From Taibaiella sp. (GTDB lineage: Bacteria > Bacteroidota > Bacteroidia > Chitinophagales > Chitinophagaceae): 64,000 nucleotides of DNA. The stretch lies in contig JAHBTQ010000004.1 of the NCBI GenBank assembly GCA_019638495.1, positions 124,001 to 188,000 of the forward strand. Direction: 5' to 3'. Below are positions 1 through 64,000 of the stretch, piece after piece (the first letter of the stretch is position 1; every line of letters begins with the position of its first letter). A program made the position numbers and the translations under genes. The notes under the pieces are model-generated. The model was not told the DNA's origin, did not search any database, and saw nothing but the letters and a program-made list of their open reading frames with translations.

Positions 1-968
1 CTAACGCCAGAACAACCTGAACTTGTGCCTGTTACAGTATATGTAGTGGTAGTCGTCGGGCTCGCACTCACACTAACTCCTGTAGTTGCCGAAAGACCTG
101 TTGATGGTGCCCAGGAATAAGTGGTAGCACCGCTAGCAGTTAGCGTAGCAGCAGCACCGAGACAAATTGCTCCACCACCGGTCGTAACGACCGTCGGTGT
201 TGTGCAGGTTGACGTAATCACTACATATCCATTACCACTCTGGTAGCCCTGAGTATGCGTAACACCGGTCACCAGCGTTGGATCAGTGTAGGAGCTTCCG
301 CCGCCGCCGCCGCCGGCTGTGCTACCACCGCCGCCATAATAGCCGCCGCCGCCGCCGGCGCCGCCATAACTACCATCATATTTCCCTGCATCACCTCCTT
401 TACCTAAAGTGCCATTAGAACCAAGGACGCCAATCGTACTATAAGTGGAACGAACCCCTCCAGCCGATTGCTTACCTCCCTGTGCACTGTAGAAAGATGC
501 AAGAGCATACTCAGCGGTCAGTCCACCGCCTGCGCCGCCTCCTATAGCACTACCACCGCCGCCTGCACCTGCCACTACTACCCTATGGGTCAGTGTAGTT
601 CCACCGATGCGAATATCTGATGCGCTACCGCCATCTCCTCCATAATTTGCCGCTGAATTTTGATGTACCCCACCTCCCGCATCGCCTGTGATTATACCTT
701 TACCACCAACATTTATGTAGAGCACCTGCCCGGCTGTTACCGAAAGGCTGCATTGTACACGTCCACCTAGCCCTCCTGCAAAGATAATGCTTGGAAGTTG
801 CCCACCGTCACCACCTTGACCTCCAGTCATATCAATAGCTAAAGTGCCCGTCGATGCAACCGTATACGTCTGCACACTACCTGTATAGCTAAAAGTGGTA
901 GATTGTGCGTTCGCACCGGTTCCAACGCAAACAAATAGCGAAGCAAGCAAACACATGATCCTGTTCAT
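1..968 (-). CDS. Glycine-rich secreted protein, Ig-like region following (C-terminus outside window)
   Basis: Read from the reverse strand; runs off the left edge, so only about 322 N-terminal residues are visible. It starts with a signal peptide (MNRIMCLLASLFVCVGTGANA, cut before Q). Next comes a glycine-rich domain of about 220 residues with many GGGG and GGxGG runs, encoded by a GCC/GCN-rich stretch near 300-360, ending in a YVVIT strand. A following Ig/PKD-like segment has Cys and Thr-rich strands (TTTTTYTVTG). This architecture is typical of large Bacteroidota surface proteins that end in a T9SS sorting domain; that end is not seen here. The frame stays open upstream with ATGs at 1010, 1079 and 1097, so a longer N-terminal extension is possible; 968 is chosen because it sits directly before the signal peptide. 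Ligand or function unknown. Confidence 0.75.
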   Translation of the reverse strand, partial: MNRIMCLLASLFVCVGTGANAQSTTFSYTGSVQTYTVASTGTLAIDMTGGQGGDGGQLPSIIFAGGLGGRVQCSLSVTAGQVLYINVGGKGIITGDAGGGVHQNSAANYGGDGGSASDIRIGGTTLTHRVVVAGAGGGGSAIGGGAGGGLTAEYALASFYSAQGGKQSAGGVRSTYSTIGVLGSNGTLGKGGDAGKYDGSYGGAGGGGGYYGGGGSTAGGGGGGSSYTDPTLVTGVTHTQGYQSGNGYVVITSTCTTPTVVTTGGGAICLGAAATLTASGATTYSWAPSTGLSATTGVSVSASPTTTTTYTVTGTSSGCSGV

Positions 969-1376
969 GCTATGATACGCACGCAGTCCCAACTGCCTTT
1001 CTCGGTTCATGGGCAACCGCGATGGCGATTCCTTACGACCTATTATCCGGCTCAATGCCGATAGTTGTCTTTGTTTCATTTGGTAGTTATTATTCATGCT
1101 TTTCGTGTTTTGTATATATCAAATCGACTTGCTCCGGGTTTACCGAAACAGCAATGGGGTGTGAAACACGTATCACCATACACGAAAATCTCCGCCTCAG
1201 CGACCGCTAATGGATGAATATTGTTTCAACAAGAGGTAACTCCGTCTTCAGGGAAATGGGATATCGATCTCAAATCTAAAAACAGGCCATAACACAATTT
1301 GTAAAATGTTACGAAGGATGCGTAGTTTGTTGCGAGCGCCCTCTTTTCTGCAATGGACTTACTTAGCTCACCCCCT
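969..1376. other. Intergenic region upstream of the glycine-rich gene
   Basis: About 400 bases with no convincing gene. The forward ORFs here lack recognisable protein features. Up to 1097 the sequence could encode an N-terminal extension of the glycine-rich protein. A weak -7-like box (TCGATTTG on the reverse strand, about 1124-1131) would suit transcription toward that gene. Confidence 0.4.
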
Positions 1377-2108
1377 CTATCCTAACTTAAGGGTCCTCAG
1401 CAATTCATCTCTCATCGCCTTACTCGCTGGTATCTCCCGGCCGGCAATCATGAGCGATTCAGACGTAATAGAATCTACATGGGTGAGGTTAACGGCATAA
1501 CTCCGGTGAACGCGAAAAAACTTCCCTGAACTTATCAGATCCAGGTATTGCTGGAGCGTACTCCTGACCAGGAATTTGGTTTTAGTCGTATGAACCTGAA
1601 TATAGACACCATCGCTTTCAAGGTACAATATGTCAGAGATCAGCACCTTGTTATAGCTCTGGCCGCTCTTAATAAAGAGACTGTCATTCATCAGATGCGA
1701 CTCTATCCCTGTTACTTCCTTTCCGGAAGATCGGGAAAAATTATGCAGGCAAATCTCTATAGAGGTAAAAAGCTCCTCTTTGTTGAATGGCTTCACAAGG
1801 TAAGCCGATGGATTAGCTGCCTTTGCCCGCCCCACTGTTGGCGCATCCGAATTGGCCGTAAGAAAGATGAAAGGCAGTCTCTTGTCTTCCGCCAGCTTCA
1901 ACGCCAGGTCTATTCCATCTTTCCTGCCACTCAGCTGTATGTCTATCAGCAGGATATCCGGCTTCTCGCGTGCCAGCATTTCCAGTGCTTCCGTATAGCT
2001 TGCTGCTGGTTCGGTCGTCTCATAACCCAGTTGCTCCAGGGCATCAGATATTCCCTGCGCTATGATCATATCATCTTCTATAATACCTACTTTAACCAAC
2101 GTTGCCAT
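1377..2108 (-). CDS. LytTR-family response regulator
   Basis: A 243-residue two-component regulator. The receiver domain (about 5-120) has the acidic pocket EDD (11-13), the phosphoacceptor Asp at about 56 (LLIDIQLSG) and the conserved Lys in LVKPF (about 106). A LytTR DNA-binding domain follows (about 135-240; FFRVHRSYAVNL is typical). The gene begins 19 bases after the stop of the TPR kinase at 2128-4140, so the two almost certainly form one operon and a cognate pair. LytTR regulators bind direct repeats upstream of targets; no target can be named from the sequence. Confidence 0.93.
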   Translation of the reverse strand: MATLVKVGIIEDDMIIAQGISDALEQLGYETTEPAASYTEALEMLAREKPDILLIDIQLSGRKDGIDLALKLAEDKRLPFIFLTANSDAPTVGRAKAANPSAYLVKPFNKEELFTSIEICLHNFSRSSGKEVTGIESHLMNDSLFIKSGQSYNKVLISDILYLESDGVYIQVHTTKTKFLVRSTLQQYLDLISSGKFFRVHRSYAVNLTHVDSITSESLMIAGREIPASKAMRDELLRTLKLG

Positions 2109-2127
2109 GCCTTCCTGTTTTCCGTGA

Positions 2128-4140
2128 TCATTCTACTGTTTTTCTGCCGGCATTATCTCTGAACACCACATTGAATTGGTTTTTCGCATGGTAATAGGTT
2201 ACACTGCCGCCCATCTGCTTGCTCAGCCTGTTCACCAGTTTCATCCCCAGGCTTGTCAGCTTCTTCAGGTCCATGCCCGCCGGCAATCCGGGTCCGCTAT
2301 CACTATAATGCAACTCATACTGATCCCCATTCCGCTGCAGCCTCACCTTGATGCTTCCATTCTGCACACCTAAAAATGCATGCTTAAATGAATTGGTCAA
2401 TAACTCATTGAGCAGTAAACCCAGTGGAACTGCGGTATCTATATCCAATTCCACATCTACCACATCCGCGTTTAGTGAAATGGTCTGCTCCCGCGACTGA
2501 AGGACCGAGGCAACCTGCTTAAACAGTTCATGTACAAAGCGCTTAGTGGCAACGGTGCTCACCTGGTCGCGTTGATATAGTAACTGGTGAATAAGTGAAA
2601 TAGACCTTACCCTTGTCGCGCTTTCAGTCATTGCCTCACGGGCTGCATCATCCGAAACACGATTCAACTCCAGGTCAAGCAACGTACTTATCACCTGCAG
2701 ATTATTCTTCACCCGGTGGTGTATCTCCTTCATCAGCACGTCTTTCTCCTTCAGCAGCGCCACATTCGAACGGTTTATGCTCCGCAGTCGCCGGTAGCCC
2801 AGACCGATAGCCAACATGGCCAGAAACAAAATAGTTATTCCCGCTACCAATAACCGTTGTTCATTAATGTGCCTGCTTCGCTCCAACTTATTTATCTCTA
2901 TCTGCTTTTCCTTGAGTTCGGCCTCTCGCTTCAGTTCCAGCTCGGCTGTCTTCACATTAAAGTCCTGTAGCTGTAGCGAGTCATTAAGGTCTATGTGCTT
3001 ACGAACTGCTTTCAGCCCATCCTCACATCGCCCGCCAGCTTCATATGCGATTGATAGCTTACCATAGCAATCTGACAACAATGGCGATAATCCTATTTCC
3101 CCTGCCAGCCCGGCAGCCCGCTCCAAATACAGAATACCCTCCGTAACTGCTACGCTCCTCGGTACATCCGTCATGTCAGACTTGTGCCCCTCAACTGCAC
3201 CGGTGGCTATTTGAGTATAGAGGAAGCCGACGTTATAATAGTTAACTGCCTCGCCATATTTGTTACCTAGTTCGTGGCTTAATTCGGCGGCCTCTAAGTT
3301 GAGCGCAATAGATTTTTTGAGCTGCCCCTCTTCTTTATACAAAGATGCTATCAATTCCTGCGTCGCTTCAAGATAAACAAGCTCTCCTAGTTTTGAGAAA
3401 ATTGCATATGCCCGTTGGGCGTATGCCGAAGCCTCATCAAATCGCTCCCTGCGGCAATAAATGGAATTTCCGAGGTTAACCAATGCCTGCCCCATCATCA
3501 ACTCGTCGTGCAACTGCTCGCTTTGCTTCAACGCCCGCAAAAGATAGGGTTCACTTTTGTCAAATAGCTCCATCTGCACATAAGTACTGCCAATATTCAG
3601 ATTACCTGATGCTATGAGGCGAGCATTGCCAATCGCCTCATTTTCCTTAAGCGCCTTAAAATTGTATTCCAACGACTTCACATACTGGCCGATACCGCTA
3701 TAACATTCTGCTAAATTGCTGAAATTGATGGCAACCGATTGCCTGTTACCAAGCTCCTGAAAAAGCCGCAACGATTTCCGGCAATGAGCAATGGCGCTGT
3801 CATATTGCGACATGGCGCTGAACGACGCATAAAACGAATTATGCGCCAGCGCCCTACCCTTATTCCAATCCAGCGTCTCAGCTAAGCTTAATGCCTTGGC
3901 GGCATAGGCCAGCCCCTCTTTGGGGCTGATATTATGTATGGCAAAGGAAATATTTGCCAGCAACTTCACTTTGTTCGTGTCTTCCCGGATAAATCTCGAT
4001 GAACGCAACTCTGTAAGCAGCGAATCTACACGCTCCTGGCCCTGCTTCTGTGCCTGTGCGTCCTGAGACATAAATGCCGTTGCTACCAAAAACGTGATGA
4101 TCACTCCTGGCCTCAGTCGCTCAATTATCCGCTGTTTCAT
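2128..4140 (-). CDS. TPR sensor histidine kinase (HisKA_2 type)
   Basis: About 670 residues. Start set at ATG 4140 because MKQRIIERLRPG begins a clean signal peptide ending in AQAQ; the frame is open to 4215. Order: signal peptide (1-31), TPR-like helical repeats (about 45-380), a charged coiled coil (395-430), one membrane segment (431-448), a HisKA_2 domain with EIHHRVKNNLQ (phospho-His about 474), and a C-terminal HATPase with NELLTNSFKHA and DSGPGLP. The HHRVKNNLQ box marks the HisKA_2/HWE-like group rather than classical HisKA. The sensor is probably periplasmic with the kinase in the cytoplasm. The downstream LytTR regulator is the likely partner. Signal sensed unknown. Confidence 0.92.
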   Translation of the reverse strand: MKQRIIERLRPGVIITFLVATAFMSQDAQAQKQGQERVDSLLTELRSSRFIREDTNKVKLLANISFAIHNISPKEGLAYAAKALSLAETLDWNKGRALAHNSFYASFSAMSQYDSAIAHCRKSLRLFQELGNRQSVAINFSNLAECYSGIGQYVKSLEYNFKALKENEAIGNARLIASGNLNIGSTYVQMELFDKSEPYLLRALKQSEQLHDELMMGQALVNLGNSIYCRRERFDEASAYAQRAYAIFSKLGELVYLEATQELIASLYKEEGQLKKSIALNLEAAELSHELGNKYGEAVNYYNVGFLYTQIATGAVEGHKSDMTDVPRSVAVTEGILYLERAAGLAGEIGLSPLLSDCYGKLSIAYEAGGRCEDGLKAVRKHIDLNDSLQLQDFNVKTAELELKREAELKEKQIEINKLERSRHINEQRLLVAGITILFLAMLAIGLGYRRLRSINRSNVALLKEKDVLMKEIHHRVKNNLQVISTLLDLELNRVSDDAAREAMTESATRVRSISLIHQLLYQRDQVSTVATKRFVHELFKQVASVLQSREQTISLNADVVDVELDIDTAVPLGLLLNELLTNSFKHAFLGVQNGSIKVRLQRNGDQYELHYSDSGPGLPAGMDLKKLTSLGMKLVNRLSKQMGGSVTYYHAKNQFNVVFRDNAGRKTVE

Positions 4141-4397
4141 ACCATATGCCATTCTTCCAATCAAAAACACCTGGCAGAGTAGGCATACCAGGTAAAAACT
4201 CACAAAAGGGAGCAAAAGACAAGTTGCTATCTATTTGCGAAGTGTCATTCAAAAAGTGGCGATCGCTGATATCTCAATTAAATATTAACTAATATTACGA
4301 TCGTATCTAATTGAAATACAAACTTAAAATGACACAATGACTAATACAAAACACAAGTCATTGCTTAACAATGAGATAACTAGCATACCTTTAACCG

Positions 4398-5540
4398 GTG
4401 CCTTCTACGAAGTCTGACATCATCATCGCCGGCGCCGGTCCTGCCGGAACCACATGCGCACTCGCACTCGCTGAGGCGGGGCTGAGCGTGGCACTCATTG
4501 ACAAAGCAAGTTTCCCGCGAGACAAAGTCTGCGGAGATGCAATTCCAGGCCGGGCAGTCAAAACGCTATACAGCCTCAACCCAAAATTCAAAGAAGAGTT
4601 CCTCGCCTTCCCTCTCAAATTGCAAACCCGCAGCACCGCACTCTATTACAGGAACAGGGAGTTGTCTTTTAACTGGGTTGGCGAGGCATACACAAGCGCC
4701 CGCCTCGATTTTGACAATTTTCTATTCTCCCTGGTCAGGGCGCATACCGGCACCACAATACTTCAGGAAACAGAAATAAAGGAGGCCCAACAAGGTAAAG
4801 AAGGATTCACACTCACTACCTCAGATGGTCGGACTCTCAACTGTAAGCTGCTTATAGCTGCCGATGGCGCCAACTCTACATTAGCAAGAAAGCTCATCAA
4901 TCGTACAATAAACCGGAATAACCATGTAGGTTCGGTGCGCGCATACTACAGCAACGTCACAACCCTAAATCCGCACACAACCGAGGTCTATTTCCTGGAG
5001 GAATTCCTTCCCAGCTACCTCTGGATCTTTCCCTTGCCCGATAACAGGGCAAACGTAGGCTTCGGCATGCTTTCCTCTGAAATATCGCGCCGGAAGTTAG
5101 ACCTCAAAAAACTCTTCTACGAGTTCATAGAGCGCTCTCCAAAGGTAAGTCAGCGACTACAGGGAGCAATACAGGAAGGCCCGTTGCAGGGGTTCGGTCT
5201 GCCCCTCGGAGGCAGAAGGTTACCCATTTCCGGAAGCAACTACATGCTCACAGGCGATGCGGCCTCTATCATAGACCCCATGTCTGGCGACGGTATTGGC
5301 AACGCCATGGTGAGCGGCAAACTGGCAGCCGCACAAGCTCTGCAATGCTTCGCCACCGGCAACTTCTCAGCGCAGGCCATGCAAAAATATGACGCAGCTC
5401 TCTACAATACCCTCGGCAGTGAACTGCGCCTGCACCTGCGCACACGCAATGCGCTCGCCAGGATGCCCTTTCTTCTTAATGGCATTTTTGCCCTTGCTGG
5501 CAACCGTCACATCAAGCGCCTGGTGCAAAAGGCGCTCTGA
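4398..5540 (+). CDS. FAD-dependent oxidoreductase, geranylgeranyl reductase family
   Basis: 380 residues from a GTG start at 4398; no better ATG lies upstream in frame. The N-terminus holds the Rossmann FAD motif GAGPAG (12-17) followed by ALAEAGLSVALIDK, then FPRDKVCGDAI, the signature around the flavin in geranylgeranyl reductase/digeranylglycerophospholipid reductase-like enzymes. Near residues 285-305 comes the second flavin motif (GDAASIIDPMSGDGIGNAM). Family members reduce isoprenoid double bonds or hydroxylate aromatic substrates; the substrate here is not evident. Transcribed alone, 63 bases before argS, divergent from the kinase at 2128-4140. Confidence 0.85.
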   Translation: MPSTKSDIIIAGAGPAGTTCALALAEAGLSVALIDKASFPRDKVCGDAIPGRAVKTLYSLNPKFKEEFLAFPLKLQTRSTALYYRNRELSFNWVGEAYTSARLDFDNFLFSLVRAHTGTTILQETEIKEAQQGKEGFTLTTSDGRTLNCKLLIAADGANSTLARKLINRTINRNNHVGSVRAYYSNVTTLNPHTTEVYFLEEFLPSYLWIFPLPDNRANVGFGMLSSEISRRKLDLKKLFYEFIERSPKVSQRLQGAIQEGPLQGFGLPLGGRRLPISGSNYMLTGDAASIIDPMSGDGIGNAMVSGKLAAAQALQCFATGNFSAQAMQKYDAALYNTLGSELRLHLRTRNALARMPFLLNGIFALAGNRHIKRLVQKAL

Positions 5541-5579
5541 CAGTTTTACACCTTATCCCCCACGATAGGCTTTATGGCT

Positions 5580-5587
5580 TATTTTTG
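5580..5587 (+). promoter_or_regulatory. -7 box of the argS promoter
   Basis: TATTTTTG matches the Bacteroidota -7 consensus TAnnTTTG and lies 16 bases before the argS ATG. No clear -33 TTG is seen at the usual distance. Confidence 0.5.
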
Positions 5588-5603
5588 CGCCAAATAGTAA
5601 CCC

Positions 5604-7403
5604 ATGACGCTTGCTACCCAGGTAAAACATGCAGCTTTCGACGCGCTGAAACATCTATTCACAGAAGTTTCATTTGACTATGCACATATCACGGTAAACC
5701 AGACAAAGCCTGAGTTTAACGGTAACTATACCGTGGTGCTGTTCCCGTTTGTGAAGCAGCTACGCATGAAGCCGGACGAACTAGGCAAAAAGCTCGGTGA
5801 GTATCTCCTCGAGAAAAACAGTCTGTTCTCGGCATTCGAAATAGTAAGCGGCTTTCTGAACCTTACCGTAAAAGACGAGTGGTGTACTTCCTACCTGCTA
5901 AATCACTTTACCGAAATATCCTTCGGCCGTCAGTGCAAGGCAGATTGTCGTGTCATGGTCGAGTATTCCTCACCCAACACCAATAAGCCACTCCACTTCG
6001 GACACATGCGCAACATCTTCCTGGGTGCAGCTATGTCCGATATCCTGAAGGCAAATGGCAAACAGGTTATCAAAGCAAACCTTATAAACGACCGCGGCAT
6101 CCATATATGCAAATCGATGATTGCCTGGATGTGGTATGCCGACGGCGCCACACCGCAGAGCACCGGAACCAAGGGAGACCATTTTGTTGGCGACTACTAT
6201 GTGCGGTTCAATGACGCATATAAGGAAGAGGTAAAAGGCCTCATTGCAGCAGGTAGAGATGAGAAATCTGCCGAGCGCGATGCACCCATTATGATGGCTG
6301 CACAAGACCTGCTGCGCAAGTGGGAAGCCGGCGACCAGCAGGTTCGCGACCTGTGGGCCAAAATGAATGGATGGGTATACGAGGGCTTCGATGTTTCCTA
6401 CAAGCGTCTTGGCGTATCCTTCGATAAGGTCTATTACGAAAGCGACACCTACCTCCTTGGAAAAAAGATTGTGGAAGACGGTCTTAGAAAAGGAGTGCTG
6501 TTCAAAAAAGATGATGGCTCAGTATGGATTGACCTCACAGACGATGGCCTCGATCAGAAGCTCCTGCTACGGGGAGATGGCACATCGGTCTACATTACCC
6601 AGGATCTGGGCACGGCCGTGCTAAAGCATGGCGACTACAACCTTAACCAATCTGTATATGTGATCGCCGATGAGCAGAACTACCACATCCAGGTACTGAA
6701 GCTCATTCTAAAAAAACTTGGCGAGCCGTGTGCCGAGGGCATATATCACCTCTCTTATGGAATGGTGGAACTGCCAACTGGCAGAATGAAAAGCCGTGAG
6801 GGCACCGTGGTTGATGCCGACGATATGATGGCGGAAATGGTGAACCTTGCAAAAGAACAAACTGAAGCAGCGGGCAAAACAGACGGTTTTTCGGGAGCAG
6901 AATTAGACAAGCTTTACGAAACAATAGGCATGGGCGCGCTCAAGTTCTATCTATTAAGAGTAGACCCGAAAAAGAAGATGATCTTCGACCCTAAAGAGTC
7001 CATAGATCTTCACGGTTTTACAGCAACCTTCATCCAGTATGCACATGCACGTATTTGCTCTATTTTGCGCAAAGAAAATCTTGCATTGGTTCCCGATGCA
7101 ACTGCATTCCAGTCCCTGCCTACCGGCGTGGAACTTTCTCCACTGGAAAAAGAAATGATCCTCAACACAGAACAATACCCTGCCATTTTAGCAGATGCTG
7201 CCGACTCGTATAATCCTTCGCTGCTTTGCAACTATTCGTTCCAGTTAGCTCAGCAGTTCAATAGCTTCTATGATGTACATAGCATTTCTAAAGCAGAGTC
7301 AGAAGACAAAAAACAATTGCGCCTGATGATCGTCATTCATACTGCAGCAATACTAAGACACGCAATGGGATTGCTGGGCATTAGGTTACCGGAAAAAATG
7401 TAG
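5604..7403 (+). CDS. argS: Arginyl-tRNA synthetase
   Basis: 599 residues, normal length for a class I ArgRS. It charges tRNA-Arg with arginine. The N-terminal additional domain (about 1-110) precedes the HIGH-like signature (HFGHMRN, 131-137), with SSPNTNKPLHFGH just before it. The KMSKS equivalent is MKSREGTVVDADD, a form common in bacterial ArgRS. The C-terminal alpha-helical DALR domain (about 475-599) binds the anticodon and includes QYAHARICSILRK and ILRHAMGLLGI. A promoter box lies at 5580 and a strong hairpin at 7436-7466. A tRNA-Arg gene lies 6.4 kb downstream with no evident link. Confidence 0.97.
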   Translation: MTLATQVKHAAFDALKHLFTEVSFDYAHITVNQTKPEFNGNYTVVLFPFVKQLRMKPDELGKKLGEYLLEKNSLFSAFEIVSGFLNLTVKDEWCTSYLLNHFTEISFGRQCKADCRVMVEYSSPNTNKPLHFGHMRNIFLGAAMSDILKANGKQVIKANLINDRGIHICKSMIAWMWYADGATPQSTGTKGDHFVGDYYVRFNDAYKEEVKGLIAAGRDEKSAERDAPIMMAAQDLLRKWEAGDQQVRDLWAKMNGWVYEGFDVSYKRLGVSFDKVYYESDTYLLGKKIVEDGLRKGVLFKKDDGSVWIDLTDDGLDQKLLLRGDGTSVYITQDLGTAVLKHGDYNLNQSVYVIADEQNYHIQVLKLILKKLGEPCAEGIYHLSYGMVELPTGRMKSREGTVVDADDMMAEMVNLAKEQTEAAGKTDGFSGAELDKLYETIGMGALKFYLLRVDPKKKMIFDPKESIDLHGFTATFIQYAHARICSILRKENLALVPDATAFQSLPTGVELSPLEKEMILNTEQYPAILADAADSYNPSLLCNYSFQLAQQFNSFYDVHSISKAESEDKKQLRLMIVIHTAAILRHAMGLLGIRLPEKM

Positions 7404-7435
7404 ACCATCTGCTCCTCAAACAGATCAGTATTGAA

Positions 7436-7466
7436 GCAAATAGCCGGCTTTTAGCCGGCTATTTGC
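7436..7466 (+). terminator. Hairpin after argS
   Basis: A perfect 14-bp stem (GCAAATAGCCGGCT against AGCCGGCTATTTGC) with a TTT loop. There is no strong T tract, so it may end or stabilise the argS transcript. Confidence 0.65.
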
Positions 7467-7620
7467 CTGTTACTAATGTTGTTTGCACAAGTATGGGATT
7501 TGTACAATTTCAAGGGCTGCTACATGTAACAGTTGAAACGATCTTCCTGCTCACCTTTGTATTGCGGCACTCTGTCGCCACCCACCGCAGGATTGCGGCA
7601 ACTATGAAAACCCATAAACT

Positions 7621-8028
7621 ATGAAAACAATGCAAAAACTGCTGCTTATCGGCTTGCTTGCCATTGGTAGCGCTTTTGAAAGTACAGCACAGATATACGT
7701 AACCATCCGCCCATCGCGCCCGGTTTATGTAAGACCTCCACAGCCGGGCCCGGCATACGTATGGATTGATGAAGACTGGTATGGCAGTGGCGATGCCTAT
7801 GAATGGAGAGGTGGCTACTGGGCACCGGCGCGGCCTAGTTATACCTACCGCCCTGGCTATTGGCGCCGTACCAATCGTGGCTATGTGTGGATAGGTGGCA
7901 GATGGACAGGACGCCCGCAGGGCAATTTCTACCGCCGCCCTCCCGGTCACTACCAGCACCATCACGGAAAAGGTAAAGGACATTCAAACGGACATGGCAA
8001 CGGACACGCGCACGGACATCACCATTAG
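7621..8028 (+). CDS. Secreted WxxGxW-repeat protein with His-rich tail
   Basis: 135 residues. A signal peptide (1-24, ending ESTAQ) is followed by a Pro/Arg/Tyr-rich mature part with aromatic repeats of the YxWxGGYW and YVWIGGRW type, as in the small periplasmic YXWXGXW/WXXGXW family. The C-terminus is a Gly/His/Lys tail (about 108-135) with 13 His, plausibly able to bind divalent metals. Function of the family unknown; metal binding is inference. It is monocistronic and convergent with the PPIase gene. Confidence 0.8.
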   Translation: MKTMQKLLLIGLLAIGSAFESTAQIYVTIRPSRPVYVRPPQPGPAYVWIDEDWYGSGDAYEWRGGYWAPARPSYTYRPGYWRRTNRGYVWIGGRWTGRPQGNFYRRPPGHYQHHHGKGKGHSNGHGNGHAHGHHH

Positions 8029-8076
8029 CTCCGTCCAAAAAATAGTGAGGATGATGTTGTGAGTATGTAAGAAAAA

Positions 8077-8106
8077 AAGCGCTCCCGTCATGTTACGGGA
8101 GCGCTT
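8077..8106 (-). terminator. Rho-independent terminator of the PPIase operon
   Basis: A 12-bp perfect stem (AAGCGCTCCCGT with ACGGGAGCGCTT) and a 6-base loop, followed on the reverse strand by a run of T (the A run at 8072-8078). It ends the operon 8130-11548. Confidence 0.85.
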
Positions 8107-8129
8107 GCAAAAATAAACTCAGTCGGCTG

Positions 8130-10085
8130 CTAGTTCTTCACCATGCTCATGAACACAGCCTCATTCACTTTCACAGGATATTCCTTACGCATCTTTTCAT
8201 TCCACTGTTTCTCCAGGTAATCCTGGTACTCAGCTACCACGTAGCCGCGCGCCTCCTCCAGTGTTTTCTGCCCCGGATTAGGATACAATTGCTTTGCCAC
8301 CACAACTGTATATGCGCCATTATCGCCCGGTATCACCTTTATTCCTTCGCCAGACAGGTCGGCCATAGTTGCGTCCTTATACCTGGAGAATTCATAACGT
8401 CCACGTTGCACGCTTACTGCGTCCGGCCTCTCAGATGTGTTGATTGCCTTCGCTATTTCCTCTTCCGTATACTTCTTCTGGCGAATCATGATCATACCCG
8501 TATCGTATGCGGCTTTGTTCTTGAACTTGTAAACTGCCCCATCAAAACCCGCATCCCACATGTATTTGCTCTTATGATTCTCATAAAATTCCTTCAGCCC
8601 CACTGTGTCCTTCGATGCTTTGCTCCATACGTTCCTGTCCATCAGCTCAAACAGCATGATACCGTCACGGTATTCCGTCATCAGTATTTTGAAGTCAGGA
8701 TGCTCTTCCACCAGTTTATGCTCCTGGAAGTCAGTAACCACATTCGTTATCCACAGACTATAGGCATCTTTCATTATTGTGTTCTTCGGTCCATTTAGGC
8801 GTCCACGTGTCAGGCTGTAAAGGAAAGTCACAAAGTCGCGCTGCGAATAGTTCTTGCCGGCAAGCACAAACATTGGCTTGGTCATAAAGTCGAAATCGGC
8901 AGGCTTTATCAGCTTTGCGTCCGCACCCGTGTCAGGAATCGCCTGCACTTTGTTGTACAGCTCAGTATAGTTTTCCGGGTACTCACGGAATCCGTTTTGC
9001 GACTTGATCTTGTCAAAGTAAATATCCTTCGCAGTCTGTGCACGCGAGTCATTTTCCACTTTCTTCTTCAGTTGCGGATACAAGGTATCGTATGGCTTCA
9101 GTGGAGATTTTTCCAGTAGCTTAATGATATGAAAGCCATAATCAGTCTGCACCGGTCCGGCCAGGTCACCCACTTTCTTTATCCCAAAGGCAGCATCTTC
9201 AAAAACCGGCACCATCCTGCCAGCGGTAAATGGCTTCATCACGCCGCTGTCGTTGATGGTAAATTTGTCGTCAGAGTACTCGGCTACCATGTCTGCAAAC
9301 CTTGCTCCACCCTTCAGCTTCGCCATCACACTGTCTGCACGTTTCTTCGCACGCTTCACTCCTTCTTCTCCTTCTGACTTGCGCACCTGTATCAGTATCT
9401 GTGCCACTTTCAGTTCACCTTTGTCAGCTCTACGGTCCAGTACCTTTACAATGTGGTATCCAAACTGGCTGCGAAATGGTGAAGATATCTTTCCTTTCGG
9501 CGTATTATAGGCTGCCGACTCAAACGGATAAACATAGAGCAGCGACGTGATCCACCCTAGTTCTCCACCTTTGTCCTTAGAACCGCGATCATCAGACAGT
9601 GCTGCCGCCATCGCTTCAAACGTCGCTCCTTTGGTATTGACAACGTTATAAATACTGTCTATCTTCTTTCTTGCCGCAGTCGTATCTGCACCGGGAGGAC
9701 ATGTAACTAAAATATGCGCCACCTTCACATTTTCCTTCATGCGGTCATATGCCTCATGTATCAGCTTGTTTGTTATCTGCTCGTCAGTCAGGTAGTTCTT
9801 CGCCAGCTGCTTCCTATAGTTGGTCAGCTCTTTGTCTATGCTCGGCAGTGTGTCCAGTTGCTGCTTCTCAGCCTCTGCCACTTTCATCCTGAACAGTTCA
9901 TAAAGCTCAAGGTAGCTCCTGAGCTCTTTTTCAGACATGTCAGGTTTCTTGTTGATGCTGTTCTTCTTATATACCCTCAGAAACTCTTCTTTCGATACTG
10001 AATTGGGGCCATAAGTGAATAATGCCTGTGCGTGGCCCGAGACAAAGTACCCGGCTGCAAGACATGACAATAGCAGTTTTCGCAT
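8130..10085 (-). CDS. Periplasmic peptidylprolyl isomerase, two parvulin domains (SurA/PpiC-like)
   Basis: 651 residues. A signal peptide (1-20, GHAQ) precedes a SurA-like N-terminal helical region (20-115), then two rotamase domains: about 120-215 (KVAHILVTCPPGAD ... GGELGWI ... FGYHIVKV) and about 222-320 (KVAQILIQVRKSEG ... YGFHIIKL). The remaining 330 residues form a C-terminal region seen in Bacteroidota homologues. It catalyses cis-trans isomerisation of proline bonds and probably acts as a chaperone for outer-membrane or secreted proteins. It is the second gene of an operon, 32 bases after the thioredoxin-like gene, so redox and proline folding factors are made together. Confidence 0.9.
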   Translation of the reverse strand: MRKLLLSCLAAGYFVSGHAQALFTYGPNSVSKEEFLRVYKKNSINKKPDMSEKELRSYLELYELFRMKVAEAEKQQLDTLPSIDKELTNYRKQLAKNYLTDEQITNKLIHEAYDRMKENVKVAHILVTCPPGADTTAARKKIDSIYNVVNTKGATFEAMAAALSDDRGSKDKGGELGWITSLLYVYPFESAAYNTPKGKISSPFRSQFGYHIVKVLDRRADKGELKVAQILIQVRKSEGEEGVKRAKKRADSVMAKLKGGARFADMVAEYSDDKFTINDSGVMKPFTAGRMVPVFEDAAFGIKKVGDLAGPVQTDYGFHIIKLLEKSPLKPYDTLYPQLKKKVENDSRAQTAKDIYFDKIKSQNGFREYPENYTELYNKVQAIPDTGADAKLIKPADFDFMTKPMFVLAGKNYSQRDFVTFLYSLTRGRLNGPKNTIMKDAYSLWITNVVTDFQEHKLVEEHPDFKILMTEYRDGIMLFELMDRNVWSKASKDTVGLKEFYENHKSKYMWDAGFDGAVYKFKNKAAYDTGMIMIRQKKYTEEEIAKAINTSERPDAVSVQRGRYEFSRYKDATMADLSGEGIKVIPGDNGAYTVVVAKQLYPNPGQKTLEEARGYVVAEYQDYLEKQWNEKMRKEYPVKVNEAVFMSMVKN

Positions 10086-10117
10086 TGTTCTTCTTTTTAT
10101 TTTTTTACCTCTGTTAG

Positions 10118-11548
10118 TTATCCTTTTTTCTTTTCCAGCATCTCTACCAGGCTACCTACCGTTTCGTGGTCCAGTCGCTTGCCCTTTATTATCTTTCTTT
10201 CGTCAAGGAGATAAATGGTAGGAGTGCTATAAACGTCATATTTTGATCGCCAGTCGCCCACATGCTCCGGGTCCCACGTCGTTTCCCATGCATCCAGCTT
10301 GTAGCGCTTCACAAAATCCTTTGCCGCAGCTTCGTCGCCCTCTGTGCTTACGCTGTATATGCGCACACCCTTGTCTTTCAGCGATGCACGATATAGCGAG
10401 TCCAGCTTTGGCATCTCTTCTCGGCAATGCCCGCAGGTCGGCGCATAAAACACCAGCAGTGTATACTTCGCCTTCACTCCGTGCAGGCTTTCCTCTTTTC
10501 CGCTTGCCAGGTCCGGGAGCTTTATTTCTGGCGCCAGGTTACCTATCACATTGGGGGCAATTTTCATCGCCCGGTCTATGTATTTGTTCAGCTCTTCACT
10601 GCTTAGCCACGATGCGTCGCCCTTCATGTAGTAGTTCTCTACCAGGTACACAAACACTTCGTCCATGCCCATTATCTTGCTGCCTTCAGCATTTTTCGTC
10701 AGCCACCAGAGTGTATACTTAAAGGTCTCTTTTGTGCCCCGTGCTTTTGACAGCAGCATGTTGCACTCCTTTATCATACTGTCCGGCCAGGGTAGCACCA
10801 GTTTGTTAATATACTCCTCCAGCTTGGCATCGAAAATGGGTGTATGTATCAGCCGGTCATCCTGTAGATTATAATTGTCCCAGTAATGCCCTTTATAATA
10901 GTTGTAGGCAAAACTGCTGTCCTTGGTCTTACCATCTGCCAGGAAGTGCTCGCCCTCGGGCACCTGTGGCACCTGCAAGGCGCTGAATATTGCGGCCAGC
11001 AAGGTACCCGGATATTTCTGGGCCTGCTCCCTCCTGTACTTCGTGAGCTCCTTCGATGCAGCCGACGCTCGCTTACGTATTGCTGCCGTGTCCTCTGCGG
11101 TCTTGGCGTTGGTGTATTCTTTTTGAAGTCCCTGCTGCCGCTGGCTATAGTCCTTCAAAAACGTCACATATTCCAGGAAGTGCTCATTCTCAGGAGAATT
11201 TTTGAATGTCAATCCTTGCGGCAGCTTTTCTACCTCGGCGGTTACAGTAATGTCATCGCCTTTGTCCAGCAACAACTCGAAATAGGTCTTGTGATCTGAG
11301 AGCAGCATCATGTAGATACCGCCAATGAACTCAGGGTCTTTACTGTCAAAAACAGCCACGCCTTTTTTGTCAAGCCGTGCAGAATCGCGCTTGTAAATGG
11401 TTGGAAGGGGTTTACCATAATAATGCACGAGATAAACCATACTGTCCTTTACGCCGGACATCTTCAGGGTTATATGGTATCCCTCGCGCGCAACAACATT
11501 CAGCGTCATGCCCCAAAAAAGCAAGACGAGTGTAATAAATCGGTTCAT
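10118..11548 (-). CDS. TlpA-like thioredoxin-fold protein with N-terminal DUF4369/DUF5106-like region
   Basis: 476 residues. A signal peptide (1-20) is followed by a beta-rich DUF4369-like domain (about 22-120), a helical middle region (about 120-335) and a thioredoxin-fold domain (about 340-476) with the redox pair in CGHC (Cys372 and Cys375; APTCGHCREEMP) and the cis-Pro motif STPTIYLLD. These envelope proteins reduce or exchange disulfides. It is the first gene of the operon with the PPIase. A box TATTTTTG on the reverse strand (11611-11618) is a likely promoter, giving a leader of roughly 55 bases. Confidence 0.87.
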   Translation of the reverse strand: MNRFITLVLLFWGMTLNVVAREGYHITLKMSGVKDSMVYLVHYYGKPLPTIYKRDSARLDKKGVAVFDSKDPEFIGGIYMMLLSDHKTYFELLLDKGDDITVTAEVEKLPQGLTFKNSPENEHFLEYVTFLKDYSQRQQGLQKEYTNAKTAEDTAAIRKRASAASKELTKYRREQAQKYPGTLLAAIFSALQVPQVPEGEHFLADGKTKDSSFAYNYYKGHYWDNYNLQDDRLIHTPIFDAKLEEYINKLVLPWPDSMIKECNMLLSKARGTKETFKYTLWWLTKNAEGSKIMGMDEVFVYLVENYYMKGDASWLSSEELNKYIDRAMKIAPNVIGNLAPEIKLPDLASGKEESLHGVKAKYTLLVFYAPTCGHCREEMPKLDSLYRASLKDKGVRIYSVSTEGDEAAAKDFVKRYKLDAWETTWDPEHVGDWRSKYDVYSTPTIYLLDERKIIKGKRLDHETVGSLVEMLEKKKG

Positions 11549-11610
11549 AAACAGTCTTTGATCTTCCGCCTAAGACGGCTTCGATCCCAATTTGTGTTGG
11601 TTAGGGTCGC

Positions 11611-11618
11611 CAAAAATA
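11611..11618 (-). promoter_or_regulatory. -7 box for the thioredoxin-PPIase operon
   Basis: The reverse strand reads TATTTTTG, a match to TAnnTTTG, 62 bases before the ATG at 11548. No obvious -33 element. Confidence 0.4.
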
Positions 11619-11727
11619 GGCTATTATGCGATAGATGCATAAATATTCCACGGTATTACTCGCTAAAAAAAACTAAAAACACAAATATAGAAAACACAAC
11701 ACATTTCGATTTTTATACACTTTGTGC

Positions 11728-11756
11728 TTTGATTCTCCCAAACCTATTTATATTTT
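11728..11756 (+). promoter_or_regulatory. Promoter of the GlsB/YeaQ-like gene
   Basis: TTTG (11728-11731) is spaced 17 bases from TATATTTT (11749-11756), close to the -33/-7 consensus. Transcription would begin near 11761, just before ATG 11773, which excludes the longer ORF start at 11722. Confidence 0.5.
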
Positions 11757-11772
11757 TAGCAAAACTCCTTGT

Positions 11773-12096
11773 ATGCAACATCTCCTTCTATTTTCTCTTG
11801 CCAATGAACTTAAGGATTGGCAAGGCCTGCTCATCACACTATTCATCGGTGCAGTTGCTGGCTTCCTTGCACAGGTGCTTACGCCCGGGCGCGGCTATGG
11901 CACGGTAGCTACTATTATTATCGGTATCATCGGTGGCTGGCTCGGTAAAATACTATTCCGTAGTTTCCTTTCGCTCACCAACAATCCACTGATCAACACC
12001 ATCATTTGTGCCACTGCAGGCGCCTTCATACTTGCGCTGGTGCTCAACCTGATCGTTGGCGGCGACGATGGCGACAAGACCGACTACCGCGCATAG
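11773..12096 (+). CDS. GlsB/YeaQ/YmgE-family small membrane protein
   Basis: 107 residues from ATG 11773, preferred over the upstream ATG because the promoter overlaps the latter. Three hydrophobic helices carry Gly-rich motifs (LFIGAVAGFLAQVL, TIIIGIIGGWLGKILF, ATAGAFILALVLNLIVGG). This is the transglycosylase-associated/GlsB/YeaQ stress membrane family (usual length 80-110). An N-terminal stretch of about 20 residues is extra. Located in the inner membrane; molecular function unknown though members are often stress-induced. Confidence 0.85.
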   Translation: MQHLLLFSLANELKDWQGLLITLFIGAVAGFLAQVLTPGRGYGTVATIIIGIIGGWLGKILFRSFLSLTNNPLINTIICATAGAFILALVLNLIVGGDDGDKTDYRA

Positions 12097-12100
12097 CACA

Positions 12101-12117
12101 GCCCGGATTAGCTCAGT
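12101..12117 (+). other. tRNA-like 5-prime fragment
   Basis: Seventeen bases, GCCCGGATTAGCTCAGT, look like the acceptor 5-prime strand, positions 8-9 and first D-stem strand of a tRNA. The sequence then diverges and no D-stem partner, anticodon or T arm follows. Possibly a truncated remnant, possibly chance. Confidence 0.3.
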
Positions 12118-12202
12118 AGAAATTTGATATGTTTCAAACGTGTGCAACGCTGCCACGCGTGGGATAATCATGCAATCAACTTATCTTTAGCAAAAGATTT
12201 TT

Positions 12203-12210
12203 TAGGTTTG
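12203..12210 (+). promoter_or_regulatory. -7 box upstream of the secreted unknown gene
   Basis: TAGGTTTG matches TAnnTTTG and lies 24 bases before ATG 12235. This supports the internal start. Confidence 0.45.
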
Positions 12211-12234
12211 AAGTGTATTAAAATCAATGCGCGG

Positions 12235-13119
12235 ATGAAACGGATTTTCCCTTTATTGGCCTTGCTGGTTGTTTTTTGTAGCTCATACCGGGCCACTGCA
12301 CAGCAGATAAGCCCGCAGGATATGGAAAAGCTGCACAAGATGGAAGACTCGCTGGTGTTTTCCGCTGATTCTATGTTCAATGCACTTATTCCGGATTCAC
12401 GCCCCGCTTATTCGGAGAAATTTGCACGCCAGTTGGTACGTGCATTAAAGATTCCCAATTCCTACTGGTACCCTTTTGATACGCTGAAAAAAATGGTAAA
12501 CATTGTCATTGCCGATGATAATGCATTCCGCATATTCAATTGGGAGATCGAGCCTACACCTACCACCCGCCGTTATTACGGAGCCATTCAACTGGCACAC
12601 CCCGACTTAAAACTTGTGGGACTTAACGATTACAGCGCGCAGCTCGATGCGGGCCTGGAAGACAGTGTCCTTCCTGCATCCCGCTGGTTTGGCGCACTGT
12701 ATTATCGCATCATTGCGCATGACGTAAATGGCCAGAAAGTCTACACCCTGTTCGGCCTCAACTCCGGCAGCACCATCAGTAACAGAAAAATACTTGACGC
12801 ACTCACATTCACACCCAAAGGTGTCACTTTTGGAGCGCCCATCTTCGGCGTAGGCTCAACTAACTTCGCCCGCCAGCCGGTGAAGCGTTTCGTACTGGAA
12901 TACAAAAAGGATGTTACTGCCTCTATGAACTGGGACCCGGAGCAAAATATGATCGTATTCGACAGGCTTGCTTCAGTATCTAATGACCCCAGCCGCAAGT
13001 ACACTTATGTGCCCACGGGGCAATATGATGGCTTTGCCTGGAGCGAGGGCATGTGGAATTTGCATAAAGACATCATGCAAATTACCATACTAAAAGACGG
13101 CGAAGCCCCCAACGAATAA
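12235..13119 (+). CDS. Secreted protein of unknown function
   Basis: 294 residues from ATG 12235, where a signal peptide begins (MKRIFPLLALLVVFCSSYRATAQ); the ORF is open to 12124 but the promoter box at 12203 argues against that start. The mature part has no motif I recognise. It includes IFNWEIEPTPTTRRYYGAIQL and YYRIIAHDVNGQKVYTLFGLN, features I associate with Bacteroidota conserved hypothetical proteins, and ends acidic. Monocistronic, between the GlsB-like gene and the tRNA-Arg unit. Confidence 0.75.
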   Translation: MKRIFPLLALLVVFCSSYRATAQQISPQDMEKLHKMEDSLVFSADSMFNALIPDSRPAYSEKFARQLVRALKIPNSYWYPFDTLKKMVNIVIADDNAFRIFNWEIEPTPTTRRYYGAIQLAHPDLKLVGLNDYSAQLDAGLEDSVLPASRWFGALYYRIIAHDVNGQKVYTLFGLNSGSTISNRKILDALTFTPKGVTFGAPIFGVGSTNFARQPVKRFVLEYKKDVTASMNWDPEQNMIVFDRLASVSNDPSRKYTYVPTGQYDGFAWSEGMWNLHKDIMQITILKDGEAPNE

Positions 13120-13139
13120 CACACGACGCGAATTTTCCT

Positions 13140-13147
13140 TAGTTTTG
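13140..13147 (+). promoter_or_regulatory. -7 box upstream of the tRNA-Arg/GIY-YIG unit
   Basis: TAGTTTTG matches TAnnTTTG and lies 123 bases before the broken tRNA copy. It could drive a transcript through the broken tRNA, the GIY-YIG gene and the intact tRNA. Confidence 0.35.
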
Positions 13148-13292
13148 CGGCCGCAATACTCTATTCAGTTTGTCTTGGCATGTTTATGGCCAGGCTTACT
13201 TTAAGTTTAGAGGTATTATCTATAATTAAGGAATTGGCTGCAAAGCAGTCTGAAATTAACCAGCAGTTACGGTCCGGTAGCTCAGCTGGATA

Positions 13293-13312
13293 CCTGCCTG
13301 CCGGTAGGTAGG
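13293..13312. repeat. Palindromic insert 1 (degenerate)
   Basis: CCTGCCTGCCGGTAGGTAGG. As RNA the two 10-base halves still pair fully using two G-U pairs. Placed at the junction of the D loop and the 3-prime D-stem strand of the broken tRNA. Confidence 0.8.
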
Positions 13313-13329
13313 GATCACCAGCCTTCTAA

Positions 13330-13349
13330 CCTGCCTGCCGGCAGGCAGG
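13330..13349. repeat. Palindromic insert 2 (perfect)
   Basis: CCTGCCTGCCGGCAGGCAGG, a perfect 20-bp palindrome, placed between the anticodon loop and the 3-prime anticodon-stem strand of the broken tRNA. It is the same element as insert 1. From memory, palindromes of this type are dispersed in many Bacteroidota genomes. Confidence 0.85.
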
Positions 13350-13397
13350 GCTGGGGGTCATTGGCTCGAAGCCAATCCGGGCAAAAAAGTGGGAGGA

Positions 13398-13652
13398 ATG
13401 TTCTTTGTTTACGTTATCAGAAGCGAGGTGAACGGCAACTTTTATGTAGGAATGACAGAAAATGTTGATGTGCGGCTAATGCAACATAACCGTGGATATA
13501 CTCGTTCTACAAAAGCACACAAGCCGTGGACGTTATTCTTTTTTGAGTTATTCGAAACAAGAATTGAAGCCAGAAAAAGAGAAGTATATTTGAAATCTGG
13601 CTCTGGCAAAGAGTTGATTAAACAAAAATGGGCCAGTAGCACAGCTAAATAA
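13398..13652 (+). CDS. Small GIY-YIG domain protein
   Basis: 84 residues from ATG 13398 (a GTG at 13389 is in frame). The whole protein is one GIY-YIG fold: FVYVIRS...FYVGMT is the GIY-YIG core, NVDVRLMQHNRGYTRSTK carries the conserved Arg, and ELFETRIEARKREVYLKSGSGKELIK the conserved Glu and basic tail. This is the UPF0213/YhbQ-like group of stand-alone GIY-YIG proteins; family members may cleave DNA, function here unproven. It starts 15 bases after the broken tRNA-Arg and ends 88 bases before the intact tRNA-Arg, which strongly suggests the three form one unit. GGGAGG directly before the ATG is unusually Shine-Dalgarno-like for this genome. Confidence 0.9.
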   Translation: MFFVYVIRSEVNGNFYVGMTENVDVRLMQHNRGYTRSTKAHKPWTLFFFELFETRIEARKREVYLKSGSGKELIKQKWASSTAK

Positions 13653-13740
13653 AGTCGATGTAAAGTAGAACAGGGAGCGCGCGAAGAGAATAACACAAAA
13701 AATTGGCTATTAAACAGCCATAATAAAAACCAGCAGTTAC

Positions 13741-13814
13741 GGTCCGGTAGCTCAGCTGGATAGAGCACCAGCCTTCTAAGCTGGGGGTCATTGGTTCGAA
13801 TCCAATCCGGATCA
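13741..13814 (+). tRNA. tRNA-Arg (anticodon TCT)
   Basis: A 74-nt cloverleaf. Acceptor GGTCCGG pairs with CCGGATC (one G-U), the D stem is GCTC/GAGC, the anticodon stem CCAGC/GCTGG encloses CTTCTAA with TCT at 13775-13777, and the T stem ATTGG/CCAAT encloses TTCGAAT. Discriminator A at 13814; CCA is not encoded. It reads AGA codons. A terminator follows at once. A damaged duplicate lies 470 bp upstream. Confidence 0.97.
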
Positions 13815-13816
13815 CT

Positions 13817-13845
13817 AAACGTAAGCACACAGCTTACGTTTTTTT
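13817..13845 (+). terminator. Terminator of the tRNA-Arg unit
   Basis: Ten-bp stem (AAACGTAAGC with GCTTACGTTT), loop ACACA, then TTTT. Begins 3 bases after the tRNA. Confidence 0.88.
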
Positions 13846-13867
13846 GTGCCTATACCACCCCTAAAAC

Positions 13868-14935
13868 TTACAACTGAGAAACTTTAACAACCGCCAGCCC
13901 ACCTGCCAGGTGGCTTACATTATAACCCTTAGCCATCAGGAAATTTGCGGCATTCAGACTTCGTTTACCGGAGGCGCAGTATAATACGAGGTCGTCATTT
14001 AGGCTCAATTCACCATAGCGGTCAGAGAGTCGCGATAATGGAAGATTAACGCCTCCAATATTTCCGAATTCATGTTCATGCAATTCCCGCACATCTACCA
14101 GGCGCGCACCGGCTGCCACCCTGCGTTGTAGCTCATCAATCGACAATTCCGGCACGGGCACTTCGCAGGTTATAGCCGACGGCTTTGGCAGTTCCTTGAT
14201 GTTCCTGTTCGCCTCATTTGCCTTAAAGCTGAATGTATGGCTTTGCATGGTCAGGGCGTCTATCACCAGGAGTCGACCACTAAGCGCCTCCCCTGCCCCG
14301 GTTATCATCTTTATTACTTCATTTGCCTGGATGGTGCCCACAATGCCCGGCAGTGTTGCCACTACGCCTATCTCCGCACAGCTGGGCGATTCGCCCGCCC
14401 CCGGCGGCGTAGGGAACAAACACCGGTAGGTAGGCCCACCCTTATAATTAAACACTGATACCTGCCCCTCAAACCGGAATATAGCCCCAGACACCAGCGG
14501 CTTATTTTTCATTACACACGCATCATTCAGCAGGTATCGCGTATCAAAGTTGTCAGTCCCATCGACGATAATATCATAGTCGCTTGCAAGTTGCAGTACA
14601 TTTTCATTGGTTATAAATACCGGGTAAGACAATAGGTGTATGTCTGGATTCAGCCTGGTTATTACCTCGGCTGCACGCTTCGCCTTGCTTATCCCTAGGT
14701 CATTGACTGAATAGAGCACCTGCCGCTGCAGGTTCGAGAGCGACACAACATCTCCATCTACTATGCCAAGAGTACCCACGCCAGCCGCTGCGAGATATTG
14801 CAGTATGGGGCAGCCCAGGCCACCGGCACCTACCACCAGCACACGTGCCTCCTTCAGGAGCTGCTGTCCTGCATCTCCTATCTCAGGCAGCATTGTTTGC
14901 CTGCTATATCGTTCCCGTTCTTTCCTTGTCAGCAC
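13868..14935 (-). CDS. ThiF/MoeB-family adenylyltransferase with C-terminal rhodanese domain
   Basis: 355 residues. The E1-like domain (1-250) has the nucleotide-binding GAGGLGCPILQYLAAAG (37-53), DGDVVSLSNLQRQ and DGTDNFDTRYLLND, plus the Cys region YRCLFPTPPGAGESPSCAE. A rhodanese domain follows (about 262-355) with catalytic Cys in LVLYCASGKRS. Such proteins adenylate the C-terminal Gly-Gly of a ubiquitin-like sulfur carrier (ThiS or MoaD) and can load sulfur. Lying 40 bases downstream of thiH on the same strand, it is more likely ThiF for thiamine than MoeB, but no thiS or moaD is in view, so no symbol is given. Confidence 0.88.
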   Translation of the reverse strand: MLTRKERERYSRQTMLPEIGDAGQQLLKEARVLVVGAGGLGCPILQYLAAAGVGTLGIVDGDVVSLSNLQRQVLYSVNDLGISKAKRAAEVITRLNPDIHLLSYPVFITNENVLQLASDYDIIVDGTDNFDTRYLLNDACVMKNKPLVSGAIFRFEGQVSVFNYKGGPTYRCLFPTPPGAGESPSCAEIGVVATLPGIVGTIQANEVIKMITGAGEALSGRLLVIDALTMQSHTFSFKANEANRNIKELPKPSAITCEVPVPELSIDELQRRVAAGARLVDVRELHEHEFGNIGGVNLPLSRLSDRYGELSLNDDLVLYCASGKRSLNAANFLMAKGYNVSHLAGGLAVVKVSQL

Positions 14936-14975
14936 ATTATACCTTATTAACCCTTTACCCTATTTACCAATCAAC

Positions 14976-16085
14976 CTAAACTACCGCCTGCTCAAACCAG
15001 TCTTTCCATACCGGCTTATAACCAGTACGCTCTATCATCTCCTGCACCTCAGCCACCGTTCGGCTATCATCTATCTCAAATTGCTCCAGCGACTCAGGCT
15101 CCACACTATACCCACCCGGATTGGTGCGCGACCCGGCACTGATGGTGGTAGCGCCCAGCTTTATGATGTTGTCGCGAAACAGCGCACTCTCTCGTGTAGA
15201 CACCGACAGCTCTATCTCCTCATTATATATCCTCCATGCGCAGATAAGCTGCACCAACTCCTTATCGCTGATGACGACTTTAGGCTCTATGAGGCCCTCC
15301 GCCGGTCTCAGGCGCGGGAACGAAATACTATACTTCGTTTGCCAGTATTGCCGCTCCAGGTAGTCCACATGCAGCGCAGTGAAGAAGTTATCGGCACGCC
15401 AGTCTTCCAGGCCTATCAGCACCCCCAACCCTATCTTATGAACACCCGCATTACCCAGCCTGTCCGGCGTAGCCAGGCGATAGTCAAAGTTCGACTTCTT
15501 GCCCTTGGGGTGATACTGCTTGTAGTTGTCCTTATGATATGTTTCCTGGTACACCAGTACCGCATACAGCCCCTCGTCTATCAGGCATTCATATTCATCC
15601 TGCTCCAGTGGCTGCACCTCTATAGAAATGTTGGCAAAATGCGGGCGTAGCAGCTTCACGGCATTCCGCAAGTAGTCAACACCCACTGTTTTGTTTGCCT
15701 CACCGGTCACGAGCAGCACATGATCAAAGCCCTCCTTTTTCAGGAACTCCACCTCCTGCATCATCTCGATGCCTGTCAGGGTCTTCCTGCGCAGCTTATT
15801 GTCAAGGCTGAAGCCGCAATAGGTACAAATGTTCTGGCACTCGTTCGATAGATACATCGGCGCATAGAGCTGCACCGTCTTCCCAAAACGCTTCTGGGTA
15901 ATTCGGTTACTCATCTGGGCCATGCGCTCCAGGTACGGTGCCGCAGCCGGCGATATCATGGCTTTGAAATCCTCAAGGTCTCTCTTGGTCTTGCCCAGCG
16001 CGCGCTCCACATCAGCAGCGGTTTTGGCATAGATACTGTCCACCACTTCATCCCAGCTATGCCTGTCAAATACCTCTTTGAACAT
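14976..16085 (-). CDS. thiH: 2-iminoacetate synthase ThiH (radical SAM)
   Basis: 369 residues, normal length. A radical-SAM enzyme that cleaves tyrosine to dehydroglycine for the thiazole ring of thiamine. The 4Fe-4S Cys are 83, 87 and 90 (CQNICTYCGF), followed by LRRKTLTGIEMMQEVEFLKKEGFDHVLLVTGE, typical of ThiH. Conserved EYECLIDEGLYAVLVYQETYH and SFPRLRPAEG are also present. It forms a two-gene unit with the ThiF-like gene. The usual neighbours thiC, thiS, thiE and thiG are absent on either side. Confidence 0.95.
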   Translation of the reverse strand: MFKEVFDRHSWDEVVDSIYAKTAADVERALGKTKRDLEDFKAMISPAAAPYLERMAQMSNRITQKRFGKTVQLYAPMYLSNECQNICTYCGFSLDNKLRRKTLTGIEMMQEVEFLKKEGFDHVLLVTGEANKTVGVDYLRNAVKLLRPHFANISIEVQPLEQDEYECLIDEGLYAVLVYQETYHKDNYKQYHPKGKKSNFDYRLATPDRLGNAGVHKIGLGVLIGLEDWRADNFFTALHVDYLERQYWQTKYSISFPRLRPAEGLIEPKVVISDKELVQLICAWRIYNEEIELSVSTRESALFRDNIIKLGATTISAGSRTNPGGYSVEPESLEQFEIDDSRTVAEVQEMIERTGYKPVWKDWFEQAVV

Positions 16086-16119
16086 GAAACAAAGTTACCT
16101 GATTTCCACCCACAAAAAA

Positions 16120-16142
16120 GCGCCCCGTGAGATACGGGGCGC
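16120..16142 (-). terminator. Terminator after the NHL-repeat gene
   Basis: Nine-bp stem GCGCCCCGT/ACGGGGCGC with loop GAGAT; on the reverse strand it is followed by a T run (A run 16113-16118). Confidence 0.85.
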
Positions 16143-16168
16143 CATGGGCAAGTGATATAAAACTAAAA

Positions 16169-18118
16169 CTATTTGATTACAGACACTGTCAGTGTTTCCA
16201 GCTTCCTGCCGCTTGCGTCCATTACAGAAAGCCTCAGCAGAGATGGGCGCTGGATATTCGCCGGCAGGTTCACGCTCCAGGTGTTGATACCTGCAGTCGC
16301 CTGCATATCAGCAGTATAAACAACCTTACCTGTCACGTCAGTAGCTACCAGGTGCATAGCCTGGTCTACTTCGCTCGCAAAGTCGAGGCGGAAAGTACCT
16401 GTGCTTGGGTTAGGGAACGCTGAAACCTGGCCTGGTTGCAGGTCGCTCACCTTTGCTACTACGTTTGCGCTTGCGCTCTTAGAACCACAATTGTTGCTCA
16501 CTGTGTAGGCAATCGTTACAATACCATTGTTCAGAGCCGTAACCACGCCATTAGCATCTACAGTTGCGATCTTTTCGTCGCTGCTGGTCCATGCGCCGCC
16601 GGCATCACCTGTAGGATTGCTCATCGTTACGCTGTTTTCCCTTGTCACGTTAGTTGCAGTCAGTGCACCTGCGTTTGGCAGTTCGTCCACATATACAGTT
16701 ATTGTTGTTGATGCTGTGGTGGTGCCATCCGTCATCTGCACGGTAAACTCGTCTGTACCTGTGAAGTCTTTCTTAGGAGTGTACACAAGGCCCTTAGGAA
16801 CTACCATACCACCTTTAGCTTCTACTGAAGTAGTGAAGCCCGACAGTGTTCCGAATTCAGGATCCACACTTACGGTCCATGTTTCAGTCTTTCCTTCTAC
16901 TGCGTCAGGTATAGCCATCAGGTTGTCAATAGAAATTCCTGCTGAATTTTTACAGGCGTGAATCTCTTGTGTAGTACCACCAGTAAATGCACGCGCACCG
17001 AAGCCACTGCCACCTACACCGCGTACAACTATGTTGCCATAGTCAGCTATAAAAATCTGAGCACCACCATAGGTCATTGCCAGGCTGCTAGGCAGGTAAA
17101 CACGTGCTGAGTCCGGTGTGCCACCATCGCCGGTATAGCCACGTAGATGATTACCTGCGTATGTGGAAATTGTCCCCCCTGGGCCTACCTTACGTACTAC
17201 ATAGTTGTCATAATCGCAGATATACAAATTGCCGCAGATATCTGTTGTGATACCCCAGGACCCAAAGATCTGTGCATCAGTAGCAGGGCCGCCATCACCA
17301 CTATAACCCTTTACGCCTGTACCTGCAAAAGTAGATATCTGCCCCGATGGGTCAACTTTGCGGATACGGTTGTTCCAGCAATCAGATATATATACGTTAC
17401 CTCCCGCATCAACTGCAAGACCACGTGGATTGTTCAGCTTGGCAGCAGTTGCCGCAATGCCATCACCATTGTAGCCTCCTGCATGCGTACCTGCAAAACG
17501 CGTAATGACACCGGCTGTGTCAATTTTGCGTACCGTCTGGCTGCCATTGTCAGCTATATACATATTGCCGAGTGGGTCGAACACAGTAGCTACCGGATAA
17601 GTAAGCGCTGCTGCAGTTGCGGGACCTCCGTTTCCAAAAGCCGCACCATTCCATCCTCCGTGCGCACCATTGCCCGCTACAGTGGTGATAATACCTGTAG
17701 CAGCATCAACTTTGCGGATACGTTCGTTGAATTTGTCTGCGATATACATGTTACCGACAACATCAAATGAGATGCCCGCAGGACCATTGAGGCGCGCTGC
17801 ACTGGCAGGGCCACCATCTCCTGTAAAACCGGCAGTGCCATCCCCTACAACTGTAGTGATAATCCCAAAGCCTGAAACCTTACGGATGGCATGGTTAAAG
17901 TAGTCAGCGATGTACAGTTCGTTTGTCGCGGAAACTGCGATGGCATACGGACTGCGCATTTGCGCTTCGTTAGCGGGGCCACCATCGCCACTATAACCCC
18001 TTGTGTGGTTACCAGCAATTGTTGAAATTACGGGCGTAGGTGTACACTGCGCCGAAGCCATCATAGGAAGGCTTATTGCAGCTATAGCTGCGCATAGTGA
18101 AATGTAAAGTTTCTTCAT
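16169..18118 (-). CDS. NHL-repeat secreted protein with Ig-like domain and T9SS sorting domain
   Basis: 649 residues from ATG 18118 (MKKLYISLCAAIAAISLPMMASAQ, a signal peptide). About seven NHL-type propeller blades follow (residues 30-360), each with the pattern GDG.AGFTGDGGPA..A.LN.P and YIADxxNxRIRKV. Next come a cadherin/Ig-like segment (about 385-480), a BIG2-like module (about 490-560; AWTSSDEKIATVDANGVVTAL) and a C-terminal sorting domain (FPNPSTGTFRLDF to LETLTVSVIK) of type A for type IX secretion. Expected on the cell surface or outside. It resembles 42037-43827. Role unknown. Confidence 0.9.
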   Translation of the reverse strand: MKKLYISLCAAIAAISLPMMASAQCTPTPVISTIAGNHTRGYSGDGGPANEAQMRSPYAIAVSATNELYIADYFNHAIRKVSGFGIITTVVGDGTAGFTGDGGPASAARLNGPAGISFDVVGNMYIADKFNERIRKVDAATGIITTVAGNGAHGGWNGAAFGNGGPATAAALTYPVATVFDPLGNMYIADNGSQTVRKIDTAGVITRFAGTHAGGYNGDGIAATAAKLNNPRGLAVDAGGNVYISDCWNNRIRKVDPSGQISTFAGTGVKGYSGDGGPATDAQIFGSWGITTDICGNLYICDYDNYVVRKVGPGGTISTYAGNHLRGYTGDGGTPDSARVYLPSSLAMTYGGAQIFIADYGNIVVRGVGGSGFGARAFTGGTTQEIHACKNSAGISIDNLMAIPDAVEGKTETWTVSVDPEFGTLSGFTTSVEAKGGMVVPKGLVYTPKKDFTGTDEFTVQMTDGTTTASTTITVYVDELPNAGALTATNVTRENSVTMSNPTGDAGGAWTSSDEKIATVDANGVVTALNNGIVTIAYTVSNNCGSKSASANVVAKVSDLQPGQVSAFPNPSTGTFRLDFASEVDQAMHLVATDVTGKVVYTADMQATAGINTWSVNLPANIQRPSLLRLSVMDASGRKLETLTVSVIK

Positions 18119-18248
18119 AAAAACAAGGACGGATTGAAATGATAGCACAAAATAAAAAGCAGCCTTTTCTATTGCAATTATTTCAATAGGAATAACATAT
18201 CGTTAGCAACAGATTAGCAAAAACGATACATTGTTTGAAGAAATAATT

Positions 18249-19052
18249 TCAAGAGAAAATATCACCATGTAAGTCGGCCAGTAGATTGTCTACTAACTTG
18301 CGGCATTTCACCACCTCTTTTCCTTTGCCGGCCATATACTTTCGCCGGGCGGCCTCCGCACCCGCAGCAGCGCCCCGCACCTTTATAGCCCTTACCCGTT
18401 CCAGGGCCTGTCGCGCATCGTTGAACGCTCCTATTGCAACAGCTATTTCTTCAAACTTCTGAAGTGGCACATGCTGCATTGCCCCACATGCCTTTGCCCA
18501 ATGTTCGTTTACCAGTCTCACCATGTAAATGATGTCCTTAACGCGTTTGCGCATCGTATGCACATCTTCATCGTCCGGCTCTCCAGCGGCTCTCAGTTCA
18601 TCTATTAAAGTCAGTCGCTCTTTTATGAACTCAGCCGGCATAAACGCAGGTAGCGCCTTGTATTCGTAAGTGCTTAGCTTTTTAACGGCCTTGTGCAGCT
18701 GCCCTGCACTGTAGGCATTCCACCAGTCTTTCTTTGCCACCACCAGCCTGGCGTCTATTGCCTGCCGGTATTCTTCGGGCATCTTACTTTCACCGTCCAT
18801 GGTTTTTAGCAGTAGCTGCAGGTCGCGTATTTCCCCCGCGGCCTTGTAAACCTTCTTCAGCCGCTTCGGCATTTCGGGCCTTGACCGTCCTGTAAAGAGC
18901 CAGTACATACGCAGCAACGCGCGCAATCGCTTCACCTGCAGCCGCAGGTCATGTATCACCTCCTCATCAAATTTGTGATCCACGGCGGCAGCGGCATCAA
19001 CTACCTTATCCACGTAGCCTTTCACCAGCTTTTGTATTTTCTTGGTCTTCAT
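18249..19052 (-). CDS. CHAD domain protein
   Basis: 267 residues, almost all one CHAD (conserved histidine alpha-helical) domain. The opening HDLRLQVKRLRALLRMYW carries the conserved His, Arg and Lys, and a second half repeats DVHTMRKRVKDIIYMVRL. CHAD domains bind inorganic polyphosphate through basic residues and often sit near polyphosphate enzymes. None are next to this gene; its neighbours are an NHL protein and a PolX-like gene. Cytoplasmic, no signal peptide. Confidence 0.88.
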   Translation of the reverse strand: MKTKKIQKLVKGYVDKVVDAAAAVDHKFDEEVIHDLRLQVKRLRALLRMYWLFTGRSRPEMPKRLKKVYKAAGEIRDLQLLLKTMDGESKMPEEYRQAIDARLVVAKKDWWNAYSAGQLHKAVKKLSTYEYKALPAFMPAEFIKERLTLIDELRAAGEPDDEDVHTMRKRVKDIIYMVRLVNEHWAKACGAMQHVPLQKFEEIAVAIGAFNDARQALERVRAIKVRGAAAGAEAARRKYMAGKGKEVVKCRKLVDNLLADLHGDIFS

Positions 19053-19121
19053 ACCTGCCGCATAGACGTGCTGCGTCCTGCTAAATTACTACTCTGCCAT
19101 CTTCGGGCAGGTTAAATTTTA

Positions 19122-19129
19122 TACATTTG
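19122..19129 (+). promoter_or_regulatory. -7 box of the PolX-like gene
   Basis: TACATTTG matches TAnnTTTG. It overlaps a TTG codon at 19127 and so argues that translation starts at ATG 19157. Confidence 0.55.
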
Positions 19130-19156
19130 GACACACCCAAAATCGCCGGTTCCCAA

Positions 19157-20821
19157 ATGACCAATTACCAGATAGCCGACCACTTTTCGCTCCTCAGTAA
19201 GCTCATGGACATACATGGAGAGGATAGCTTCCGCGCCAAATCCTACAGCATAGCCGCTTACAACATTGAGCGCCTGCCATCTGAGGCTACCACCATGGAC
19301 GATGCTACCCTCTTCAGCATGAAGGGCATTGGCAACTCCACCGGCAAAAAGATGCGCGAGCTCATCAATACCGGCCGCATGGGTGCGCTGGACGATATGC
19401 TGGCAAAAACTCCTCCCGGCATCCTGGACATGCTGCAGATAAAAGGCCTGGGACCCAAAAAGATAGCCGTTATCTGGAAGGAGCTGGGCATAGAATCACT
19501 GGGTGAGCTGGAATATGCCTGCAACGAAAACCGTCTTGTGTCGCTCAAAGGCTTTGGCGCCAAGACACAGGAAAGCGTGCTGCAAAACCTGGCCTACTTC
19601 AAGCAAAACATAGGCTTCCACCTGTGGGCCGAGGCTGAGGCATTTGCCAAAAGCTTCCTATCTCAATTGGAACAAACTTTCCCCGACAATCGTTTTGCAC
19701 TGACGGGAGATATACGCCGGCAAACAGAAACACTGGAGTATGTAGACATCCTTACCGACACCGACAAGATGACTCTGGCAGATACCTTTGGCAACCTCGC
19801 CGACACCTCGGTAGAGGAAGCGGAAACATCAGTGATGGTGGCTATGCAGGGCCAGCCCAGGGTTCGTTTTCACCTCACTACTTCCGATGCATTTAATGCG
19901 GCGCTATTCCTTACCACAGGCAGCGAACCGTTTATCACTGCCTTCCGCGAAAAGCATACCGTGCCCGAAGCACCAGCCACGGAGGATGAGATATTCACTA
20001 CCAATGGCCTGCCGGTAATACCGCCCATGATGCGGGAGACGGCAGAGGTACTCGCAAAGCCAGTAAGCACATTCAGCAACCTAATACAGCCCGGCGACAT
20101 ACGCGGCATCATACACAGCCACAGCCGCTGGAGCGATGGCATGAACACGCTGCAGGAAATGGCCGTAGCGGCACGCGATGCGGGCCTTGAATACCTCGTT
20201 ATCAGCGACCACTCCCAAACTGCGTTCTATGCCGACGGACTAAAGCCGGAGCGCGTAGCAGAGCAACACCAGGAAATAGATGCGCTGAACGCAAAATTGG
20301 CACCCTTCCGCATCTTCAAAAGCATAGAGTCTGACATACTGAATGATGGCAGCCTCGACTATTCGCCGCAGGTACTTGCCACATTCGACCTTGTGATAGC
20401 CAGCGTGCACAGCAATCTGAAGATGAGCCAGGAAAAAGCTATGGACCGTGTGCTCACCGCCATACGCAACCCATATACTACCATACTGGGCCACCCCACC
20501 GGCCGACTGCTCCTCTCCCGCAAGGGCTACCCGCTGGACCACAAAGCAATAATAGACGCCTGCGCAGAGCATAATGTAGTGGTGGAGATAAACGCACACC
20601 CTCGCCGCCTGGACCTTGACTGGCGCTGGGTAGACTATGCTATGGAGCGCGGCGTGCTCCTCTCCATAAACCCCGATGCCCACAGCATTGAAGGATACCA
20701 TGATACCTACTATGGCGTGATGGTAGCCCAGAAAGGCGGCCTCACCGCGGCCCGCAACCTCAGCAGTTTTACGAGGGTGGAACTGGAGGCGTTTTTGGAG
20801 GAACAAAGGACGAAGAGGTAA
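19157..20821 (+). CDS. PolX-family protein: HhH domain, degenerate polymerase core, PHP phosphoesterase
   Basis: 554 residues from ATG 19157, close to the usual 555-575. Order: N-terminal 8-kDa-like helix-hairpin-helix region (1-150; SMKGIGNSTGKKMREL, LQIKGLGPKKIAVIWKELG), a nucleotidyltransferase-like core (about 165-295) and a C-terminal PHP domain (about 315-550) with HSHSRWSDG, SDHSQT, SIESDIL, GHPTGR and NPDAHS metal ligands. In the core the usual catalytic pair D-x-D appears as YVD (TETLEYVDIL), and the third Asp (VDxR) is replaced in PRVRFHL. I infer that DNA polymerase activity is lost while the PHP exonuclease/phosphoesterase may remain. Possible role in DNA repair. Confidence 0.88.
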   Translation: MTNYQIADHFSLLSKLMDIHGEDSFRAKSYSIAAYNIERLPSEATTMDDATLFSMKGIGNSTGKKMRELINTGRMGALDDMLAKTPPGILDMLQIKGLGPKKIAVIWKELGIESLGELEYACNENRLVSLKGFGAKTQESVLQNLAYFKQNIGFHLWAEAEAFAKSFLSQLEQTFPDNRFALTGDIRRQTETLEYVDILTDTDKMTLADTFGNLADTSVEEAETSVMVAMQGQPRVRFHLTTSDAFNAALFLTTGSEPFITAFREKHTVPEAPATEDEIFTTNGLPVIPPMMRETAEVLAKPVSTFSNLIQPGDIRGIIHSHSRWSDGMNTLQEMAVAARDAGLEYLVISDHSQTAFYADGLKPERVAEQHQEIDALNAKLAPFRIFKSIESDILNDGSLDYSPQVLATFDLVIASVHSNLKMSQEKAMDRVLTAIRNPYTTILGHPTGRLLLSRKGYPLDHKAIIDACAEHNVVVEINAHPRRLDLDWRWVDYAMERGVLLSINPDAHSIEGYHDTYYGVMVAQKGGLTAARNLSSFTRVELEAFLEEQRTKR

Positions 20822-21032
20822 GGAGGCGCTCAATAATTATTCGTCACTTCGAGCACAGTGCGGCGCAGCAAACGAAGCGAGAAGTCTCCTGAGGTTTGGT
20901 ACGAAGCGTAATCAACTCCATTTCCCCGTAAAATCAATTTACTGTTTAATGTTAGCAGGTATCCGTCCGGCGATCATCTCACAATATCCATACATAACCT
21001 AATCCACCTCAACCACTTACCCCAAAACAAAA

Positions 21033-21067
21033 TTCTATGACAAGTCGATTTTCAGACTGTCATAGAA
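21033..21067. repeat. Inverted repeat upstream of the HTH gene
   Basis: Arms TTCTATGACA (21033-21042) and TGTCATAGAA (21058-21067), with an inner GTC/GAC pair after one unpaired A. It may be a protein-binding site or an RNA hairpin. It lies about 30 bases before the predicted -33 box. Confidence 0.6.
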
Positions 21068-21094
21068 CGCAGGCATCGTATCATAAAAACTCGT

Positions 21095-21126
21095 TTTGCA
21101 CGTCCTGTTTTGTGGTGGCACCTTTG
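21095..21126 (+). promoter_or_regulatory. Promoter of the HTH gene
   Basis: TTTG at 21095-21098 and CACCTTTG at 21119-21126 are 20 bases apart, close to the -33/-7 arrangement. Start codon is 27 bases further on. Confidence 0.4.
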
Positions 21127-21152
21127 TGGCTTTAAACTAAAAAACCAGCCCT

Positions 21153-22040
21153 ATGTCACTCCAAAAGACAAACACCCAAAATCCATCTCCCTTTAGGGAC
21201 GGGGTTGCACCCCGGGTTTCCAAATTCGACTCCGCCCGCCTCCTATACATGGCCGGCGATACCACACAAAAAAGCATTGCCGCTACAGTCGGCGTCAGCG
21301 AGCGCACCATGCACAGTTGGATAAAAGATAATGGTTGGGACAGGCTGCGCCACGCATCCCGTACAGCCCCAGCTATTATTGCAGAGAACATGTTCAGCCA
21401 GATTGTGGAACTGCAAAACGACATTGCAAGCCGTGAAGAGGGTAAGCGATACCCTACCATGCAGGAAGCAGAACTAACCCGGAAGTTATGCCTCAGCATA
21501 GACCGAATGAAGAGCGCTCCCGCACTATCACAAACCATGCAGGTACTTCGCCTGTTTCGCAGCTTCGCAAACAGCTATGGAGACAGAGACTTCCGGCTTA
21601 CACTCAACCGCGTAATAGAACACTTCCTCGAAGGAAATGCAAAAGATGGCTACATGCCCTATCAAATAGAATACGGCACCAAGGAACCACTGGAGACAAA
21701 TTCCAACACCGAAGGGCCACCAACATCTACGGATCAGGAAATGAAGGAAAGCTTCCCTCCTGCAAAGGAGGGACAGATTATCGAAAAGCGAAGTCTTTTT
21801 GATAATCAGGGTGGTAACAACAGCGCTCACAACACACCACCCGCTAACGAAGAATTAGCTGTACAGGAAACAGACAATACCGGAAACCCAAACCTACCGG
21901 AAGCAAACGATTCAAAACACGCTGAAAACAGCCACCACAAAGCATCTCAACCCACTTCCGACAGTAAAGACAACCAGCAAAAACCGGAAGTAAAACGGAA
22001 GTTCTCACACGCTAGTCTCAACAAAATTGCATCGTCCTAA
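21153..22040 (+). CDS. HTH protein resembling phage terminase small-subunit N-termini, low-complexity tail
   Basis: 295 residues. Residues about 25-70 (RLLYMAGDTTQKSIAATVGVSERTMHSWIKDNGWDRLR) form a helix-turn-helix like those at the start of terminase small subunits and transposase-like proteins. A helical region (70-170) follows, then a tail (175-295) rich in Glu, Asn, Lys, Pro and Gln, likely disordered. The DNA for the tail includes two hairpin sequences resembling dispersed repeats (21764-21781 and 21777-21807). No other phage gene is adjacent, so this is an orphan or remnant. Function cannot be named. Confidence 0.65.
   Translation: MSLQKTNTQNPSPFRDGVAPRVSKFDSARLLYMAGDTTQKSIAATVGVSERTMHSWIKDNGWDRLRHASRTAPAIIAENMFSQIVELQNDIASREEGKRYPTMQEAELTRKLCLSIDRMKSAPALSQTMQVLRLFRSFANSYGDRDFRLTLNRVIEHFLEGNAKDGYMPYQIEYGTKEPLETNSNTEGPPTSTDQEMKESFPPAKEGQIIEKRSLFDNQGGNNSAHNTPPANEELAVQETDNTGNPNLPEANDSKHAENSHHKASQPTSDSKDNQQKPEVKRKFSHASLNKIASS
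21777..21807. repeat. Hairpin repeat inside the coding tail
   Basis: GATTATCGAAAAG and CTTTTTGATAATC pair over 13 bases with one mismatch. Just upstream, CCCTCC/GGAGGG (21764-21781 region) forms another hairpin. Both look like intergenic repeat units absorbed into the reading frame. Confidence 0.55.
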
Positions 22041-22152
22041 TCGTAGCTGGATCATCGCCACGGACACACCACTGAGCATGGCACCTCCTGCCCTCAAGAA
22101 GGCTTTACCGAACCTTTCGGGAAACGCGAACATAAAAAGCGAACAGGTAAGT

Positions 22153-22770
22153 CTAGTCAGTTATTGTACGCATCAGTTCACAATATACCGCCCACCTTTC
22201 CTTAATCTTTTTGTAGATGCTCATATTTTCAGACTCGCCGAGTATGCTTTGATACACAATACACAGTGTACTGTCCCTTAAAAAGATGGGATGTGACACT
22301 TCGGAAACGCCGCAGGGAAACACACGATAATAAAAGTCCCCATGCGGCCCGATGTGGCCAATTGCGTTGTCAGTTGCAATAATAGAGTCAACAAATTTGT
22401 TTGTAAAAAAGGAGACCGAATCAAACTTTCCGCTAACCTCCCAATTACTAAAAGCCCAGGTGTGAATGGCATTGCTGACATATTTCACTTCTGAGGGCGA
22501 AAAGACGATACTGTCATCCTTCGGCATTCCGACCGGGACATCTCTGTAATACACGCTCCTGGTGCTGTCAAATTCTGGCCGGGCTCCATTATCCCAGCCA
22601 GAAAAACGAAAGCCTATCGAGCAATCGAACCGCTTGCAATTCTTCGGGCGCATACACTTAAACACCTCATTACATGCACCCGAATATTCCTGCGTGCCCT
22701 TCTGCCCGGGAGCATCGAAAGCTCGGGCGATAAGGAACAGCAACAGAATCATCCGGTAAGGTTTCACCAA
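22153..22770 (-). CDS. Secreted protein of unknown function
   Basis: 205 residues with a probable signal peptide (MVKPYRMILLLFLIARAFDAPGQ; an inner ATG at 22752 would also serve). Mature part has six Cys, four of them clustered near the N-terminus (CNEVFKCMRPKNCKRFDC), suggesting disulfides, and ends YKKIKERWAVYCELMRTITD. No family recognised. It is convergent with the HTH gene and divergent from the DUF2490 gene. Confidence 0.65.
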   Translation of the reverse strand: MVKPYRMILLLFLIARAFDAPGQKGTQEYSGACNEVFKCMRPKNCKRFDCSIGFRFSGWDNGARPEFDSTRSVYYRDVPVGMPKDDSIVFSPSEVKYVSNAIHTWAFSNWEVSGKFDSVSFFTNKFVDSIIATDNAIGHIGPHGDFYYRVFPCGVSEVSHPIFLRDSTLCIVYQSILGESENMSIYKKIKERWAVYCELMRTITD

Positions 22771-23092
22771 ATAAAATTAGCCAATATCGCGCTACAGCTA
22801 AGTGAGACCTTCCAATTCAAGACAGCGTCCTCCTAACCTTAATAAAGTACTGTGAGCGTCGAACCATAGTAATCGGCTGAGGCCTGGCGGCATGACATCT
22901 CACATTACCCATCGTCCGACCGGATCGCCACTCGATAGGGTATCAAAAAAATAATACCACATACCGCACCTGCGCGCCCATTCCGTCACCTTCACCGAAA
23001 ACAAAAATGACTTAAACTTAATAATTTGGTAACACACAAGTTAAAGGTGTTTCGTAAAGCAACCACAACTTTGCAGCCACAAAACGATAACA
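22771..23092. other. Divergent intergenic region
   Basis: 322 bases between two divergent genes and no ORF of note. A CAACTTTG box (23066-23073), one base off the -7 consensus, precedes the DUF2490 gene by 19 bases. Nothing else recognised. Confidence 0.5.
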
Positions 23093-23995
23093 ATGAATCT
23101 GAAACAAATCTTATCAGGTCTCTTATGTTTGGCAACGTCTGTTGGTCTTGCTCAAAACGCTCCGAGATCCTATTTTTCAAGAAACTCATTCTGGACAGAA
23201 ACAGTGCTGAATGGGCAGATAGCAGGCAGATTCAAATACCAGCTCGATTACCAGTATCGCCGTATGTCTGACGCCAGTAACGTAGCCAACGGATCTAACG
23301 ACCCGTTTAAGAATAAGTTCCAGCATGTATATCGCCCATGGATACATTACCAGGTCAACGATAAGGTGAGACTGTCCTTATCCCCCATAGGCTTCTGGGA
23401 AACCTATTCTCCTGCTATCGAAAGCGGTGGCGTTAAAAAAATTCAACCAGAGCTAAGAATATGTCCCCAGGTCACTATCTCCGACAAAATCGGTCGTGTG
23501 GCAATAGATCACCGTTTCCGGTTTGAATATCGAATGCTGGGAACTAAAGTGACAGACGTGGCAACCGGGTTTGGTTATGGCGAGGGAGACGACTTCCAGT
23601 CGGCCGGACACAGGCTCAGGTTCAGGTACTTCCTGCGCGCACTGATACCACTTGGCGACCACAAATCCCTGGAGGCAAATACGTTTTACATCAACACCTG
23701 GAATGAGTTCTTTGCAGGACTCGGGCATAACGTTTACAGCGATAAGCTGCTGGACCAAAACCGTACATTTTGCCTCCTTGGCTACAAATTGCGCACAAAG
23801 GTTCCACTAAGGGTTGAGGCCGGCTATGGCCTGCAAATGGTAAACAGGTCTGTATCTACGTATAATGCAGCTAATGCACTCGTGGAAACCAATAATTCGT
23901 TTGAGCACAATAACATCTGTCAGCTATACCTGATTGTCGAAGACATGAACAAAATATTTAAATTAAAAAAGGACAACCCGTTATCCACGAAATAA
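23093..23995 (+). CDS. DUF2490 family outer-membrane-like protein
   Basis: 300 residues. Signal peptide (1-20, VGLAQ), then amphipathic beta strands with the DUF2490 pattern: SFWTETVLNGQI, KFKYQLDYQYRRM-like, HVYRPWIHYQVNDKVRLSLSPIGFWE, DHRFRFEYR, LRFRYFLRALIPL, FYINTWNEFFAGLG and DQNRTFCLLGYKL. Predicted small outer-membrane beta barrel. Function of the family unknown. Monocistronic. Confidence 0.85.
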   Translation: MNLKQILSGLLCLATSVGLAQNAPRSYFSRNSFWTETVLNGQIAGRFKYQLDYQYRRMSDASNVANGSNDPFKNKFQHVYRPWIHYQVNDKVRLSLSPIGFWETYSPAIESGGVKKIQPELRICPQVTISDKIGRVAIDHRFRFEYRMLGTKVTDVATGFGYGEGDDFQSAGHRLRFRYFLRALIPLGDHKSLEANTFYINTWNEFFAGLGHNVYSDKLLDQNRTFCLLGYKLRTKVPLRVEAGYGLQMVNRSVSTYNAANALVETNNSFEHNNICQLYLIVEDMNKIFKLKKDNPLSTK

Positions 23996-24337
23996 TCGTA
24001 AGCCAATATTGCAGCATAGGTCACGAAACACCTATTCGCCAATGTCCTGATGACTCCCCGTAATGGGAGGAGGTGTTTGGGGGGCTAACACATTCTATAG
24101 TGAGCTTTTAGAACGCCACGACCGGTGGATTTCGCAATGCACGAGGCATGACAGAAAAGGCCCTCCGTGGACGGAAGTATCTTTAAGCAGGCGCGCAAAT
24201 GCTCAGGAGGTTTCTCAATTGACTTGCTACCTGCACTTTGTTCGAAATGAAGGTCACAAAAAACCACCCGTTGTTCGGTAGTTAACTACTCATAGCCAAT
24301 ATACCAGTGCAACGGGTGGAGGAAAACTTACTCCTGC
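23996..24337. other. Convergent intergenic region
   Basis: 342 bases between the ends of the DUF2490 and methyltransferase genes. It contains one large-loop terminator (24264-24319). The short ORFs here overlap that terminator and show no family features. Confidence 0.55.
24264..24319 (-). terminator. Large-loop terminator of the methyltransferase gene
   Basis: Arms CCACCCGTTG (24264-24273) and CAACGGGTGG (24310-24319) with a 36-base loop that itself holds the palindrome GTAGTTAACTAC (24279-24290). On the reverse strand the stem is followed by TTTTTT. Confidence 0.65.
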
Positions 24338-25378
24338 TTATTTATAGGCAATAGCGGCGCTCATGGGGCCTGCCAGTGGCATCAGGGCCGTAGATGAGAA
24401 TCCTATTTTGGCTGCCCACTTTTTAAAATCGGCAAAACTGTAGTCGAAGCCACTCCCCGTTTCTATCAGCATGTTGATGCTCATCATCATGCCGAAAACG
24501 TTCTTCCGGCGGTCGTCGTCTATAATGCCTTCTATGGCTACCAACGCCCCACCCTGTGGCAGCGCGTCGTATGCCTTTTTCATCAGCATCAGCTTGGTCT
24601 CCTCATCCCAGTCGTGCAGAATGTTGCCCATGGTTACTATATCCGCCTTCGGGAAATCGTCTTTGAAGAAATCGCCGCTGGAAGCAGTGACGCGCTCCTG
24701 CATATGAAACTTAGCGATGGTTTCTTTTGCTATAGGCTCTACCTGCGGCAGATCCCAACTGGTGCAGCTCATGTGCGGCTGGTGTTTGGCAACCATTAAT
24801 GATAGCATACCGGCAGAGCCGCCTATATCTGCCAATGTCTTAGCCTTTGAAAAATCGTAGCCATGCCCAAACGCCATAAAGTTGCCCATCTGCACGCCGC
24901 TCATAGCATGGATAAACTCCCTGAGGCGCGCCTCGTCAGCATACAGGGTGCCAAACAAGTCGCCGCCATGTTTTGCTTCGTTTTGCGGCAGGCCGGTTTT
25001 CAGCCCCTCCTCCAGGTTGCCCCAAAAGCCAAACAGCCTGTTGTTCAGCATTTCCAGCATGCCACCTATGTAGGACGGTTTTGCCTTATCCAGGAAAAAA
25101 TCGGTGTCCATGCTGTTTGAGTAAACGGCTGTTTCGCAGAGGCCCTCGCGCTCCAGGAAGCCGAAACCCGTGAGGGTATCCAGGAAGTCATAGACATTGC
25201 GGTCTGTGCAGCCCAGCCCCAGGTGCGACTTTATGTCGGCAGCGCACATAGTTCTGCGCTGAGCAAGCAACGTAAAGAGTTGAAAGTTAACGGCGGTGAG
25301 CAGGACCTTTGATGCCCAGAAACCCGTTCCGATCTGCATGATACGCTCAGGCGTAGGATGATTGTTTTGGTGTTCCAT
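24338..25378 (-). CDS. SAM-dependent O-methyltransferase (family 2, acetylserotonin OMT-like)
   Basis: 346 residues from ATG 25378 (MEHQNNHPTPERIMQIG); the ORF is open to 25411 but the extra residues are unlike the family. The N-terminal winged-helix dimerisation domain (about 10-95; GFWASKVLLTAVNFQLFTLLA) precedes a Rossmann SAM domain with LADIGGSAGMLSLMVAK and the catalytic region ADIVTMGNILHDWDEE (His-Asp). The motif LPQGGALVAIEG is typical. It methylates a hydroxyl of a small, probably aromatic, molecule. It lies 89 bases downstream of the Crp/Fnr gene on the same strand and may be under its control. Confidence 0.87.
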   Translation of the reverse strand: MEHQNNHPTPERIMQIGTGFWASKVLLTAVNFQLFTLLAQRRTMCAADIKSHLGLGCTDRNVYDFLDTLTGFGFLEREGLCETAVYSNSMDTDFFLDKAKPSYIGGMLEMLNNRLFGFWGNLEEGLKTGLPQNEAKHGGDLFGTLYADEARLREFIHAMSGVQMGNFMAFGHGYDFSKAKTLADIGGSAGMLSLMVAKHQPHMSCTSWDLPQVEPIAKETIAKFHMQERVTASSGDFFKDDFPKADIVTMGNILHDWDEETKLMLMKKAYDALPQGGALVAIEGIIDDDRRKNVFGMMMSINMLIETGSGFDYSFADFKKWAAKIGFSSTALMPLAGPMSAAIAYK

Positions 25379-25467
25379 GTTATTGATGATTAGAACACAA
25401 AGATGGAACAAGAAAAACTGGAATCACATAACCCCGGTTAAAAACAGAATTAACCTCGGTTAAGTAA

Positions 25468-26067
25468 TTATCTACTGTGCAGTCGCTTCCGAAGGCGGCT
25501 CAACGAGGGCGGCTCAATATCAAGGAAGGAAGCTATGTGCTGCAGCGATATGCGCTGAAATATATGCGGGTGCTTCTCAATCAGCTTCAGGTAGCGCTCC
25601 TCCACAGACAATGTCTTTACCTCTAGCAGCCGGGTAATAACAGCGTGATGCGCTTTTCGCTGCTTTTCTATATGCCACTCTTTATACTTACGGAAGCGCG
25701 CCTCCAACTCGTCAATAGACTTCTTTGTAAAACACAGAAGCTCACAATTTTCAAGCGCCTGGATGTTAAAGCTACTGGGCGTGCCGCAATACACGCTTTC
25801 CAGGCTGCCCAGCACCCACCCCTCAAAAGCAAAATGGTGTGTATGCTCTCCACCATTACTATCTATAGTAAAGTTCCTTGCACAACCCTTGCTCACATAC
25901 GCGCCCCGGTCAGATACCTCCCCCTCGCGCAGGAAAAAGTACTTCGCCGGCAAGTATTGCTTTGAGTAGTGACTTAACACAATTTCAAAATCCTCATCGC
26001 GAATACCAATAGTTTTCACAAAGAGGTCTATAAATTCGGGTGGCACGTCTGAGCGTTCAAGCTTCAT
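25468..26067 (-). CDS. Crp/Fnr-family transcription regulator
   Basis: 199 residues. N-terminal cyclic-nucleotide-binding-like beta roll (about 25-125; FFLREGEVSDRGAYVSKGCARNF) and a C-terminal helical part (LQHIASFLDIEPPSLSRLRKRL, 175-198) that is a short HTH. Proteins of this form in Bacteroidota lack obvious cAMP-contact residues. No Fe-S Cys cluster is seen, so an FNR-like oxygen sensor is unlikely. Target unknown; the adjacent methyltransferase is the simplest candidate. Confidence 0.86.
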   Translation of the reverse strand: MKLERSDVPPEFIDLFVKTIGIRDEDFEIVLSHYSKQYLPAKYFFLREGEVSDRGAYVSKGCARNFTIDSNGGEHTHHFAFEGWVLGSLESVYCGTPSSFNIQALENCELLCFTKKSIDELEARFRKYKEWHIEKQRKAHHAVITRLLEVKTLSVEERYLKLIEKHPHIFQRISLQHIASFLDIEPPSLSRLRKRLHSR

Positions 26068-26256
26068 AACAATTCTACTTTTTTGAAAGCAGCGTTTCAG
26101 GTGATCTGTAGTGGTCAGTTGCTAAATTAGAAATTGCTTTCATCATAAGATAGTTCCCACACGATAATTTATGACGTCAGGGTGGTCCAATACCCCTACA
26201 GGCTCGCCGGGAAAATTGTGAAAACAACAGTAATGACGGCCTTTGATTTGACCTAC

Positions 26257-26364
26257 CTACTTATACTTCTGCAGTTTGAATACCACCGTGCGGTGGCGAC
26301 GCAGTATGTCATTTTCTGTCTGCAGTCTTTCGGCGAGTTGTGGCAGCAGTTCACTGTAACTCAT
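26257..26364 (-). CDS. 35-residue ORF copying the C-terminus of DnaG
   Basis: On the reverse strand ATG 26364 opens a 35-codon frame that ends at TAG 26257-26259. It reads MSYSELLPQLAERLQTEN then DILRRHRTVVFKLQKYK. QLAERLQTE and ILxRHRTVVFKLQKYK match the last 50 residues of the DnaG encoded at 29748-31715, with about 21 residues missing in frame. Over 26 aligned codons I count eight synonymous and two conservative changes (E to D, K to R). Its ATG overlaps the stop of the upstream membrane-protein gene (TAATG), so translation could be coupled. It may be a decaying 3-prime fragment of another dnaG copy or a small expressed peptide. Confidence 0.6.
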   Translation of the reverse strand: MSYSELLPQLAERLQTENDILRRHRTVVFKLQKYK

Positions 26365-26798
26365 TAGTCCGTTATCCACCAAACAAACATATCTAGCGTA
26401 ATGGCAACTACGCACCGCACTAAAGTCCTGACCGCTACCGCATTTGAAGTAGGATTAGTTCTCAGCCGGGCATACAATGCTACTGCCGCCAGCAGTATCA
26501 TTGAATATACCAGCATCATGGCGCTACCTGGGAAAAACATGGCACTACAGAAAATTGAGGAAACAGACATACCTAACCCTATGCCTGCGACAATAGGATA
26601 CTTCCTGGAACTACGAAATACAGTCCAGGACATTCCCCGGATCGGCAAATCGTTGAGTAGAAAAAATGACAGGTACAGGTAAAAACTCCCAAGAAGAGTA
26701 GTGGATGTAAAAACAGTTAGAAAACCAACGTAGCCACTCTTATCAAGGATAATTGACAAAATAAACAGTACAACAAGGACAGCTTCTATCTTTCTCAT
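26364..26798 (-). CDS. Four-helix membrane protein of unknown function
   Basis: 144 residues with about four hydrophobic helices (5-25, 32-48, 70-88, 93-110, and a final VVAITLDMFVWWITD). No signal motif or known family. It lies 97 bases downstream of the AlgI-like gene on the same strand and shares a TAATG junction with the DnaG-tail ORF. It may belong to the O-acetylation cluster or be a separate membrane gene; context is the only clue. Confidence 0.7.
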   Translation of the reverse strand: MRKIEAVLVVLFILSIILDKSGYVGFLTVFTSTTLLGSFYLYLSFFLLNDLPIRGMSWTVFRSSRKYPIVAGIGLGMSVSSIFCSAMFFPGSAMMLVYSMILLAAVALYARLRTNPTSNAVAVRTLVRCVVAITLDMFVWWITD

Positions 26799-26895
26799 AA
26801 GCCTATTCCGAAATTAAGCCATGAAAGCAATTAAAAGACACATATGCCATCCATCTAGCCGCCCTTATTCCATTCTACGCCGTGAGACGCGCGTA

Positions 26896-28317
26896 TCAGA
26901 ACCGGAAATAAATAAACGGATTAAAAGTGGACGTTGTTATCCTGCCGGCAGATAAAAGCAGTATTACAATACAAGTAAAGGAAATGAGATAATGTAAGCG
27001 CAAGGTGTATTGGCCAAAAAATATCTTGTCCTGCACCTTCAAGCCCACACGTGTAAGCGCAAAAAATGAAAACATGCAGGAGATTGCAGCTACAACCATA
27101 AACTCAGTGTCTGGTCGCCAATACATACTGTCCGGCCTATACACAAACAGGGTTTCAAAATACCGCATAGCGGGTGCGAAGTGCTCGGCACGGAAAAACA
27201 CCCAACCAATAACCACAACAGGGAAAGTGTACAAAACAGCCCATTTCCCAAGGCGTGTGAGAAAGCGCCCAAGAAACATTCGCTCCAATACCAGGAATAC
27301 ACCATGATAAGCGCCCCAGATTATAAAGCCCCATGCGGCTCCATGCCACAGACCTGACAACAGGAAGACCAACCAAAGATTGAAATATAACCTTGTGCGG
27401 GTGTTCACCCTGTTACCACCCAGGGGGATATACAGATAGTTGCGCATCCAGGCACCTAAGGTAATATGCCATTTTCGCCAGAAACCCGTAATAGAGGTGG
27501 CGCAATAGGGACTATCAAAATTCTCGGGAAAGCGAAACCCCATCATCCTGCCCATGCCAATAGCCATGTCCGAATAACCTGAAAAATCGAAATATATCTG
27601 GAATGAATAACTGACTGCTCCTATCCAGGCGGTCACTGTCCCAAGGTTTTCGCCAAGCGCAAAAATCTCGTCAGCTGCACTCCCTACAACATTTGCAATC
27701 AGCACTTTCTTCCCCAGGCCAATGCAAAACCTATAGAAGCCGCGGAGTATATTCTCTGATGTTTCATTATCGGTGTGTCCCGCCACTTGCGACGCAAAGT
27801 CGTGATATTGAATTATTGGACCTGCTATAAGTTTGGGGAAAAGCAGGATATACAACTGATAGTCCCAAAACCTGCTCATGGGCTTGTGCGCGCCCCGGTA
27901 CACATCCACTACATAGGTAATCGTTTCGAATGTGTAGAATGATATACCTATGGGTAGCACTAAATTCATCAACGGCAGCGTAGTGAGATGAAACTTATCT
28001 AGCACAACGTTGACGCTATCTGCAAAAAAATTAAAATATTTGAAATAGAATAAAAGACCAAGATTTATCGCTAATGAAAACCCTAACAGTAAACGTTTGT
28101 TCAAAAGACGAGCAGAAGCGGCCATAGCCCGAACAACATAGAAGTCTAAAGCAGTTGTTCCTAGAATGACGAATATGAATCGCGGTGCACCCCAGGCATA
28201 GAAAAGTATACTCCCTGCCAGGATACACAGGTTCTTATAGTCTTTACGTACAGCGAAGTAGACTGCAAAAAAAACCGGGAAGAAACAGAAAATAAAGATT
28301 AGGCTGCTGAAGGTCAT
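26896..28317 (-). CDS. MBOAT-family membrane O-acyltransferase (AlgI-like)
   Basis: 473 residues, the usual AlgI size, with 10-12 membrane helices. It carries the MBOAT signatures LVLPIGISFYTFETITYVVDVYRG and, near residue 315, LLSGLWHGAAWGFIIWGAYHG with the catalytic His. AlgI proteins transfer an acetyl group across the inner membrane for O-acetylation of polysaccharides. Its start overlaps the stop of the AlgJ/AlgX-like gene by 4 bases (ATGA), so the two act together. The polysaccharide is unknown; no alginate genes are present. Confidence 0.92.
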   Translation of the reverse strand: MTFSSLIFIFCFFPVFFAVYFAVRKDYKNLCILAGSILFYAWGAPRFIFVILGTTALDFYVVRAMAASARLLNKRLLLGFSLAINLGLLFYFKYFNFFADSVNVVLDKFHLTTLPLMNLVLPIGISFYTFETITYVVDVYRGAHKPMSRFWDYQLYILLFPKLIAGPIIQYHDFASQVAGHTDNETSENILRGFYRFCIGLGKKVLIANVVGSAADEIFALGENLGTVTAWIGAVSYSFQIYFDFSGYSDMAIGMGRMMGFRFPENFDSPYCATSITGFWRKWHITLGAWMRNYLYIPLGGNRVNTRTRLYFNLWLVFLLSGLWHGAAWGFIIWGAYHGVFLVLERMFLGRFLTRLGKWAVLYTFPVVVIGWVFFRAEHFAPAMRYFETLFVYRPDSMYWRPDTEFMVVAAISCMFSFFALTRVGLKVQDKIFFGQYTLRLHYLISFTCIVILLLSAGRITTSTFNPFIYFRF

Positions 28318-29498
28318 TCCTGATTTTTTTTAGATGCAGCCAATTCCGGAAAGTAATAGTCAAACATCGGTCCAACACAGGAGCCGGGCGAAAATGCCCA
28401 TGCAAGATTAGGCGGGGTAAACATCAACACCACACATTCCGCTGAATCCAGACTTTTTTTCCAGTGGGTTTCTGTCAATGGGGCCTTCTGTGCTCTGCCG
28501 GCCAACACATCATCGTTACAAAGAGTATTGAAATAGTCCCAGAACTCCCACCTGGAGCCGATATTACCGAGAAACCCCAGATCATACCATATGCGCATAA
28601 AACTATCACCAATAAATATCATACGCAGCCGGGTACTGCCTGCCGTGTCGGCCAAATGGGTTTGTGGATACGCGAGCTGTTCTTTAGCTATAGGATATAC
28701 CAGGTTCGTAATTCGTGCAAGATCGTTATCCGGAGGACGAGCAGTGTTCGAGATCTCCAACTTATCGATAAAAAGGTGCGGCAAGGAAACGGAACAAGCA
28801 TGTTCAACAAAGCCGGTAAACTTTTGAAAGCTGGTCGTAGCATTATACACGCTCCAGTGTACGCCTTTCTTCGCCATACGATGACAGGCACCGGTATCAG
28901 CTTCCTTCATATACCTTCCGTTAAAATCCAAAAGCCGGATTCCAAGTGAGTCCATAACCCGGCTATATGATTCATAATTCGTCCGGAAATTTCGCTCTAT
29001 GGTAAGGTATGAGGGAACATGCCGGGGATACAAATATGGCTTGGAAGGCGCTATTGCAAATATGAGTACCTTACCTGCCCGTTGCATCGTATCCTGCAAC
29101 ATTTTCAGCTTTGCACATTGGGAAAGTATTGCAATGTCACCTGAATAATTGAGTCCGTTATATTCATCGATGTACGCCCGGTCAAACAGGTAGTCGTCTT
29201 TCCCTATCACCACGGAGTTTCCGTTAAATCTTCTGAACAACCAATAGTTTACCTGGTTATTCATACGAACAAGGTCCGGGCGGAATCCAATGTTTTCGTT
29301 TACCCATTCATTCTGGTACTCCTGAAAGCTACCATCCCACCAGCTATGCAAAGAAATATCTACCTTTTCAGGCACCTTTACAACGCCTTCAAGCGGGCCG
29401 CTCTTAACAAATCCCAGCACACTGTTAAGCAATGGCAAAAACAGTATGAGCGTAATCACCACTAAGAGTCTGCGATGAACGTTGTCAAAGGTTGTCAT
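28314..29498 (-). CDS. AlgJ/AlgX-like SGNH O-acetyltransferase
   Basis: 394 residues. One N-terminal membrane anchor (10-30), then a periplasmic domain of the AlgX/AlgJ type: WWDGSFQEYQNEWVNENIGFR at about 53-73, VVIGKDDYLFDRAYI, IFAIAPSKPYLYPRHVP, KKGVHWSVYNATTSFQKF (HW motif) and IFIGDSFMRIW (SGNH Ser in GDS). It takes acetyl groups delivered by AlgI and puts them on a polymer in the periplasm. First gene of the AlgI pair. Confidence 0.85.
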   Translation of the reverse strand: MTTFDNVHRRLLVVITLILFLPLLNSVLGFVKSGPLEGVVKVPEKVDISLHSWWDGSFQEYQNEWVNENIGFRPDLVRMNNQVNYWLFRRFNGNSVVIGKDDYLFDRAYIDEYNGLNYSGDIAILSQCAKLKMLQDTMQRAGKVLIFAIAPSKPYLYPRHVPSYLTIERNFRTNYESYSRVMDSLGIRLLDFNGRYMKEADTGACHRMAKKGVHWSVYNATTSFQKFTGFVEHACSVSLPHLFIDKLEISNTARPPDNDLARITNLVYPIAKEQLAYPQTHLADTAGSTRLRMIFIGDSFMRIWYDLGFLGNIGSRWEFWDYFNTLCNDDVLAGRAQKAPLTETHWKKSLDSAECVVLMFTPPNLAWAFSPGSCVGPMFDYYFPELAASKKNQE

Positions 29499-29747
29499 AC
29501 GTAGGTATCGTATCGCAATCTACATCTATATCGTTTTTCTTGCGCTATAAAACACAGCGAAACAACACAGGAAAATTCAAATTTATATCCAAATTCAATA
29601 TTAGCGCCCGCTTTTTCCCGGTTGGCAAACAAGAGAACAAAATGCTATAGGCAGTGATTGAGTATTTGTCAGGCATACGGTCTGAATTATCAAACAAGTT
29701 TTTGGTCATTTGCATCGCTTCCGAATCAATATGCACCTCCTTGGGAC

Positions 29748-31715
29748 TTATCCTTTATACTTCTGCAGCTTGAATACCACAGTCCGGTGACGCTTCAGTA
29801 TTTCTTTTTCTACGGCCCGCAACCCCATGAATTTTTCCTGTATCACCTGCTGGGTAAGGGGGTCTTGTTCAGTTTGCAGTCTTTCGGCAAGTTGTGCCTG
29901 CAGGTTCAGAATCTTCTTCAGCTCAAAGTAGCAGAGCGAGCTGTCTACGTCGTTCTCCAGTATCACATTTTCAGGATGCGGAATAAGGCCTACCCGATCC
30001 ACCCATTTGTCGCTGTCCTTCATACTGGGGTGCAGCAGGGACGCCATCTTGGTCCTTATTGAGGAGTTTTCGTGACGCATAAAATAGGCTACATCCTGCA
30101 CGCGCCCTTCGGCATAGTCCTGCATGTAGGCCGTGTATAGCTGCTTCACCATCTCGTTTACAAACAAGTCAGGGTCCACCAGGTCGCCTATGTGTTTGGC
30201 CACTGTTATCTCGCCCTCATATAGCTTGGGGCCATACTCTACCAGCACACGCAGCAGTTGCCATTCCTGTTCCTCTTCTCCGGTTTTCTTATTGCCCGTG
30301 AGCGGCATGTCAGGTTCACCCTCTATGTGCTCAGGTGCCGGCATCACATCATCCTGCGGCTGAACACCTTCGGCGCGGCGTGCCTGCTTTTGTTCGGTCT
30401 CTATCCGCTCGCGTATATACTTGTTTATGAGGTTTACCAGGCCCGCCTCATCCACTGCCAGCCTTGTTGAGGCCAGCTTTATGTAGTGGCTCTGCAGCGC
30501 AAAATCCTCTGCCTTGTTGATGCGCGAAATGCTCTCTGCTATTTCGTTCACTAGCTTGGAGCGCTTCATGGGGTCATTGCCGGCATCGCTAAGCCCCACC
30601 TGCAGGCGGAAGCTGATAACGTCCTGCTTATGCTCCTCAATATATTCATGGAAGCGTGCGGCCCCACTCTTCTGCACAAAACTGTCCGGGTCTTCCCCAT
30701 CAGGCAGCAGCACCAGTTGCACGTTAAAGCTCTTGGAGAGGGCCATATCAAGCCCACGCAGCGCAGCCTTTATACCTGCCGCATCCCCGTCATAAAGGAT
30801 GGTGAGGTTCTTTGTCAGTTGACCCACCAGGCGCAGCTGGTCTTCGGTGAGCGATGTGCCGCTACTGGCCACCACATTCTCTACCCCACCCTGGTGCAGC
30901 GATATCACATCGGTATAGCCCTCCACCAGCAGGCACTCATCCTGCTTGCTTATAGCTTGCCGGCTCTGGTACATGCCGTAGAGTATCTTGCTCTTTACAT
31001 AGAGCTCGTTCTCCGGCGTGTTTATGTACTTAGGCGCTTTCTCTGTAGTCTTCAGTATGCGCGCACCAAAGCCCAGTACGCGGCCGGTCATGCCATGTAT
31101 GGGGAAGATGACCCTGCCCCTGTACACATCATGGTAAATGCCGTTGCGGTTCTTGGCCAGACCCGCTTTCTCCAGCATTTCGGCGCTATACCCTTTTGCG
31201 CTGGCATCCCGGTAAAACTGGTCACCTCGCTCAGGGTTATAGCCCAGCTTAAAACGGTCTATTATCTCCTTGCGGAAACCGCGTTGCTTAAAGTAACTGA
31301 GGCCCACCGCCTGGCCTTCTTCAGTATTGAAGAGTGTGTCGTAAAAATAGTTGGCAGCATACTCGTTCAGAATACGCAGCGACTCACTGGCCTGCTGCTG
31401 CATTTGCTGCTCCGGCGAGCGCTCAGTCTCCTCCAGGTGAATCTTGTAGTAGTCTGCCAGCCAGCGAATTGCCTCGGGATAAGTGAGTTTTTCGTGCTCC
31501 TGTATAAATGTGAGCACATCGCCAGCCTTCCCACAGCCAAAACACTTGTAGATGCCCTTGGCCGGAGAGACGTTGAAAGACGGTGTCTTTTCGTTGTGAA
31601 AAGGGCAATTGGCTATGTAGTTAGCTCCCCTTTTCTTAAGTCTTATGAATTGTCCCAGTACGTCCACAATGTCCGCACGAGCCATCACCTCCTGTATCGA
31701 TGCCTGGGTTATCAT
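29748..31715 (-). CDS. dnaG: DNA primase
   Basis: 655 residues from ATG 31715 (MITQASIQEVMARADIVDVL); the longer frame to 31787 adds non-conserved residues. It makes RNA primers for replication. The CHC2 zinc finger has Cys37, His40, Cys58 and Cys61 (CPFHNEKTPSF ... YKCFGCG). The primase core includes YRGRVIFPIHGMTGRVLGFGAR, and TOPRIM motifs LLVEGYTDVISLHQ and ILYDGDAAGIKAA. The C-terminal helicase-binding part is helical and ends RHRTVVFKLQKYKG. A fragment of a diverged copy of this end lies 3.4 kb downstream (26257-26364). Confidence 0.97.
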   Translation of the reverse strand: MITQASIQEVMARADIVDVLGQFIRLKKRGANYIANCPFHNEKTPSFNVSPAKGIYKCFGCGKAGDVLTFIQEHEKLTYPEAIRWLADYYKIHLEETERSPEQQMQQQASESLRILNEYAANYFYDTLFNTEEGQAVGLSYFKQRGFRKEIIDRFKLGYNPERGDQFYRDASAKGYSAEMLEKAGLAKNRNGIYHDVYRGRVIFPIHGMTGRVLGFGARILKTTEKAPKYINTPENELYVKSKILYGMYQSRQAISKQDECLLVEGYTDVISLHQGGVENVVASSGTSLTEDQLRLVGQLTKNLTILYDGDAAGIKAALRGLDMALSKSFNVQLVLLPDGEDPDSFVQKSGAARFHEYIEEHKQDVISFRLQVGLSDAGNDPMKRSKLVNEIAESISRINKAEDFALQSHYIKLASTRLAVDEAGLVNLINKYIRERIETEQKQARRAEGVQPQDDVMPAPEHIEGEPDMPLTGNKKTGEEEQEWQLLRVLVEYGPKLYEGEITVAKHIGDLVDPDLFVNEMVKQLYTAYMQDYAEGRVQDVAYFMRHENSSIRTKMASLLHPSMKDSDKWVDRVGLIPHPENVILENDVDSSLCYFELKKILNLQAQLAERLQTEQDPLTQQVIQEKFMGLRAVEKEILKRHRTVVFKLQKYKG

Positions 31716-31832
31716 TAGCTGCAAATGTAAGGCTAATGCTCCTCTGCATTCATGCATTTCTGACGGATGGGTGTTTAGCCCGCTCATTCCAATGCTAACA
31801 AACCCTGCGCAACGTGTGTAGCCCCACCCCGT

Positions 31833-31851
31833 CCCGCCCCAAAAGGGCGGG
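31833..31851. repeat. Short GC-rich hairpin in the dnaG upstream region
   Basis: CCCGCCC and GGGCGGG separated by CAAAA, inside a C/G-rich tract (31821-31855). Resembles a short dispersed repeat rather than a promoter. Confidence 0.45.
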
Positions 31852-31945
31852 TGAGGCCGAATGAGCGCTTCTTGTGTAGCCAGTTTCAGAGCCCGCCTCT
31901 CTTGATGTCCTTATCTATAAACAGCGTTTACCGGCTTATTTGTGA

Positions 31946-31953
31946 TACCTTTG
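31946..31953 (+). promoter_or_regulatory. -7 box of the pseudouridine synthase gene
   Basis: TACCTTTG is an exact TAnnTTTG match 20 bases before ATG 31974. It rules out the longer frame starting at 31851. Confidence 0.6.
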
Positions 31954-31973
31954 CAGGCACTAATCAGCAATAT

Positions 31974-33791
31974 ATGAATAAAAGATTATCATCAGGTTCG
32001 GACAATGGCGGAAAGTTCGGCAAGCGTGAAGGGAAGCCGTCAGACCGTAATGATGATAAGCGTGGCGGCCCTGCCCGCGGCCCGCGCAACGGTGGCGAGG
32101 AGCAAAAACCCTTCCGCCCGGGATGGCGAAAACCGCCCCGCGAGGATGGCGACAACTACCGCAGCGATCGCAAATCAGCTCCACGCGAACCGCGCGAGGG
32201 CGATGAACCAAGGCCTGAACGCGCCGAGAAAAAATTCAACATGCGGAAGTTTGAAGAAAGCCGTGGCCCTATGGAGCGCCCTGCCGCCCGCAAGCCAAGG
32301 CCTGAAAAGCGTGAGGACGGCGACTTCAAAGCCAAGAAACCTTTTGAAAAACGTGAAGGAGGGTTCCGCCGGGATGATGGCGACAGGCCTGCGCGTAAGA
32401 CTCGTACAGAAAACGACCGCGGCGAGGGCCGCAGCTTTGGCGACAGGAAGCCATTTGACAGGCGCGGCGATGACGACCGCACTGAAAGGAAACCTTACGG
32501 AAAACGTGAAGGCGGATTCCGCAATGATGATAACGAAAGGCCGGCACGCAAACCGAGGAATAACGACGAGCGTGGCGATAGCCGCGGCTTTGGAGATAGG
32601 AAGCCATATGGCAGGCGTAGCGATGACGACCGCATTGAAAGGAAACCCTACGGAAAGCGTGAAGGGGGATTCCGCAGCGAGGACAACGACAGGCCAGCTC
32701 GCAAACCAAGAACAACAGATGACCGCGGCGAAGGATGGAGCTTTAGTGATAGGAAGCCATATGGCAAACGCAGCGACGACCGCTCAGAAAAGCCATTCGC
32801 ACGTAAGCGTTTTGAAGACAAGGAGGGAGGTGAGGAATTTGACAGGCCAAAGCGTGGCGTAAAGAACGCTGGCAGTGACCGCAAGCCATTTGCAGGAATG
32901 CCACTGGGCAAAAAGAGCCGAGAAGACTATAAGCGCGACACCTATGCCGATGCGCCGGAATTCAAGCCGCGGAAGGCAAAGACGAAACCTGAAATAGAGG
33001 ACGAAGCAGAATACTATGGTGACAATGACGAATGGGAAGTAAGCGGCGACAAACGCGCGAAGCGCCCCACTGCTGCAACCTACCCCATGCCGCTGAACAA
33101 ATATATAGCCCACAGTGGTGAGTGTAGCCGCCGCGACGCAGCCGAGCTGGTGAAGCAAGGCAAGGCTAAAGTAAATGGCGAGCTTATTACAGACCCGGGC
33201 CACAAGATCAATGAAGGTGACCAGGTGACCCTGAGCGGCAAAAAGCTGAAGCCACAGAAAGGGCTGGTGTATCTGCTGCTGAACAAGCCCAAAGGATTCA
33301 TCACCACCAGTGAAGATGAGCGTGGACGCCGCACCGTGATGGACCTGGTAGCCAATGCCGAAGTGGGACGTGTGTATCCCGTAGGCAGACTGGACAGGGC
33401 CACAACGGGGCTGATACTGCTGACCAATGATGGCACGCTGGCACAAAAGCTTTCTCACCCTTCCTACAATGTGAAGAAGGTATATCATGTAACGCTGGAC
33501 AAGCCGCTGACAAAAGCTGATTTCGACAAGATAGTGGAGGGTGTGGAGCTGGAAGACGGTAAGGCCCCTGTGGACGAGATAGCCTACCTGGACAAAAAGA
33601 ACGAACTGGGACTGGAGATTCACAGCGGGAAGAACCGCATAGTGCGTCGCATATTTGAGTCATTGGGCTATGTGGTAGACAAGCTGGACCGTATGATGTA
33701 TGCCGGCCTTACTAAGAAGAACCTGCCGCGTGGCAAATGGCGTTTCCTGGACGAGCGTGAAATAGTTCTTTTAAAACACTTCAAATCATAG
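31974..33791 (+). CDS. RluB/RsuA-family pseudouridine synthase with long Arg/Asp-rich N-terminal extension
   Basis: 605 residues from ATG 31974. Residues 1-365 are charged and probably disordered (Arg, Asp, Lys, Gly, Glu), including three 51-residue tandem units (DNA period 153). An S4 RNA-binding domain follows (about 373-425; MPLNKYIAHSGECSRRDAAELVKQG) and then the synthase domain with KPKGFITT, the catalytic Asp in VGRLDRATTGLILLTNDG and SGKNRIVRRIFESLGY. It isomerises uridine in rRNA (RluB/RsuA group). Such repeated tails occur in several Bacteroidota homologues and may bind RNA. Confidence 0.93.
   Translation: MNKRLSSGSDNGGKFGKREGKPSDRNDDKRGGPARGPRNGGEEQKPFRPGWRKPPREDGDNYRSDRKSAPREPREGDEPRPERAEKKFNMRKFEESRGPMERPAARKPRPEKREDGDFKAKKPFEKREGGFRRDDGDRPARKTRTENDRGEGRSFGDRKPFDRRGDDDRTERKPYGKREGGFRNDDNERPARKPRNNDERGDSRGFGDRKPYGRRSDDDRIERKPYGKREGGFRSEDNDRPARKPRTTDDRGEGWSFSDRKPYGKRSDDRSEKPFARKRFEDKEGGEEFDRPKRGVKNAGSDRKPFAGMPLGKKSREDYKRDTYADAPEFKPRKAKTKPEIEDEAEYYGDNDEWEVSGDKRAKRPTAATYPMPLNKYIAHSGECSRRDAAELVKQGKAKVNGELITDPGHKINEGDQVTLSGKKLKPQKGLVYLLLNKPKGFITTSEDERGRRTVMDLVANAEVGRVYPVGRLDRATTGLILLTNDGTLAQKLSHPSYNVKKVYHVTLDKPLTKADFDKIVEGVELEDGKAPVDEIAYLDKKNELGLEIHSGKNRIVRRIFESLGYVVDKLDRMMYAGLTKKNLPRGKWRFLDEREIVLLKHFKS
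32352..32810 (+). repeat. Three 153-bp in-frame tandem repeats
   Basis: The mark CGTGAAGG(A/C/G)GG begins units at 32352, 32505 and 32658, exactly 153 bases apart (51 codons). Each encodes REGGFR..DN(E)RPARKPR followed by DRG(E/D)..SFGDRKP. A fourth unit near 32811 is degenerate. Confidence 0.85.
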
Positions 33792-33824
33792 TACTTTAGA
33801 TACCCTATCAAATCAATTTCTATA

Positions 33825-34991
33825 ATGCCTCTGTTTACCGCCACAAAAATTCACGACGGCTATGGATGGTTGCCGGAGGGAACTACCGTTGAGCTGAACG
33901 CAGACGGTACCGTTATTGCCTTGTATGACCAAAGGATAGAAGGAGCTACCCATTTCGACGGCGTATTGGCCCCGGGCTTTGTGAATGTACATTGCCACCT
34001 GGAGCTATCTCACATGAAAGGCGTGGCCAATGAGCGCACTGGGCTAATTCCCTTCCTTAGGAACATACCACAGCATCGGGACACGTTCTCAGAGGATCAG
34101 AAAAGAGAAGCGAGGCATAGAGCATTTGACGAGATGCTGGCGAATGGCATTGTGGCCGTGGGCGATATAGCCAACACTACGGACACGCTGGACCTGAGGG
34201 CGCAAGACAAAATACACTTTCAGACCTTCGTAGAGGCTCTTGGTTTTAACGAGGCAGGAGCACACAGAGCATTTAGCTATGCCGAGGCTACGTTCAATGC
34301 CTTTGCAGAGCAGCAATCTACCAATAAGATGGTGAGACAGAGTATAGTGCCGCATGCACCCTACTCGGTTTCCTCAACCCTATTCAAGCTTATAGACAGC
34401 CACCAACCGAATTCGGTAATAAGCATCCACAACCAGGAGAGTGAGGAAGAAAATAAGTTCTATATGCGCAAAGAAGGGAAGGTGCGCGAATTGCTAGCTC
34501 AGCTAGGCATAGATGATGGCCACTTTGCACCCACCGGCAAACCTTCACTGGAGTCGTATATGCAATGGCTATCGCCAAATCGATCTTATGTACTAGTGCA
34601 TAACACCTACTCAGATTCTTATGACATTGAGTGCGCGCGCACCTATGCCGGAGAAACCCACTGGTGCCTGTGCCCCAATGCAAACCTGTATATAGAAGGG
34701 CGCCTGCCCGACATAAACACCTTCATCAGCGAAGGAGTGAACATTTGCATCGGGACAGACAGCCTGGCGTCAAACCATACACTGAGTGTACTGTCAGAGT
34801 TGACAACAATTAAAGAACACTACCCGCAAATAAGTTGGGAAACATTGCTGCACTGGGGCACTGCAAATGGAGCAAAGGCACTGCAGATGAATGACCTGGT
34901 GGGCACTCTGAAGCCGGGTATGAAACCAGGCCTGATCCTGCTCTCCGGGCTGGATAAGGGGGAGAAGCCAGCAGTGCGGCGGATAGCTTAG
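33825..34991 (+). CDS. Amidohydrolase-family metal-dependent hydrolase/deaminase
   Basis: 388 residues. Metal ligands of the TRZ/ATZ/SsnA-type amidohydrolase group: LAPGFVNVHCHLELSHMKG (His-x-His, about 55-57), the later His in SIVPHAPYSVS and SIHNQES, and the terminal Asp in ICIGTDSLASNHTLS. C-terminal GTLKPGMKPGLILLSGL restores the beta sandwich. In menaquinone-futalosine bacteria a member deaminates 6-aminodeoxyfutalosine, but substrate cannot be told from sequence alone. Start 33 bases after the pseudouridine synthase. Confidence 0.85.
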   Translation: MPLFTATKIHDGYGWLPEGTTVELNADGTVIALYDQRIEGATHFDGVLAPGFVNVHCHLELSHMKGVANERTGLIPFLRNIPQHRDTFSEDQKREARHRAFDEMLANGIVAVGDIANTTDTLDLRAQDKIHFQTFVEALGFNEAGAHRAFSYAEATFNAFAEQQSTNKMVRQSIVPHAPYSVSSTLFKLIDSHQPNSVISIHNQESEEENKFYMRKEGKVRELLAQLGIDDGHFAPTGKPSLESYMQWLSPNRSYVLVHNTYSDSYDIECARTYAGETHWCLCPNANLYIEGRLPDINTFISEGVNICIGTDSLASNHTLSVLSELTTIKEHYPQISWETLLHWGTANGAKALQMNDLVGTLKPGMKPGLILLSGLDKGEKPAVRRIA

Positions 34992-34992
34992 A

Positions 34993-35424
34993 CTAATCTG
35001 TTTTAGTCCACTTCGTAGTCTTTCCAATTAGCGATATACCCATGTAGCCGCGCACATCCAGATTGTCGCCATTCAGCGTCATTTTGCAACTGTAAGTCTT
35101 TCCGGTTTTCGGGTCATAGATCGTCCCATCCTCATAGTGCCTATCATCGGCCTTCGAAAAGCCACGCATCAGCACCATGCCCAGTATAGGGTCGTTTCGT
35201 TTAGCCTTATCAGGATTGTGCTTGTCCACTTTGGGTTTGCCGTCCTCATTGGGAATTTTCAGCCACACCAGCTTGCCATAGAACTTGCCGTCTGTAGCCT
35301 TGTAGATCTGAATTTTACCAGTCTTTTCTTCGCTAAGCCATAGGTGCTCTATCGGGTCCTGGGCCAGCGCTTTCAAACTCATTACGGACAGCACCGCTGC
35401 CTTCAATAAAAATGATATTCGCAT
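34993..35424 (-). CDS. DUF2147 secreted protein
   Basis: 143 residues. Signal peptide (1-21, ALAQ) and then DUF2147 marks: HLWLSEEKTGKIQIYKATDGKFYGKLVWL, a Lys/Asp-rich loop (KVDKHNPDKAKRNDPILGM), GTIYDPKTGKTYSCKMTL and LDVRGYMGISLIGKTTKWTK. Compact periplasmic beta-sandwich expected; function unknown. Its stop is 1 base from the convergent amidohydrolase stop. Confidence 0.87.
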   Translation of the reverse strand: MRISFLLKAAVLSVMSLKALAQDPIEHLWLSEEKTGKIQIYKATDGKFYGKLVWLKIPNEDGKPKVDKHNPDKAKRNDPILGMVLMRGFSKADDRHYEDGTIYDPKTGKTYSCKMTLNGDNLDVRGYMGISLIGKTTKWTKTD

Positions 35425-35464
35425 AGGTTATATTCTCTAACCTAAAGTTAGGGCGATTGCCGCA

Positions 35465-36196
35465 TTAATCAATTGCCGAAATGCTACCAAGGCCCGAGAT
35501 GTGCCTGGCCACGTCTGGCTGGCCTTTGTACTTAATAGAGCCTGCGCCGCTGATGCTTGCATCCAGCTTTTTAGTTGCCCACACCTTTGCGCCACCCGCA
35601 CCGGAGAGCGAAGCGATAGTTTCTTCGGTCTGAAGCCCTTCGGCATCGACACCGCCTACGCCGCTCATCTCCATGTTTGAAAGGCGCGCTGTGCCGCTTT
35701 TTATCTTCAGCCCGGCTGCTCCGGAAAGGTCCACAGCAAGGTTGTCCACCTGGACATTGTCTACCACTACTGCACCAGCGCCGGAAACATCCAGCGAAAA
35801 GTCTCTACCTTTTATGGTGCCCGCTACTTCCGCGTCTGTAGTACCCGACAAGCTCATCGCCTTGATAGACGGCATCGCAATGCGCACTTCCAGATCGCTC
35901 TCTTCCACTTCCCAGGAGTCGTCAAGATCAAGGTCCACATGCAATACCCCACCTTTCACCTCGGTCTTCACATGCTTCATCACGTTGCTGTAGCCCACCA
36001 GTTCCACCCGTTCATCAGCACCCTCGGATACATTCACTTTAAGGTTGCTGGCAAGGCTCACGTCTATAGCGTCGAAGGCCTTAACGCTACGTACCTCGGT
36101 GGTCTTTTCACCTTCCCCAGTCAGCACGTTGCTGCCACAGGACGAAAATAACATGGTGGACCCAAGTGCCAGGAATCCGAGAATAACCTTTTTCAT
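35465..36196 (-). CDS. DUF2807 (head GIN domain) lipoprotein
   Basis: 243 residues from ATG 36196. Lipoprotein signal with lipobox SSC (MKKVILGFLALGSTMLFSSCGS). The rest is a right-handed beta helix of the DUF2807 type: VRSVKAFDAIDVSLASNLKVNVSEG, then short Ser/Gly/Ala turns (LSGTTDAEVAG, DVSGAGAVVVDNV, DLSGAAGLKI). The ORF is open to 36241 but the lipobox fixes this start. Envelope, function unknown. Confidence 0.88.
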   Translation of the reverse strand: MKKVILGFLALGSTMLFSSCGSNVLTGEGEKTTEVRSVKAFDAIDVSLASNLKVNVSEGADERVELVGYSNVMKHVKTEVKGGVLHVDLDLDDSWEVEESDLEVRIAMPSIKAMSLSGTTDAEVAGTIKGRDFSLDVSGAGAVVVDNVQVDNLAVDLSGAAGLKIKSGTARLSNMEMSGVGGVDAEGLQTEETIASLSGAGGAKVWATKKLDASISGAGSIKYKGQPDVARHISGLGSISAID

Positions 36197-36279
36197 GATC
36201 GGTAGATTTTGTGATGATACTATTAAACGTACAATCACCAATAAAGTTACATGGAGAAGCCAGAATTTCGCAGAGAAGC

Positions 36280-36486
36280 TTATTTACGTCCCTTCCACCA
36301 GAAGAAACCTACTGTACCCATGATGCCTGCAGGTAGCAGCGCCAGGTATAGAATACCTCTGTTCAGGCCTTTAGCACTCTTGTTGTCCAGGCCGGCAGCA
36401 GTCTTGGTACATACTGAACACCCCTGTGCAAGCACCGCGCCACCAGTTATCATCATCAAACCCGCAATAAGTACCAGCCTTTTCAT
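36280..36486 (-). CDS. Small membrane protein with CSVC motif
   Basis: 68 residues. Signal-like start (MKRLVLIAGLMMITGGAVLAQ), then GCSVCTKTAAGLDNKSAKGLNRG and one membrane helix (ILYLALLPAGIMGTVGFFWW). The CxxC after the cleavage site could bind a metal or form a disulfide. I recall similar short proteins in Bacteroidota near respiratory genes, which fits the oxidase operon nearby, but function is not known. Confidence 0.7.
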   Translation of the reverse strand: MKRLVLIAGLMMITGGAVLAQGCSVCTKTAAGLDNKSAKGLNRGILYLALLPAGIMGTVGFFWWKGRK

Positions 36487-36490
36487 GCTG

Positions 36491-36498
36491 CAAAGTTA
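36491..36498 (-). promoter_or_regulatory. -7 box adjacent to the CSVC gene start
   Basis: Reverse strand TAACTTTG matches TAnnTTTG and ends 4 bases before the ATG at 36486. Transcription would start at or next to the start codon (leaderless). Confidence 0.5.
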
Positions 36499-36538
36499 CA
36501 GAAATTAGAAACCGGGAATGCTGATTGTGGGCATTTAG

Positions 36539-36546
36539 TACATTTG
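36539..36546 (+). promoter_or_regulatory. -7 box adjacent to the TonB-like gene start
   Basis: TACATTTG matches TAnnTTTG and ends 7 bases before ATG 36554, again predicting a leaderless or very short-leader mRNA. Confidence 0.5.
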
Positions 36547-36553
36547 GAGCATT

Positions 36554-37363
36554 ATGTTTAAGTATATCCTGCTCATTTGCCTCTTCTTGTGGCCCGCTGT
36601 TGCTTCCTGCCAAACCGGCACCAACTATTTTGACGAGCACTGGACACCTACCAGTAAAAAGCATGCCGAATACGTAAGAAACTACAGTTGGGAAAATGAC
36701 TTGTATAAAGTCGAAGATCGCTATGCAAGTGGTGAACTTTATTGTACCAGTTATAGGACTGAGGTTGAGAGCAACCGGATCAGGTACCGGGAAGGTGAGA
36801 TCGTATTTTACACCCGGCAAGGGCAGAAAATGAGAGAGGGAAAGTACTTACATGGAAAGCGGGACGGCACATGGAAATTCTACAACACTAAAACCGGTGC
36901 GCTAAAAGAAAGGATCACGTACTATGCAGAGCCGTCGGCTACCGACTCAGAACAGGTAATAGATATTGATTCTCTATTTAACGACGACACTTTAAAGCCC
37001 CGTCCCACTTTAGACTATACACGAAAGGGCGTTCAACGAAACGAGGAAAGCAAGAATGCGCCCCTGGTATATGTAGAGCAGATGCCTATGGCCGGGTTCA
37101 ATATCCCCCACTACCTCAGCAAGAACCTGGTTTATCCGAGTTTCGCCCGAAAGGCGGGGATCGAAGGTAAAGTTGTGATCAAATTTGTAGTAGATGAAGA
37201 TGGCGGCATTACAAACGTGCGAGTAATAAACGGAATTGGAGGAGGCTGTGACGAAGAAGCAGCACGGGTCATAGCAGACATGCCAAACTGGACTCCAGGC
37301 TACCAAAACGAAGAACCCGTGAGAGTTTATTTCACAATACCGATCACTTTCAAGCTTAAATAA
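36554..37363 (+). CDS. TonB C-terminal domain protein with MORN-like repeats
   Basis: 269 residues. Signal peptide (1-21, SCQ), a MORN-like stretch (about 95-125; GKYLHGKRDGTWKFYNTKTGALKERITYY) and a TonB C-terminal domain (about 175-269: PHYLSKNLVYPSFARKAGIEGKVVIKFVVDEDGGITNVRVINGIGGGCDEEAARVI). It lacks the N-terminal membrane anchor of true TonB, so it is more likely a secreted TonB-box-binding relative than an energy transducer. Convergent with the DUF420 gene. Confidence 0.82.
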   Translation: MFKYILLICLFLWPAVASCQTGTNYFDEHWTPTSKKHAEYVRNYSWENDLYKVEDRYASGELYCTSYRTEVESNRIRYREGEIVFYTRQGQKMREGKYLHGKRDGTWKFYNTKTGALKERITYYAEPSATDSEQVIDIDSLFNDDTLKPRPTLDYTRKGVQRNEESKNAPLVYVEQMPMAGFNIPHYLSKNLVYPSFARKAGIEGKVVIKFVVDEDGGITNVRVINGIGGGCDEEAARVIADMPNWTPGYQNEEPVRVYFTIPITFKLK

Positions 37364-37374
37364 AATGCGGCTGC

Positions 37375-37917
37375 TTACTGGTAGTAGGGGCTGATGAAAA
37401 GGTAAACAAGTACCCCTGTAATGCTTACATAGAGCCAAAGCGGCCAGGTATACTTTGCACTTCTCCTATGATTCGGAAATTCACCTATCAGCGCGCGATA
37501 GGCTGTAAAGAGGATGAAAGGCAAAATAATAGCAGCCAAGGGTATATGTGTTGCCAATATAAAGTAATAGACTGTTCGCATCACCCCGGTACCGCCATAC
37601 TTAGTTTCGCCGGCAAGTAAGTGATGAGCTATGTAAGACACCAGAAATAATATTGAAAGCCCCATGGCCGCCAGCATTATTTTCTTGTGCAGCTCATATT
37701 TCTTGTTCTTCACCGCTACAAATGCCCAGATAAGCAGAATTGTGACCACGCTATTGATAACTGCATTAGCCAGGGCAAACAAATGAACATCGAAGCCCAG
37801 GTTTAGCTCTAACTTGAACCTGGAGAGCAACGCCACTGCAGCAAACACCACAAAAGATACCGTCAATATCAGCAGGCGGGCCTGCTTGTCATTCTTCTTT
37901 AAAACCGGAGCAATCAT
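37375..37917 (-). CDS. DUF420 membrane protein (oxidase-assembly-associated)
   Basis: 180 residues with about five helices and conserved His: NAVINSVVTILLIWAFVAVK, YELHKKIMLAAM, LVSYIAHHLLAG, YFILATHIPLAAIILP and a final WLYVSITGVLVYLF. This is the DUF420 family (YozB-like), found with cytochrome oxidase genes and thought to help assembly. Last gene of the oxidase operon, 72 bases after SCO. Confidence 0.87.
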   Translation of the reverse strand: MIAPVLKKNDKQARLLILTVSFVVFAAVALLSRFKLELNLGFDVHLFALANAVINSVVTILLIWAFVAVKNKKYELHKKIMLAAMGLSILFLVSYIAHHLLAGETKYGGTGVMRTVYYFILATHIPLAAIILPFILFTAYRALIGEFPNHRRSAKYTWPLWLYVSITGVLVYLFISPYYQ

Positions 37918-37989
37918 AAACTGAAATGAAATACAAATTTATTGATGGCGAGTGTATCAAAGTCACCCGATTAAAAACTGACTCTAATT

Positions 37990-38709
37990 TTACTTGCGCT
38001 TCTTTTCCTTCTCCATTGTTAGCAAAACAATGTCGTCTGCACAACGTTTCACGTCTGCAGTGTCCAAACCATCATAGTAGCCACGGATATACCTTTTAGC
38101 ATCTATCAATACCAACTTCTGGCTATGAATGAAATCGTCAGCACCACCATCACCCGGTCCGGTAACAAGCTTCAGCTCATTTCGTGCAAAATCATAAATA
38201 GCCTTTTTGTCGCCTGTGGCAAACCACCAGTGGTCATGGTCGGCCTTATAGCGGTCGGCGTATGCGCGCAGGGCTTGTATGGTATCATGCTCCGGATCTA
38301 CCGTTATCGAGACAAAGTGCACTGAATTGTCCAGCCCGTTCTCGATCTTCGGATTTCGCCTGAAGGCACGCTGCAGCAACCATGTATTGCCTATGAGTTT
38401 GGGGCAGACGGTAGGGCAAGTGGTAAAAAAGAAATTTACCACCACAATACGACCATCCAGCGTACCATTAAGTGAGAAGTTGTCGCCAAGCTGATTAGTA
38501 AGGTCAAGGTCGCCAACCTTGTGGTAAATGGTATCTGCTACTTGCTTGCCGTCTACAGTAGCATTTTCTACCCTCTCCACGCCATAGTGGCCCGGCAGGT
38601 GAATCTTGTCCTTAGACAGTACCCTGGCTATCATGTAAAAAGAAAGCGGTAGCACAAACGCCACCGCTAACCCTAATAAAAATCTGTTACCGAAATTATT
38701 CTTACTCAT
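37990..38709 (-). CDS. SCO1/SenC-family copper chaperone
   Basis: 239 residues. One N-terminal membrane helix (10-28), then a thioredoxin-like periplasmic domain with the copper-binding FFFTTCPTVCPKL (CxxxC) and a downstream His (DDFIHSQKLVLID). It delivers copper to the CuA site of cytochrome oxidase subunit II. Start overlaps the stop of the subunit IV gene (TAATG). Confidence 0.92.
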   Translation of the reverse strand: MSKNNFGNRFLLGLAVAFVLPLSFYMIARVLSKDKIHLPGHYGVERVENATVDGKQVADTIYHKVGDLDLTNQLGDNFSLNGTLDGRIVVVNFFFTTCPTVCPKLIGNTWLLQRAFRRNPKIENGLDNSVHFVSITVDPEHDTIQALRAYADRYKADHDHWWFATGDKKAIYDFARNELKLVTGPGDGGADDFIHSQKLVLIDAKRYIRGYYDGLDTADVKRCADDIVLLTMEKEKKRK

Positions 38710-39164
38710 TATTTTTTAGCGTGCTGTACTTGCTCTTTCACCGTATCTCCACGGCTAGGTGAAGAGTTGTTCATACGAAGCCAGAAGAAACCGTCTGCGA
38801 GGAACGCGATGATAAACCAAACGAACAGGAACAAAGGTACGAGAACAGTGACGATAAATCCCCTGAACTCATCGCCAAGGTGCATGAAAATTGATACAAT
38901 GTAACCTGCCTTCAAAACGGTAAGGGCAAGGAATACAAAGTTAATGAGCGCCTTTGGCATAGCATGACTGAAGTACATACCCAGCATTACCTCTACGAGC
39001 GTAATAACGAGCAGTATCCAAAACACCTTCCAAATCTTCTTAACCTGCTGCTTGCTTTCAGATGAATTGATATCTGAGTGGTGGGCCATTACGCCTGAGT
39101 ACAATTTCGACTGGTCACCTTCGTAAAGATGCTGTATGCTATCTGATCCGTGATGTGCTGACAT
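38709..39164 (-). CDS. Cytochrome c oxidase subunit IV family protein
   Basis: 151 residues. A hydrophilic N-terminus of about 45 residues, then three helices: WKVFWILLVITLVEVMLGMYF, LINFVFLALTVLKAGYIVSIFMHL and FIVTVLVPLFLFVWFIIAFLADG. The core GYIVSIFMHLGDE is the family mark. Part of the caa3/cbb-like oxidase of Bacteroidota, in operon between subunit III and SCO. Confidence 0.88.
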   Translation of the reverse strand: MSAHHGSDSIQHLYEGDQSKLYSGVMAHHSDINSSESKQQVKKIWKVFWILLVITLVEVMLGMYFSHAMPKALINFVFLALTVLKAGYIVSIFMHLGDEFRGFIVTVLVPLFLFVWFIIAFLADGFFWLRMNNSSPSRGDTVKEQVQHAKK

Positions 39165-39232
39165 TTTCTTGAATTATAAAGTATGAACTGAGTTATGAAT
39201 TATGAGTTGTGATATCTGCGCTTCCGCCCCGA

Positions 39233-39991
39233 TTAGAGGAGGTAGAAGCAAGTGAATACGAATACCCAAACAAGGTCTACAAAGTGCCAGTAAAGACCGA
39301 TCTTTTCAACCATTTCGTAGTGACCGCGGCGCTCATAAACACCATTCACTGTGTTTACAAGGATCAGGATATTGAAGACAACACCAGACGTTACGTGACC
39401 ACCGTGGAAACCAGTGATGGTAAAGAAGTAGTTAAAGAAGTTGTGCGTAGCTTTCATAGCCACTTCTGGCTGAGTTGCAAGGATGTGACCCGCATTGTGG
39501 TGGTTGAAGAAATGCGCGAAACGCTCAACCGGTGTAGCAGGATCGGTGAAGCCTCCCCACAGTGCACCTACTTCGCCATGAAGGTGTGTCCATTCCCAAG
39601 CCTGGCAGGCAAGGAAGCAGATACCACCGATGATGGTCCAAAGGAGCCATTTTGCAACATTCTTTTTATCGCCGTAGTGACCAGCATGTACCGCAAGTAC
39701 CATTGTCACCGAACTCATGATGAGGATAAAGGTCATCAGCGACACGAAGAGAAGTGGCAGGCTGGCATGCCCCATGAACGGGAAAGCTTTGAACACCTCG
39801 TTAGGGTCGGGCCATACGGCACTGAAAAAACGGGTGGTACCGTAGGAAATCAGAAGGGCTCCAAACGTCAGGGCATCTGACAAGAGGAAAAACCACATCA
39901 TCATTTTACCGTAACTAACGTTGAATGGCGAACGCCCTCCAATCCATAAATTCTCTTTTGGTTCTGCTGTAACTACTGTTGAATGCGACAT
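39233..39991 (-). CDS. Cytochrome c oxidase subunit III
   Basis: 252 residues with about seven helices. Typical blocks are KMMMWFFLLSDALTFGALLISY, ACQAWEWTHLHGE, NFFNYFFTITGFHGGHVTSGVVFNI and VEKIGLYWHFVDLVWVFVFTCFYLL. The last, with HFVDxVW, is the family mark. The long insertion with three His (FFNHHNAGH) is usual in Bacteroidota homologues. Second subunit III in the operon. Confidence 0.93.
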   Translation of the reverse strand: MSHSTVVTAEPKENLWIGGRSPFNVSYGKMMMWFFLLSDALTFGALLISYGTTRFFSAVWPDPNEVFKAFPFMGHASLPLLFVSLMTFILIMSSVTMVLAVHAGHYGDKKNVAKWLLWTIIGGICFLACQAWEWTHLHGEVGALWGGFTDPATPVERFAHFFNHHNAGHILATQPEVAMKATHNFFNYFFTITGFHGGHVTSGVVFNILILVNTVNGVYERRGHYEMVEKIGLYWHFVDLVWVFVFTCFYLL

Positions 39992-40045
39992 AAATTATGT
40001 TGTAAAAGTGTAAGTTGTGATACGGGCGCGAATTTCGAAACAATT

Positions 40046-40639
40046 TTATTGATTTGCCAGAAAAAAGACAAATAAATATACCCACAATATATCCACGAAG
40101 TGCCAATAAGTGGCTGCGATCTCTAATCCGGTAGCGTTGTAGACCTTCACATTAACCCTGAAAGCCCTGAAAAATACGATGGTCAGACCTATTAAGCCAC
40201 CTGCCAGGTGAAGCAAGTGGAGCCCGGCGATGATGAACAAAAACGACTCACTTGGGTTACCATTGAGCCTTACGGTAGCCGATTGATTGAGCGTTTCGCC
40301 GTTTATCCTTATCTGCTGCAATTGGTGATATAACTGGTAAAAGCCTGCATACTGGAAAATACCGAACAAAATGCCAAGCACCAACGTAGTGGTAATCAGC
40401 GCTTTATATCGCGGCATTTCGCGACTCTTGAAGGCACGCACACCGAAATGCATGGTTACACTGCTGATGATAATAGCAACCGTGCTATACCAAAATAGCA
40501 TTGGCAGGTCGTAATAACGCCAATTGCCCTGGGCCTGGCGCACCAGGTAACCGCTTGTAAGCCCGGCAAACGCCATAGCCATACTGCCCATGGCTACCCA
40601 CATCATGAATTTTTGTGGATGTATCTTTCTTCTTTCCAT
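40046..40639 (-). CDS. Cytochrome c oxidase subunit III (second paralogue)
   Basis: 197 residues from ATG 40639 (MERRKIHPQKFMMWVAMGSM). The ORF is open to 40819, but that extra part translates dispersed repeat DNA (see 40640-40805) and is rejected. It has five helices (the two-helix N-terminal part is missing, as in the shorter CoxC-type partner) and ends AATYWHFVDILWVYLFVFFL. Paired short and long subunit III genes are common in Bacteroidota. Confidence 0.9.
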   Translation of the reverse strand: MERRKIHPQKFMMWVAMGSMAMAFAGLTSGYLVRQAQGNWRYYDLPMLFWYSTVAIIISSVTMHFGVRAFKSREMPRYKALITTTLVLGILFGIFQYAGFYQLYHQLQQIRINGETLNQSATVRLNGNPSESFLFIIAGLHLLHLAGGLIGLTIVFFRAFRVNVKVYNATGLEIAATYWHFVDILWVYLFVFFLANQ

Positions 40640-40805
40640 TGAAACCTCTCCCCGGCCCTCTCCGAAGGAGAGGGAGGTGTTACGCACCTTATTTTTACCT
40701 AGCCCCATATCACTTACAAATTCTAAAACCCAAATTCCAAATCCCAAATCACAAATTCCAAATTCCATCCCGATAGCTATCGGGACCAAATTCCTAATTC
40801 CAAGA
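40640..40805. repeat. Cluster of three short dispersed repeats in the oxidase operon
   Basis: Three repeat types sit in 166 bases: CCCTCTCC-GAA-GGAGAGGG (40656-40674), a run of ATTCCAAATCCCAAAT-type units (about 40728-40768), and the perfect 18-bp palindrome TCCCGATAGCTATCGGGA (40768-40785). From memory all three are widespread in Bacteroidota intergenic DNA. Confidence 0.7.
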
Positions 40806-41723
40806 CTATCCTTTATCAATAACCAACGCTAAGAGTACCGTTGGCAAATAAATAAAGGATGCAAACATTACGCGCCTCGCAGACTTATAGTCATTTTTCA
40901 CATAAAAGGCTACCGAAGCAGCGAAATACATTGCGCCACATGCCACGCTGACCCACATGCCGGCAGTGCCGGTAAGCCCCTGCATCATTGGCAGCATAGC
41001 AAGGGGAATAAGCACCAGGCTATAAAGCATACACTGGATGGCAGTAAACTTTGTCTCCCGCTCGCGGGTAGGAAGCATCTTTATACCTGCATTGGCATAA
41101 TCATCAAACGCTACCCATGCAATAGCCCAAAAATGCGGAAACTGCCAGAAGAACTGAAGCGAAAAAAGCACTATTCCACCACCATCTATACTACCCGTAG
41201 CGGCCGTCCACCCAATAAGTGGAGGTAACGCCCCGGGTATAGCCCCGATAAGCACTGCTACAGGGTGCACCTTTTTCATAGGTGTATATGCAAATGCATA
41301 CAGCAGCAGAGAGAAGAAACTCAAAAGACCTGCCAATGGCGTGAAATAGACGGCAAGTAATATAGCCCCAACGATACCGGTAACACCTGCAAATATCCAG
41401 GCTTCTGTGTCACCCATACGCCCTTCCGGCAATGGTCTGGTGCGGGTCCGCTTCATCAGCTTATCACTTTCCCGCTCTAATATCTGATTTATAGTGTTTG
41501 CGCCGCCGGTAACCATCATTCCACCTACGAACAGGGTGATGATGCGCTGCCACATGCCAAAATCGTTCCAGGTAAAGACGATATTGGGCGCCATCAGGTA
41601 ACCAATAACACTGCTGAAAACGACCATCCCGCTTAGGTTTGGCTTCAATAACTGATTGTAATCGCGCAGCCGTGCCATAATGGTCACACCTTCCTTTGCT
41701 CCTATCGACTCCTGCTGCAACAT
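40806..41723 (-). CDS. cyoE: Protoheme IX farnesyltransferase (heme O synthase)
   Basis: 305 residues from ATG 41723; the promoter box at 41758-41765 excludes the frame up to 41825. It converts heme b to heme O, the first step to heme A. Prenyltransferase marks are NTINQILERESDKLMKRTRTRPLPEGR (Asp-rich), YTPMKKVHPVAVLIGAIPGALPPLIGWTA and FAIAWVAFDDYANAGIKMLP. Nine or so membrane helices. First gene of the oxidase assembly operon; also called ctaB. Confidence 0.94.
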   Translation of the reverse strand: MLQQESIGAKEGVTIMARLRDYNQLLKPNLSGMVVFSSVIGYLMAPNIVFTWNDFGMWQRIITLFVGGMMVTGGANTINQILERESDKLMKRTRTRPLPEGRMGDTEAWIFAGVTGIVGAILLAVYFTPLAGLLSFFSLLLYAFAYTPMKKVHPVAVLIGAIPGALPPLIGWTAATGSIDGGGIVLFSLQFFWQFPHFWAIAWVAFDDYANAGIKMLPTRERETKFTAIQCMLYSLVLIPLAMLPMMQGLTGTAGMWVSVACGAMYFAASVAFYVKNDYKSARRVMFASFIYLPTVLLALVIDKG

Positions 41724-41757
41724 TGCGAGACTTAAAAAGAGATAATAATTTGAGCCG

Positions 41758-41765
41758 CAAAGGTA
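41758..41765 (-). promoter_or_regulatory. -7 box of the cyoE operon
   Basis: Reverse strand TACCTTTG is an exact TAnnTTTG match 34 bases before ATG 41723. Confidence 0.55.
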
Positions 41766-41872
41766 AGACTTTAACTTTTCGGGTGAGGAAATGGCCCGGT
41801 TTTTTCTCCACATCCCGGTGCACAAGAGTCACTTACCGCCTAAAAACGATCGACTTGCGTGAAAAAAAATGA

Positions 41873-41897
41873 AGGGCGCCGGACTAACCGGCGCCCT
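41873..41897 (-). terminator. Terminator of the second NHL gene
   Basis: Ten-bp stem AGGGCGCCGG/CCGGCGCCCT, loop ACTAA; on the reverse strand it leads into an 8-base T run (41862-41869). Confidence 0.88.
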
Positions 41898-42036
41898 CCG
41901 GACGCAAACCTTTTCTGAGAAACACCTCCAAAAACCGAACAGAATCAGAAAAATCATACTTTTTGTTTACACAGTGACAGGGTCATAGGACTCATGGTGG
42001 CTATCAACATTTTCGTGGGCGAAAAGCCCCATAGCA

Positions 42037-43827
42037 TTATTTCTGAACAACGATTTTCTTGCGATAGACAAGGCCATTACCCATAGCTTTCACAACATAG
42101 TTGCCTGATGGGAAGGGTGACAAATCGCAGTTCAAAGTTTTCCCAACTACAGACTTCTTAGAGAAGACTAATTTTCCAAGGACATCAGTAACCACCAGGT
42201 CCATGCCGTTTGCCGGCAAATTGATTACGATACTTTCTGACGCCGGGTTTGGATAAACTTCCATAGAAGAAGCATCAACAGTCTCAACTGAAGTGGGTAT
42301 GCACGGATCGACAGTCACGATCTTCACCGCATAGCAGGCCGTTGACGTCATAATGTAGCCAATAGAAACAGTGTCAGCAGCGACACCCGTAACCAATCCC
42401 GAAGCATCGACCGTTGCCGTTGCTGTGGAAAGACTAGCCCAAACGCCACCCGGAATAGAAGCTGAAAGCGCTGTTGTGGCTCCGACACATACACTGTATG
42501 TTCCGGAAATAGCCGGTGTGGCACTTACTGTAACGAAACGTGTACCAACTCCAGAGGAAGCCGTATAGGAGATCAAAGCCGAGCCGGGAGCTACACCTGT
42601 GATGATACCTGCCGCATCTACTGTAGCGATTGTAACATCGCTGCTGCTCCATGTACCACCTGAAACGGTAGAGACGAATATTGTAGTATCACCAGCGTCG
42701 CAAACAAACTGAAAACCAGAAAGAGAAGGTGGCGCAGGAGTAATCTTCCGGATCCTGTCGTTACCCTCGTCACATAGATATATAGCACCTGACGCATCTG
42801 TAGTTACCGATGGGTTTGCTATTTTGGCAGCAGTGGCTGCGCCGGCATCACCGCTGTAGCCATATGTTCCGTTACCAGCGATTGTAGAAATAGTGCCTGC
42901 AGCGTTGACCTTACGTACCCTGTTATTCCAGGCATCGGTAAACAGCAAATCACCTGAAGCTGTATCGGCCCAGACATAAAGCGGATGGTTTATCTGGGCA
43001 CTCAATGCTGAGCCGCCATCGCCTGAGAAACCCGCGGTACCCGTTCCCACTACGGTGGCAATATTGCCTGAAGAATTTACGCGGCGTATCCTGCTATTGG
43101 CATAATCAGCTATATAGATCTCTCCTGTGGGCTTTACAACTACATCCTTGGGGTGGTCAAGTTTGGCAGACGTTGCGGCTCCCAAATCACCGCTATACCC
43201 AGCGGTACCATTACCTGCCACCGTGGAGATGACACCTGTAGAGACAGTGATCTTTCGAACTACATTATTGCTCTCGTCAGCAAAGTAAACATTGCCGGAA
43301 GCATCAACATTTATACCTCCAGGATAATTAAGCGTTGCAGCAGTAGCCGCACCTCCGTCTCCGGTGTAACCAACGCCGCCAGTGCCGGCAACTGTCGTAA
43401 TAGTTCCCGATGCACTAATCATCCTGATACGGGTATTTGCACGATCAGAAAAATATACATTGCCGGACCCATCCACTGCTACACCCACCGGAGAATTCAG
43501 GCCGGCCGCTGTAGCAGCACCACCGTCACCACTGAATGAAGGAGCGCCGGTACCTGCTACTGTAGAAATAACACCAGAAGTATTAATCTTCCGGATACGG
43601 TGATTATTATAGTCGGCGAAATAATAGTTCCCCGTTGCGTCAAATTTCCCATTGATGGGATTTCGAAGCCTGGCAGCTGTTGCCGGACCGCCATCGCCTG
43701 CAAAGCCCGCAACGCCATCGCCTGCAATGGTATTAATTATCTGTGCGTGCACACCGGAAGTAACAAGCAGGGCGCCGGCAATGAAACCAGCCGCAGCTAT
43801 TGTCTTTTTCAGTATTGTCTTTTTCAT
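42037..43827 (-). CDS. NHL-repeat secreted protein with two BIG2-like modules and T9SS sorting domain
   Basis: 596 residues from ATG 43827 (MKKTILKKTIAAAGFIAGALLVTSGVHAQ). Six NHL blades (about 30-345) repeat TIAGDGVAGFAGDGGPATAARLxNP and YFADxxNxRIRKI. Two BIG2-like modules follow (about 365-430, 435-505; GGTWSSSDVTIATVDAAGIITGV). The tail (YPNPASESIVINL ... GNGLVYRKKIVVQK) is a type A T9SS sorting domain. Paralogue of 16169-18118. Transcribed alone between two terminators. Confidence 0.9.
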   Translation of the reverse strand: MKKTILKKTIAAAGFIAGALLVTSGVHAQIINTIAGDGVAGFAGDGGPATAARLRNPINGKFDATGNYYFADYNNHRIRKINTSGVISTVAGTGAPSFSGDGGAATAAGLNSPVGVAVDGSGNVYFSDRANTRIRMISASGTITTVAGTGGVGYTGDGGAATAATLNYPGGINVDASGNVYFADESNNVVRKITVSTGVISTVAGNGTAGYSGDLGAATSAKLDHPKDVVVKPTGEIYIADYANSRIRRVNSSGNIATVVGTGTAGFSGDGGSALSAQINHPLYVWADTASGDLLFTDAWNNRVRKVNAAGTISTIAGNGTYGYSGDAGAATAAKIANPSVTTDASGAIYLCDEGNDRIRKITPAPPSLSGFQFVCDAGDTTIFVSTVSGGTWSSSDVTIATVDAAGIITGVAPGSALISYTASSGVGTRFVTVSATPAISGTYSVCVGATTALSASIPGGVWASLSTATATVDASGLVTGVAADTVSIGYIMTSTACYAVKIVTVDPCIPTSVETVDASSMEVYPNPASESIVINLPANGMDLVVTDVLGKLVFSKKSVVGKTLNCDLSPFPSGNYVVKAMGNGLVYRKKIVVQK

Positions 43828-43934
43828 AATTATCGTTGATATTGGTGAAAAAATTGATACCGCAAAAATCAGCAGGAATATCCCTGTTCGATGGCTGCAA
43901 TTCACGAATCGTCGCTCTCGCTTCACCAAATGCA

Positions 43935-43958
43935 CAGAGCCGCCATAAGGCGGCTCTG
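43935..43958 (-). terminator. Hairpin after the LytTR regulator gene
   Basis: Ten-bp stem CAGAGCCGCC/GGCGGCTCTG, loop ATAA, just downstream of 43979-44746. T tract on the reverse strand is weak. Confidence 0.65.
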
Positions 43959-43978
43959 AAGTATTTCTTATAAGGACT

Positions 43979-44746
43979 CTATTGCCCTAATGTAACCCTG
44001 TGCATACGAAGTTGCTCTTCGAAATCAGCTTTGCGCTCCCTGGATATGTAAACCGTTTTACCATTGTCAAGCTCCAATGATGAATCGGCCTTATTGTACT
44101 TCTTCAGGTAGTTGATGTTTACGATAAACGACCTGTGAGAACGAAAGAAATTAGGACGACCATCTAGTATCTCTTCGAAAAATTTCAGCTTCTTGCTGAC
44201 CAGGATTCGTGAGCCATTCTTTAGCCACACAGTAGTATACGCGCCCTCCGCCTCGAGAAAAACAATCTCGGGTACTTCAACGAACAGCAAACCTTCAGAA
44301 ACGGGCAACGCAATTTTATTGAACTGGCCAGCGCTAAATGCATCTTTCAGCACATCTACTCTATTCTGCGTGTCCATATTGTCTGCGCGCTTGCTCACTT
44401 TATCCACTGCGACCTTAAGCTTATCTATATCCACCGGCTTCAGCAGGTAATCTGTCGCTGACACCTCAAATGCTTTTAGCGCATATTCATTATATGCTGT
44501 CACAAAAACTATCTGAAAATCGATATCGCGGAAGAAGGAAAGCAGCTCAAATCCGCTGTATTCGGGCATCTCTATGTCAAGAAAGACTAGTTTCGGTCGC
44601 TTCTGGTTAATAGCCAAAACGCCCTCAGGTACAGAGGCACATTCAGCAACTATTTCCACATTGGGGCAAAACTCTTTAATCAGGGCAACCAGCGTGCTGC
44701 GTGCACGTGCTTCATCATCAATAATTACCGCACGAATCAGTTCCAT
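43979..44746 (-). CDS. LytTR-family response regulator
   Basis: 255 residues. Receiver domain (1-125): IIDDE (8-12), phosphoacceptor Asp57 (LVFLDIEMPEYSG), and LLKPVD Lys. LytTR domain (about 145-250): FFRSHRSFIVNINYLKKY. It lies 87 bases downstream of the propeller kinase on the same strand and is its likely partner, the classic LytS/LytR-like arrangement in Bacteroidota. Confidence 0.93.
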   Translation of the reverse strand: MELIRAVIIDDEARARSTLVALIKEFCPNVEIVAECASVPEGVLAINQKRPKLVFLDIEMPEYSGFELLSFFRDIDFQIVFVTAYNEYALKAFEVSATDYLLKPVDIDKLKVAVDKVSKRADNMDTQNRVDVLKDAFSAGQFNKIALPVSEGLLFVEVPEIVFLEAEGAYTTVWLKNGSRILVSKKLKFFEEILDGRPNFFRSHRSFIVNINYLKKYNKADSSLELDNGKTVYISRERKADFEEQLRMHRVTLGQ

Positions 44747-44833
44747 TATTATCAGGCAATATTTCGGTTCATTCCAAAATTATCAATTGAATACTAAATC
44801 CCTCCTCCTTTATCATGAATGGTAGGTTTGAGT

Positions 44834-47728
44834 TCACGACCTGCTATGCAAGGGGAAATAAATAAGCACTTCTGTACCTAATGCCCCATGTTCATCCTGC
44901 AAATCCCTGATCTCGAGAGTCACTTTCTCAGAACGACCTGCATTGATCAGTTCAAGGCGCTTCAGGGTAGCCTGCGTTGCAAAAGATTTATGAGAGGCAG
45001 CAGAGCGGGCCTTAATTTCTGCCGCCCGCGCACGGCCAACACCATTGTCTGCAATTGTACACAGAATACCGGTGCCAGACCGGGAAAAAGCAATGCGTAG
45101 TCGTTTCTCGCCCCTTCTATGTAGCAGACCATGTTTCAGCGCATTTTCTACAAACGGCTGAATGAGCATAGACGGTATCTCAACTCCGTTTTTGTCGATT
45201 CCGGGTGCACAATCAATGGTAAACTTAAAGTCGCCGCCGAAACGCAATTGCTCCAGTTCCAGGTATAGCTGCAGCATTTCCACCTCTTCTGCCAGCTCTA
45301 TCTCGCTGCTGCCGGAGGAGTCAAGTATCTTTCGCATGAGCGAGCTGTAACGGCTGAGGTAGTAATTAGTGTTCTTTATGTCCTTTTGCAATACAAGATC
45401 CTGGATAGAGTTGAGCGTATTGTACATAAAGTGCGGGTTCATCTGGGCCTTCAGAGCAGTAAGTTGCGACGTCGTGATCTGCTCGCGTATAGAGGCCCGG
45501 CGCTGAATGGAGCGAATGCGGATAAGAAATAATATCGCCACCAAAAGAGCCGTAGTAAGCGCCAGCAAAATGTAGAATGCAGGTGTCTGCCAGAAGGGCG
45601 GTCGGATGTGGAACTTTAGTGCAGCAATGCCCGACTCCACGCCATCTTCGTTCACTGCCTTTACCTGGAAACCAAAATTGCCTGCCGGAAGATGATTTAT
45701 CAGCAGGCGCCCCGTACTGCCATCTAACGCCTTCCATTCATCCTCAAAGCCGGTGATGCGATACATGTAGTTAAACCGTCCACGGCTCCTCATGGCTACA
45801 GATGAGAAATTAACCACTATGTCACGATTGTCATAAGGCAAGTTCACGTTTGCACCGCGCACTTCTACCCCGTTCACAACCACAGACCTAAGCTTTATGT
45901 TGGGAGCTGACCGGTTTGTAAACTTTGTTCCCACCGGCACGTAGAATAGGCCCCGGAGCGTGGCGACTGCCAATAATGGCCCTGCTACGCACATTGCGTT
46001 AATTTCCTTAGCGTTTATACCATTGGCATGACGAATATAACTGAGCGCGCCATCGGGATACCTGACATTGATGCAGACATCCGTGGCTATGTAAAGCGTA
46101 TCGCCCCGGGACGCAAAACACTTAATATTATTGCCCAAAAGGCCGGTAGCCTCATCGAGGTGCAACTGTACTTTGCCGCTCCTGATATTGTACACCCCGT
46201 CTGAAACGGTGCCTACCCAAAGGCCACCGGTATCGGCATATAGCGCACTGGCAAAAAGAGGTTTATTGTCAAGCAAGTATGGTTGAAACTCAGCGCCGCG
46301 CCGGTAGGCCAGGCCCGTATTGAGAGAGAACCACAATGTACCTGTAGCCGCCTCATAGCATACCTTCTTACCAGACCGCTTCACAAGTACATCTTGCTTT
46401 ACGATGGAGCCATCGTGAGTCACTGACCGCACCGAAAGCGCATTAATGGCTTGTGTAGAGACAAAGTAGAGACTATCGCCGGCTTCTGCAATATCTCTGA
46501 TATAGGTGGCCGCAAAATACCTTTCGCGTCGTGATTTCGGATCGATTGATGATAAACCACCACGCGCAACAATAATTTTGCCATCGTCCCGGGGAATGAT
46601 GCGGGTCACATTGCGGTAGACCATATCCGGACTACGTGGTAACTTCTCAAGACCGTTATGTAAATAGTCAAAGACATACACATCTCCCCCATATGTACCC
46701 ACAAGCAATGAGCTCTCACCGAAAGGCTGAACAGCAGTGACGTTATCGTCTGCAAGCGTAGAATTAGTGGAATTGAGCAGCATTAACCGGGGATGCGGCA
46801 CAACAAATAGACCGTTCTGAAGGGAAGAGAACCAATACTCTCCCTCCCTGTCCATGAGCATATCTGATATCTTCTCCCCCGGAAAATGATGAGCCCTGAT
46901 CTCCCCTGAATTATCGAGCAGGTAAGCGCCGTCAGACGTACAAACCCAAAAGCCACCGTCGACCAATACAAAGTTGTAAAGACGTTCGGCAAAAGTATCT
47001 GAACGGAACTTGCGCACCATTGTGAGGTTCCCATCACTCAGGACTGCAATAGTATGCAGGTTGCTTTTGGGATTGTAAGCAGTAAGTAATAGTCGCTTTC
47101 CGAAGGCCCGTAAACTATACGTAGTTGTGTTCTCCAGGAGGTGATCAGGCAAGGTGATTCTTTCTGGCGAAGAAAACCCGGGTTTTCGATCATGCCATAA
47201 TACACCACTACCAGTTATATAATACAATTCCTTGCCACCCAACATTTCTATTTCATGAACGACGCTGTCTGCTACTGAAAGCCTATCGCTTTCTCGGCCA
47301 CGGGAATAACTGTAAACACCACCGGGTAATGTAACCCAAAGCCGCCCATCGGCTGCTACCGCATATTCCGGGTGGCCCATGACACGCTCCTTTACGTCGG
47401 CTTCGATGTGTAATGAATCGTCAGAAAGACGGAATACCTGACCAAAAAAATTCTGGCAATAAAGCGAACTTCCCGAGAATCGAAGCGCCGAGATAGCCAC
47501 AGCATTTTGCCCGCGATTGCTATAACGGGCAAACCGGAATCCATCATAGCGATAGAGGCCGGCATCACACCCTATCCAGACATAGCCGAAACTATCCTGC
47601 TCTATATCGTAAACTTCGTTTGACGGCAGCCCATTGTCGTCTGTGATGGTATAGTAAAACGGGTGCTGTGCGCGAGAAAAATGCGCACAAACCATAAAAA
47701 AAAACAATATCAACCACTTCTTGTTCAT
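44834..47728 (-). CDS. Sensor kinase with propeller/Y_Y_Y extracellular region and LytS-type histidine kinase
   Basis: 964 residues from ATG 47728 (signal MNKKWLILFFFMVCAHFSRAQ). Periplasmic two-component-regulator propeller repeats (25-590; GLPSNEVYDIEQDSFGYVWIG, DREGEYWFSSLQNGLFVV), a Y_Y_Y-like Ig domain (about 600-690, with FNYMYRITGFEDEWKALDG), one membrane helix (about 700-720), then a His_kinase domain with the phospho-His in LKAQMNPHFMYNTLNSIQD and a C-terminal HATPase. One cytoplasmic half has the order of LytS/YehU kinases; partner is the LytTR regulator downstream. Signal unknown. Confidence 0.92.
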   Translation of the reverse strand: MNKKWLILFFFMVCAHFSRAQHPFYYTITDDNGLPSNEVYDIEQDSFGYVWIGCDAGLYRYDGFRFARYSNRGQNAVAISALRFSGSSLYCQNFFGQVFRLSDDSLHIEADVKERVMGHPEYAVAADGRLWVTLPGGVYSYSRGRESDRLSVADSVVHEIEMLGGKELYYITGSGVLWHDRKPGFSSPERITLPDHLLENTTTYSLRAFGKRLLLTAYNPKSNLHTIAVLSDGNLTMVRKFRSDTFAERLYNFVLVDGGFWVCTSDGAYLLDNSGEIRAHHFPGEKISDMLMDREGEYWFSSLQNGLFVVPHPRLMLLNSTNSTLADDNVTAVQPFGESSLLVGTYGGDVYVFDYLHNGLEKLPRSPDMVYRNVTRIIPRDDGKIIVARGGLSSIDPKSRRERYFAATYIRDIAEAGDSLYFVSTQAINALSVRSVTHDGSIVKQDVLVKRSGKKVCYEAATGTLWFSLNTGLAYRRGAEFQPYLLDNKPLFASALYADTGGLWVGTVSDGVYNIRSGKVQLHLDEATGLLGNNIKCFASRGDTLYIATDVCINVRYPDGALSYIRHANGINAKEINAMCVAGPLLAVATLRGLFYVPVGTKFTNRSAPNIKLRSVVVNGVEVRGANVNLPYDNRDIVVNFSSVAMRSRGRFNYMYRITGFEDEWKALDGSTGRLLINHLPAGNFGFQVKAVNEDGVESGIAALKFHIRPPFWQTPAFYILLALTTALLVAILFLIRIRSIQRRASIREQITTSQLTALKAQMNPHFMYNTLNSIQDLVLQKDIKNTNYYLSRYSSLMRKILDSSGSSEIELAEEVEMLQLYLELEQLRFGGDFKFTIDCAPGIDKNGVEIPSMLIQPFVENALKHGLLHRRGEKRLRIAFSRSGTGILCTIADNGVGRARAAEIKARSAASHKSFATQATLKRLELINAGRSEKVTLEIRDLQDEHGALGTEVLIYFPLHSRS

Positions 47729-47939
47729 CAATGCCAGGAGGAAACAAAATACAATATTTAACAACCAACAGTCAAAACCGGTTCACGAAACGTTGATTTC
47801 CGTTCATGAACGGAAAAATCAAATATCCCAACATACATCGGCATGCCCTCAATCGGGCCATTTTTTGCTATTTTAGCGATAACTTACTTATACGCAAACT
47901 TGCCCCTTGTGTTCTGCGTACTTATTAAATGAATACGGA

Positions 47940-47969
47940 TTGAATAACAAATCCGGTAGTCTACATTTG
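47940..47969 (+). promoter_or_regulatory. Consensus promoter of the receiver-HEAT-GT2 operon
   Basis: TTG (47940-47942), 19-base spacer, then TACATTTG (47962-47969). This fits the Bacteroidota -33/-7 consensus exactly. ATG of the receiver gene is 17 bases downstream of the box. Confidence 0.7.
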
Positions 47970-47986
47970 CATCTAACGGGGACCGC

Positions 47987-48355
47987 ATGCCTAAGATATT
48001 ACTCATTGAAGATGACAACCTGATACGGAAAACCGTAGAACTAAAGTTCAAGAAAGAAAACCTTGACGTTGTGTGCGCTTGTGACGGCAGGGAAGGACTG
48101 CAGAAATTACCACTTGAGATGCCGGACATTGTGCTTACGGACCTTATGCTACCCTACGCCTCAGGCCTGGAAATAGTTTCTGCGGTGAAGGCGATAGAGG
48201 AGAAGGACATCCCGGTGATCATTTTCAGTACTATGGGGCAGGAGCATATTGTGCAGGAGGCGTTTAGGCTGGGCGCGGATGATTTTATTGCAAAACCCTT
48301 TAGTCTCACGGAGCTAACCATTCGAATAAAGAACCAGCTAAAAAAGACAGAATAG
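47987..48355 (+). CDS. Single-domain response regulator
   Basis: 122 residues, receiver domain only: acidic pair EDD (8-10), phosphoacceptor Asp52 (VLTDLMLPYASG), switch Ser/Thr in IIFSTMGQ and Lys in FIAKPFS. No output domain. First gene of an operon with the HEAT membrane protein and the glycosyltransferase, so it probably acts by protein contact on that machinery. Confidence 0.92.
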   Translation: MPKILLIEDDNLIRKTVELKFKKENLDVVCACDGREGLQKLPLEMPDIVLTDLMLPYASGLEIVSAVKAIEEKDIPVIIFSTMGQEHIVQEAFRLGADDFIAKPFSLTELTIRIKNQLKKTE

Positions 48356-48367
48356 CCACACAACCAA

Positions 48368-49450
48368 GTGACCGGACAACAGGAAATACAAAACTTCATT
48401 TCCCCTGAGCGCCTGTATGCGGCAGCCGCATTCTTTTCAATCATTACGCTGGCTGTGGTAGCAATGATCTACATTCGGCTATACATCAAAAAGAAGACAC
48501 ACTTCGGCCACGCAAGAATTACAGAGCAGCTAAACGAATGGATAAGCGAAGCGCTGCTGGAAGAAACCACGGTGAACATTACCATGCAACCATGGCTGAT
48601 GCAATATTTCGCAAAGGAAGTACATCGACGTTATGTCACAGACAGCCTGATCAATGCAAAAAAGAACCTGAAGGGAGCGGCATCAAACAGTATTGTAGAT
48701 TTATACCTGAAACTGGGATTAAAGAAGGACTCACTGAACAGAATGCGAAGCCTGGTTTGGCATAAGAAAGCCAGGGGCATCTATGAACTGTATATGATGG
48801 GCCAGCAGGACATGGCTGCAGAAATAGAACGACACACCAATAGCTGGTTTGAAGGTGTACGAGCTGAAGCACAGACAGCCACCGTTGGATTTAAGGGATT
48901 TGCCGGCCTGGAATTCCTTAGTATTCTGACACAGCCACTCAACGAATGGCAGCAGCTAAAGTTACTGGAACAACTGCACAAACTTAACGTAGAGGAAATG
49001 CCGGGGTTACCGGGCTGGCTCGCCTCCCCTAACCTGCAAGTACAGATCTTTGCCCTGAAGATCGCCGACATCTACAACCAGTTTCATGTGCACGACCAGG
49101 TAGCGGAGTTGCTGTGTGCAGACAACGAAGCTCTGCGAACCCAGGCCATTAAAACACTGGGCAGGATAGGCAACGAAGAAACAGCCGGCATAATGAGGGA
49201 CCAATACAGGCAGGAAACACAAGGAAATAAGAAGCTCATCCTTCGTCAGCTTGGCATGGTAGGTAGTGACCTGGACCGAAACTTTCTGATGGAGCGCATG
49301 AATGAAGAAGATGACGGATTGAAACTGGAAGCAATGCGGGCAATGGCGCAATGTGACGCCGAAGGCTGGGATGAATTGCTGTCGCTCGCAAATGACAATA
49401 CTGTTTTGAACTCTATTTCTAAACAAGTGCTGTACGAACTGGAACAATGA
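48368..49450 (+). CDS. Membrane-anchored HEAT-repeat protein
   Basis: 360 residues from a GTG start, 12 bases after the receiver gene. One N-terminal helix (YAAAAFFSIITLAVVAMIYIRL, about 17-38) with the rest in the cytoplasm: helical, with HEAT-like repeats near 225-330 (IFALKIADIYNQF, LRTQAIKTLGRIGNEE, LILRQLGMVGSDLD, LKLEAMRAMAQ). Probably a scaffold between the receiver and the glycosyltransferase, whose start overlaps its stop by 4 bases (ATGA). No catalytic motif seen. Confidence 0.8.
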   Translation: MTGQQEIQNFISPERLYAAAAFFSIITLAVVAMIYIRLYIKKKTHFGHARITEQLNEWISEALLEETTVNITMQPWLMQYFAKEVHRRYVTDSLINAKKNLKGAASNSIVDLYLKLGLKKDSLNRMRSLVWHKKARGIYELYMMGQQDMAAEIERHTNSWFEGVRAEAQTATVGFKGFAGLEFLSILTQPLNEWQQLKLLEQLHKLNVEEMPGLPGWLASPNLQVQIFALKIADIYNQFHVHDQVAELLCADNEALRTQAIKTLGRIGNEETAGIMRDQYRQETQGNKKLILRQLGMVGSDLDRNFLMERMNEEDDGLKLEAMRAMAQCDAEGWDELLSLANDNTVLNSISKQVLYELEQ

Positions 49451-50877
49451 CGATCCTAACCATAGCCACTACCCTGCTGACGATAGGCATATTCATCTAT
49501 GCCTGCACGTTGCTGACGTCCTATATGGTTATTGGGATTGCTTCCATAGGCGGGTCGCGGGAGTATATGTACAAGAATGAGTTTACTGACTTCAGGCTGC
49601 TGGCATCGTCTCCGCATGCACCATCGGTGAGTATCCTGGCGCCTGCCTATAATGAAGGGGCTACGATCATTGAGAATGTGCGCTCGCTGCTATCACTCTA
49701 TTATAGCAACCTGGAAGTGGTGGTGATAAACGATGGCAGCAAGGACGACTGTCTGCAAAAGCTGATAGACGGCTATGACCTGGAAAAGATAGACTTTCAT
49801 GTACAATATAAGATAGCCACCAAGGAGGTGCGTGGTGTGTATAGAAGCCGCAAAGCTGTGTACAAGCGACTCGTTGTCGTGGACAAAGTGAACGGGGGAA
49901 AAGCAGATGCCTTGAACGTGGGTATCAACGTTTCCAGCAACGACTATATAGTGTGCATAGATGTAGACTGCATCCTGGAGCAGGACTCGCTGCTGAAGAT
50001 GATGAAACCATTCCTCGAGGAAACAGGCAAGAAGGTGATAGCCTCCGGCGGTGTAGTGCGGATAGCAAACTCGTGCGAGATAAAGGACGGAAGACTTGAA
50101 AAAATAAGACTACCCGAAAACTACTGGGCGCGCATGCAATCGCTGGAGTATATCCGGGCCTTCATCATTGGCCGTATGGCTTGGGCGCGCATCAATGGGC
50201 TGTTGCTGATCTCCGGTGCGTTTGGTGCGTTTGACAAACAAATAGCGATCGAGGCGGGCGGCTACAATCACAAAACGGTAGGCGAAGATATGGAGCTGGT
50301 GGTGCGCATGCGCCGCTATATGGAAGAGCAAAGACGTCCCTATCGCGTTACGTACATACCCGACCCGCTCTGCTGGACAGAAGCACCGGAAAGCACCAAG
50401 ATACTGGGACGTCAGCGCAACCGATGGACGCGTGGCACCATAGAAACCCTGAAAATGCACAGTCCTCTATTCCTGAACCCCAGGTATGGAGTAATGGGTA
50501 TGCTCAGCTATCCCTTCTGGTTCTTCTTTGAGATGCTGGCACCGCTGATAGAGTTTTTCGGAATGGTTGTTTTCACTATACTCAGCATTATGGGCCTCAT
50601 CAACTGGCATGCCTTCCTGGCACTGCTGGCGTTTATCATTTCGTTCGGGTACCTGTTCTCAGCTTTCGCTGCCTATATGGAGGTGGCCACTTTTAACATG
50701 TATCGCCGGCGCACAGACATGATGAAGTTGCTGCTGACTGCGCTAACGGAGCCTTTCGTGTTTCACCCTTTTGTGGTTTGGGCAGCGATAAAAGGATATG
50801 TAGACATTATCCGTAAAAAGAACAGCTGGGGCGAGATGACTCGCCAGGGATTTGGCCCAACCGCCCAGAAAAAATAG
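49447..50877 (+). CDS. Family 2 glycosyltransferase (processive polysaccharide synthase, PgaC/IcaA-like)
   Basis: 476 residues. An N-terminal helix, then the GT2 catalytic domain: SILAPAYNEGATI, VVINDGSKDD, GGKADALNVGI, IDVDCIL (DxD), ISGAFGAFDK, VGEDMELVVRM (catalytic ED) and QRNRWTRGTIET (QxxRW). C-terminal helices (about 355-430). The motif set is that of processive polysaccharide synthases such as poly-N-acetylglucosamine synthase. The start overlaps the HEAT gene by 4 bases and the stop abuts the YaiO-like stop with no spacer. Confidence 0.92.
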   Translation: MTILTIATTLLTIGIFIYACTLLTSYMVIGIASIGGSREYMYKNEFTDFRLLASSPHAPSVSILAPAYNEGATIIENVRSLLSLYYSNLEVVVINDGSKDDCLQKLIDGYDLEKIDFHVQYKIATKEVRGVYRSRKAVYKRLVVVDKVNGGKADALNVGINVSSNDYIVCIDVDCILEQDSLLKMMKPFLEETGKKVIASGGVVRIANSCEIKDGRLEKIRLPENYWARMQSLEYIRAFIIGRMAWARINGLLLISGAFGAFDKQIAIEAGGYNHKTVGEDMELVVRMRRYMEEQRRPYRVTYIPDPLCWTEAPESTKILGRQRNRWTRGTIETLKMHSPLFLNPRYGVMGMLSYPFWFFFEMLAPLIEFFGMVVFTILSIMGLINWHAFLALLAFIISFGYLFSAFAAYMEVATFNMYRRRTDMMKLLLTALTEPFVFHPFVVWAAIKGYVDIIRKKNSWGEMTRQGFGPTAQKK

Positions 50878-52173
50878 TTAAAGCCTGCGGGTGTAACCTA
50901 TGCCCGCCTGGTATTGATGGCCTATGAGTCCGGGGAAATATTCCTGCTTGTAGATAGACAGATTGACACTTATTACGTTGAGCCTACGAATAGCCTTTCT
51001 AAAGATCAGCTCAGCCATTTCTGAGGACAACTTATTGCTGCTATTCACAAGCAGGTTATAGCGGCGGTCGTCCGGAGAAACTCCTGTGGCTACTGTGAGA
51101 TTGACGTAGTCATCCACACCTCCATAATAGTACCGGGCTGTTCCCACATACGCCCGGGCGAAGCCATTTGATGATGGCGCCAGGTAGGCACGGGCGCCGA
51201 ACAGGAAGCTCTTGTAGTACTTACCAAGATAGAGCGTGTAAAAGAACGCATTGGTGGTGTAGTAGAGATACCTGATACCTGCCTCTGCCTCAAACGCATG
51301 TGGCAAATTGGAGTACAACGACAGACCACTGCGCCACTTAGGAAATACACCTACGTCCGGCGAATAACCCAGGTTTGCATACATGTAAAACTTGCGCGAA
51401 AGTTTAGGATAGGCATCGACCTCGTACAACAAACCCTGCTTACCAAAGCGATCGGCCCAATTGACACGGGCAACGTAGGCCGCCTTCTTTCCTCCCTTTA
51501 CATACTCAATGCTACCAAATCGCCAGTCGTCCGGGAACTGCTTATCAAAATGAGCATAGTCTAGTTTCACTGATATCTTATTATGGTAGAACATGTCCTT
51601 TATATCCAGGATCATTCCCCTGATCTCCCGGTCGGTATCATGTTCATTCTTCATCGTGTCGGCCACGGCAAGCGCAAGCTTGTACCGGGCCATGGCAGCA
51701 AGTATTTTGGCTTTCCGCAGTCTCAGCTCGCGCGAGGCCGGGAAATGCTGCAGTCCCAAAGAGTCTGCCGTAAGCGCTTCCTCATTACACTTGTTCCAGA
51801 AATACACATCTACCAGCGCCGCGTAGGCATCTTCCATCTCACCATTCAAAGCAATAGCCCTGTCCAAGTAGGATACAGCACTATCGCGATTTCCCACCCA
51901 CGACCAGGTGCGGCCTATGAATGTAAGCACCTCGGGGTTGGCAGGCTTAAGTGCCAGGGCCTTATTGCCCAGCCTTATAGCCTCTGCATTGTCCTTTGTT
52001 TCGTATGCGGCAATACGCGCGGCAGACATGAGCCCGTCAATAGAAGTTGTATCCTGTGCAACACCTGTGAGCGGCAAAAAGCACACCATCAAGACAAGGC
52101 AACTGATGGCACAACGCAACAGCCTTTCTGTGCACGGCTTGTGAGTGCTACGGATATTCATGGTAACGGACAT
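50878..52173 (-). CDS. YaiO-family outer-membrane beta-barrel protein with TPRs
   Basis: 431 residues. Signal sequence around 20-40 (LVLMVCFLPLTGVAQ), TPR-like helices (about 45-175; NAEAIRLGNKALALKPANPEVLTFIGRTW), then an alternating-strand barrel (about 185-431) with FGSIEYVKGGKKAAYVARVNW and FPGLIGHQYQAGIGYTRRL at the end, as in YaiO. YaiO-type barrels pair with glycan synthases for export. Convergent with the GT2 gene and presumably part of the same module. Alternative start at 52161 (ATG, MNIRS). Confidence 0.85.
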   Translation of the reverse strand: MSVTMNIRSTHKPCTERLLRCAISCLVLMVCFLPLTGVAQDTTSIDGLMSAARIAAYETKDNAEAIRLGNKALALKPANPEVLTFIGRTWSWVGNRDSAVSYLDRAIALNGEMEDAYAALVDVYFWNKCNEEALTADSLGLQHFPASRELRLRKAKILAAMARYKLALAVADTMKNEHDTDREIRGMILDIKDMFYHNKISVKLDYAHFDKQFPDDWRFGSIEYVKGGKKAAYVARVNWADRFGKQGLLYEVDAYPKLSRKFYMYANLGYSPDVGVFPKWRSGLSLYSNLPHAFEAEAGIRYLYYTTNAFFYTLYLGKYYKSFLFGARAYLAPSSNGFARAYVGTARYYYGGVDDYVNLTVATGVSPDDRRYNLLVNSSNKLSSEMAELIFRKAIRRLNVISVNLSIYKQEYFPGLIGHQYQAGIGYTRRL

Positions 52174-52587
52174 GCGTTACAAAAATAGGGTTTGCGGCTA
52201 CAATTTTGTATCAGCCAGGCCCTCACTTTTGGGGCAACAAGTTCCAAGTGACGCAGGAACTTTGAAGATTTCGCCTCACTGGGAACGGAAAAAGAAACCA
52301 ACTACGTGAGTGTATCACCGCACGGAATCTGGCTACCATACCCGCCGTAGGTATAACCTGCGGCGAACTGGGGGCATCAGGAACTGTAAATATAAAGCCG
52401 TTCTGTGAACGGAATTCAGGGAACGAAAGAAGCGAACCGGCACCACTGCACACTACCCATTGAGTTGCGGAAATGGGCGGCATTGCTTTAATGAAGCTAT
52501 AACAATTTGAAGGCCGTCTAAGACGGAGTTTTATTCTACGTTCCTGATGACCCCTGCGGGAACATCAGGAACAACGAGGAACTGGGT
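52174..52587. other. Repeat-rich intergenic region
   Basis: 414 bases. The reverse-strand ORF at 52223-52483 is repeat sequence, not a convincing gene. It holds many GTTCC/GGAAC words, the palindrome CCGTCTAAGACGG (52513-52525) and an inverted repeat at 52540-52572. Confidence 0.55.
52540..52572. repeat. GTTCCTGATG inverted repeat
   Basis: Arms GTTCCTGATG (52540-52549) and CATCAGGAAC (52563-52572), 13-base loop. GGAACATCAGGAAC occurs again near 53273-53286. Confidence 0.7.
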
Positions 52588-53142
52588 CTATTCTATAGGC
52601 CGTATATGTATTTTACCTTGCGGCTTCTCAAAATCCAAAAGCGAATCAAGCATAAAATTAATTTTCTCTGCCCAAATCTTAGTTGCTTGCTCTAGTGTTC
52701 CGTGGCGTGTTTCGAAATCAAACTGAGAATTCAGCTCATTTATTTTTTCCACTTCAGCTATAAATATCCTGTAAACTGCACTGTCATCCACTTTCTTGTT
52801 CGCAAGTAGATTCAGTTTTTTTTTGACAGACCTACTGTAAATCTCGGCTATATTAAAGTGCATTTGTTCATGAAACAACAAGTCAGTATCATTCACCTTC
52901 ATCCAAGACTTATCTTTTCGAAAAAAAGCAAAAATATTATACTCGAGCGTGTCGTAATCGATAAGATATACGTCATTAAGGTCACAGAATGAAATTGCCC
53001 CATGTTTGTTGGAACTATCTAATTGTCCCGCGAAATCTCCAAACACAAGCTTCTTGTCTGGTGACCATCTGATTGACGTACCCGTATCTTGTCCTTCGAC
53101 TCGAAATGCACACAGAAGCAATAAAATAAATACCATTTTCAT
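52588..53142 (-). CDS. DUF922-like putative zinc protease
   Basis: 184 residues. Signal peptide (1-17, VEGQ), then WSPDKKLVFGDFAG and, near residue 89, the metalloprotease-like LLFHEQMHFNIAEIYSRSV (HExxH: His, Glu, His), which together mark the DUF922 family. A basic C-terminus ends KIHIRPIE. Proteolytic activity is inferred from HExxH only. Flanked on both sides by dispersed repeat elements. Confidence 0.78.
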   Translation of the reverse strand: MKMVFILLLLCAFRVEGQDTGTSIRWSPDKKLVFGDFAGQLDSSNKHGAISFCDLNDVYLIDYDTLEYNIFAFFRKDKSWMKVNDTDLLFHEQMHFNIAEIYSRSVKKKLNLLANKKVDDSAVYRIFIAEVEKINELNSQFDFETRHGTLEQATKIWAEKINFMLDSLLDFEKPQGKIHIRPIE

Positions 53143-53152
53143 TTATCGTTTT

Positions 53153-53183
53153 CCGCCGCTGTTGGTGTTCCTCACCAACAGCC
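53153..53183. repeat. Left copy of a 31-bp inverted pair, itself a hairpin
   Basis: Stem GCTGTTGGTG (53158-53167) and CACCAACAGC (53173-53182), loop TTCCT. The reverse complement of this 31-bp segment recurs at 53310-53340 with two mismatches. Confidence 0.8.
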
Positions 53184-53309
53184 TCGAGATGGTCAAAGAT
53201 AAATAGGAGTGACGAAGCCGAGGACATTTTCCGTTTACAGAATTACTTTTATCAGAAGTTCCCAATGCCGCGCGGAACATCAGGAACTAGTGGGAATTGC
53301 CCGTGTGCT

Positions 53310-53340
53310 GGTTGTTGGTGAGGAACACCAACAACGGCGG
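53310..53340. repeat. Right copy of the 31-bp inverted pair
   Basis: Reverse complement of 53153-53183 in 29 of 31 positions, also a self-hairpin (GTTGTTGGTG ... CACCAACAAC). The two copies bound 126 bases; the unit spans 188 bases. Confidence 0.8.
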
Positions 53341-53443
53341 GAATAAGGGCTGGCCGGTCAATTTCTTGCGCATGGCACCCAAGCGAACTTTTGAAGTACC
53401 GCCATTCGTGCGTATTTTTAGTTTCAGCAAAAACTCACAGATC

Positions 53444-53815
53444 ATGAATATTGCAACTTTACTGGGACTGCTCCTTGTGGGGCTGGCAGCAGGGCTGCTG
53501 AGTAGCATGGTAGGAATAGGCGGGGGCATGGTAATAGTACCCGCACTTGTGTTCTTTTTTGCCTTTTCTCAAAAAATGGCCCAAGGCACATCGCTTGCCC
53601 TACTGCTACCCCCCATCGGGATATTTGCAGTTATTAACTATTATAAGGCCGGCTATGTAGACATGAAAATTGCCGGTATTCTTATAATATCGTTCATTAT
53701 AGGCAGCTACCTGGGCAGCAAGGTGGCCCTGGGGCTGCCTGATGTCGTACTGAGAAAGATATTTGGCGCCTTCCTTGCTGTGATAGCCGTCAAATACCTT
53801 TTTTTCGACAAATAA
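53444..53815 (+). CDS. TauE/SafE-family half-size membrane transporter
   Basis: 123 residues from ATG 53444 (MNIATLLGLLLVGLAAGLLSSMVGIGGG); the longer frame from 53297 begins within repeat DNA. It has four helices and the TauE/SafE mark GLLSSMVGIGGGMVIVPAL. Full members have eight helices, so this one-repeat form must dimerise if it transports. Anion (sulfite or sulfonate) export is known for the family; substrate here unknown. Confidence 0.82.
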   Translation: MNIATLLGLLLVGLAAGLLSSMVGIGGGMVIVPALVFFFAFSQKMAQGTSLALLLPPIGIFAVINYYKAGYVDMKIAGILIISFIIGSYLGSKVALGLPDVVLRKIFGAFLAVIAVKYLFFDK

Positions 53816-53819
53816 CGCC

Positions 53820-53827
53820 TAATTTTG
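53820..53827 (+). promoter_or_regulatory. -7 box upstream of asnS
   Basis: TAATTTTG matches TAnnTTTG, 5 bases after the TauE stop and 45 bases before ATG 53873. Confidence 0.5.
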
Positions 53828-53838
53828 CACCGCTTTTG

Positions 53839-53858
53839 AAGCCCTATGAGGGCTTTTT
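53839..53858 (+). terminator. Terminator between the TauE and asnS genes
   Basis: Seven-bp stem AAGCCCT/AGGGCTT, loop ATG, followed by TTTT. An ATG at 53846 is the loop, so it is not the asnS start. Confidence 0.75.
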
Positions 53859-53872
53859 TAATACACATTTTC

Positions 53873-55300
53873 ATGCGCACCAAGATCAAAGAAATACTGG
53901 CAAGGCCAGAGGCTGATTATAAAGTAAACATTAAGGGATGGGTTCGCTCATTTCGCAACAACCAATTCATAGCCGTAAATGATGGCTCCTGCATGGGCAA
54001 TCTGCAGGTGGTGATAGAACTGGGCACTGACGAGAACATAGTAAAGAAGATAACCAATGGAGCATCTATAAGTGTAGATGGCACCGTGATAGCATCGCAA
54101 GGCAAAGGACAACGCGTAGAGGTAAAGGCAGATTCGGTTACCATACTGGGCGAATGCGACCCGGAGAAATTCCCATTGCAACTAAAGAACAGGCCTAGCC
54201 TGGAATACCTGCGCGAGATAGCGCACCTGCGTTTCCGCACCAATACATTCGGGGCGGTATTCCGTGTGCGCCACACGCTGGCATATGCAATACATAAGTT
54301 TTTCAACGACCGCGGCTTTGTGTATATGCACACACCCATCGTAACGGCTTCTGACGCGGAGGGTGCAGGTGAAATGTTTCGCGTCACTACCCTTCCGTTT
54401 GACAATCCGCCGCGCACTGAAGATGGTAGCATCGACTTCAAGGAAGACTTCTTTGGGCGCAGCACCAACCTCACCGTGAGTGGCCAGCTAGAGGCCGAGC
54501 TGGGCGCTATGGCCTTTGGCGAGGTGTATACATTCGGGCCTACATTCCGCGCGGAAAACTCAAACACAGCCCGCCACCTGGCGGAGTTCTGGATGATAGA
54601 ACCTGAGGTTGCATTTAACGACATCCATGACAACATGGACCTGGCAGAGGACTTCATAAGGTATGTAATAAACTATGCCATGGAGCACAACAGGGAAGAC
54701 CTGGAGTTCCTGGCTCAGCGCCTGGCCGATGAAGAGAAACAGAAGCCGATGAACGAGCGTAGCGAGATGGGACTTGTAGAGAAACTGGAGTTTGTGCTGA
54801 ACAATAAATTTGAGCGCATAACTTATACTGATGCCATCAACATACTGCTCGATTCACCTGCATACAAGAAGAAGAAGTTTCAGTATGACGTGAAGTGGGG
54901 CATTGACCTGCAGAGTGAGCATGAGCGCTACCTTGTAGAAAAGCACTTTAAGAAACCGGTTATCGTTACCGGCTACCCTAAAGACATCAAGGCTTTCTAC
55001 ATGCGCATGAACGATGATGGCAAAACAGTTGCCGCGATGGACATTCTGGCACCCGGCATTGGTGAGATTGTGGGCGGCTCACAAAGGGAAGAACGCCTGG
55101 ACATGCTGACAAAGAGAATGGACGAGATGCACATTTCGACAGAAGAACTGTACTGGTACCTGGATACGCGCCGCTTCGGAACAGTACCCCATGCCGGATT
55201 TGGACTGGGCTTTGAGCGCCTTGTTCTTTTCGTTACGGGCATGACCAATATCCGTGACGTGATACCTTTCCCAAGGACACCAAAGAATGCAGAATTTTAA
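53873..55300 (+). CDS. asnS: Asparaginyl-tRNA synthetase
   Basis: 475 residues from ATG 53873, standard length; the frame upstream to 53846 starts inside the terminator. Class II synthetase: OB-fold anticodon domain (about 10-105; [22 protein letters not shown]), motif 1 in [29 protein letters not shown], motif 2 in [25 protein letters not shown], motif 3 in [29 protein letters not shown]. It charges tRNA-Asn; the motif 2 ENSNT pattern fits AsnRS rather than AspRS. Confidence 0.97.
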
Positions 55301-55322
55301 TACACGAGTTTTTCTTCGCCGT

Positions 55323-55356
55323 AAACGGGGTGCCTGGAGCATCCCGTTTCTTTTTT
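55323..55356 (+). terminator. Terminator of asnS
   Basis: Eleven-base stem AAACGGGGTGC/GCATCCCGTTT with one G-U pair and loop CTGGA, then CTTTTTT. Confidence 0.88.
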
Positions 55357-55423
55357 GCAGCTAGTTATGTAAAAACAAACACAAGCATATGTAATTTAGA
55401 AATACTACCTTCACAGTCCCGCC

Positions 55424-57202
55424 ATGAATACCACTCTGCCCCTCACCAATTGGTCGCTGAGCAAAACGCTTGCTACCCAGACGAGCAGCTTTGACAAAGC
55501 CCGTGTCCGTATCATCTTTACCATTCTGATCTTTTCGATGGTAAAATCTGCTCTGGCAATTACCCAATTTGCCATAGCTCATAGTAATCTCCAACTGATT
55601 CGTGCGGTGATTGCCGGCATCCTTTATGTGACACTCACAAAAATACTATTAAGCAGGCCGGACAAAGTGAAGCAACTTGCACATACCATGCTTACGGCAG
55701 GTGTGCTTATCGTATGGAGCAGCATCTTCGTTTATTCGCACCGGGTAAATCTTGTTACAACGCAGTTCATTTTAATGATCGTCCTTAGCAGCTTCTACAC
55801 ACTGGGGACAAGGCTGGGTGCTATCTATTCAGTCGCTGCAACATTGCCGGTGGTGCTGTTATTTGTTCTGCAGGACATGTTTGGCATTTTGCAACCACTA
55901 CAGCCCGAAGAGACATACCTTCTTGGAATAAAGATCGTCATCGGGCTGAATTTCGCGTCTATAGTGGTGGCTCATCACCTATTTTACATGGCCCTGCGAG
56001 ACAGCATTGCAGAAAAAGAAGAGCTTAACAAACAGTTGGAGCTGTCCATCAACGAAGCGCGTGAGCTGGCAGCCACACGATCGAATTTCCTTTCAACTAT
56101 GTCGCACGAGCTACGCACACCACTAAATTCTGTGGTAGGGATAGCCGAGCTACTTATCGAGGACAAACCTACCGAACGCCAACGCGAGAACCTGCAAATT
56201 CTGCATTCATCTGCAATAGACCTGCTTTCGCTGATAAACAATGTGCTCGATATTAATAAAATAGACTCAAGGAAACTGGAGCTCGAGAAAGTGACTTTCA
56301 GCCTATCGCGTTTTCTCGATGACCTGACAAGAAGTTTCAGAAAGCGAGCAGAAGAAAAGCATCTTGATTTTCACCTGAATGTCGACACCTCGCTATCAAA
56401 CGTAGTTGTGAACAGCGACCCTACCCGACTGGCTCAGGTGATGTATAACCTACTTAGCAATGCCCTTAAATTCACGGATACCGGCAGCATTTCCGTCTCA
56501 GCAAACATTATCGGAAAAACGCAGGACCGGATAACAGTAGCCATGAGCGTTACTGACACCGGCATTGGCATTGCTGCCGACCGCCAGTCGGCAGTATTTG
56601 AAGCGTTTGCACAAGCAAGCGCAGATACCACCCGAAATTATGGAGGATCGGGCCTGGGACTTGCCATTGTTCGCCAGGTACTTCAACTACTTGGCAGCAA
56701 GATTGAAATGGAAAGCGAGATTGGAAAAGGGTCCAGATTCTATTTCACACTTACCTTACCACTTGCGGAAACGACATCGCCCGCCGCAACCAGTAGTGCT
56801 GTGGCGCCAGAAATCAGGCATCTAAGAATATTGGTGGCAGAAGACGACAAAGTAAACCGGCTCATCATAAAGAAACAATTGGCCCGTCTGCAACTTGAGG
56901 CGGAGATTGTTGAAAACGGTCAGTTGGCGCTGGACGCCACAATGACTAAACCATTTGACGTTATCCTTTTAGACTTGCACATGCCGGTGCTGAACGGATA
57001 TGAGACGATAAAGACAATCCGCAATAGAGAAGAAATGTCGAAAGCCAGAGCTTATGTTGTGGCCTTTACGGCAGCAGTTACAGAACAGGAACAGATAATG
57101 GCTGCAGGATTTGATGATTTCCTGTACAAGCCTGTACAGCTTGCAGATCTGCAAAAAAAGCTGGAGCAGGCTATAACAAGAGGCGCAGTCACTGCTCTCT
57201 GA
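55424..57202 (+). CDS. Hybrid sensor histidine kinase/response regulator
   Basis: 592 residues. Six membrane helices at the N-terminus (about 28-190) with no extracellular sensor domain, a short coiled coil (195-220), HisKA (STMSHELRTPLNSVVGIAELL, His about 227), HATPase (NLLSNALKFTDTG, VTDTGIGIAADRQ, GGSGLGLAIVRQVL) and a C-terminal receiver (about 465-588) with EDDKVN and Asp at DVILLDLHMPVLNG and Lys in FLYKPVQ. Membrane-embedded sensing suggested. No adjacent regulator gene, so the built-in receiver is likely the first relay. Confidence 0.93.
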   Translation: MNTTLPLTNWSLSKTLATQTSSFDKARVRIIFTILIFSMVKSALAITQFAIAHSNLQLIRAVIAGILYVTLTKILLSRPDKVKQLAHTMLTAGVLIVWSSIFVYSHRVNLVTTQFILMIVLSSFYTLGTRLGAIYSVAATLPVVLLFVLQDMFGILQPLQPEETYLLGIKIVIGLNFASIVVAHHLFYMALRDSIAEKEELNKQLELSINEARELAATRSNFLSTMSHELRTPLNSVVGIAELLIEDKPTERQRENLQILHSSAIDLLSLINNVLDINKIDSRKLELEKVTFSLSRFLDDLTRSFRKRAEEKHLDFHLNVDTSLSNVVVNSDPTRLAQVMYNLLSNALKFTDTGSISVSANIIGKTQDRITVAMSVTDTGIGIAADRQSAVFEAFAQASADTTRNYGGSGLGLAIVRQVLQLLGSKIEMESEIGKGSRFYFTLTLPLAETTSPAATSSAVAPEIRHLRILVAEDDKVNRLIIKKQLARLQLEAEIVENGQLALDATMTKPFDVILLDLHMPVLNGYETIKTIRNREEMSKARAYVVAFTAAVTEQEQIMAAGFDDFLYKPVQLADLQKKLEQAITRGAVTAL

Positions 57203-57401
57203 GGCGGCGGGCCTTTTGCGCAAAATATATTCCGGCGCCAATGGCAAGTACCAGCAACAGTTGCTCTTCCGGATCGAACTTCGCACCTCCTGTGGCCTTA
57301 GCAAGCGCAAAGCAAAACGACCCTACAAATGCAAGGGTAGCCAGAACAAGTAAGAAAAAACCAGTGTTCGGATCACGAAAGTTCTGAATGGTTTTGTCCA
57401 T
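57189..57401 (-). CDS. Small membrane protein
   Basis: 70 residues with two hydrophobic helices (GFFLLVLATLAFVGSFCFALA and EQLLLVLAIGAGIYFAQKARRL) and a charged end. Its 3-prime end overlaps the hybrid kinase stop by 14 bases on the other strand. No known family. Plausible because both helices and a start MDKTIQNF are well formed. Confidence 0.6.
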   Translation of the reverse strand: MDKTIQNFRDPNTGFFLLVLATLAFVGSFCFALAKATGGAKFDPEEQLLLVLAIGAGIYFAQKARRLREQ

Positions 57402-57418
57402 AGCTTTTCAGATGAAAA

Positions 57419-57452
57419 GAGATGCTGCCGGTATCTCACCGCGCAGCATCTC
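57419..57452 (-). terminator. Hairpin downstream of hsp20
   Basis: Ten-bp stem GAGATGCTGC/GCAGCATCTC with a 14-base loop, just after the Hsp20 stop on the reverse strand. Confidence 0.55.
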
Positions 57453-57462
57453 ATGCTTAGAA

Positions 57463-57921
57463 TTAGTTAACTTCTACCAGGCGATGCAGCGGCTGCGCAC
57501 CCTCCTTTCCGGGGATAGAGATATGCAATATCCCGTCAACATAACGGGCCTGGATTGCCTGTGCATCAAATACTTCGTCCAGGCGGAACGAGTGCGAAAA
57601 AGGATTCACCTGAAATTCGCGACGCAACCAGCTTTGTTCCTGTGCCTGCGATTCTACTTCAGGCTCATAAGATACATGTAGCACATCGCGGTTCACCTTA
57701 ACCTTAAAATCCTCCTTTCTCAGGCCGGGTGCCACAAATTCCATTTCTATGGATTTTTCCGTCTCGCGAACATTTACCGGTACGCGGGAGCGGGAGACTG
57801 GTTGGACTCCATCACCAAGAAAGTTAGTTAGTGTGTCCTGGAAGAACCTGTCCACCAGACCACTGAACGACGGTGCGGGCGCAGCGCCGTTTCCATTGAT
57901 TCTTTTGATTTGTGTGTTCAT
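57463..57921 (-). CDS. Hsp20/alpha-crystallin small heat-shock protein
   Basis: 152 residues, standard size. The alpha-crystallin domain (about 47-145) has VPVNVRETEKSIEMEFVAPGLRKEDFKVKVNRDVLHVSYE, the RREFQVNPFSHSFRLDEVFD strand, and the conserved AxxxDGILHISIPGKE near the end; family C-terminal I-x-I/V motif is not obvious. A holdase chaperone that binds unfolded proteins. Confidence 0.92.
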   Translation of the reverse strand: MNTQIKRINGNGAAPAPSFSGLVDRFFQDTLTNFLGDGVQPVSRSRVPVNVRETEKSIEMEFVAPGLRKEDFKVKVNRDVLHVSYEPEVESQAQEQSWLRREFQVNPFSHSFRLDEVFDAQAIQARYVDGILHISIPGKEGAQPLHRLVEVN

Positions 57922-58072
57922 AAATCCTCCGTTTTTCGAAAAATTCTACAAACACAATGCCAAGCCAGGATGCTGAAAAAATGACAGCGATATGGGCCAT
58001 TGCATATGCAAACCGCTGCCAGTATTATTTACAGTATGACACTTAACAATATTTTAAATGACATACACAACC

Positions 58073-58708
58073 CTACACGTGAAAATACGAGCGATACCAT
58101 TCCGTTTCGTGATGATCTATTTTGGTAGTGTCAACAATATGAGCAGGGTCTAACTTATTATAAAGGAGCTCAAGCGAAGCAAAATCGCGCTGGCTGATGA
58201 CCTTAATCCCGTGCCGCATCAGCTGGGCGGCACAGACTCCCGCGCCTACCTGGTACACTTTATTTTCTGCAAACCTGTTACCATCGTAGATCACCTGGCT
58301 GCCGCATGCGGCACTGATATCCATTAATACTGCAAGTTCAATTTCATTTTGTTGCGCAATCTCCAACATCCTTTCAGACGCTTTTATCATTCCGGCACTC
58401 CAGTCTACGCCGGTCTCCGTCAAAACTTGCGCCCTGCCCTCGAGGACATCAAGACCCGAGCCACCATGTATATCGCACATCTCGCGCGGGGAGCCGAACG
58501 AAAAATCTTCAGGGCAGAACTTAGTTATGCTGACAGTGGGGTACGTAAATAATTTCAACGCGGATGGGTATGTACCATTAGCCGTACCGTCATACCCACA
58601 GGTTATACCTGCAAGGCAGGCGCTCATCAAAATGCGCAGCGGTTGCTCTGCGGTGGGCTGGCGTAAGGAACGGATATATAATTGGTCTGTCATAGCGTTT
58701 TTTTGCAA
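58073..58708 (-). CDS. DUF523-family protein
   Basis: 211 residues. DUF523 marks: LRILMSACLAGITCGYDGTANG near the start, KFCPEDFSFGSPREMCDIHGGSG, and ISAACGSQVIYDGNRF, with conserved Cys in each (possible metal or Fe-S site). The tail ends with IVDTTKIDHHETEWYRSYF. An inner ATG at 58693 (MTDQLY) is a possible start. Function of the family unknown. Divergent from the TPR kinase, with 62 bases between. Confidence 0.82.
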   Translation of the reverse strand: MQKNAMTDQLYIRSLRQPTAEQPLRILMSACLAGITCGYDGTANGTYPSALKLFTYPTVSITKFCPEDFSFGSPREMCDIHGGSGLDVLEGRAQVLTETGVDWSAGMIKASERMLEIAQQNEIELAVLMDISAACGSQVIYDGNRFAENKVYQVGAGVCAAQLMRHGIKVISQRDFASLELLYNKLDPAHIVDTTKIDHHETEWYRSYFHV

Positions 58709-58770
58709 GGTACGACGAATGCAATAGCGTCACCTTTCAAATGTTGGCCATCCATTACTAATTTAGCACG

Positions 58771-60726
58771 GTGCGCGGACTACTAACCATTTGCTTGCTC
58801 ATACTGTCATTTTCGGCAACTGCCAGAAAAGAGGGGCAGGCGCGCATAGATTCGTTATTGGCGGAGCTTCCCACAGCAACGAGCGATACCATTCGGGTGA
58901 AATTCCTCAACAACATTTCTTCAGAATATTCGATCGTAGATCCCGAGGCAGGATTGAAATATGCTGAACAGGCGCTATCAGAAGCCTGTAAGCAAGGTTT
59001 CAAACCCGGGATTGCAATGGCACATTATAATTATGCGCTGAACTATCACGAGAGGGGCAATCTATCCGAGGCAATAACGCATTATACAGCCGCGCTAAAA
59101 TCGTTCGAGGAACAAAACAAACCGGAAAAGGCGGCTGTTATCTATACTACGATAGCAGGCTTGTATAACGCGCAGGGTGAAACAAAGAAAGCAAAGGAAA
59201 TGCTGTTGAGTTCCCTGGCCCTGAAGACAAAACTGGGAGACACCGACGAAACAGCATTCGACCTTTCAACCCTCGGGGAGATATATGGACGGGAAAAGGA
59301 CAGCGCAACCGCACTGGGCTACCTAAGGCGGGCAGAAAGCATCTTCCTGAAAAAGGGGCTCCACTATGAACTGGGAAGCGTCTACACAAACTTTGCCAAT
59401 ACCTATTCACATAGCTACGACTTCTCCCATGCGCTGGAATATCATGTGCGTGCCACACAAGAGTTCAGGATGGCAGACAATGTGCAGGGACAGGTGATTA
59501 GCATGGGCAATGTTGGCGGCGTTTACCTGGGCATGGCACAATTAGAAGCCGCCGCTGATGGCACCGGCAGCATGGGCAACGAGACGCAACGAGGACTGGT
59601 ACCCGGTGGAAAGATCGCCAATGCGCGGAAAGCTATCGAATATTTCGAAAACGCCGTGCAACTGGCAAGCAAGGTGGGCCTGCTGGATGAGGTAGTAGGG
59701 TTTGCAGAGGGGCTTGCGGAGGCATATTCGCTTGTAGGTGATAATGCCCGTGCACTTGAAGCCTACAAACAATTCTCCAAGGCAAAAGACTCGCTGAATG
59801 CACGCGCTAACAATGAGCGGTTACTGATGCTGGAGACCAGGTTTGAAACGAGGGAAAAAGATAAACAGATAGCCTATCAGAAACACCAACTGGAATATAA
59901 CCGAAATCTGAACCTGCTGCTTGGTGTTAGCATACTGCTGGCGGTGACAATTGCCATATTGATTTACGCCAGCCAGCGTAAAACGTCGCGACTCAACCGG
60001 GAAATATCTGCCAGGAAAGCAGAACTGGAACAACTGAACGAGGTGAAGAACAAGCTTTTCGGTGTAATAAGTCATGACCTGCGCACACCGGTGAACTCGT
60101 TGATAACCTTTACCCAATTGCTGGAGCACGGGAATCTGCCACAGGAAAAACTGATCGCCTATACCTCTACCCTGAAGGGTACGCTCACCCAAACTGCGGG
60201 CCTGATGGAAAACCTGCTCAACTGGGCTCGCACGCAGATGCAGGGGTACAAACCTGTTTTAGAACGGTTTGACCTGGCTGATGTGGCGCAAAAGGTTATG
60301 GAACTGCAGCAGGGCGACGCGATGAAAAAGGAATTGAACCTAAACAATTTTGTGCCAACAGGCAGCCTGGTGATAGGCGACATCAACATGACCGAACTGC
60401 TTCTGCGCAACCTGGTGAGCAATGCAATAAAATATACAGCCACTGGTGGTAACATCGAAATGGAAGCCACACACCAAGGTGCATACTACTATCTGACTAT
60501 GCGAGACACCGGAAAGGGTATGACGCCGGAAGTTGTTTCACAATTCAATAATGGCGGAGAACCAAAGGCCTTCCAGAGCACGCCGGGAACAAATAAAGAG
60601 CATGGCACCGGCCTGGGACTAATGTTATGTAAAACATTTGCTACACTAATGAATGGGAAGATAACGGCCACAAGTGAAATGGGAAAAGGAAGCACCTTTA
60701 TCCTACAAATACCTGCCTCGGAATAG
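58771..60726 (+). CDS. TPR sensor histidine kinase
   Basis: 651 residues from a GTG start (MRGLLTICLLILSFSATA is a good signal peptide; stop codons precede it in frame). TPR-like repeats (about 30-345), one membrane helix (NLNLLLGVSILLAVTIAILIYA, about 374-395), coiled coil, HisKA (LFGVISHDLRTPVNSLITFTQLL, His about 434) and HATPase (NLVSNAIKYTATGG, RDTGKGM, GTGLGLMLCKTFA). Same overall plan as 2128-4140 but with classical HisKA. Convergent with the damaged LytTR regulator, its likely partner; their stops abut. Confidence 0.92.
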   Translation: MRGLLTICLLILSFSATARKEGQARIDSLLAELPTATSDTIRVKFLNNISSEYSIVDPEAGLKYAEQALSEACKQGFKPGIAMAHYNYALNYHERGNLSEAITHYTAALKSFEEQNKPEKAAVIYTTIAGLYNAQGETKKAKEMLLSSLALKTKLGDTDETAFDLSTLGEIYGREKDSATALGYLRRAESIFLKKGLHYELGSVYTNFANTYSHSYDFSHALEYHVRATQEFRMADNVQGQVISMGNVGGVYLGMAQLEAAADGTGSMGNETQRGLVPGGKIANARKAIEYFENAVQLASKVGLLDEVVGFAEGLAEAYSLVGDNARALEAYKQFSKAKDSLNARANNERLLMLETRFETREKDKQIAYQKHQLEYNRNLNLLLGVSILLAVTIAILIYASQRKTSRLNREISARKAELEQLNEVKNKLFGVISHDLRTPVNSLITFTQLLEHGNLPQEKLIAYTSTLKGTLTQTAGLMENLLNWARTQMQGYKPVLERFDLADVAQKVMELQQGDAMKKELNLNNFVPTGSLVIGDINMTELLLRNLVSNAIKYTATGGNIEMEATHQGAYYYLTMRDTGKGMTPEVVSQFNNGGEPKAFQSTPGTNKEHGTGLGLMLCKTFATLMNGKITATSEMGKGSTFILQIPASE

Positions 60727-61476
60727 CTATTTAAGTGTTGTACGGCTTACAATATTCCTATTCACTACTTTCTCCAGCAACTCCTGTCTGAATGACTGAC
60801 TGAGCGGTAGCACAAACCTATCGGCTATGCGGATCTCCTCGGCAGAGATGGCAGAGATGTGATCGTGATTGATGATATATTGTTTATGGATCCTCGTGAA
60901 ATGTGCTGGTGGCAGCTGGGCTTCCAGGTTTTTCAGATTCACCAGTGTTATGTGTCGCCTATCGGCGGTGGTATAAATTTTCGAGAAATTGCCCATGCTC
61001 TCTATATAGGCTACTTCAGCATATTGCAGCTTCACAAGGTCGTTCGACTCGCGTATAAAGAAGTGATCATCCCTGGCAGCGCCCTGCTCTTGTAGAGGCA
61101 CTGCGGCAGCAGACCGCTTCAGCTCTATGTATTCTATTGCCTTCTGGGCAGATTTTAACACTCGCTCAAAGGTTACAGGCTTCACCATAAAATCGATGAC
61201 GTCTAGGTTTTAGCTATCAAGTGCGTATTCGCTGTGCGAGCTCACAAATACGAAAACCGGTGCCTTTTTCAAGCTCTTTAACAGACTAATACCGGTAAGC
61301 TCCGGCATTTCTATGTCAGAGAAAACTATATCAACATTTTCGGACTCGAGGACTCCTAAAGCTTCCAGGCCATTTTCACAAACAGCCACCACCTGAAGGC
61401 CGGGCACCTTGCGAAGGAATAATTCCATCACGTCGCGCTCCAGCATATTATCGTCAACAACCAGACAACTGTACAT
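60727..61476 (-). pseudogene. LytTR response regulator split by an in-frame stop codon
   Basis: 250 codons in one frame, with a TAA at 61210-61212. The first half (61210-61476) is a receiver: VVDDN, Asp in VDIVFSDIEMPELTG, and VSSHSEYALDS just before the stop. The second half continues in the same frame: NLDVIDF then MVKPVTFERV (the receiver's Lys) and a LytTR domain (about residues 150-245; FTRIHKQYIINHDHISAISAEEI). A Tyr at the stop would restore the usual ALDSYxxDVxDFxVKP. An internal ATG at 61188 could start the LytTR half. The split may be a real nonsense mutation or a sequence error. Confidence 0.85.
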
Positions 61477-61625
61477 ATTACCTACCCTTTTTATCCCCGG
61501 TTAACCCAAGATAGTGCTTTCATCAACTATTTACCCCATTTCATCAACTTCCGCCGGAAAGCGCCCCTGCACCGATGCATTTTTACAGTGCAAACCAAAA
61601 TTATCCAAAAATAAACGTCACAGGT

Positions 61626-62765
61626 ATGAAAAACACAGGCAACACAAACTTCATATTAACAGGGGCTACCGGCATATTGGGCTCACATATTCTGTACGAG
61701 CTGATGCTGACGATACACAACAGCGGATACTGCGGCGAAATAGTGTTACCCATCCGCGCAAAAAAGGAAATGACCAGCAGGATGCGCTTTGAGGAGCTCT
61801 TCACTGAAGACATGACGCCTGACTACCTGAAAGAAGTGGATACCGACCGAATATGCAGGGAACACATAACCATCGTTGACTTCGATCTTCGATACAGCAA
61901 GGACGTCGACATCCTTCCTTCATTGAAATCAGGTAAATATACACTGATACACTGCGCAGCATCGGTGAACCTGGGAACCAACGCTTATGCATTCGAAGAG
62001 ATAAGGCACAACAACTATCTCGGAACACTGAACCTCATACATAGCCTGCATAGCCGGTTGGAAAAGGTTAGCTATGTCAGTTCAGCTTTTTCGCTGAGCA
62101 GCCGCGACGGACAAATAACCAACGAGCGCGAAAACGAAGACTATCGCAACCACTATGAGAAATTCAAAGTGCAAACCGAACAGGAGATTGTGCAAATATG
62201 CGAAGCATACGGCCTGGCCTTGCAAATAACACGACCAAGTATTATATGCGGTCGCCTGGTAGACTACCCACATCACGTAATACCAAAGTTTCTCGTCTTC
62301 TACTTGTTCGGAGCATTTTTTTACCGGGCAAAGCAGCACTACGGTAACCAACACATACGCATCCTGATGAATGCAACGTCCGGGTTGAACATTGTACCGG
62401 TAGACTATGCAGCCAAGGCAATAGTGCGCGCACTGGCAACGGACATTAAAGAACTGAACATTGTAAGCAGGAAGAACCTTCCGAACACATTTACCATACC
62501 TACGATGCTCAGATTGGTGGGCTGGCAGAACTACGAATTCCGCGAGCAGGTGCCCGCAGACATGAACGCGGTGGAGAAACTCTACTATAAAACTGTGGGC
62601 CCTCAACTGAATAACTACCTGGCCACTCCTGATAATGGCGATGGATTCAATACAGATACGCTCAACTGGCTGATGGAGGACATCGGCGAACCTAATGTGG
62701 AGGCCCATTTCCAGTCTCTTTGCACCTACGCAGTAGAGCGTCAGTTCACCAACCTATTAGCGTAA
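61626..62765 (+). CDS. SDR-type reductase/epimerase (NAD-binding, fatty-acyl or thioester reductase-like)
   Basis: 379 residues from ATG 61626. Extended SDR: TGATGILGSHILYEL with Gly-rich loop (13-19), then LIHCAASVNLGTN, NNYLGTLNLIHSL, YVSSAFSLSSRDG and NHYEKFKVQTEQEI, where the usual YxxxK appears as YEKFK. ITRPSIICGR and the substrate region NIVPVDYAAKAIVRA follow. The form is like Male-sterility/NAD_binding_4 thioester reductases. Coupled with the next gene (TAA directly followed by ATG), so both act in the same biosynthetic step. Confidence 0.85.
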   Translation: MKNTGNTNFILTGATGILGSHILYELMLTIHNSGYCGEIVLPIRAKKEMTSRMRFEELFTEDMTPDYLKEVDTDRICREHITIVDFDLRYSKDVDILPSLKSGKYTLIHCAASVNLGTNAYAFEEIRHNNYLGTLNLIHSLHSRLEKVSYVSSAFSLSSRDGQITNERENEDYRNHYEKFKVQTEQEIVQICEAYGLALQITRPSIICGRLVDYPHHVIPKFLVFYLFGAFFYRAKQHYGNQHIRILMNATSGLNIVPVDYAAKAIVRALATDIKELNIVSRKNLPNTFTIPTMLRLVGWQNYEFREQVPADMNAVEKLYYKTVGPQLNNYLATPDNGDGFNTDTLNWLMEDIGEPNVEAHFQSLCTYAVERQFTNLLA

Positions 62766-63872
62766 ATGATCACCTCTACAAAACAGATGTATATGAACAG
62801 CAGCCTGAAAACACTTGCCGAAATTCTTCCCGGCGTAAATGAGGGAGACCTGCTTTTGTCCCTAAAAGAGCCGGTAATGCACGTTTTTGACGCGATAATT
62901 GTGCGTGAACGGCTGGAACAGTGGTTCGGAATTGACATTCCTGACTCCCGGTGGAACAACTTCACAACCCTTGCCGAGGCCATTGAATACTGCAGGGAAC
63001 AATCGGTAACCTCGGACAGCAACCCATGTATGCGCATCCACAAGATAGGGCTGCCGCAGATGGCTAACCGGGCCCTTTCTGAGAACTGGCTGCTTAAGGA
63101 GATTGGCGATATGCACTGGGAAATGCTAAGTAGAGGACTGGGGCAGCCATCATCTGAAATTGCAGATACATCGGGCAACAGACTGTATGCAGCTTTTGTT
63201 CGCATAAAATATTCACTATCTGCGCTGAATCACTTTACAGAGAATGAGACCCTGGGGCTGGCGGGCACCATGACGCGATTCAAGGAATGTGCTTACATGA
63301 GCCGGATAGCCGGCACTTGTGGCGACAAGCGCATAAGCGCCTCGCTGATGACAAGCTTCCTGGCACGAAGAGACAACAACAACGCACGCATCGAGCGCAG
63401 CATGCCCGCACTGGCCACGAACAGGATAGCGAAAGTAGCACAGGTGCCCGAAATGTTCTCCGAATACAGGGAGATAAAGAAAGGCCTGGCAAACGAGATA
63501 ATTTCCGGCGACTACAAGTTCAAAATAACTGATGAAACGCTGGAACAAATGGAACACAGCATAAACCCTCACTTTGAGATAAACGGAGCCGGCCTGCTAT
63601 ACTTTGCCAGCTACCCCATCATTGCCGACCGCTGTGCAACAAAATTCTTCAGAGGCACATTGGGGATGCATGACTTTGACAAGATCTATCATACCATACA
63701 TAGGGACATCTTCTATTTTGCAAACTGCAATGCTGATGACGAAATTGTGATTTCGCTGAATGCTGCCGAACAACTGAATGAGCATGAAGTGCAACTGACC
63801 ATGTCTATGCATCGGAAATATGACGGCCAACTCATGGCCAGGATCCTGACCGTGAAACAGAAGAAGAGTTGA
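62766..63872 (+). CDS. Pnap_2097/LnmK-like biosynthesis protein with carrier-like N-terminus
   Basis: 368 residues, start directly after the SDR stop. Residues about 10-80 resemble an acyl carrier protein (LLSLKEPVMHVFDAIIVRERLEQWFGIDIPDSRWNNFTTLAEAIEYC), but the usual DS before the helix is HV, so the phosphopantetheine Ser is missing. The rest matches the Pnap_2097/LnmK double hot-dog group: KIGLPQMANRALSENWLLKEIGDMHW, GNRLYAAFVRIKY, RISASLMTSF, INPHFEINGAGLLYFASYPIIADRCA. Related enzymes act as acyltransferase/decarboxylase in polyketide-type clusters. Identification from memory; activity unproven. Confidence 0.72.
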   Translation: MITSTKQMYMNSSLKTLAEILPGVNEGDLLLSLKEPVMHVFDAIIVRERLEQWFGIDIPDSRWNNFTTLAEAIEYCREQSVTSDSNPCMRIHKIGLPQMANRALSENWLLKEIGDMHWEMLSRGLGQPSSEIADTSGNRLYAAFVRIKYSLSALNHFTENETLGLAGTMTRFKECAYMSRIAGTCGDKRISASLMTSFLARRDNNNARIERSMPALATNRIAKVAQVPEMFSEYREIKKGLANEIISGDYKFKITDETLEQMEHSINPHFEINGAGLLYFASYPIIADRCATKFFRGTLGMHDFDKIYHTIHRDIFYFANCNADDEIVISLNAAEQLNEHEVQLTMSMHRKYDGQLMARILTVKQKKS

Positions 63873-63878
63873 CCCGGT

Positions 63879-64000
63879 CTACCCGCCTATCGTCACCAGT
63901 TTTTCATCTATTGTGTTATTCGCATCGTCATGCAGTCTCACCCGATAGATACCGGCAGGATCGCGTTTTGAGTAGAACTCAACCACAACCGCCGACCCGT
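63879..64000 (-). CDS. C-terminal end of a secreted protein (5-prime part outside window)
   Basis: The last 40 codons of a reverse-strand gene: GSAVVVEFYSKRDPAGIYRVRLHDD ... DEKLVTIGG then TAG. The pattern PAGIYRVRL ... KLVTIG resembles the last strands of a T9SS sorting or Ig-like domain. Too short to name. Confidence 0.55.
   Translation of the reverse strand, partial: GSAVVVEFYSKRDPAGIYRVRLHDDANNTIDEKLVTIGG

Follow-up and report, generated by a model that had tools for sequence, protein, structure and literature searches.

How does a tRNA gene come to lie on both sides of a small nuclease gene, and do the three parts spread together? We analyzed this question for a locus of Taibaiella sp. 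located in a 64-kb stretch of DNA, here referred to as the window, and for related loci in congeners, in a sample of the phylum and in GTDB.

Organization of the locus

The original prediction, a damaged tRNA-Arg copy (13271-13383), an 84-residue GIY-YIG protein and an intact tRNA-Arg(TCT) in tandem, was confirmed by ARAGORN, Rfam, PF01541 and by alignment of the two copies. The features of the locus are:

13258..13270, +, duplicated leader, copy 1: AACCAGCAGTTAC, with weaker similarity back to about 13232
13271..13383, +, broken tRNA-Arg(TCT) copy, from alignment to the intact copy
13293..13312, no strand, 20-bp palindrome in the D-loop, after tRNA nt 22: CCTGCCTGCCGGTAGGTAGG
13330..13349, no strand, perfect 20-bp palindrome in the anticodon loop, after tRNA nt 39: CCTGCCTGCCGGCAGGCAGG, a clean insertion
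13398..13652, +, single-domain GIY-YIG nuclease gene, 84 aa, ATG to stop (PF01541, E 4e-16)
13728..13740, +, duplicated leader, copy 2: AACCAGCAGTTAC
13741..13815, +, intact tRNA-Arg(TCT) (ARAGORN; Rfam 70.4 bits)
13818..13846, +, terminator-like inverted repeat past the intact tRNA, read from the sequence: AAACGTAAGC...GCTTACGTTTTTTT

The broken and the intact tRNA-Arg(TCT) were aligned with a score of 102, and shuffled sequences reached a maximum of about 11, which rules out a chance match of the two copies. Neither ARAGORN nor Rfam called the region 13271-13383 as a tRNA. Its damage consists mainly of two clean 20-bp palindrome insertions. After removal of the inserts 8 mismatches in 76 positions were left between the copies, so the broken tRNA is a duplicate that has decayed as well. 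The D-loop palindrome differs from the 20-mer CCTGCCTGCCGGCAGGCAGG at 2 positions and is inserted after the same nucleotide as in most units of the type U described below, and the anticodon-loop palindrome was found at the same site in congeners (L003-L006, L065). By chance none of the two would be expected in the window. The upstream copy had thus been rightly taken as broken, but its two palindromes had been overlooked, and with them a hairpin whose conservation extends across phyla and which follows the lineage of the nuclease.

The shared 5' flank of 13 bases was found as claimed, and the fainter match about 40 bases upstream corresponds to AATTGGCT, which precedes the two copies at distances of 39 and 40 bases. 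The GIY-YIG ORF starts after a gap of 14 bases from the broken tRNA and is the only ORF between both copies. The view of the intact tRNA as a spare copy was contradicted. An anticodon-arm scan of the genome found no other intact tRNA-Arg(TCT) than the one at 13741-13815, and the second copy is non-functional. In total, only 37 tRNA-family matches were present in the genome, one of them being the broken copy of another unit.

The nuclease

The domain carries the active-site Tyr, Arg and Glu that characterize the GIY-YIG superfamily; the candidate catalytic residues Y5, Y16, R26 and E62 were invariant in 37 diverse rows. An AlphaFold2 model (26 relatives, mean pLDDT 96) was closest in fold to UPF0213 BH0048 and to Slx1, with about 1.7-5 A over about 70 columns for the Slx1 chains, and the catalytic domains of I-TevI and UvrC were more distant. 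UPF0213/YhbQ and Slx1 were also the closest solved sequences. Slx1 is a branched-DNA nuclease, and to our knowledge UPF0213/YhbQ and Slx1 proteins act in housekeeping or branched-DNA repair and have no tie to tRNA genes. No extra DNA-binding domain was present in the 84 residues. Phage homing-endonuclease profiles gave weak matches only (best E 1e-3), and no phage record matched over 80% of the protein. A known defence family was rejected as well, as PADLOC returned no convincing match (E 0.006).

Association with tRNA genes

In the window genome six of seven profile matches for related GIY-YIG genes adjoin a tRNA (Arg-TCT, Arg-CCT, Ala-GGC, Asp-GTC, Met-CAT and Ser-GGA), the seventh being degenerate. 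Within the phylum sample a tRNA on the same strand at a distance of up to 300 bp was present in 59 of 69 loci, and 51 of the 69 carried a direct repeat across the nuclease gene. Assuming 45 tRNAs, the chance of a tRNA neighbour for one gene is about 0.5%. For the best 80 relatives in GTDB the corresponding numbers were 75 (up to 400 bp) and 62, in a sample that leans to the Arg/Met/Leu clade because the scan was driven by the narrower alignment A2. The tendency of homologues to lie near tRNAs, proposed as a check by the original prediction, was therefore found in both samples. As an internal control, divergent GIY-YIG genes of other lineages showed no tRNA in the loci examined; these were seven (L243-L248, L251), without a tRNA call in the fetched sequence.

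The best 80 GTDB relatives include Chlorobiota, Ignavibacteriota and five Patescibacteria, and cultured carriers are found in Maribacter, Christiangramia, Sediminicola and Aestuariivivens. A local oddity of one genome was ruled out by the recurrence at other tRNAs across the phylum. Carriage by viruses or plasmids was rejected too, with only 3 viral contigs, no plasmid and 3 weak phage matches.

Structure of the units

In 139 of 154 loci whose tRNA was intact, the same tRNA recurred in broken form across the nuclease gene, usually with a hairpin. The loci are non-redundant, with a few from the same genomes via two collections. Two arrangements were distinguished. In type U (n=75) the broken copy lies upstream, followed by the gene and the intact tRNA, and in type D (n=64) the intact tRNA is followed by the gene and a 3' part of the tRNA. 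What is left of the tRNA in the broken copy is just a short 5' stretch in many type U units and a 3' stretch in many of type D. The type U ORF often terminates within the intact tRNA, at a stop codon contained in its GGATAG, as in L003, L006, L007, L082 and L094, where the stop lies in the D-arm.

Terminal inverted repeats were present in 61 of 123 loci with inserts of at least 12 nt, compared to 6.8 (maximum 16) for shuffled inserts. The exact 20-mer CCTGCCTGCCGGCAGGCAGG was found in 28 broken copies, mostly in the D-loop after nt 22, with carriers including Chlorobiota and Patescibacteria. Most Arg, Met, Leu and Phe broken copies have a palindrome, mostly at the same nucleotide, and in Lys, Ala, Asp and Pro units a TCCCG..CGGGA hairpin tends to replace the anticodon arm. 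Near-identical units were also found in tandem arrays, each closed by a single intact tRNA, for example three units each at tRNA-Pro and tRNA-Ser of genome G182 and further ones in G126 and G103.

The orthologous site in congeners

The orthologous site was recognized by the gene upstream of the unit (window 12232-13116) and read in 30 congener loci including that of the window. Seven of these contained broken tRNA, GIY-YIG gene and tRNA (in one, G020, the contig ends inside the nuclease gene), and a separate search added G024 as the eighth occupied site, so that the arrangement is present at this site in seven species besides that of the window. A remnant of a shortened tRNA piece and the end of the gene was left in one locus (L075). 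A lone tRNA-Arg(TCT) was found in 17 loci and no tRNA in 5. The comparison with relatives lacking the unit, as had been suggested, hence yielded both empty and occupied forms. Presence and absence at an otherwise conserved site, by which free-standing homing endonucleases are recognized, was observed here with 8 occupied, 1 remnant and 17 lone-tRNA sites. The empty ones could be precise deletions by recombination between the tRNA repeats, and presence/absence alone does not prove gain.

In congener G043 the duplicated leader comprised 47 bp with zero mismatches, and the broken copy carried the anticodon-stem variant GCTTGG of the host itself. Both point to a recent and local duplication or conversion. 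In some congeners the tRNA body of the broken copy was almost complete, and its anticodon arm was enlarged. Together with the frequent tRNA neighbours, these site forms give good support to the predicted propagating unit that is tied to a tRNA and keeps it intact.

Co-inheritance of hairpin, isotype and nuclease

On a tree of 135 nucleases (about 80 columns) the tRNA isotype changed 30 times, compared to a mean of 76 and a minimum of 70 after shuffling. The hairpin class, set by simple text patterns, changed only 7 times (shuffled mean 32.5, minimum 27), and shuffling of labels within the isotype only still gave a mean of 17.3 and a minimum of 13. Judged by these sequence comparisons, hairpin class and nuclease are co-inherited, also within an isotype.

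A candidate homing element at tRNA genes

In our estimate there is an even chance that the unit is a SegB-like homing element at tRNA genes which uses the hairpin-marked partial tRNA copy as repair arm. It would consist of a Slx1-like GIY-YIG nuclease, an altered copy of the resident tRNA and the intact tRNA on the same strand, the altered copy being a partial or full tRNA with a GC-rich palindrome in the D-, anticodon or T-loop or in place of the anticodon arm. The nuclease would break a tRNA gene of its own isotype, and homologous recombination would mend the break from the tRNA sequence of the element, thereby copying the unit in and restoring one intact tRNA. The hairpin copy would serve as homology arm, would by now be a poor target and would make deletions between the direct repeats harder. 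Tandem arrays would arise if the intact neighbour were cut again and again.

This reading builds on features taken directly from the sequences, namely the architecture, the recurrence at many isotypes, the presence and absence at one site, the tandem units and the co-inheritance of hairpin and nuclease; from them we infer the cutting, the copying by repair and what the hairpin does. It is favoured by a link to same-strand tRNAs far above the chance value, by the regular broken copy of the same tRNA, by the occupied and empty congener sites and the leader and stem variant of G043, by tandem units ending at one intact tRNA, by isotype and hairpin class following the nuclease tree and by the fold close to Slx1. 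On the other hand, the intact tRNA of a carrier looks like an empty target even though the broken copy is altered, and with its 84 aa the protein lacks an added DNA-binding domain such as that of I-TevI. The possible origin of the empty sites by deletion also counts against it, and the isotype fidelity could result from a homology requirement or from vertical descent.

Phage SegB is the precedent for such a process. This GIY-YIG enzyme cleaves within tRNA genes and causes tRNA and segB to be amplified in tandem (PMC13096335). As a free-standing gene of T-even phages it lies, like the unit, beside tRNA genes of any isotype (PMC13096335, PMC2988022). However, SegB is a larger protein encoded in tRNA clusters of phages, whereas the unit is chromosomal with one per tRNA and matched only the 3 viral contigs, and for SegB no hairpin-bearing tRNA copy has been described. 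We would therefore place the unit among the free-standing homing elements by likeness, which does not prove membership.

If true, this would explain the location of small GIY-YIG genes at tRNA genes in Bacteroidota and the origin of a palindrome family of this phylum. It would also give SegB-type homing a bacterial counterpart that carries a hairpin, a selfish element of less than 500 bp that targets single-copy essential tRNA genes while the host survives.

Solitary palindromes and the main rival explanation

Homing alone leaves solitary palindromes elsewhere in the genome unexplained. In the window genome 20 sites matched the 20-mer with up to 2 mismatches, the two of this unit included, corresponding to about 1 per 220 kb, and a reversed-pattern control gave 0. 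Several of the solitary palindromes were clean insertions in arrays of 7-8-bp repeats without target duplication. The nuclease was present in 22 of 26 genomes with the 20-mer and in 52 of 122 genomes without it (p 7e-5, not corrected for phylogeny). These counts rely on a strict nuclease list, since the profile cut-off (94 of 148 genomes) also admitted divergent GIY-YIG genes. At the strict cut-off the nuclease was missing from four palindrome-positive genomes. Three of them (G149, G153, G184) contained divergent GIY-YIG matches only, with no tRNA nearby in those examined, and G084 was without any GIY-YIG match.

The main rival explanation is a RAYT/REP-like system in which the nuclease recognizes and mobilizes palindromes, with the tRNA-linked unit as master and the solitary 18-20-bp palindromes as non-autonomous products. 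The same exact 20-mer in broken copies across phyla and scattered in the window genome, the clean solitary copies, the enrichment of the nuclease in palindrome-positive genomes, the hairpin class following the nuclease and a fold that fits branched or hairpin DNA are all consistent with it. Still, it fails to explain the near-constant siting at a tRNA with a copied tRNA, four palindrome-positive genomes lack a strict nuclease match, the co-inheritance can be mere linkage, and the enrichment ignores phylogeny. We regard it as unlikely on its own, although both homing and a role for the palindromes could be true.

Rickettsia palindromic elements are likewise small palindromes inserted in genes, and we know of no nuclease linked to them. 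RAYTs belong to the HUH tyrosine transposases and go together with GTAG-tagged REPs (PMC3733652), and CGTC repeats have no dedicated transposase. The unit resembles such REPtrons in the coupling of a nuclease lineage to dispersed, cleanly inserted palindromes of about 20 bp. It differs by a GIY-YIG domain instead of a HUH tyrosine transposase and by its location at tRNA genes, and no GTAG tag was found at the borders of the 20-mer CCTGCCTGCCGGCAGGCAGG.

Extending the homing reading to the palindromes, we tentatively suggest, at somewhat below even confidence, a new class of mobile elements. Here a structure-selective GIY-YIG nuclease and its cognate palindrome, carried as a hairpin-marked tRNA fragment, would be copied by tRNA homology and shed solitary palindromes, with essential tRNA genes as safe ports. 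Such a class may, with similar reserve, be widespread in Bacteroidota and extend to Patescibacteria, Chlorobiota and Ignavibacteriota. The three-part unit has the appearance of mobile DNA of a kind not described so far, residing on essential tRNA genes; no description of it was found in the open literature, a coverage outside of which most subscription papers and bioRxiv lie.

Further alternatives

In a toxin/antitoxin or defence module the nuclease would act on the tRNA of its isotype as RNA, and a hairpin pseudo-tRNA transcript would be the decoy or antidote. Isotype fidelity and the nearly intact tRNA bodies with enlarged anticodon arm in some congeners agree with this, and the invariably shared strand would allow co-transcription. 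Yet many units keep a short 5' or 3' piece only, which often makes a tRNA-shaped decoy impossible, the closest folds are DNA nucleases, no convincing PADLOC family was matched, and tandem copies and empty sites suit DNA mobility better. We consider such a module improbable.

We see equally little prospect for passive debris, i.e. a unit that homes by tRNA homology while random host palindromes pile up in the useless tRNA copy. The two palindromes and point changes in the broken copy of the window and the dispersed nature of these host repeats would fit. But a palindrome as sparse as about 1 per 220 kb is present in most Arg, Met, Leu and Phe broken copies, mostly at the same nucleotide, and the hairpin class follows the nuclease and not chance.

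Integrase islands likewise insert at tRNA genes without loss of an intact tRNA, but usually duplicate the tRNA 3' end only, and they are ruled out here, in line with the original prediction, by the lack of an integrase between the copies and by the duplication of 5' parts (type U), 3' parts or whole tRNAs with a hairpin.

Additional observations

The segment GCCCGGATTAGCTCAGT at window position 12101-12117 resembles the 5' part of a tRNA and, allowing up to 2 mismatches, had no second occurrence in the genome. It is possibly a relic of another tRNA-linked unit. Among the solitary palindromes, those of L009, L010, L011 and L014 (positions 1501-1520) lie cleanly inside repeat arrays such as TTACGAC, and those of L016, L018, L020 and L023 (same positions) within a second dispersed repeat, AAGCCCCTTTAGGG^GTTTGGGG, found at four places in the genome. 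In a tRNA-Glu unit (L008 1-560) the broken copy carried four tandem copies of another hairpin, CCTGCCAGCCGGAAGGCTG, and about 51 bp of 3' flank together with the terminator were duplicated. Tandem arrays at tRNA fragments were seen in L123 (783-3552), L124 and L125, with eight near-identical and three GIY-YIG units. In the tRNA-Met unit of the window genome (L257 1400-2000) a piece of the D-loop was replaced by TCCCGATAGCTATCGGGA, a sequence that occurs about 28 times in this genome.
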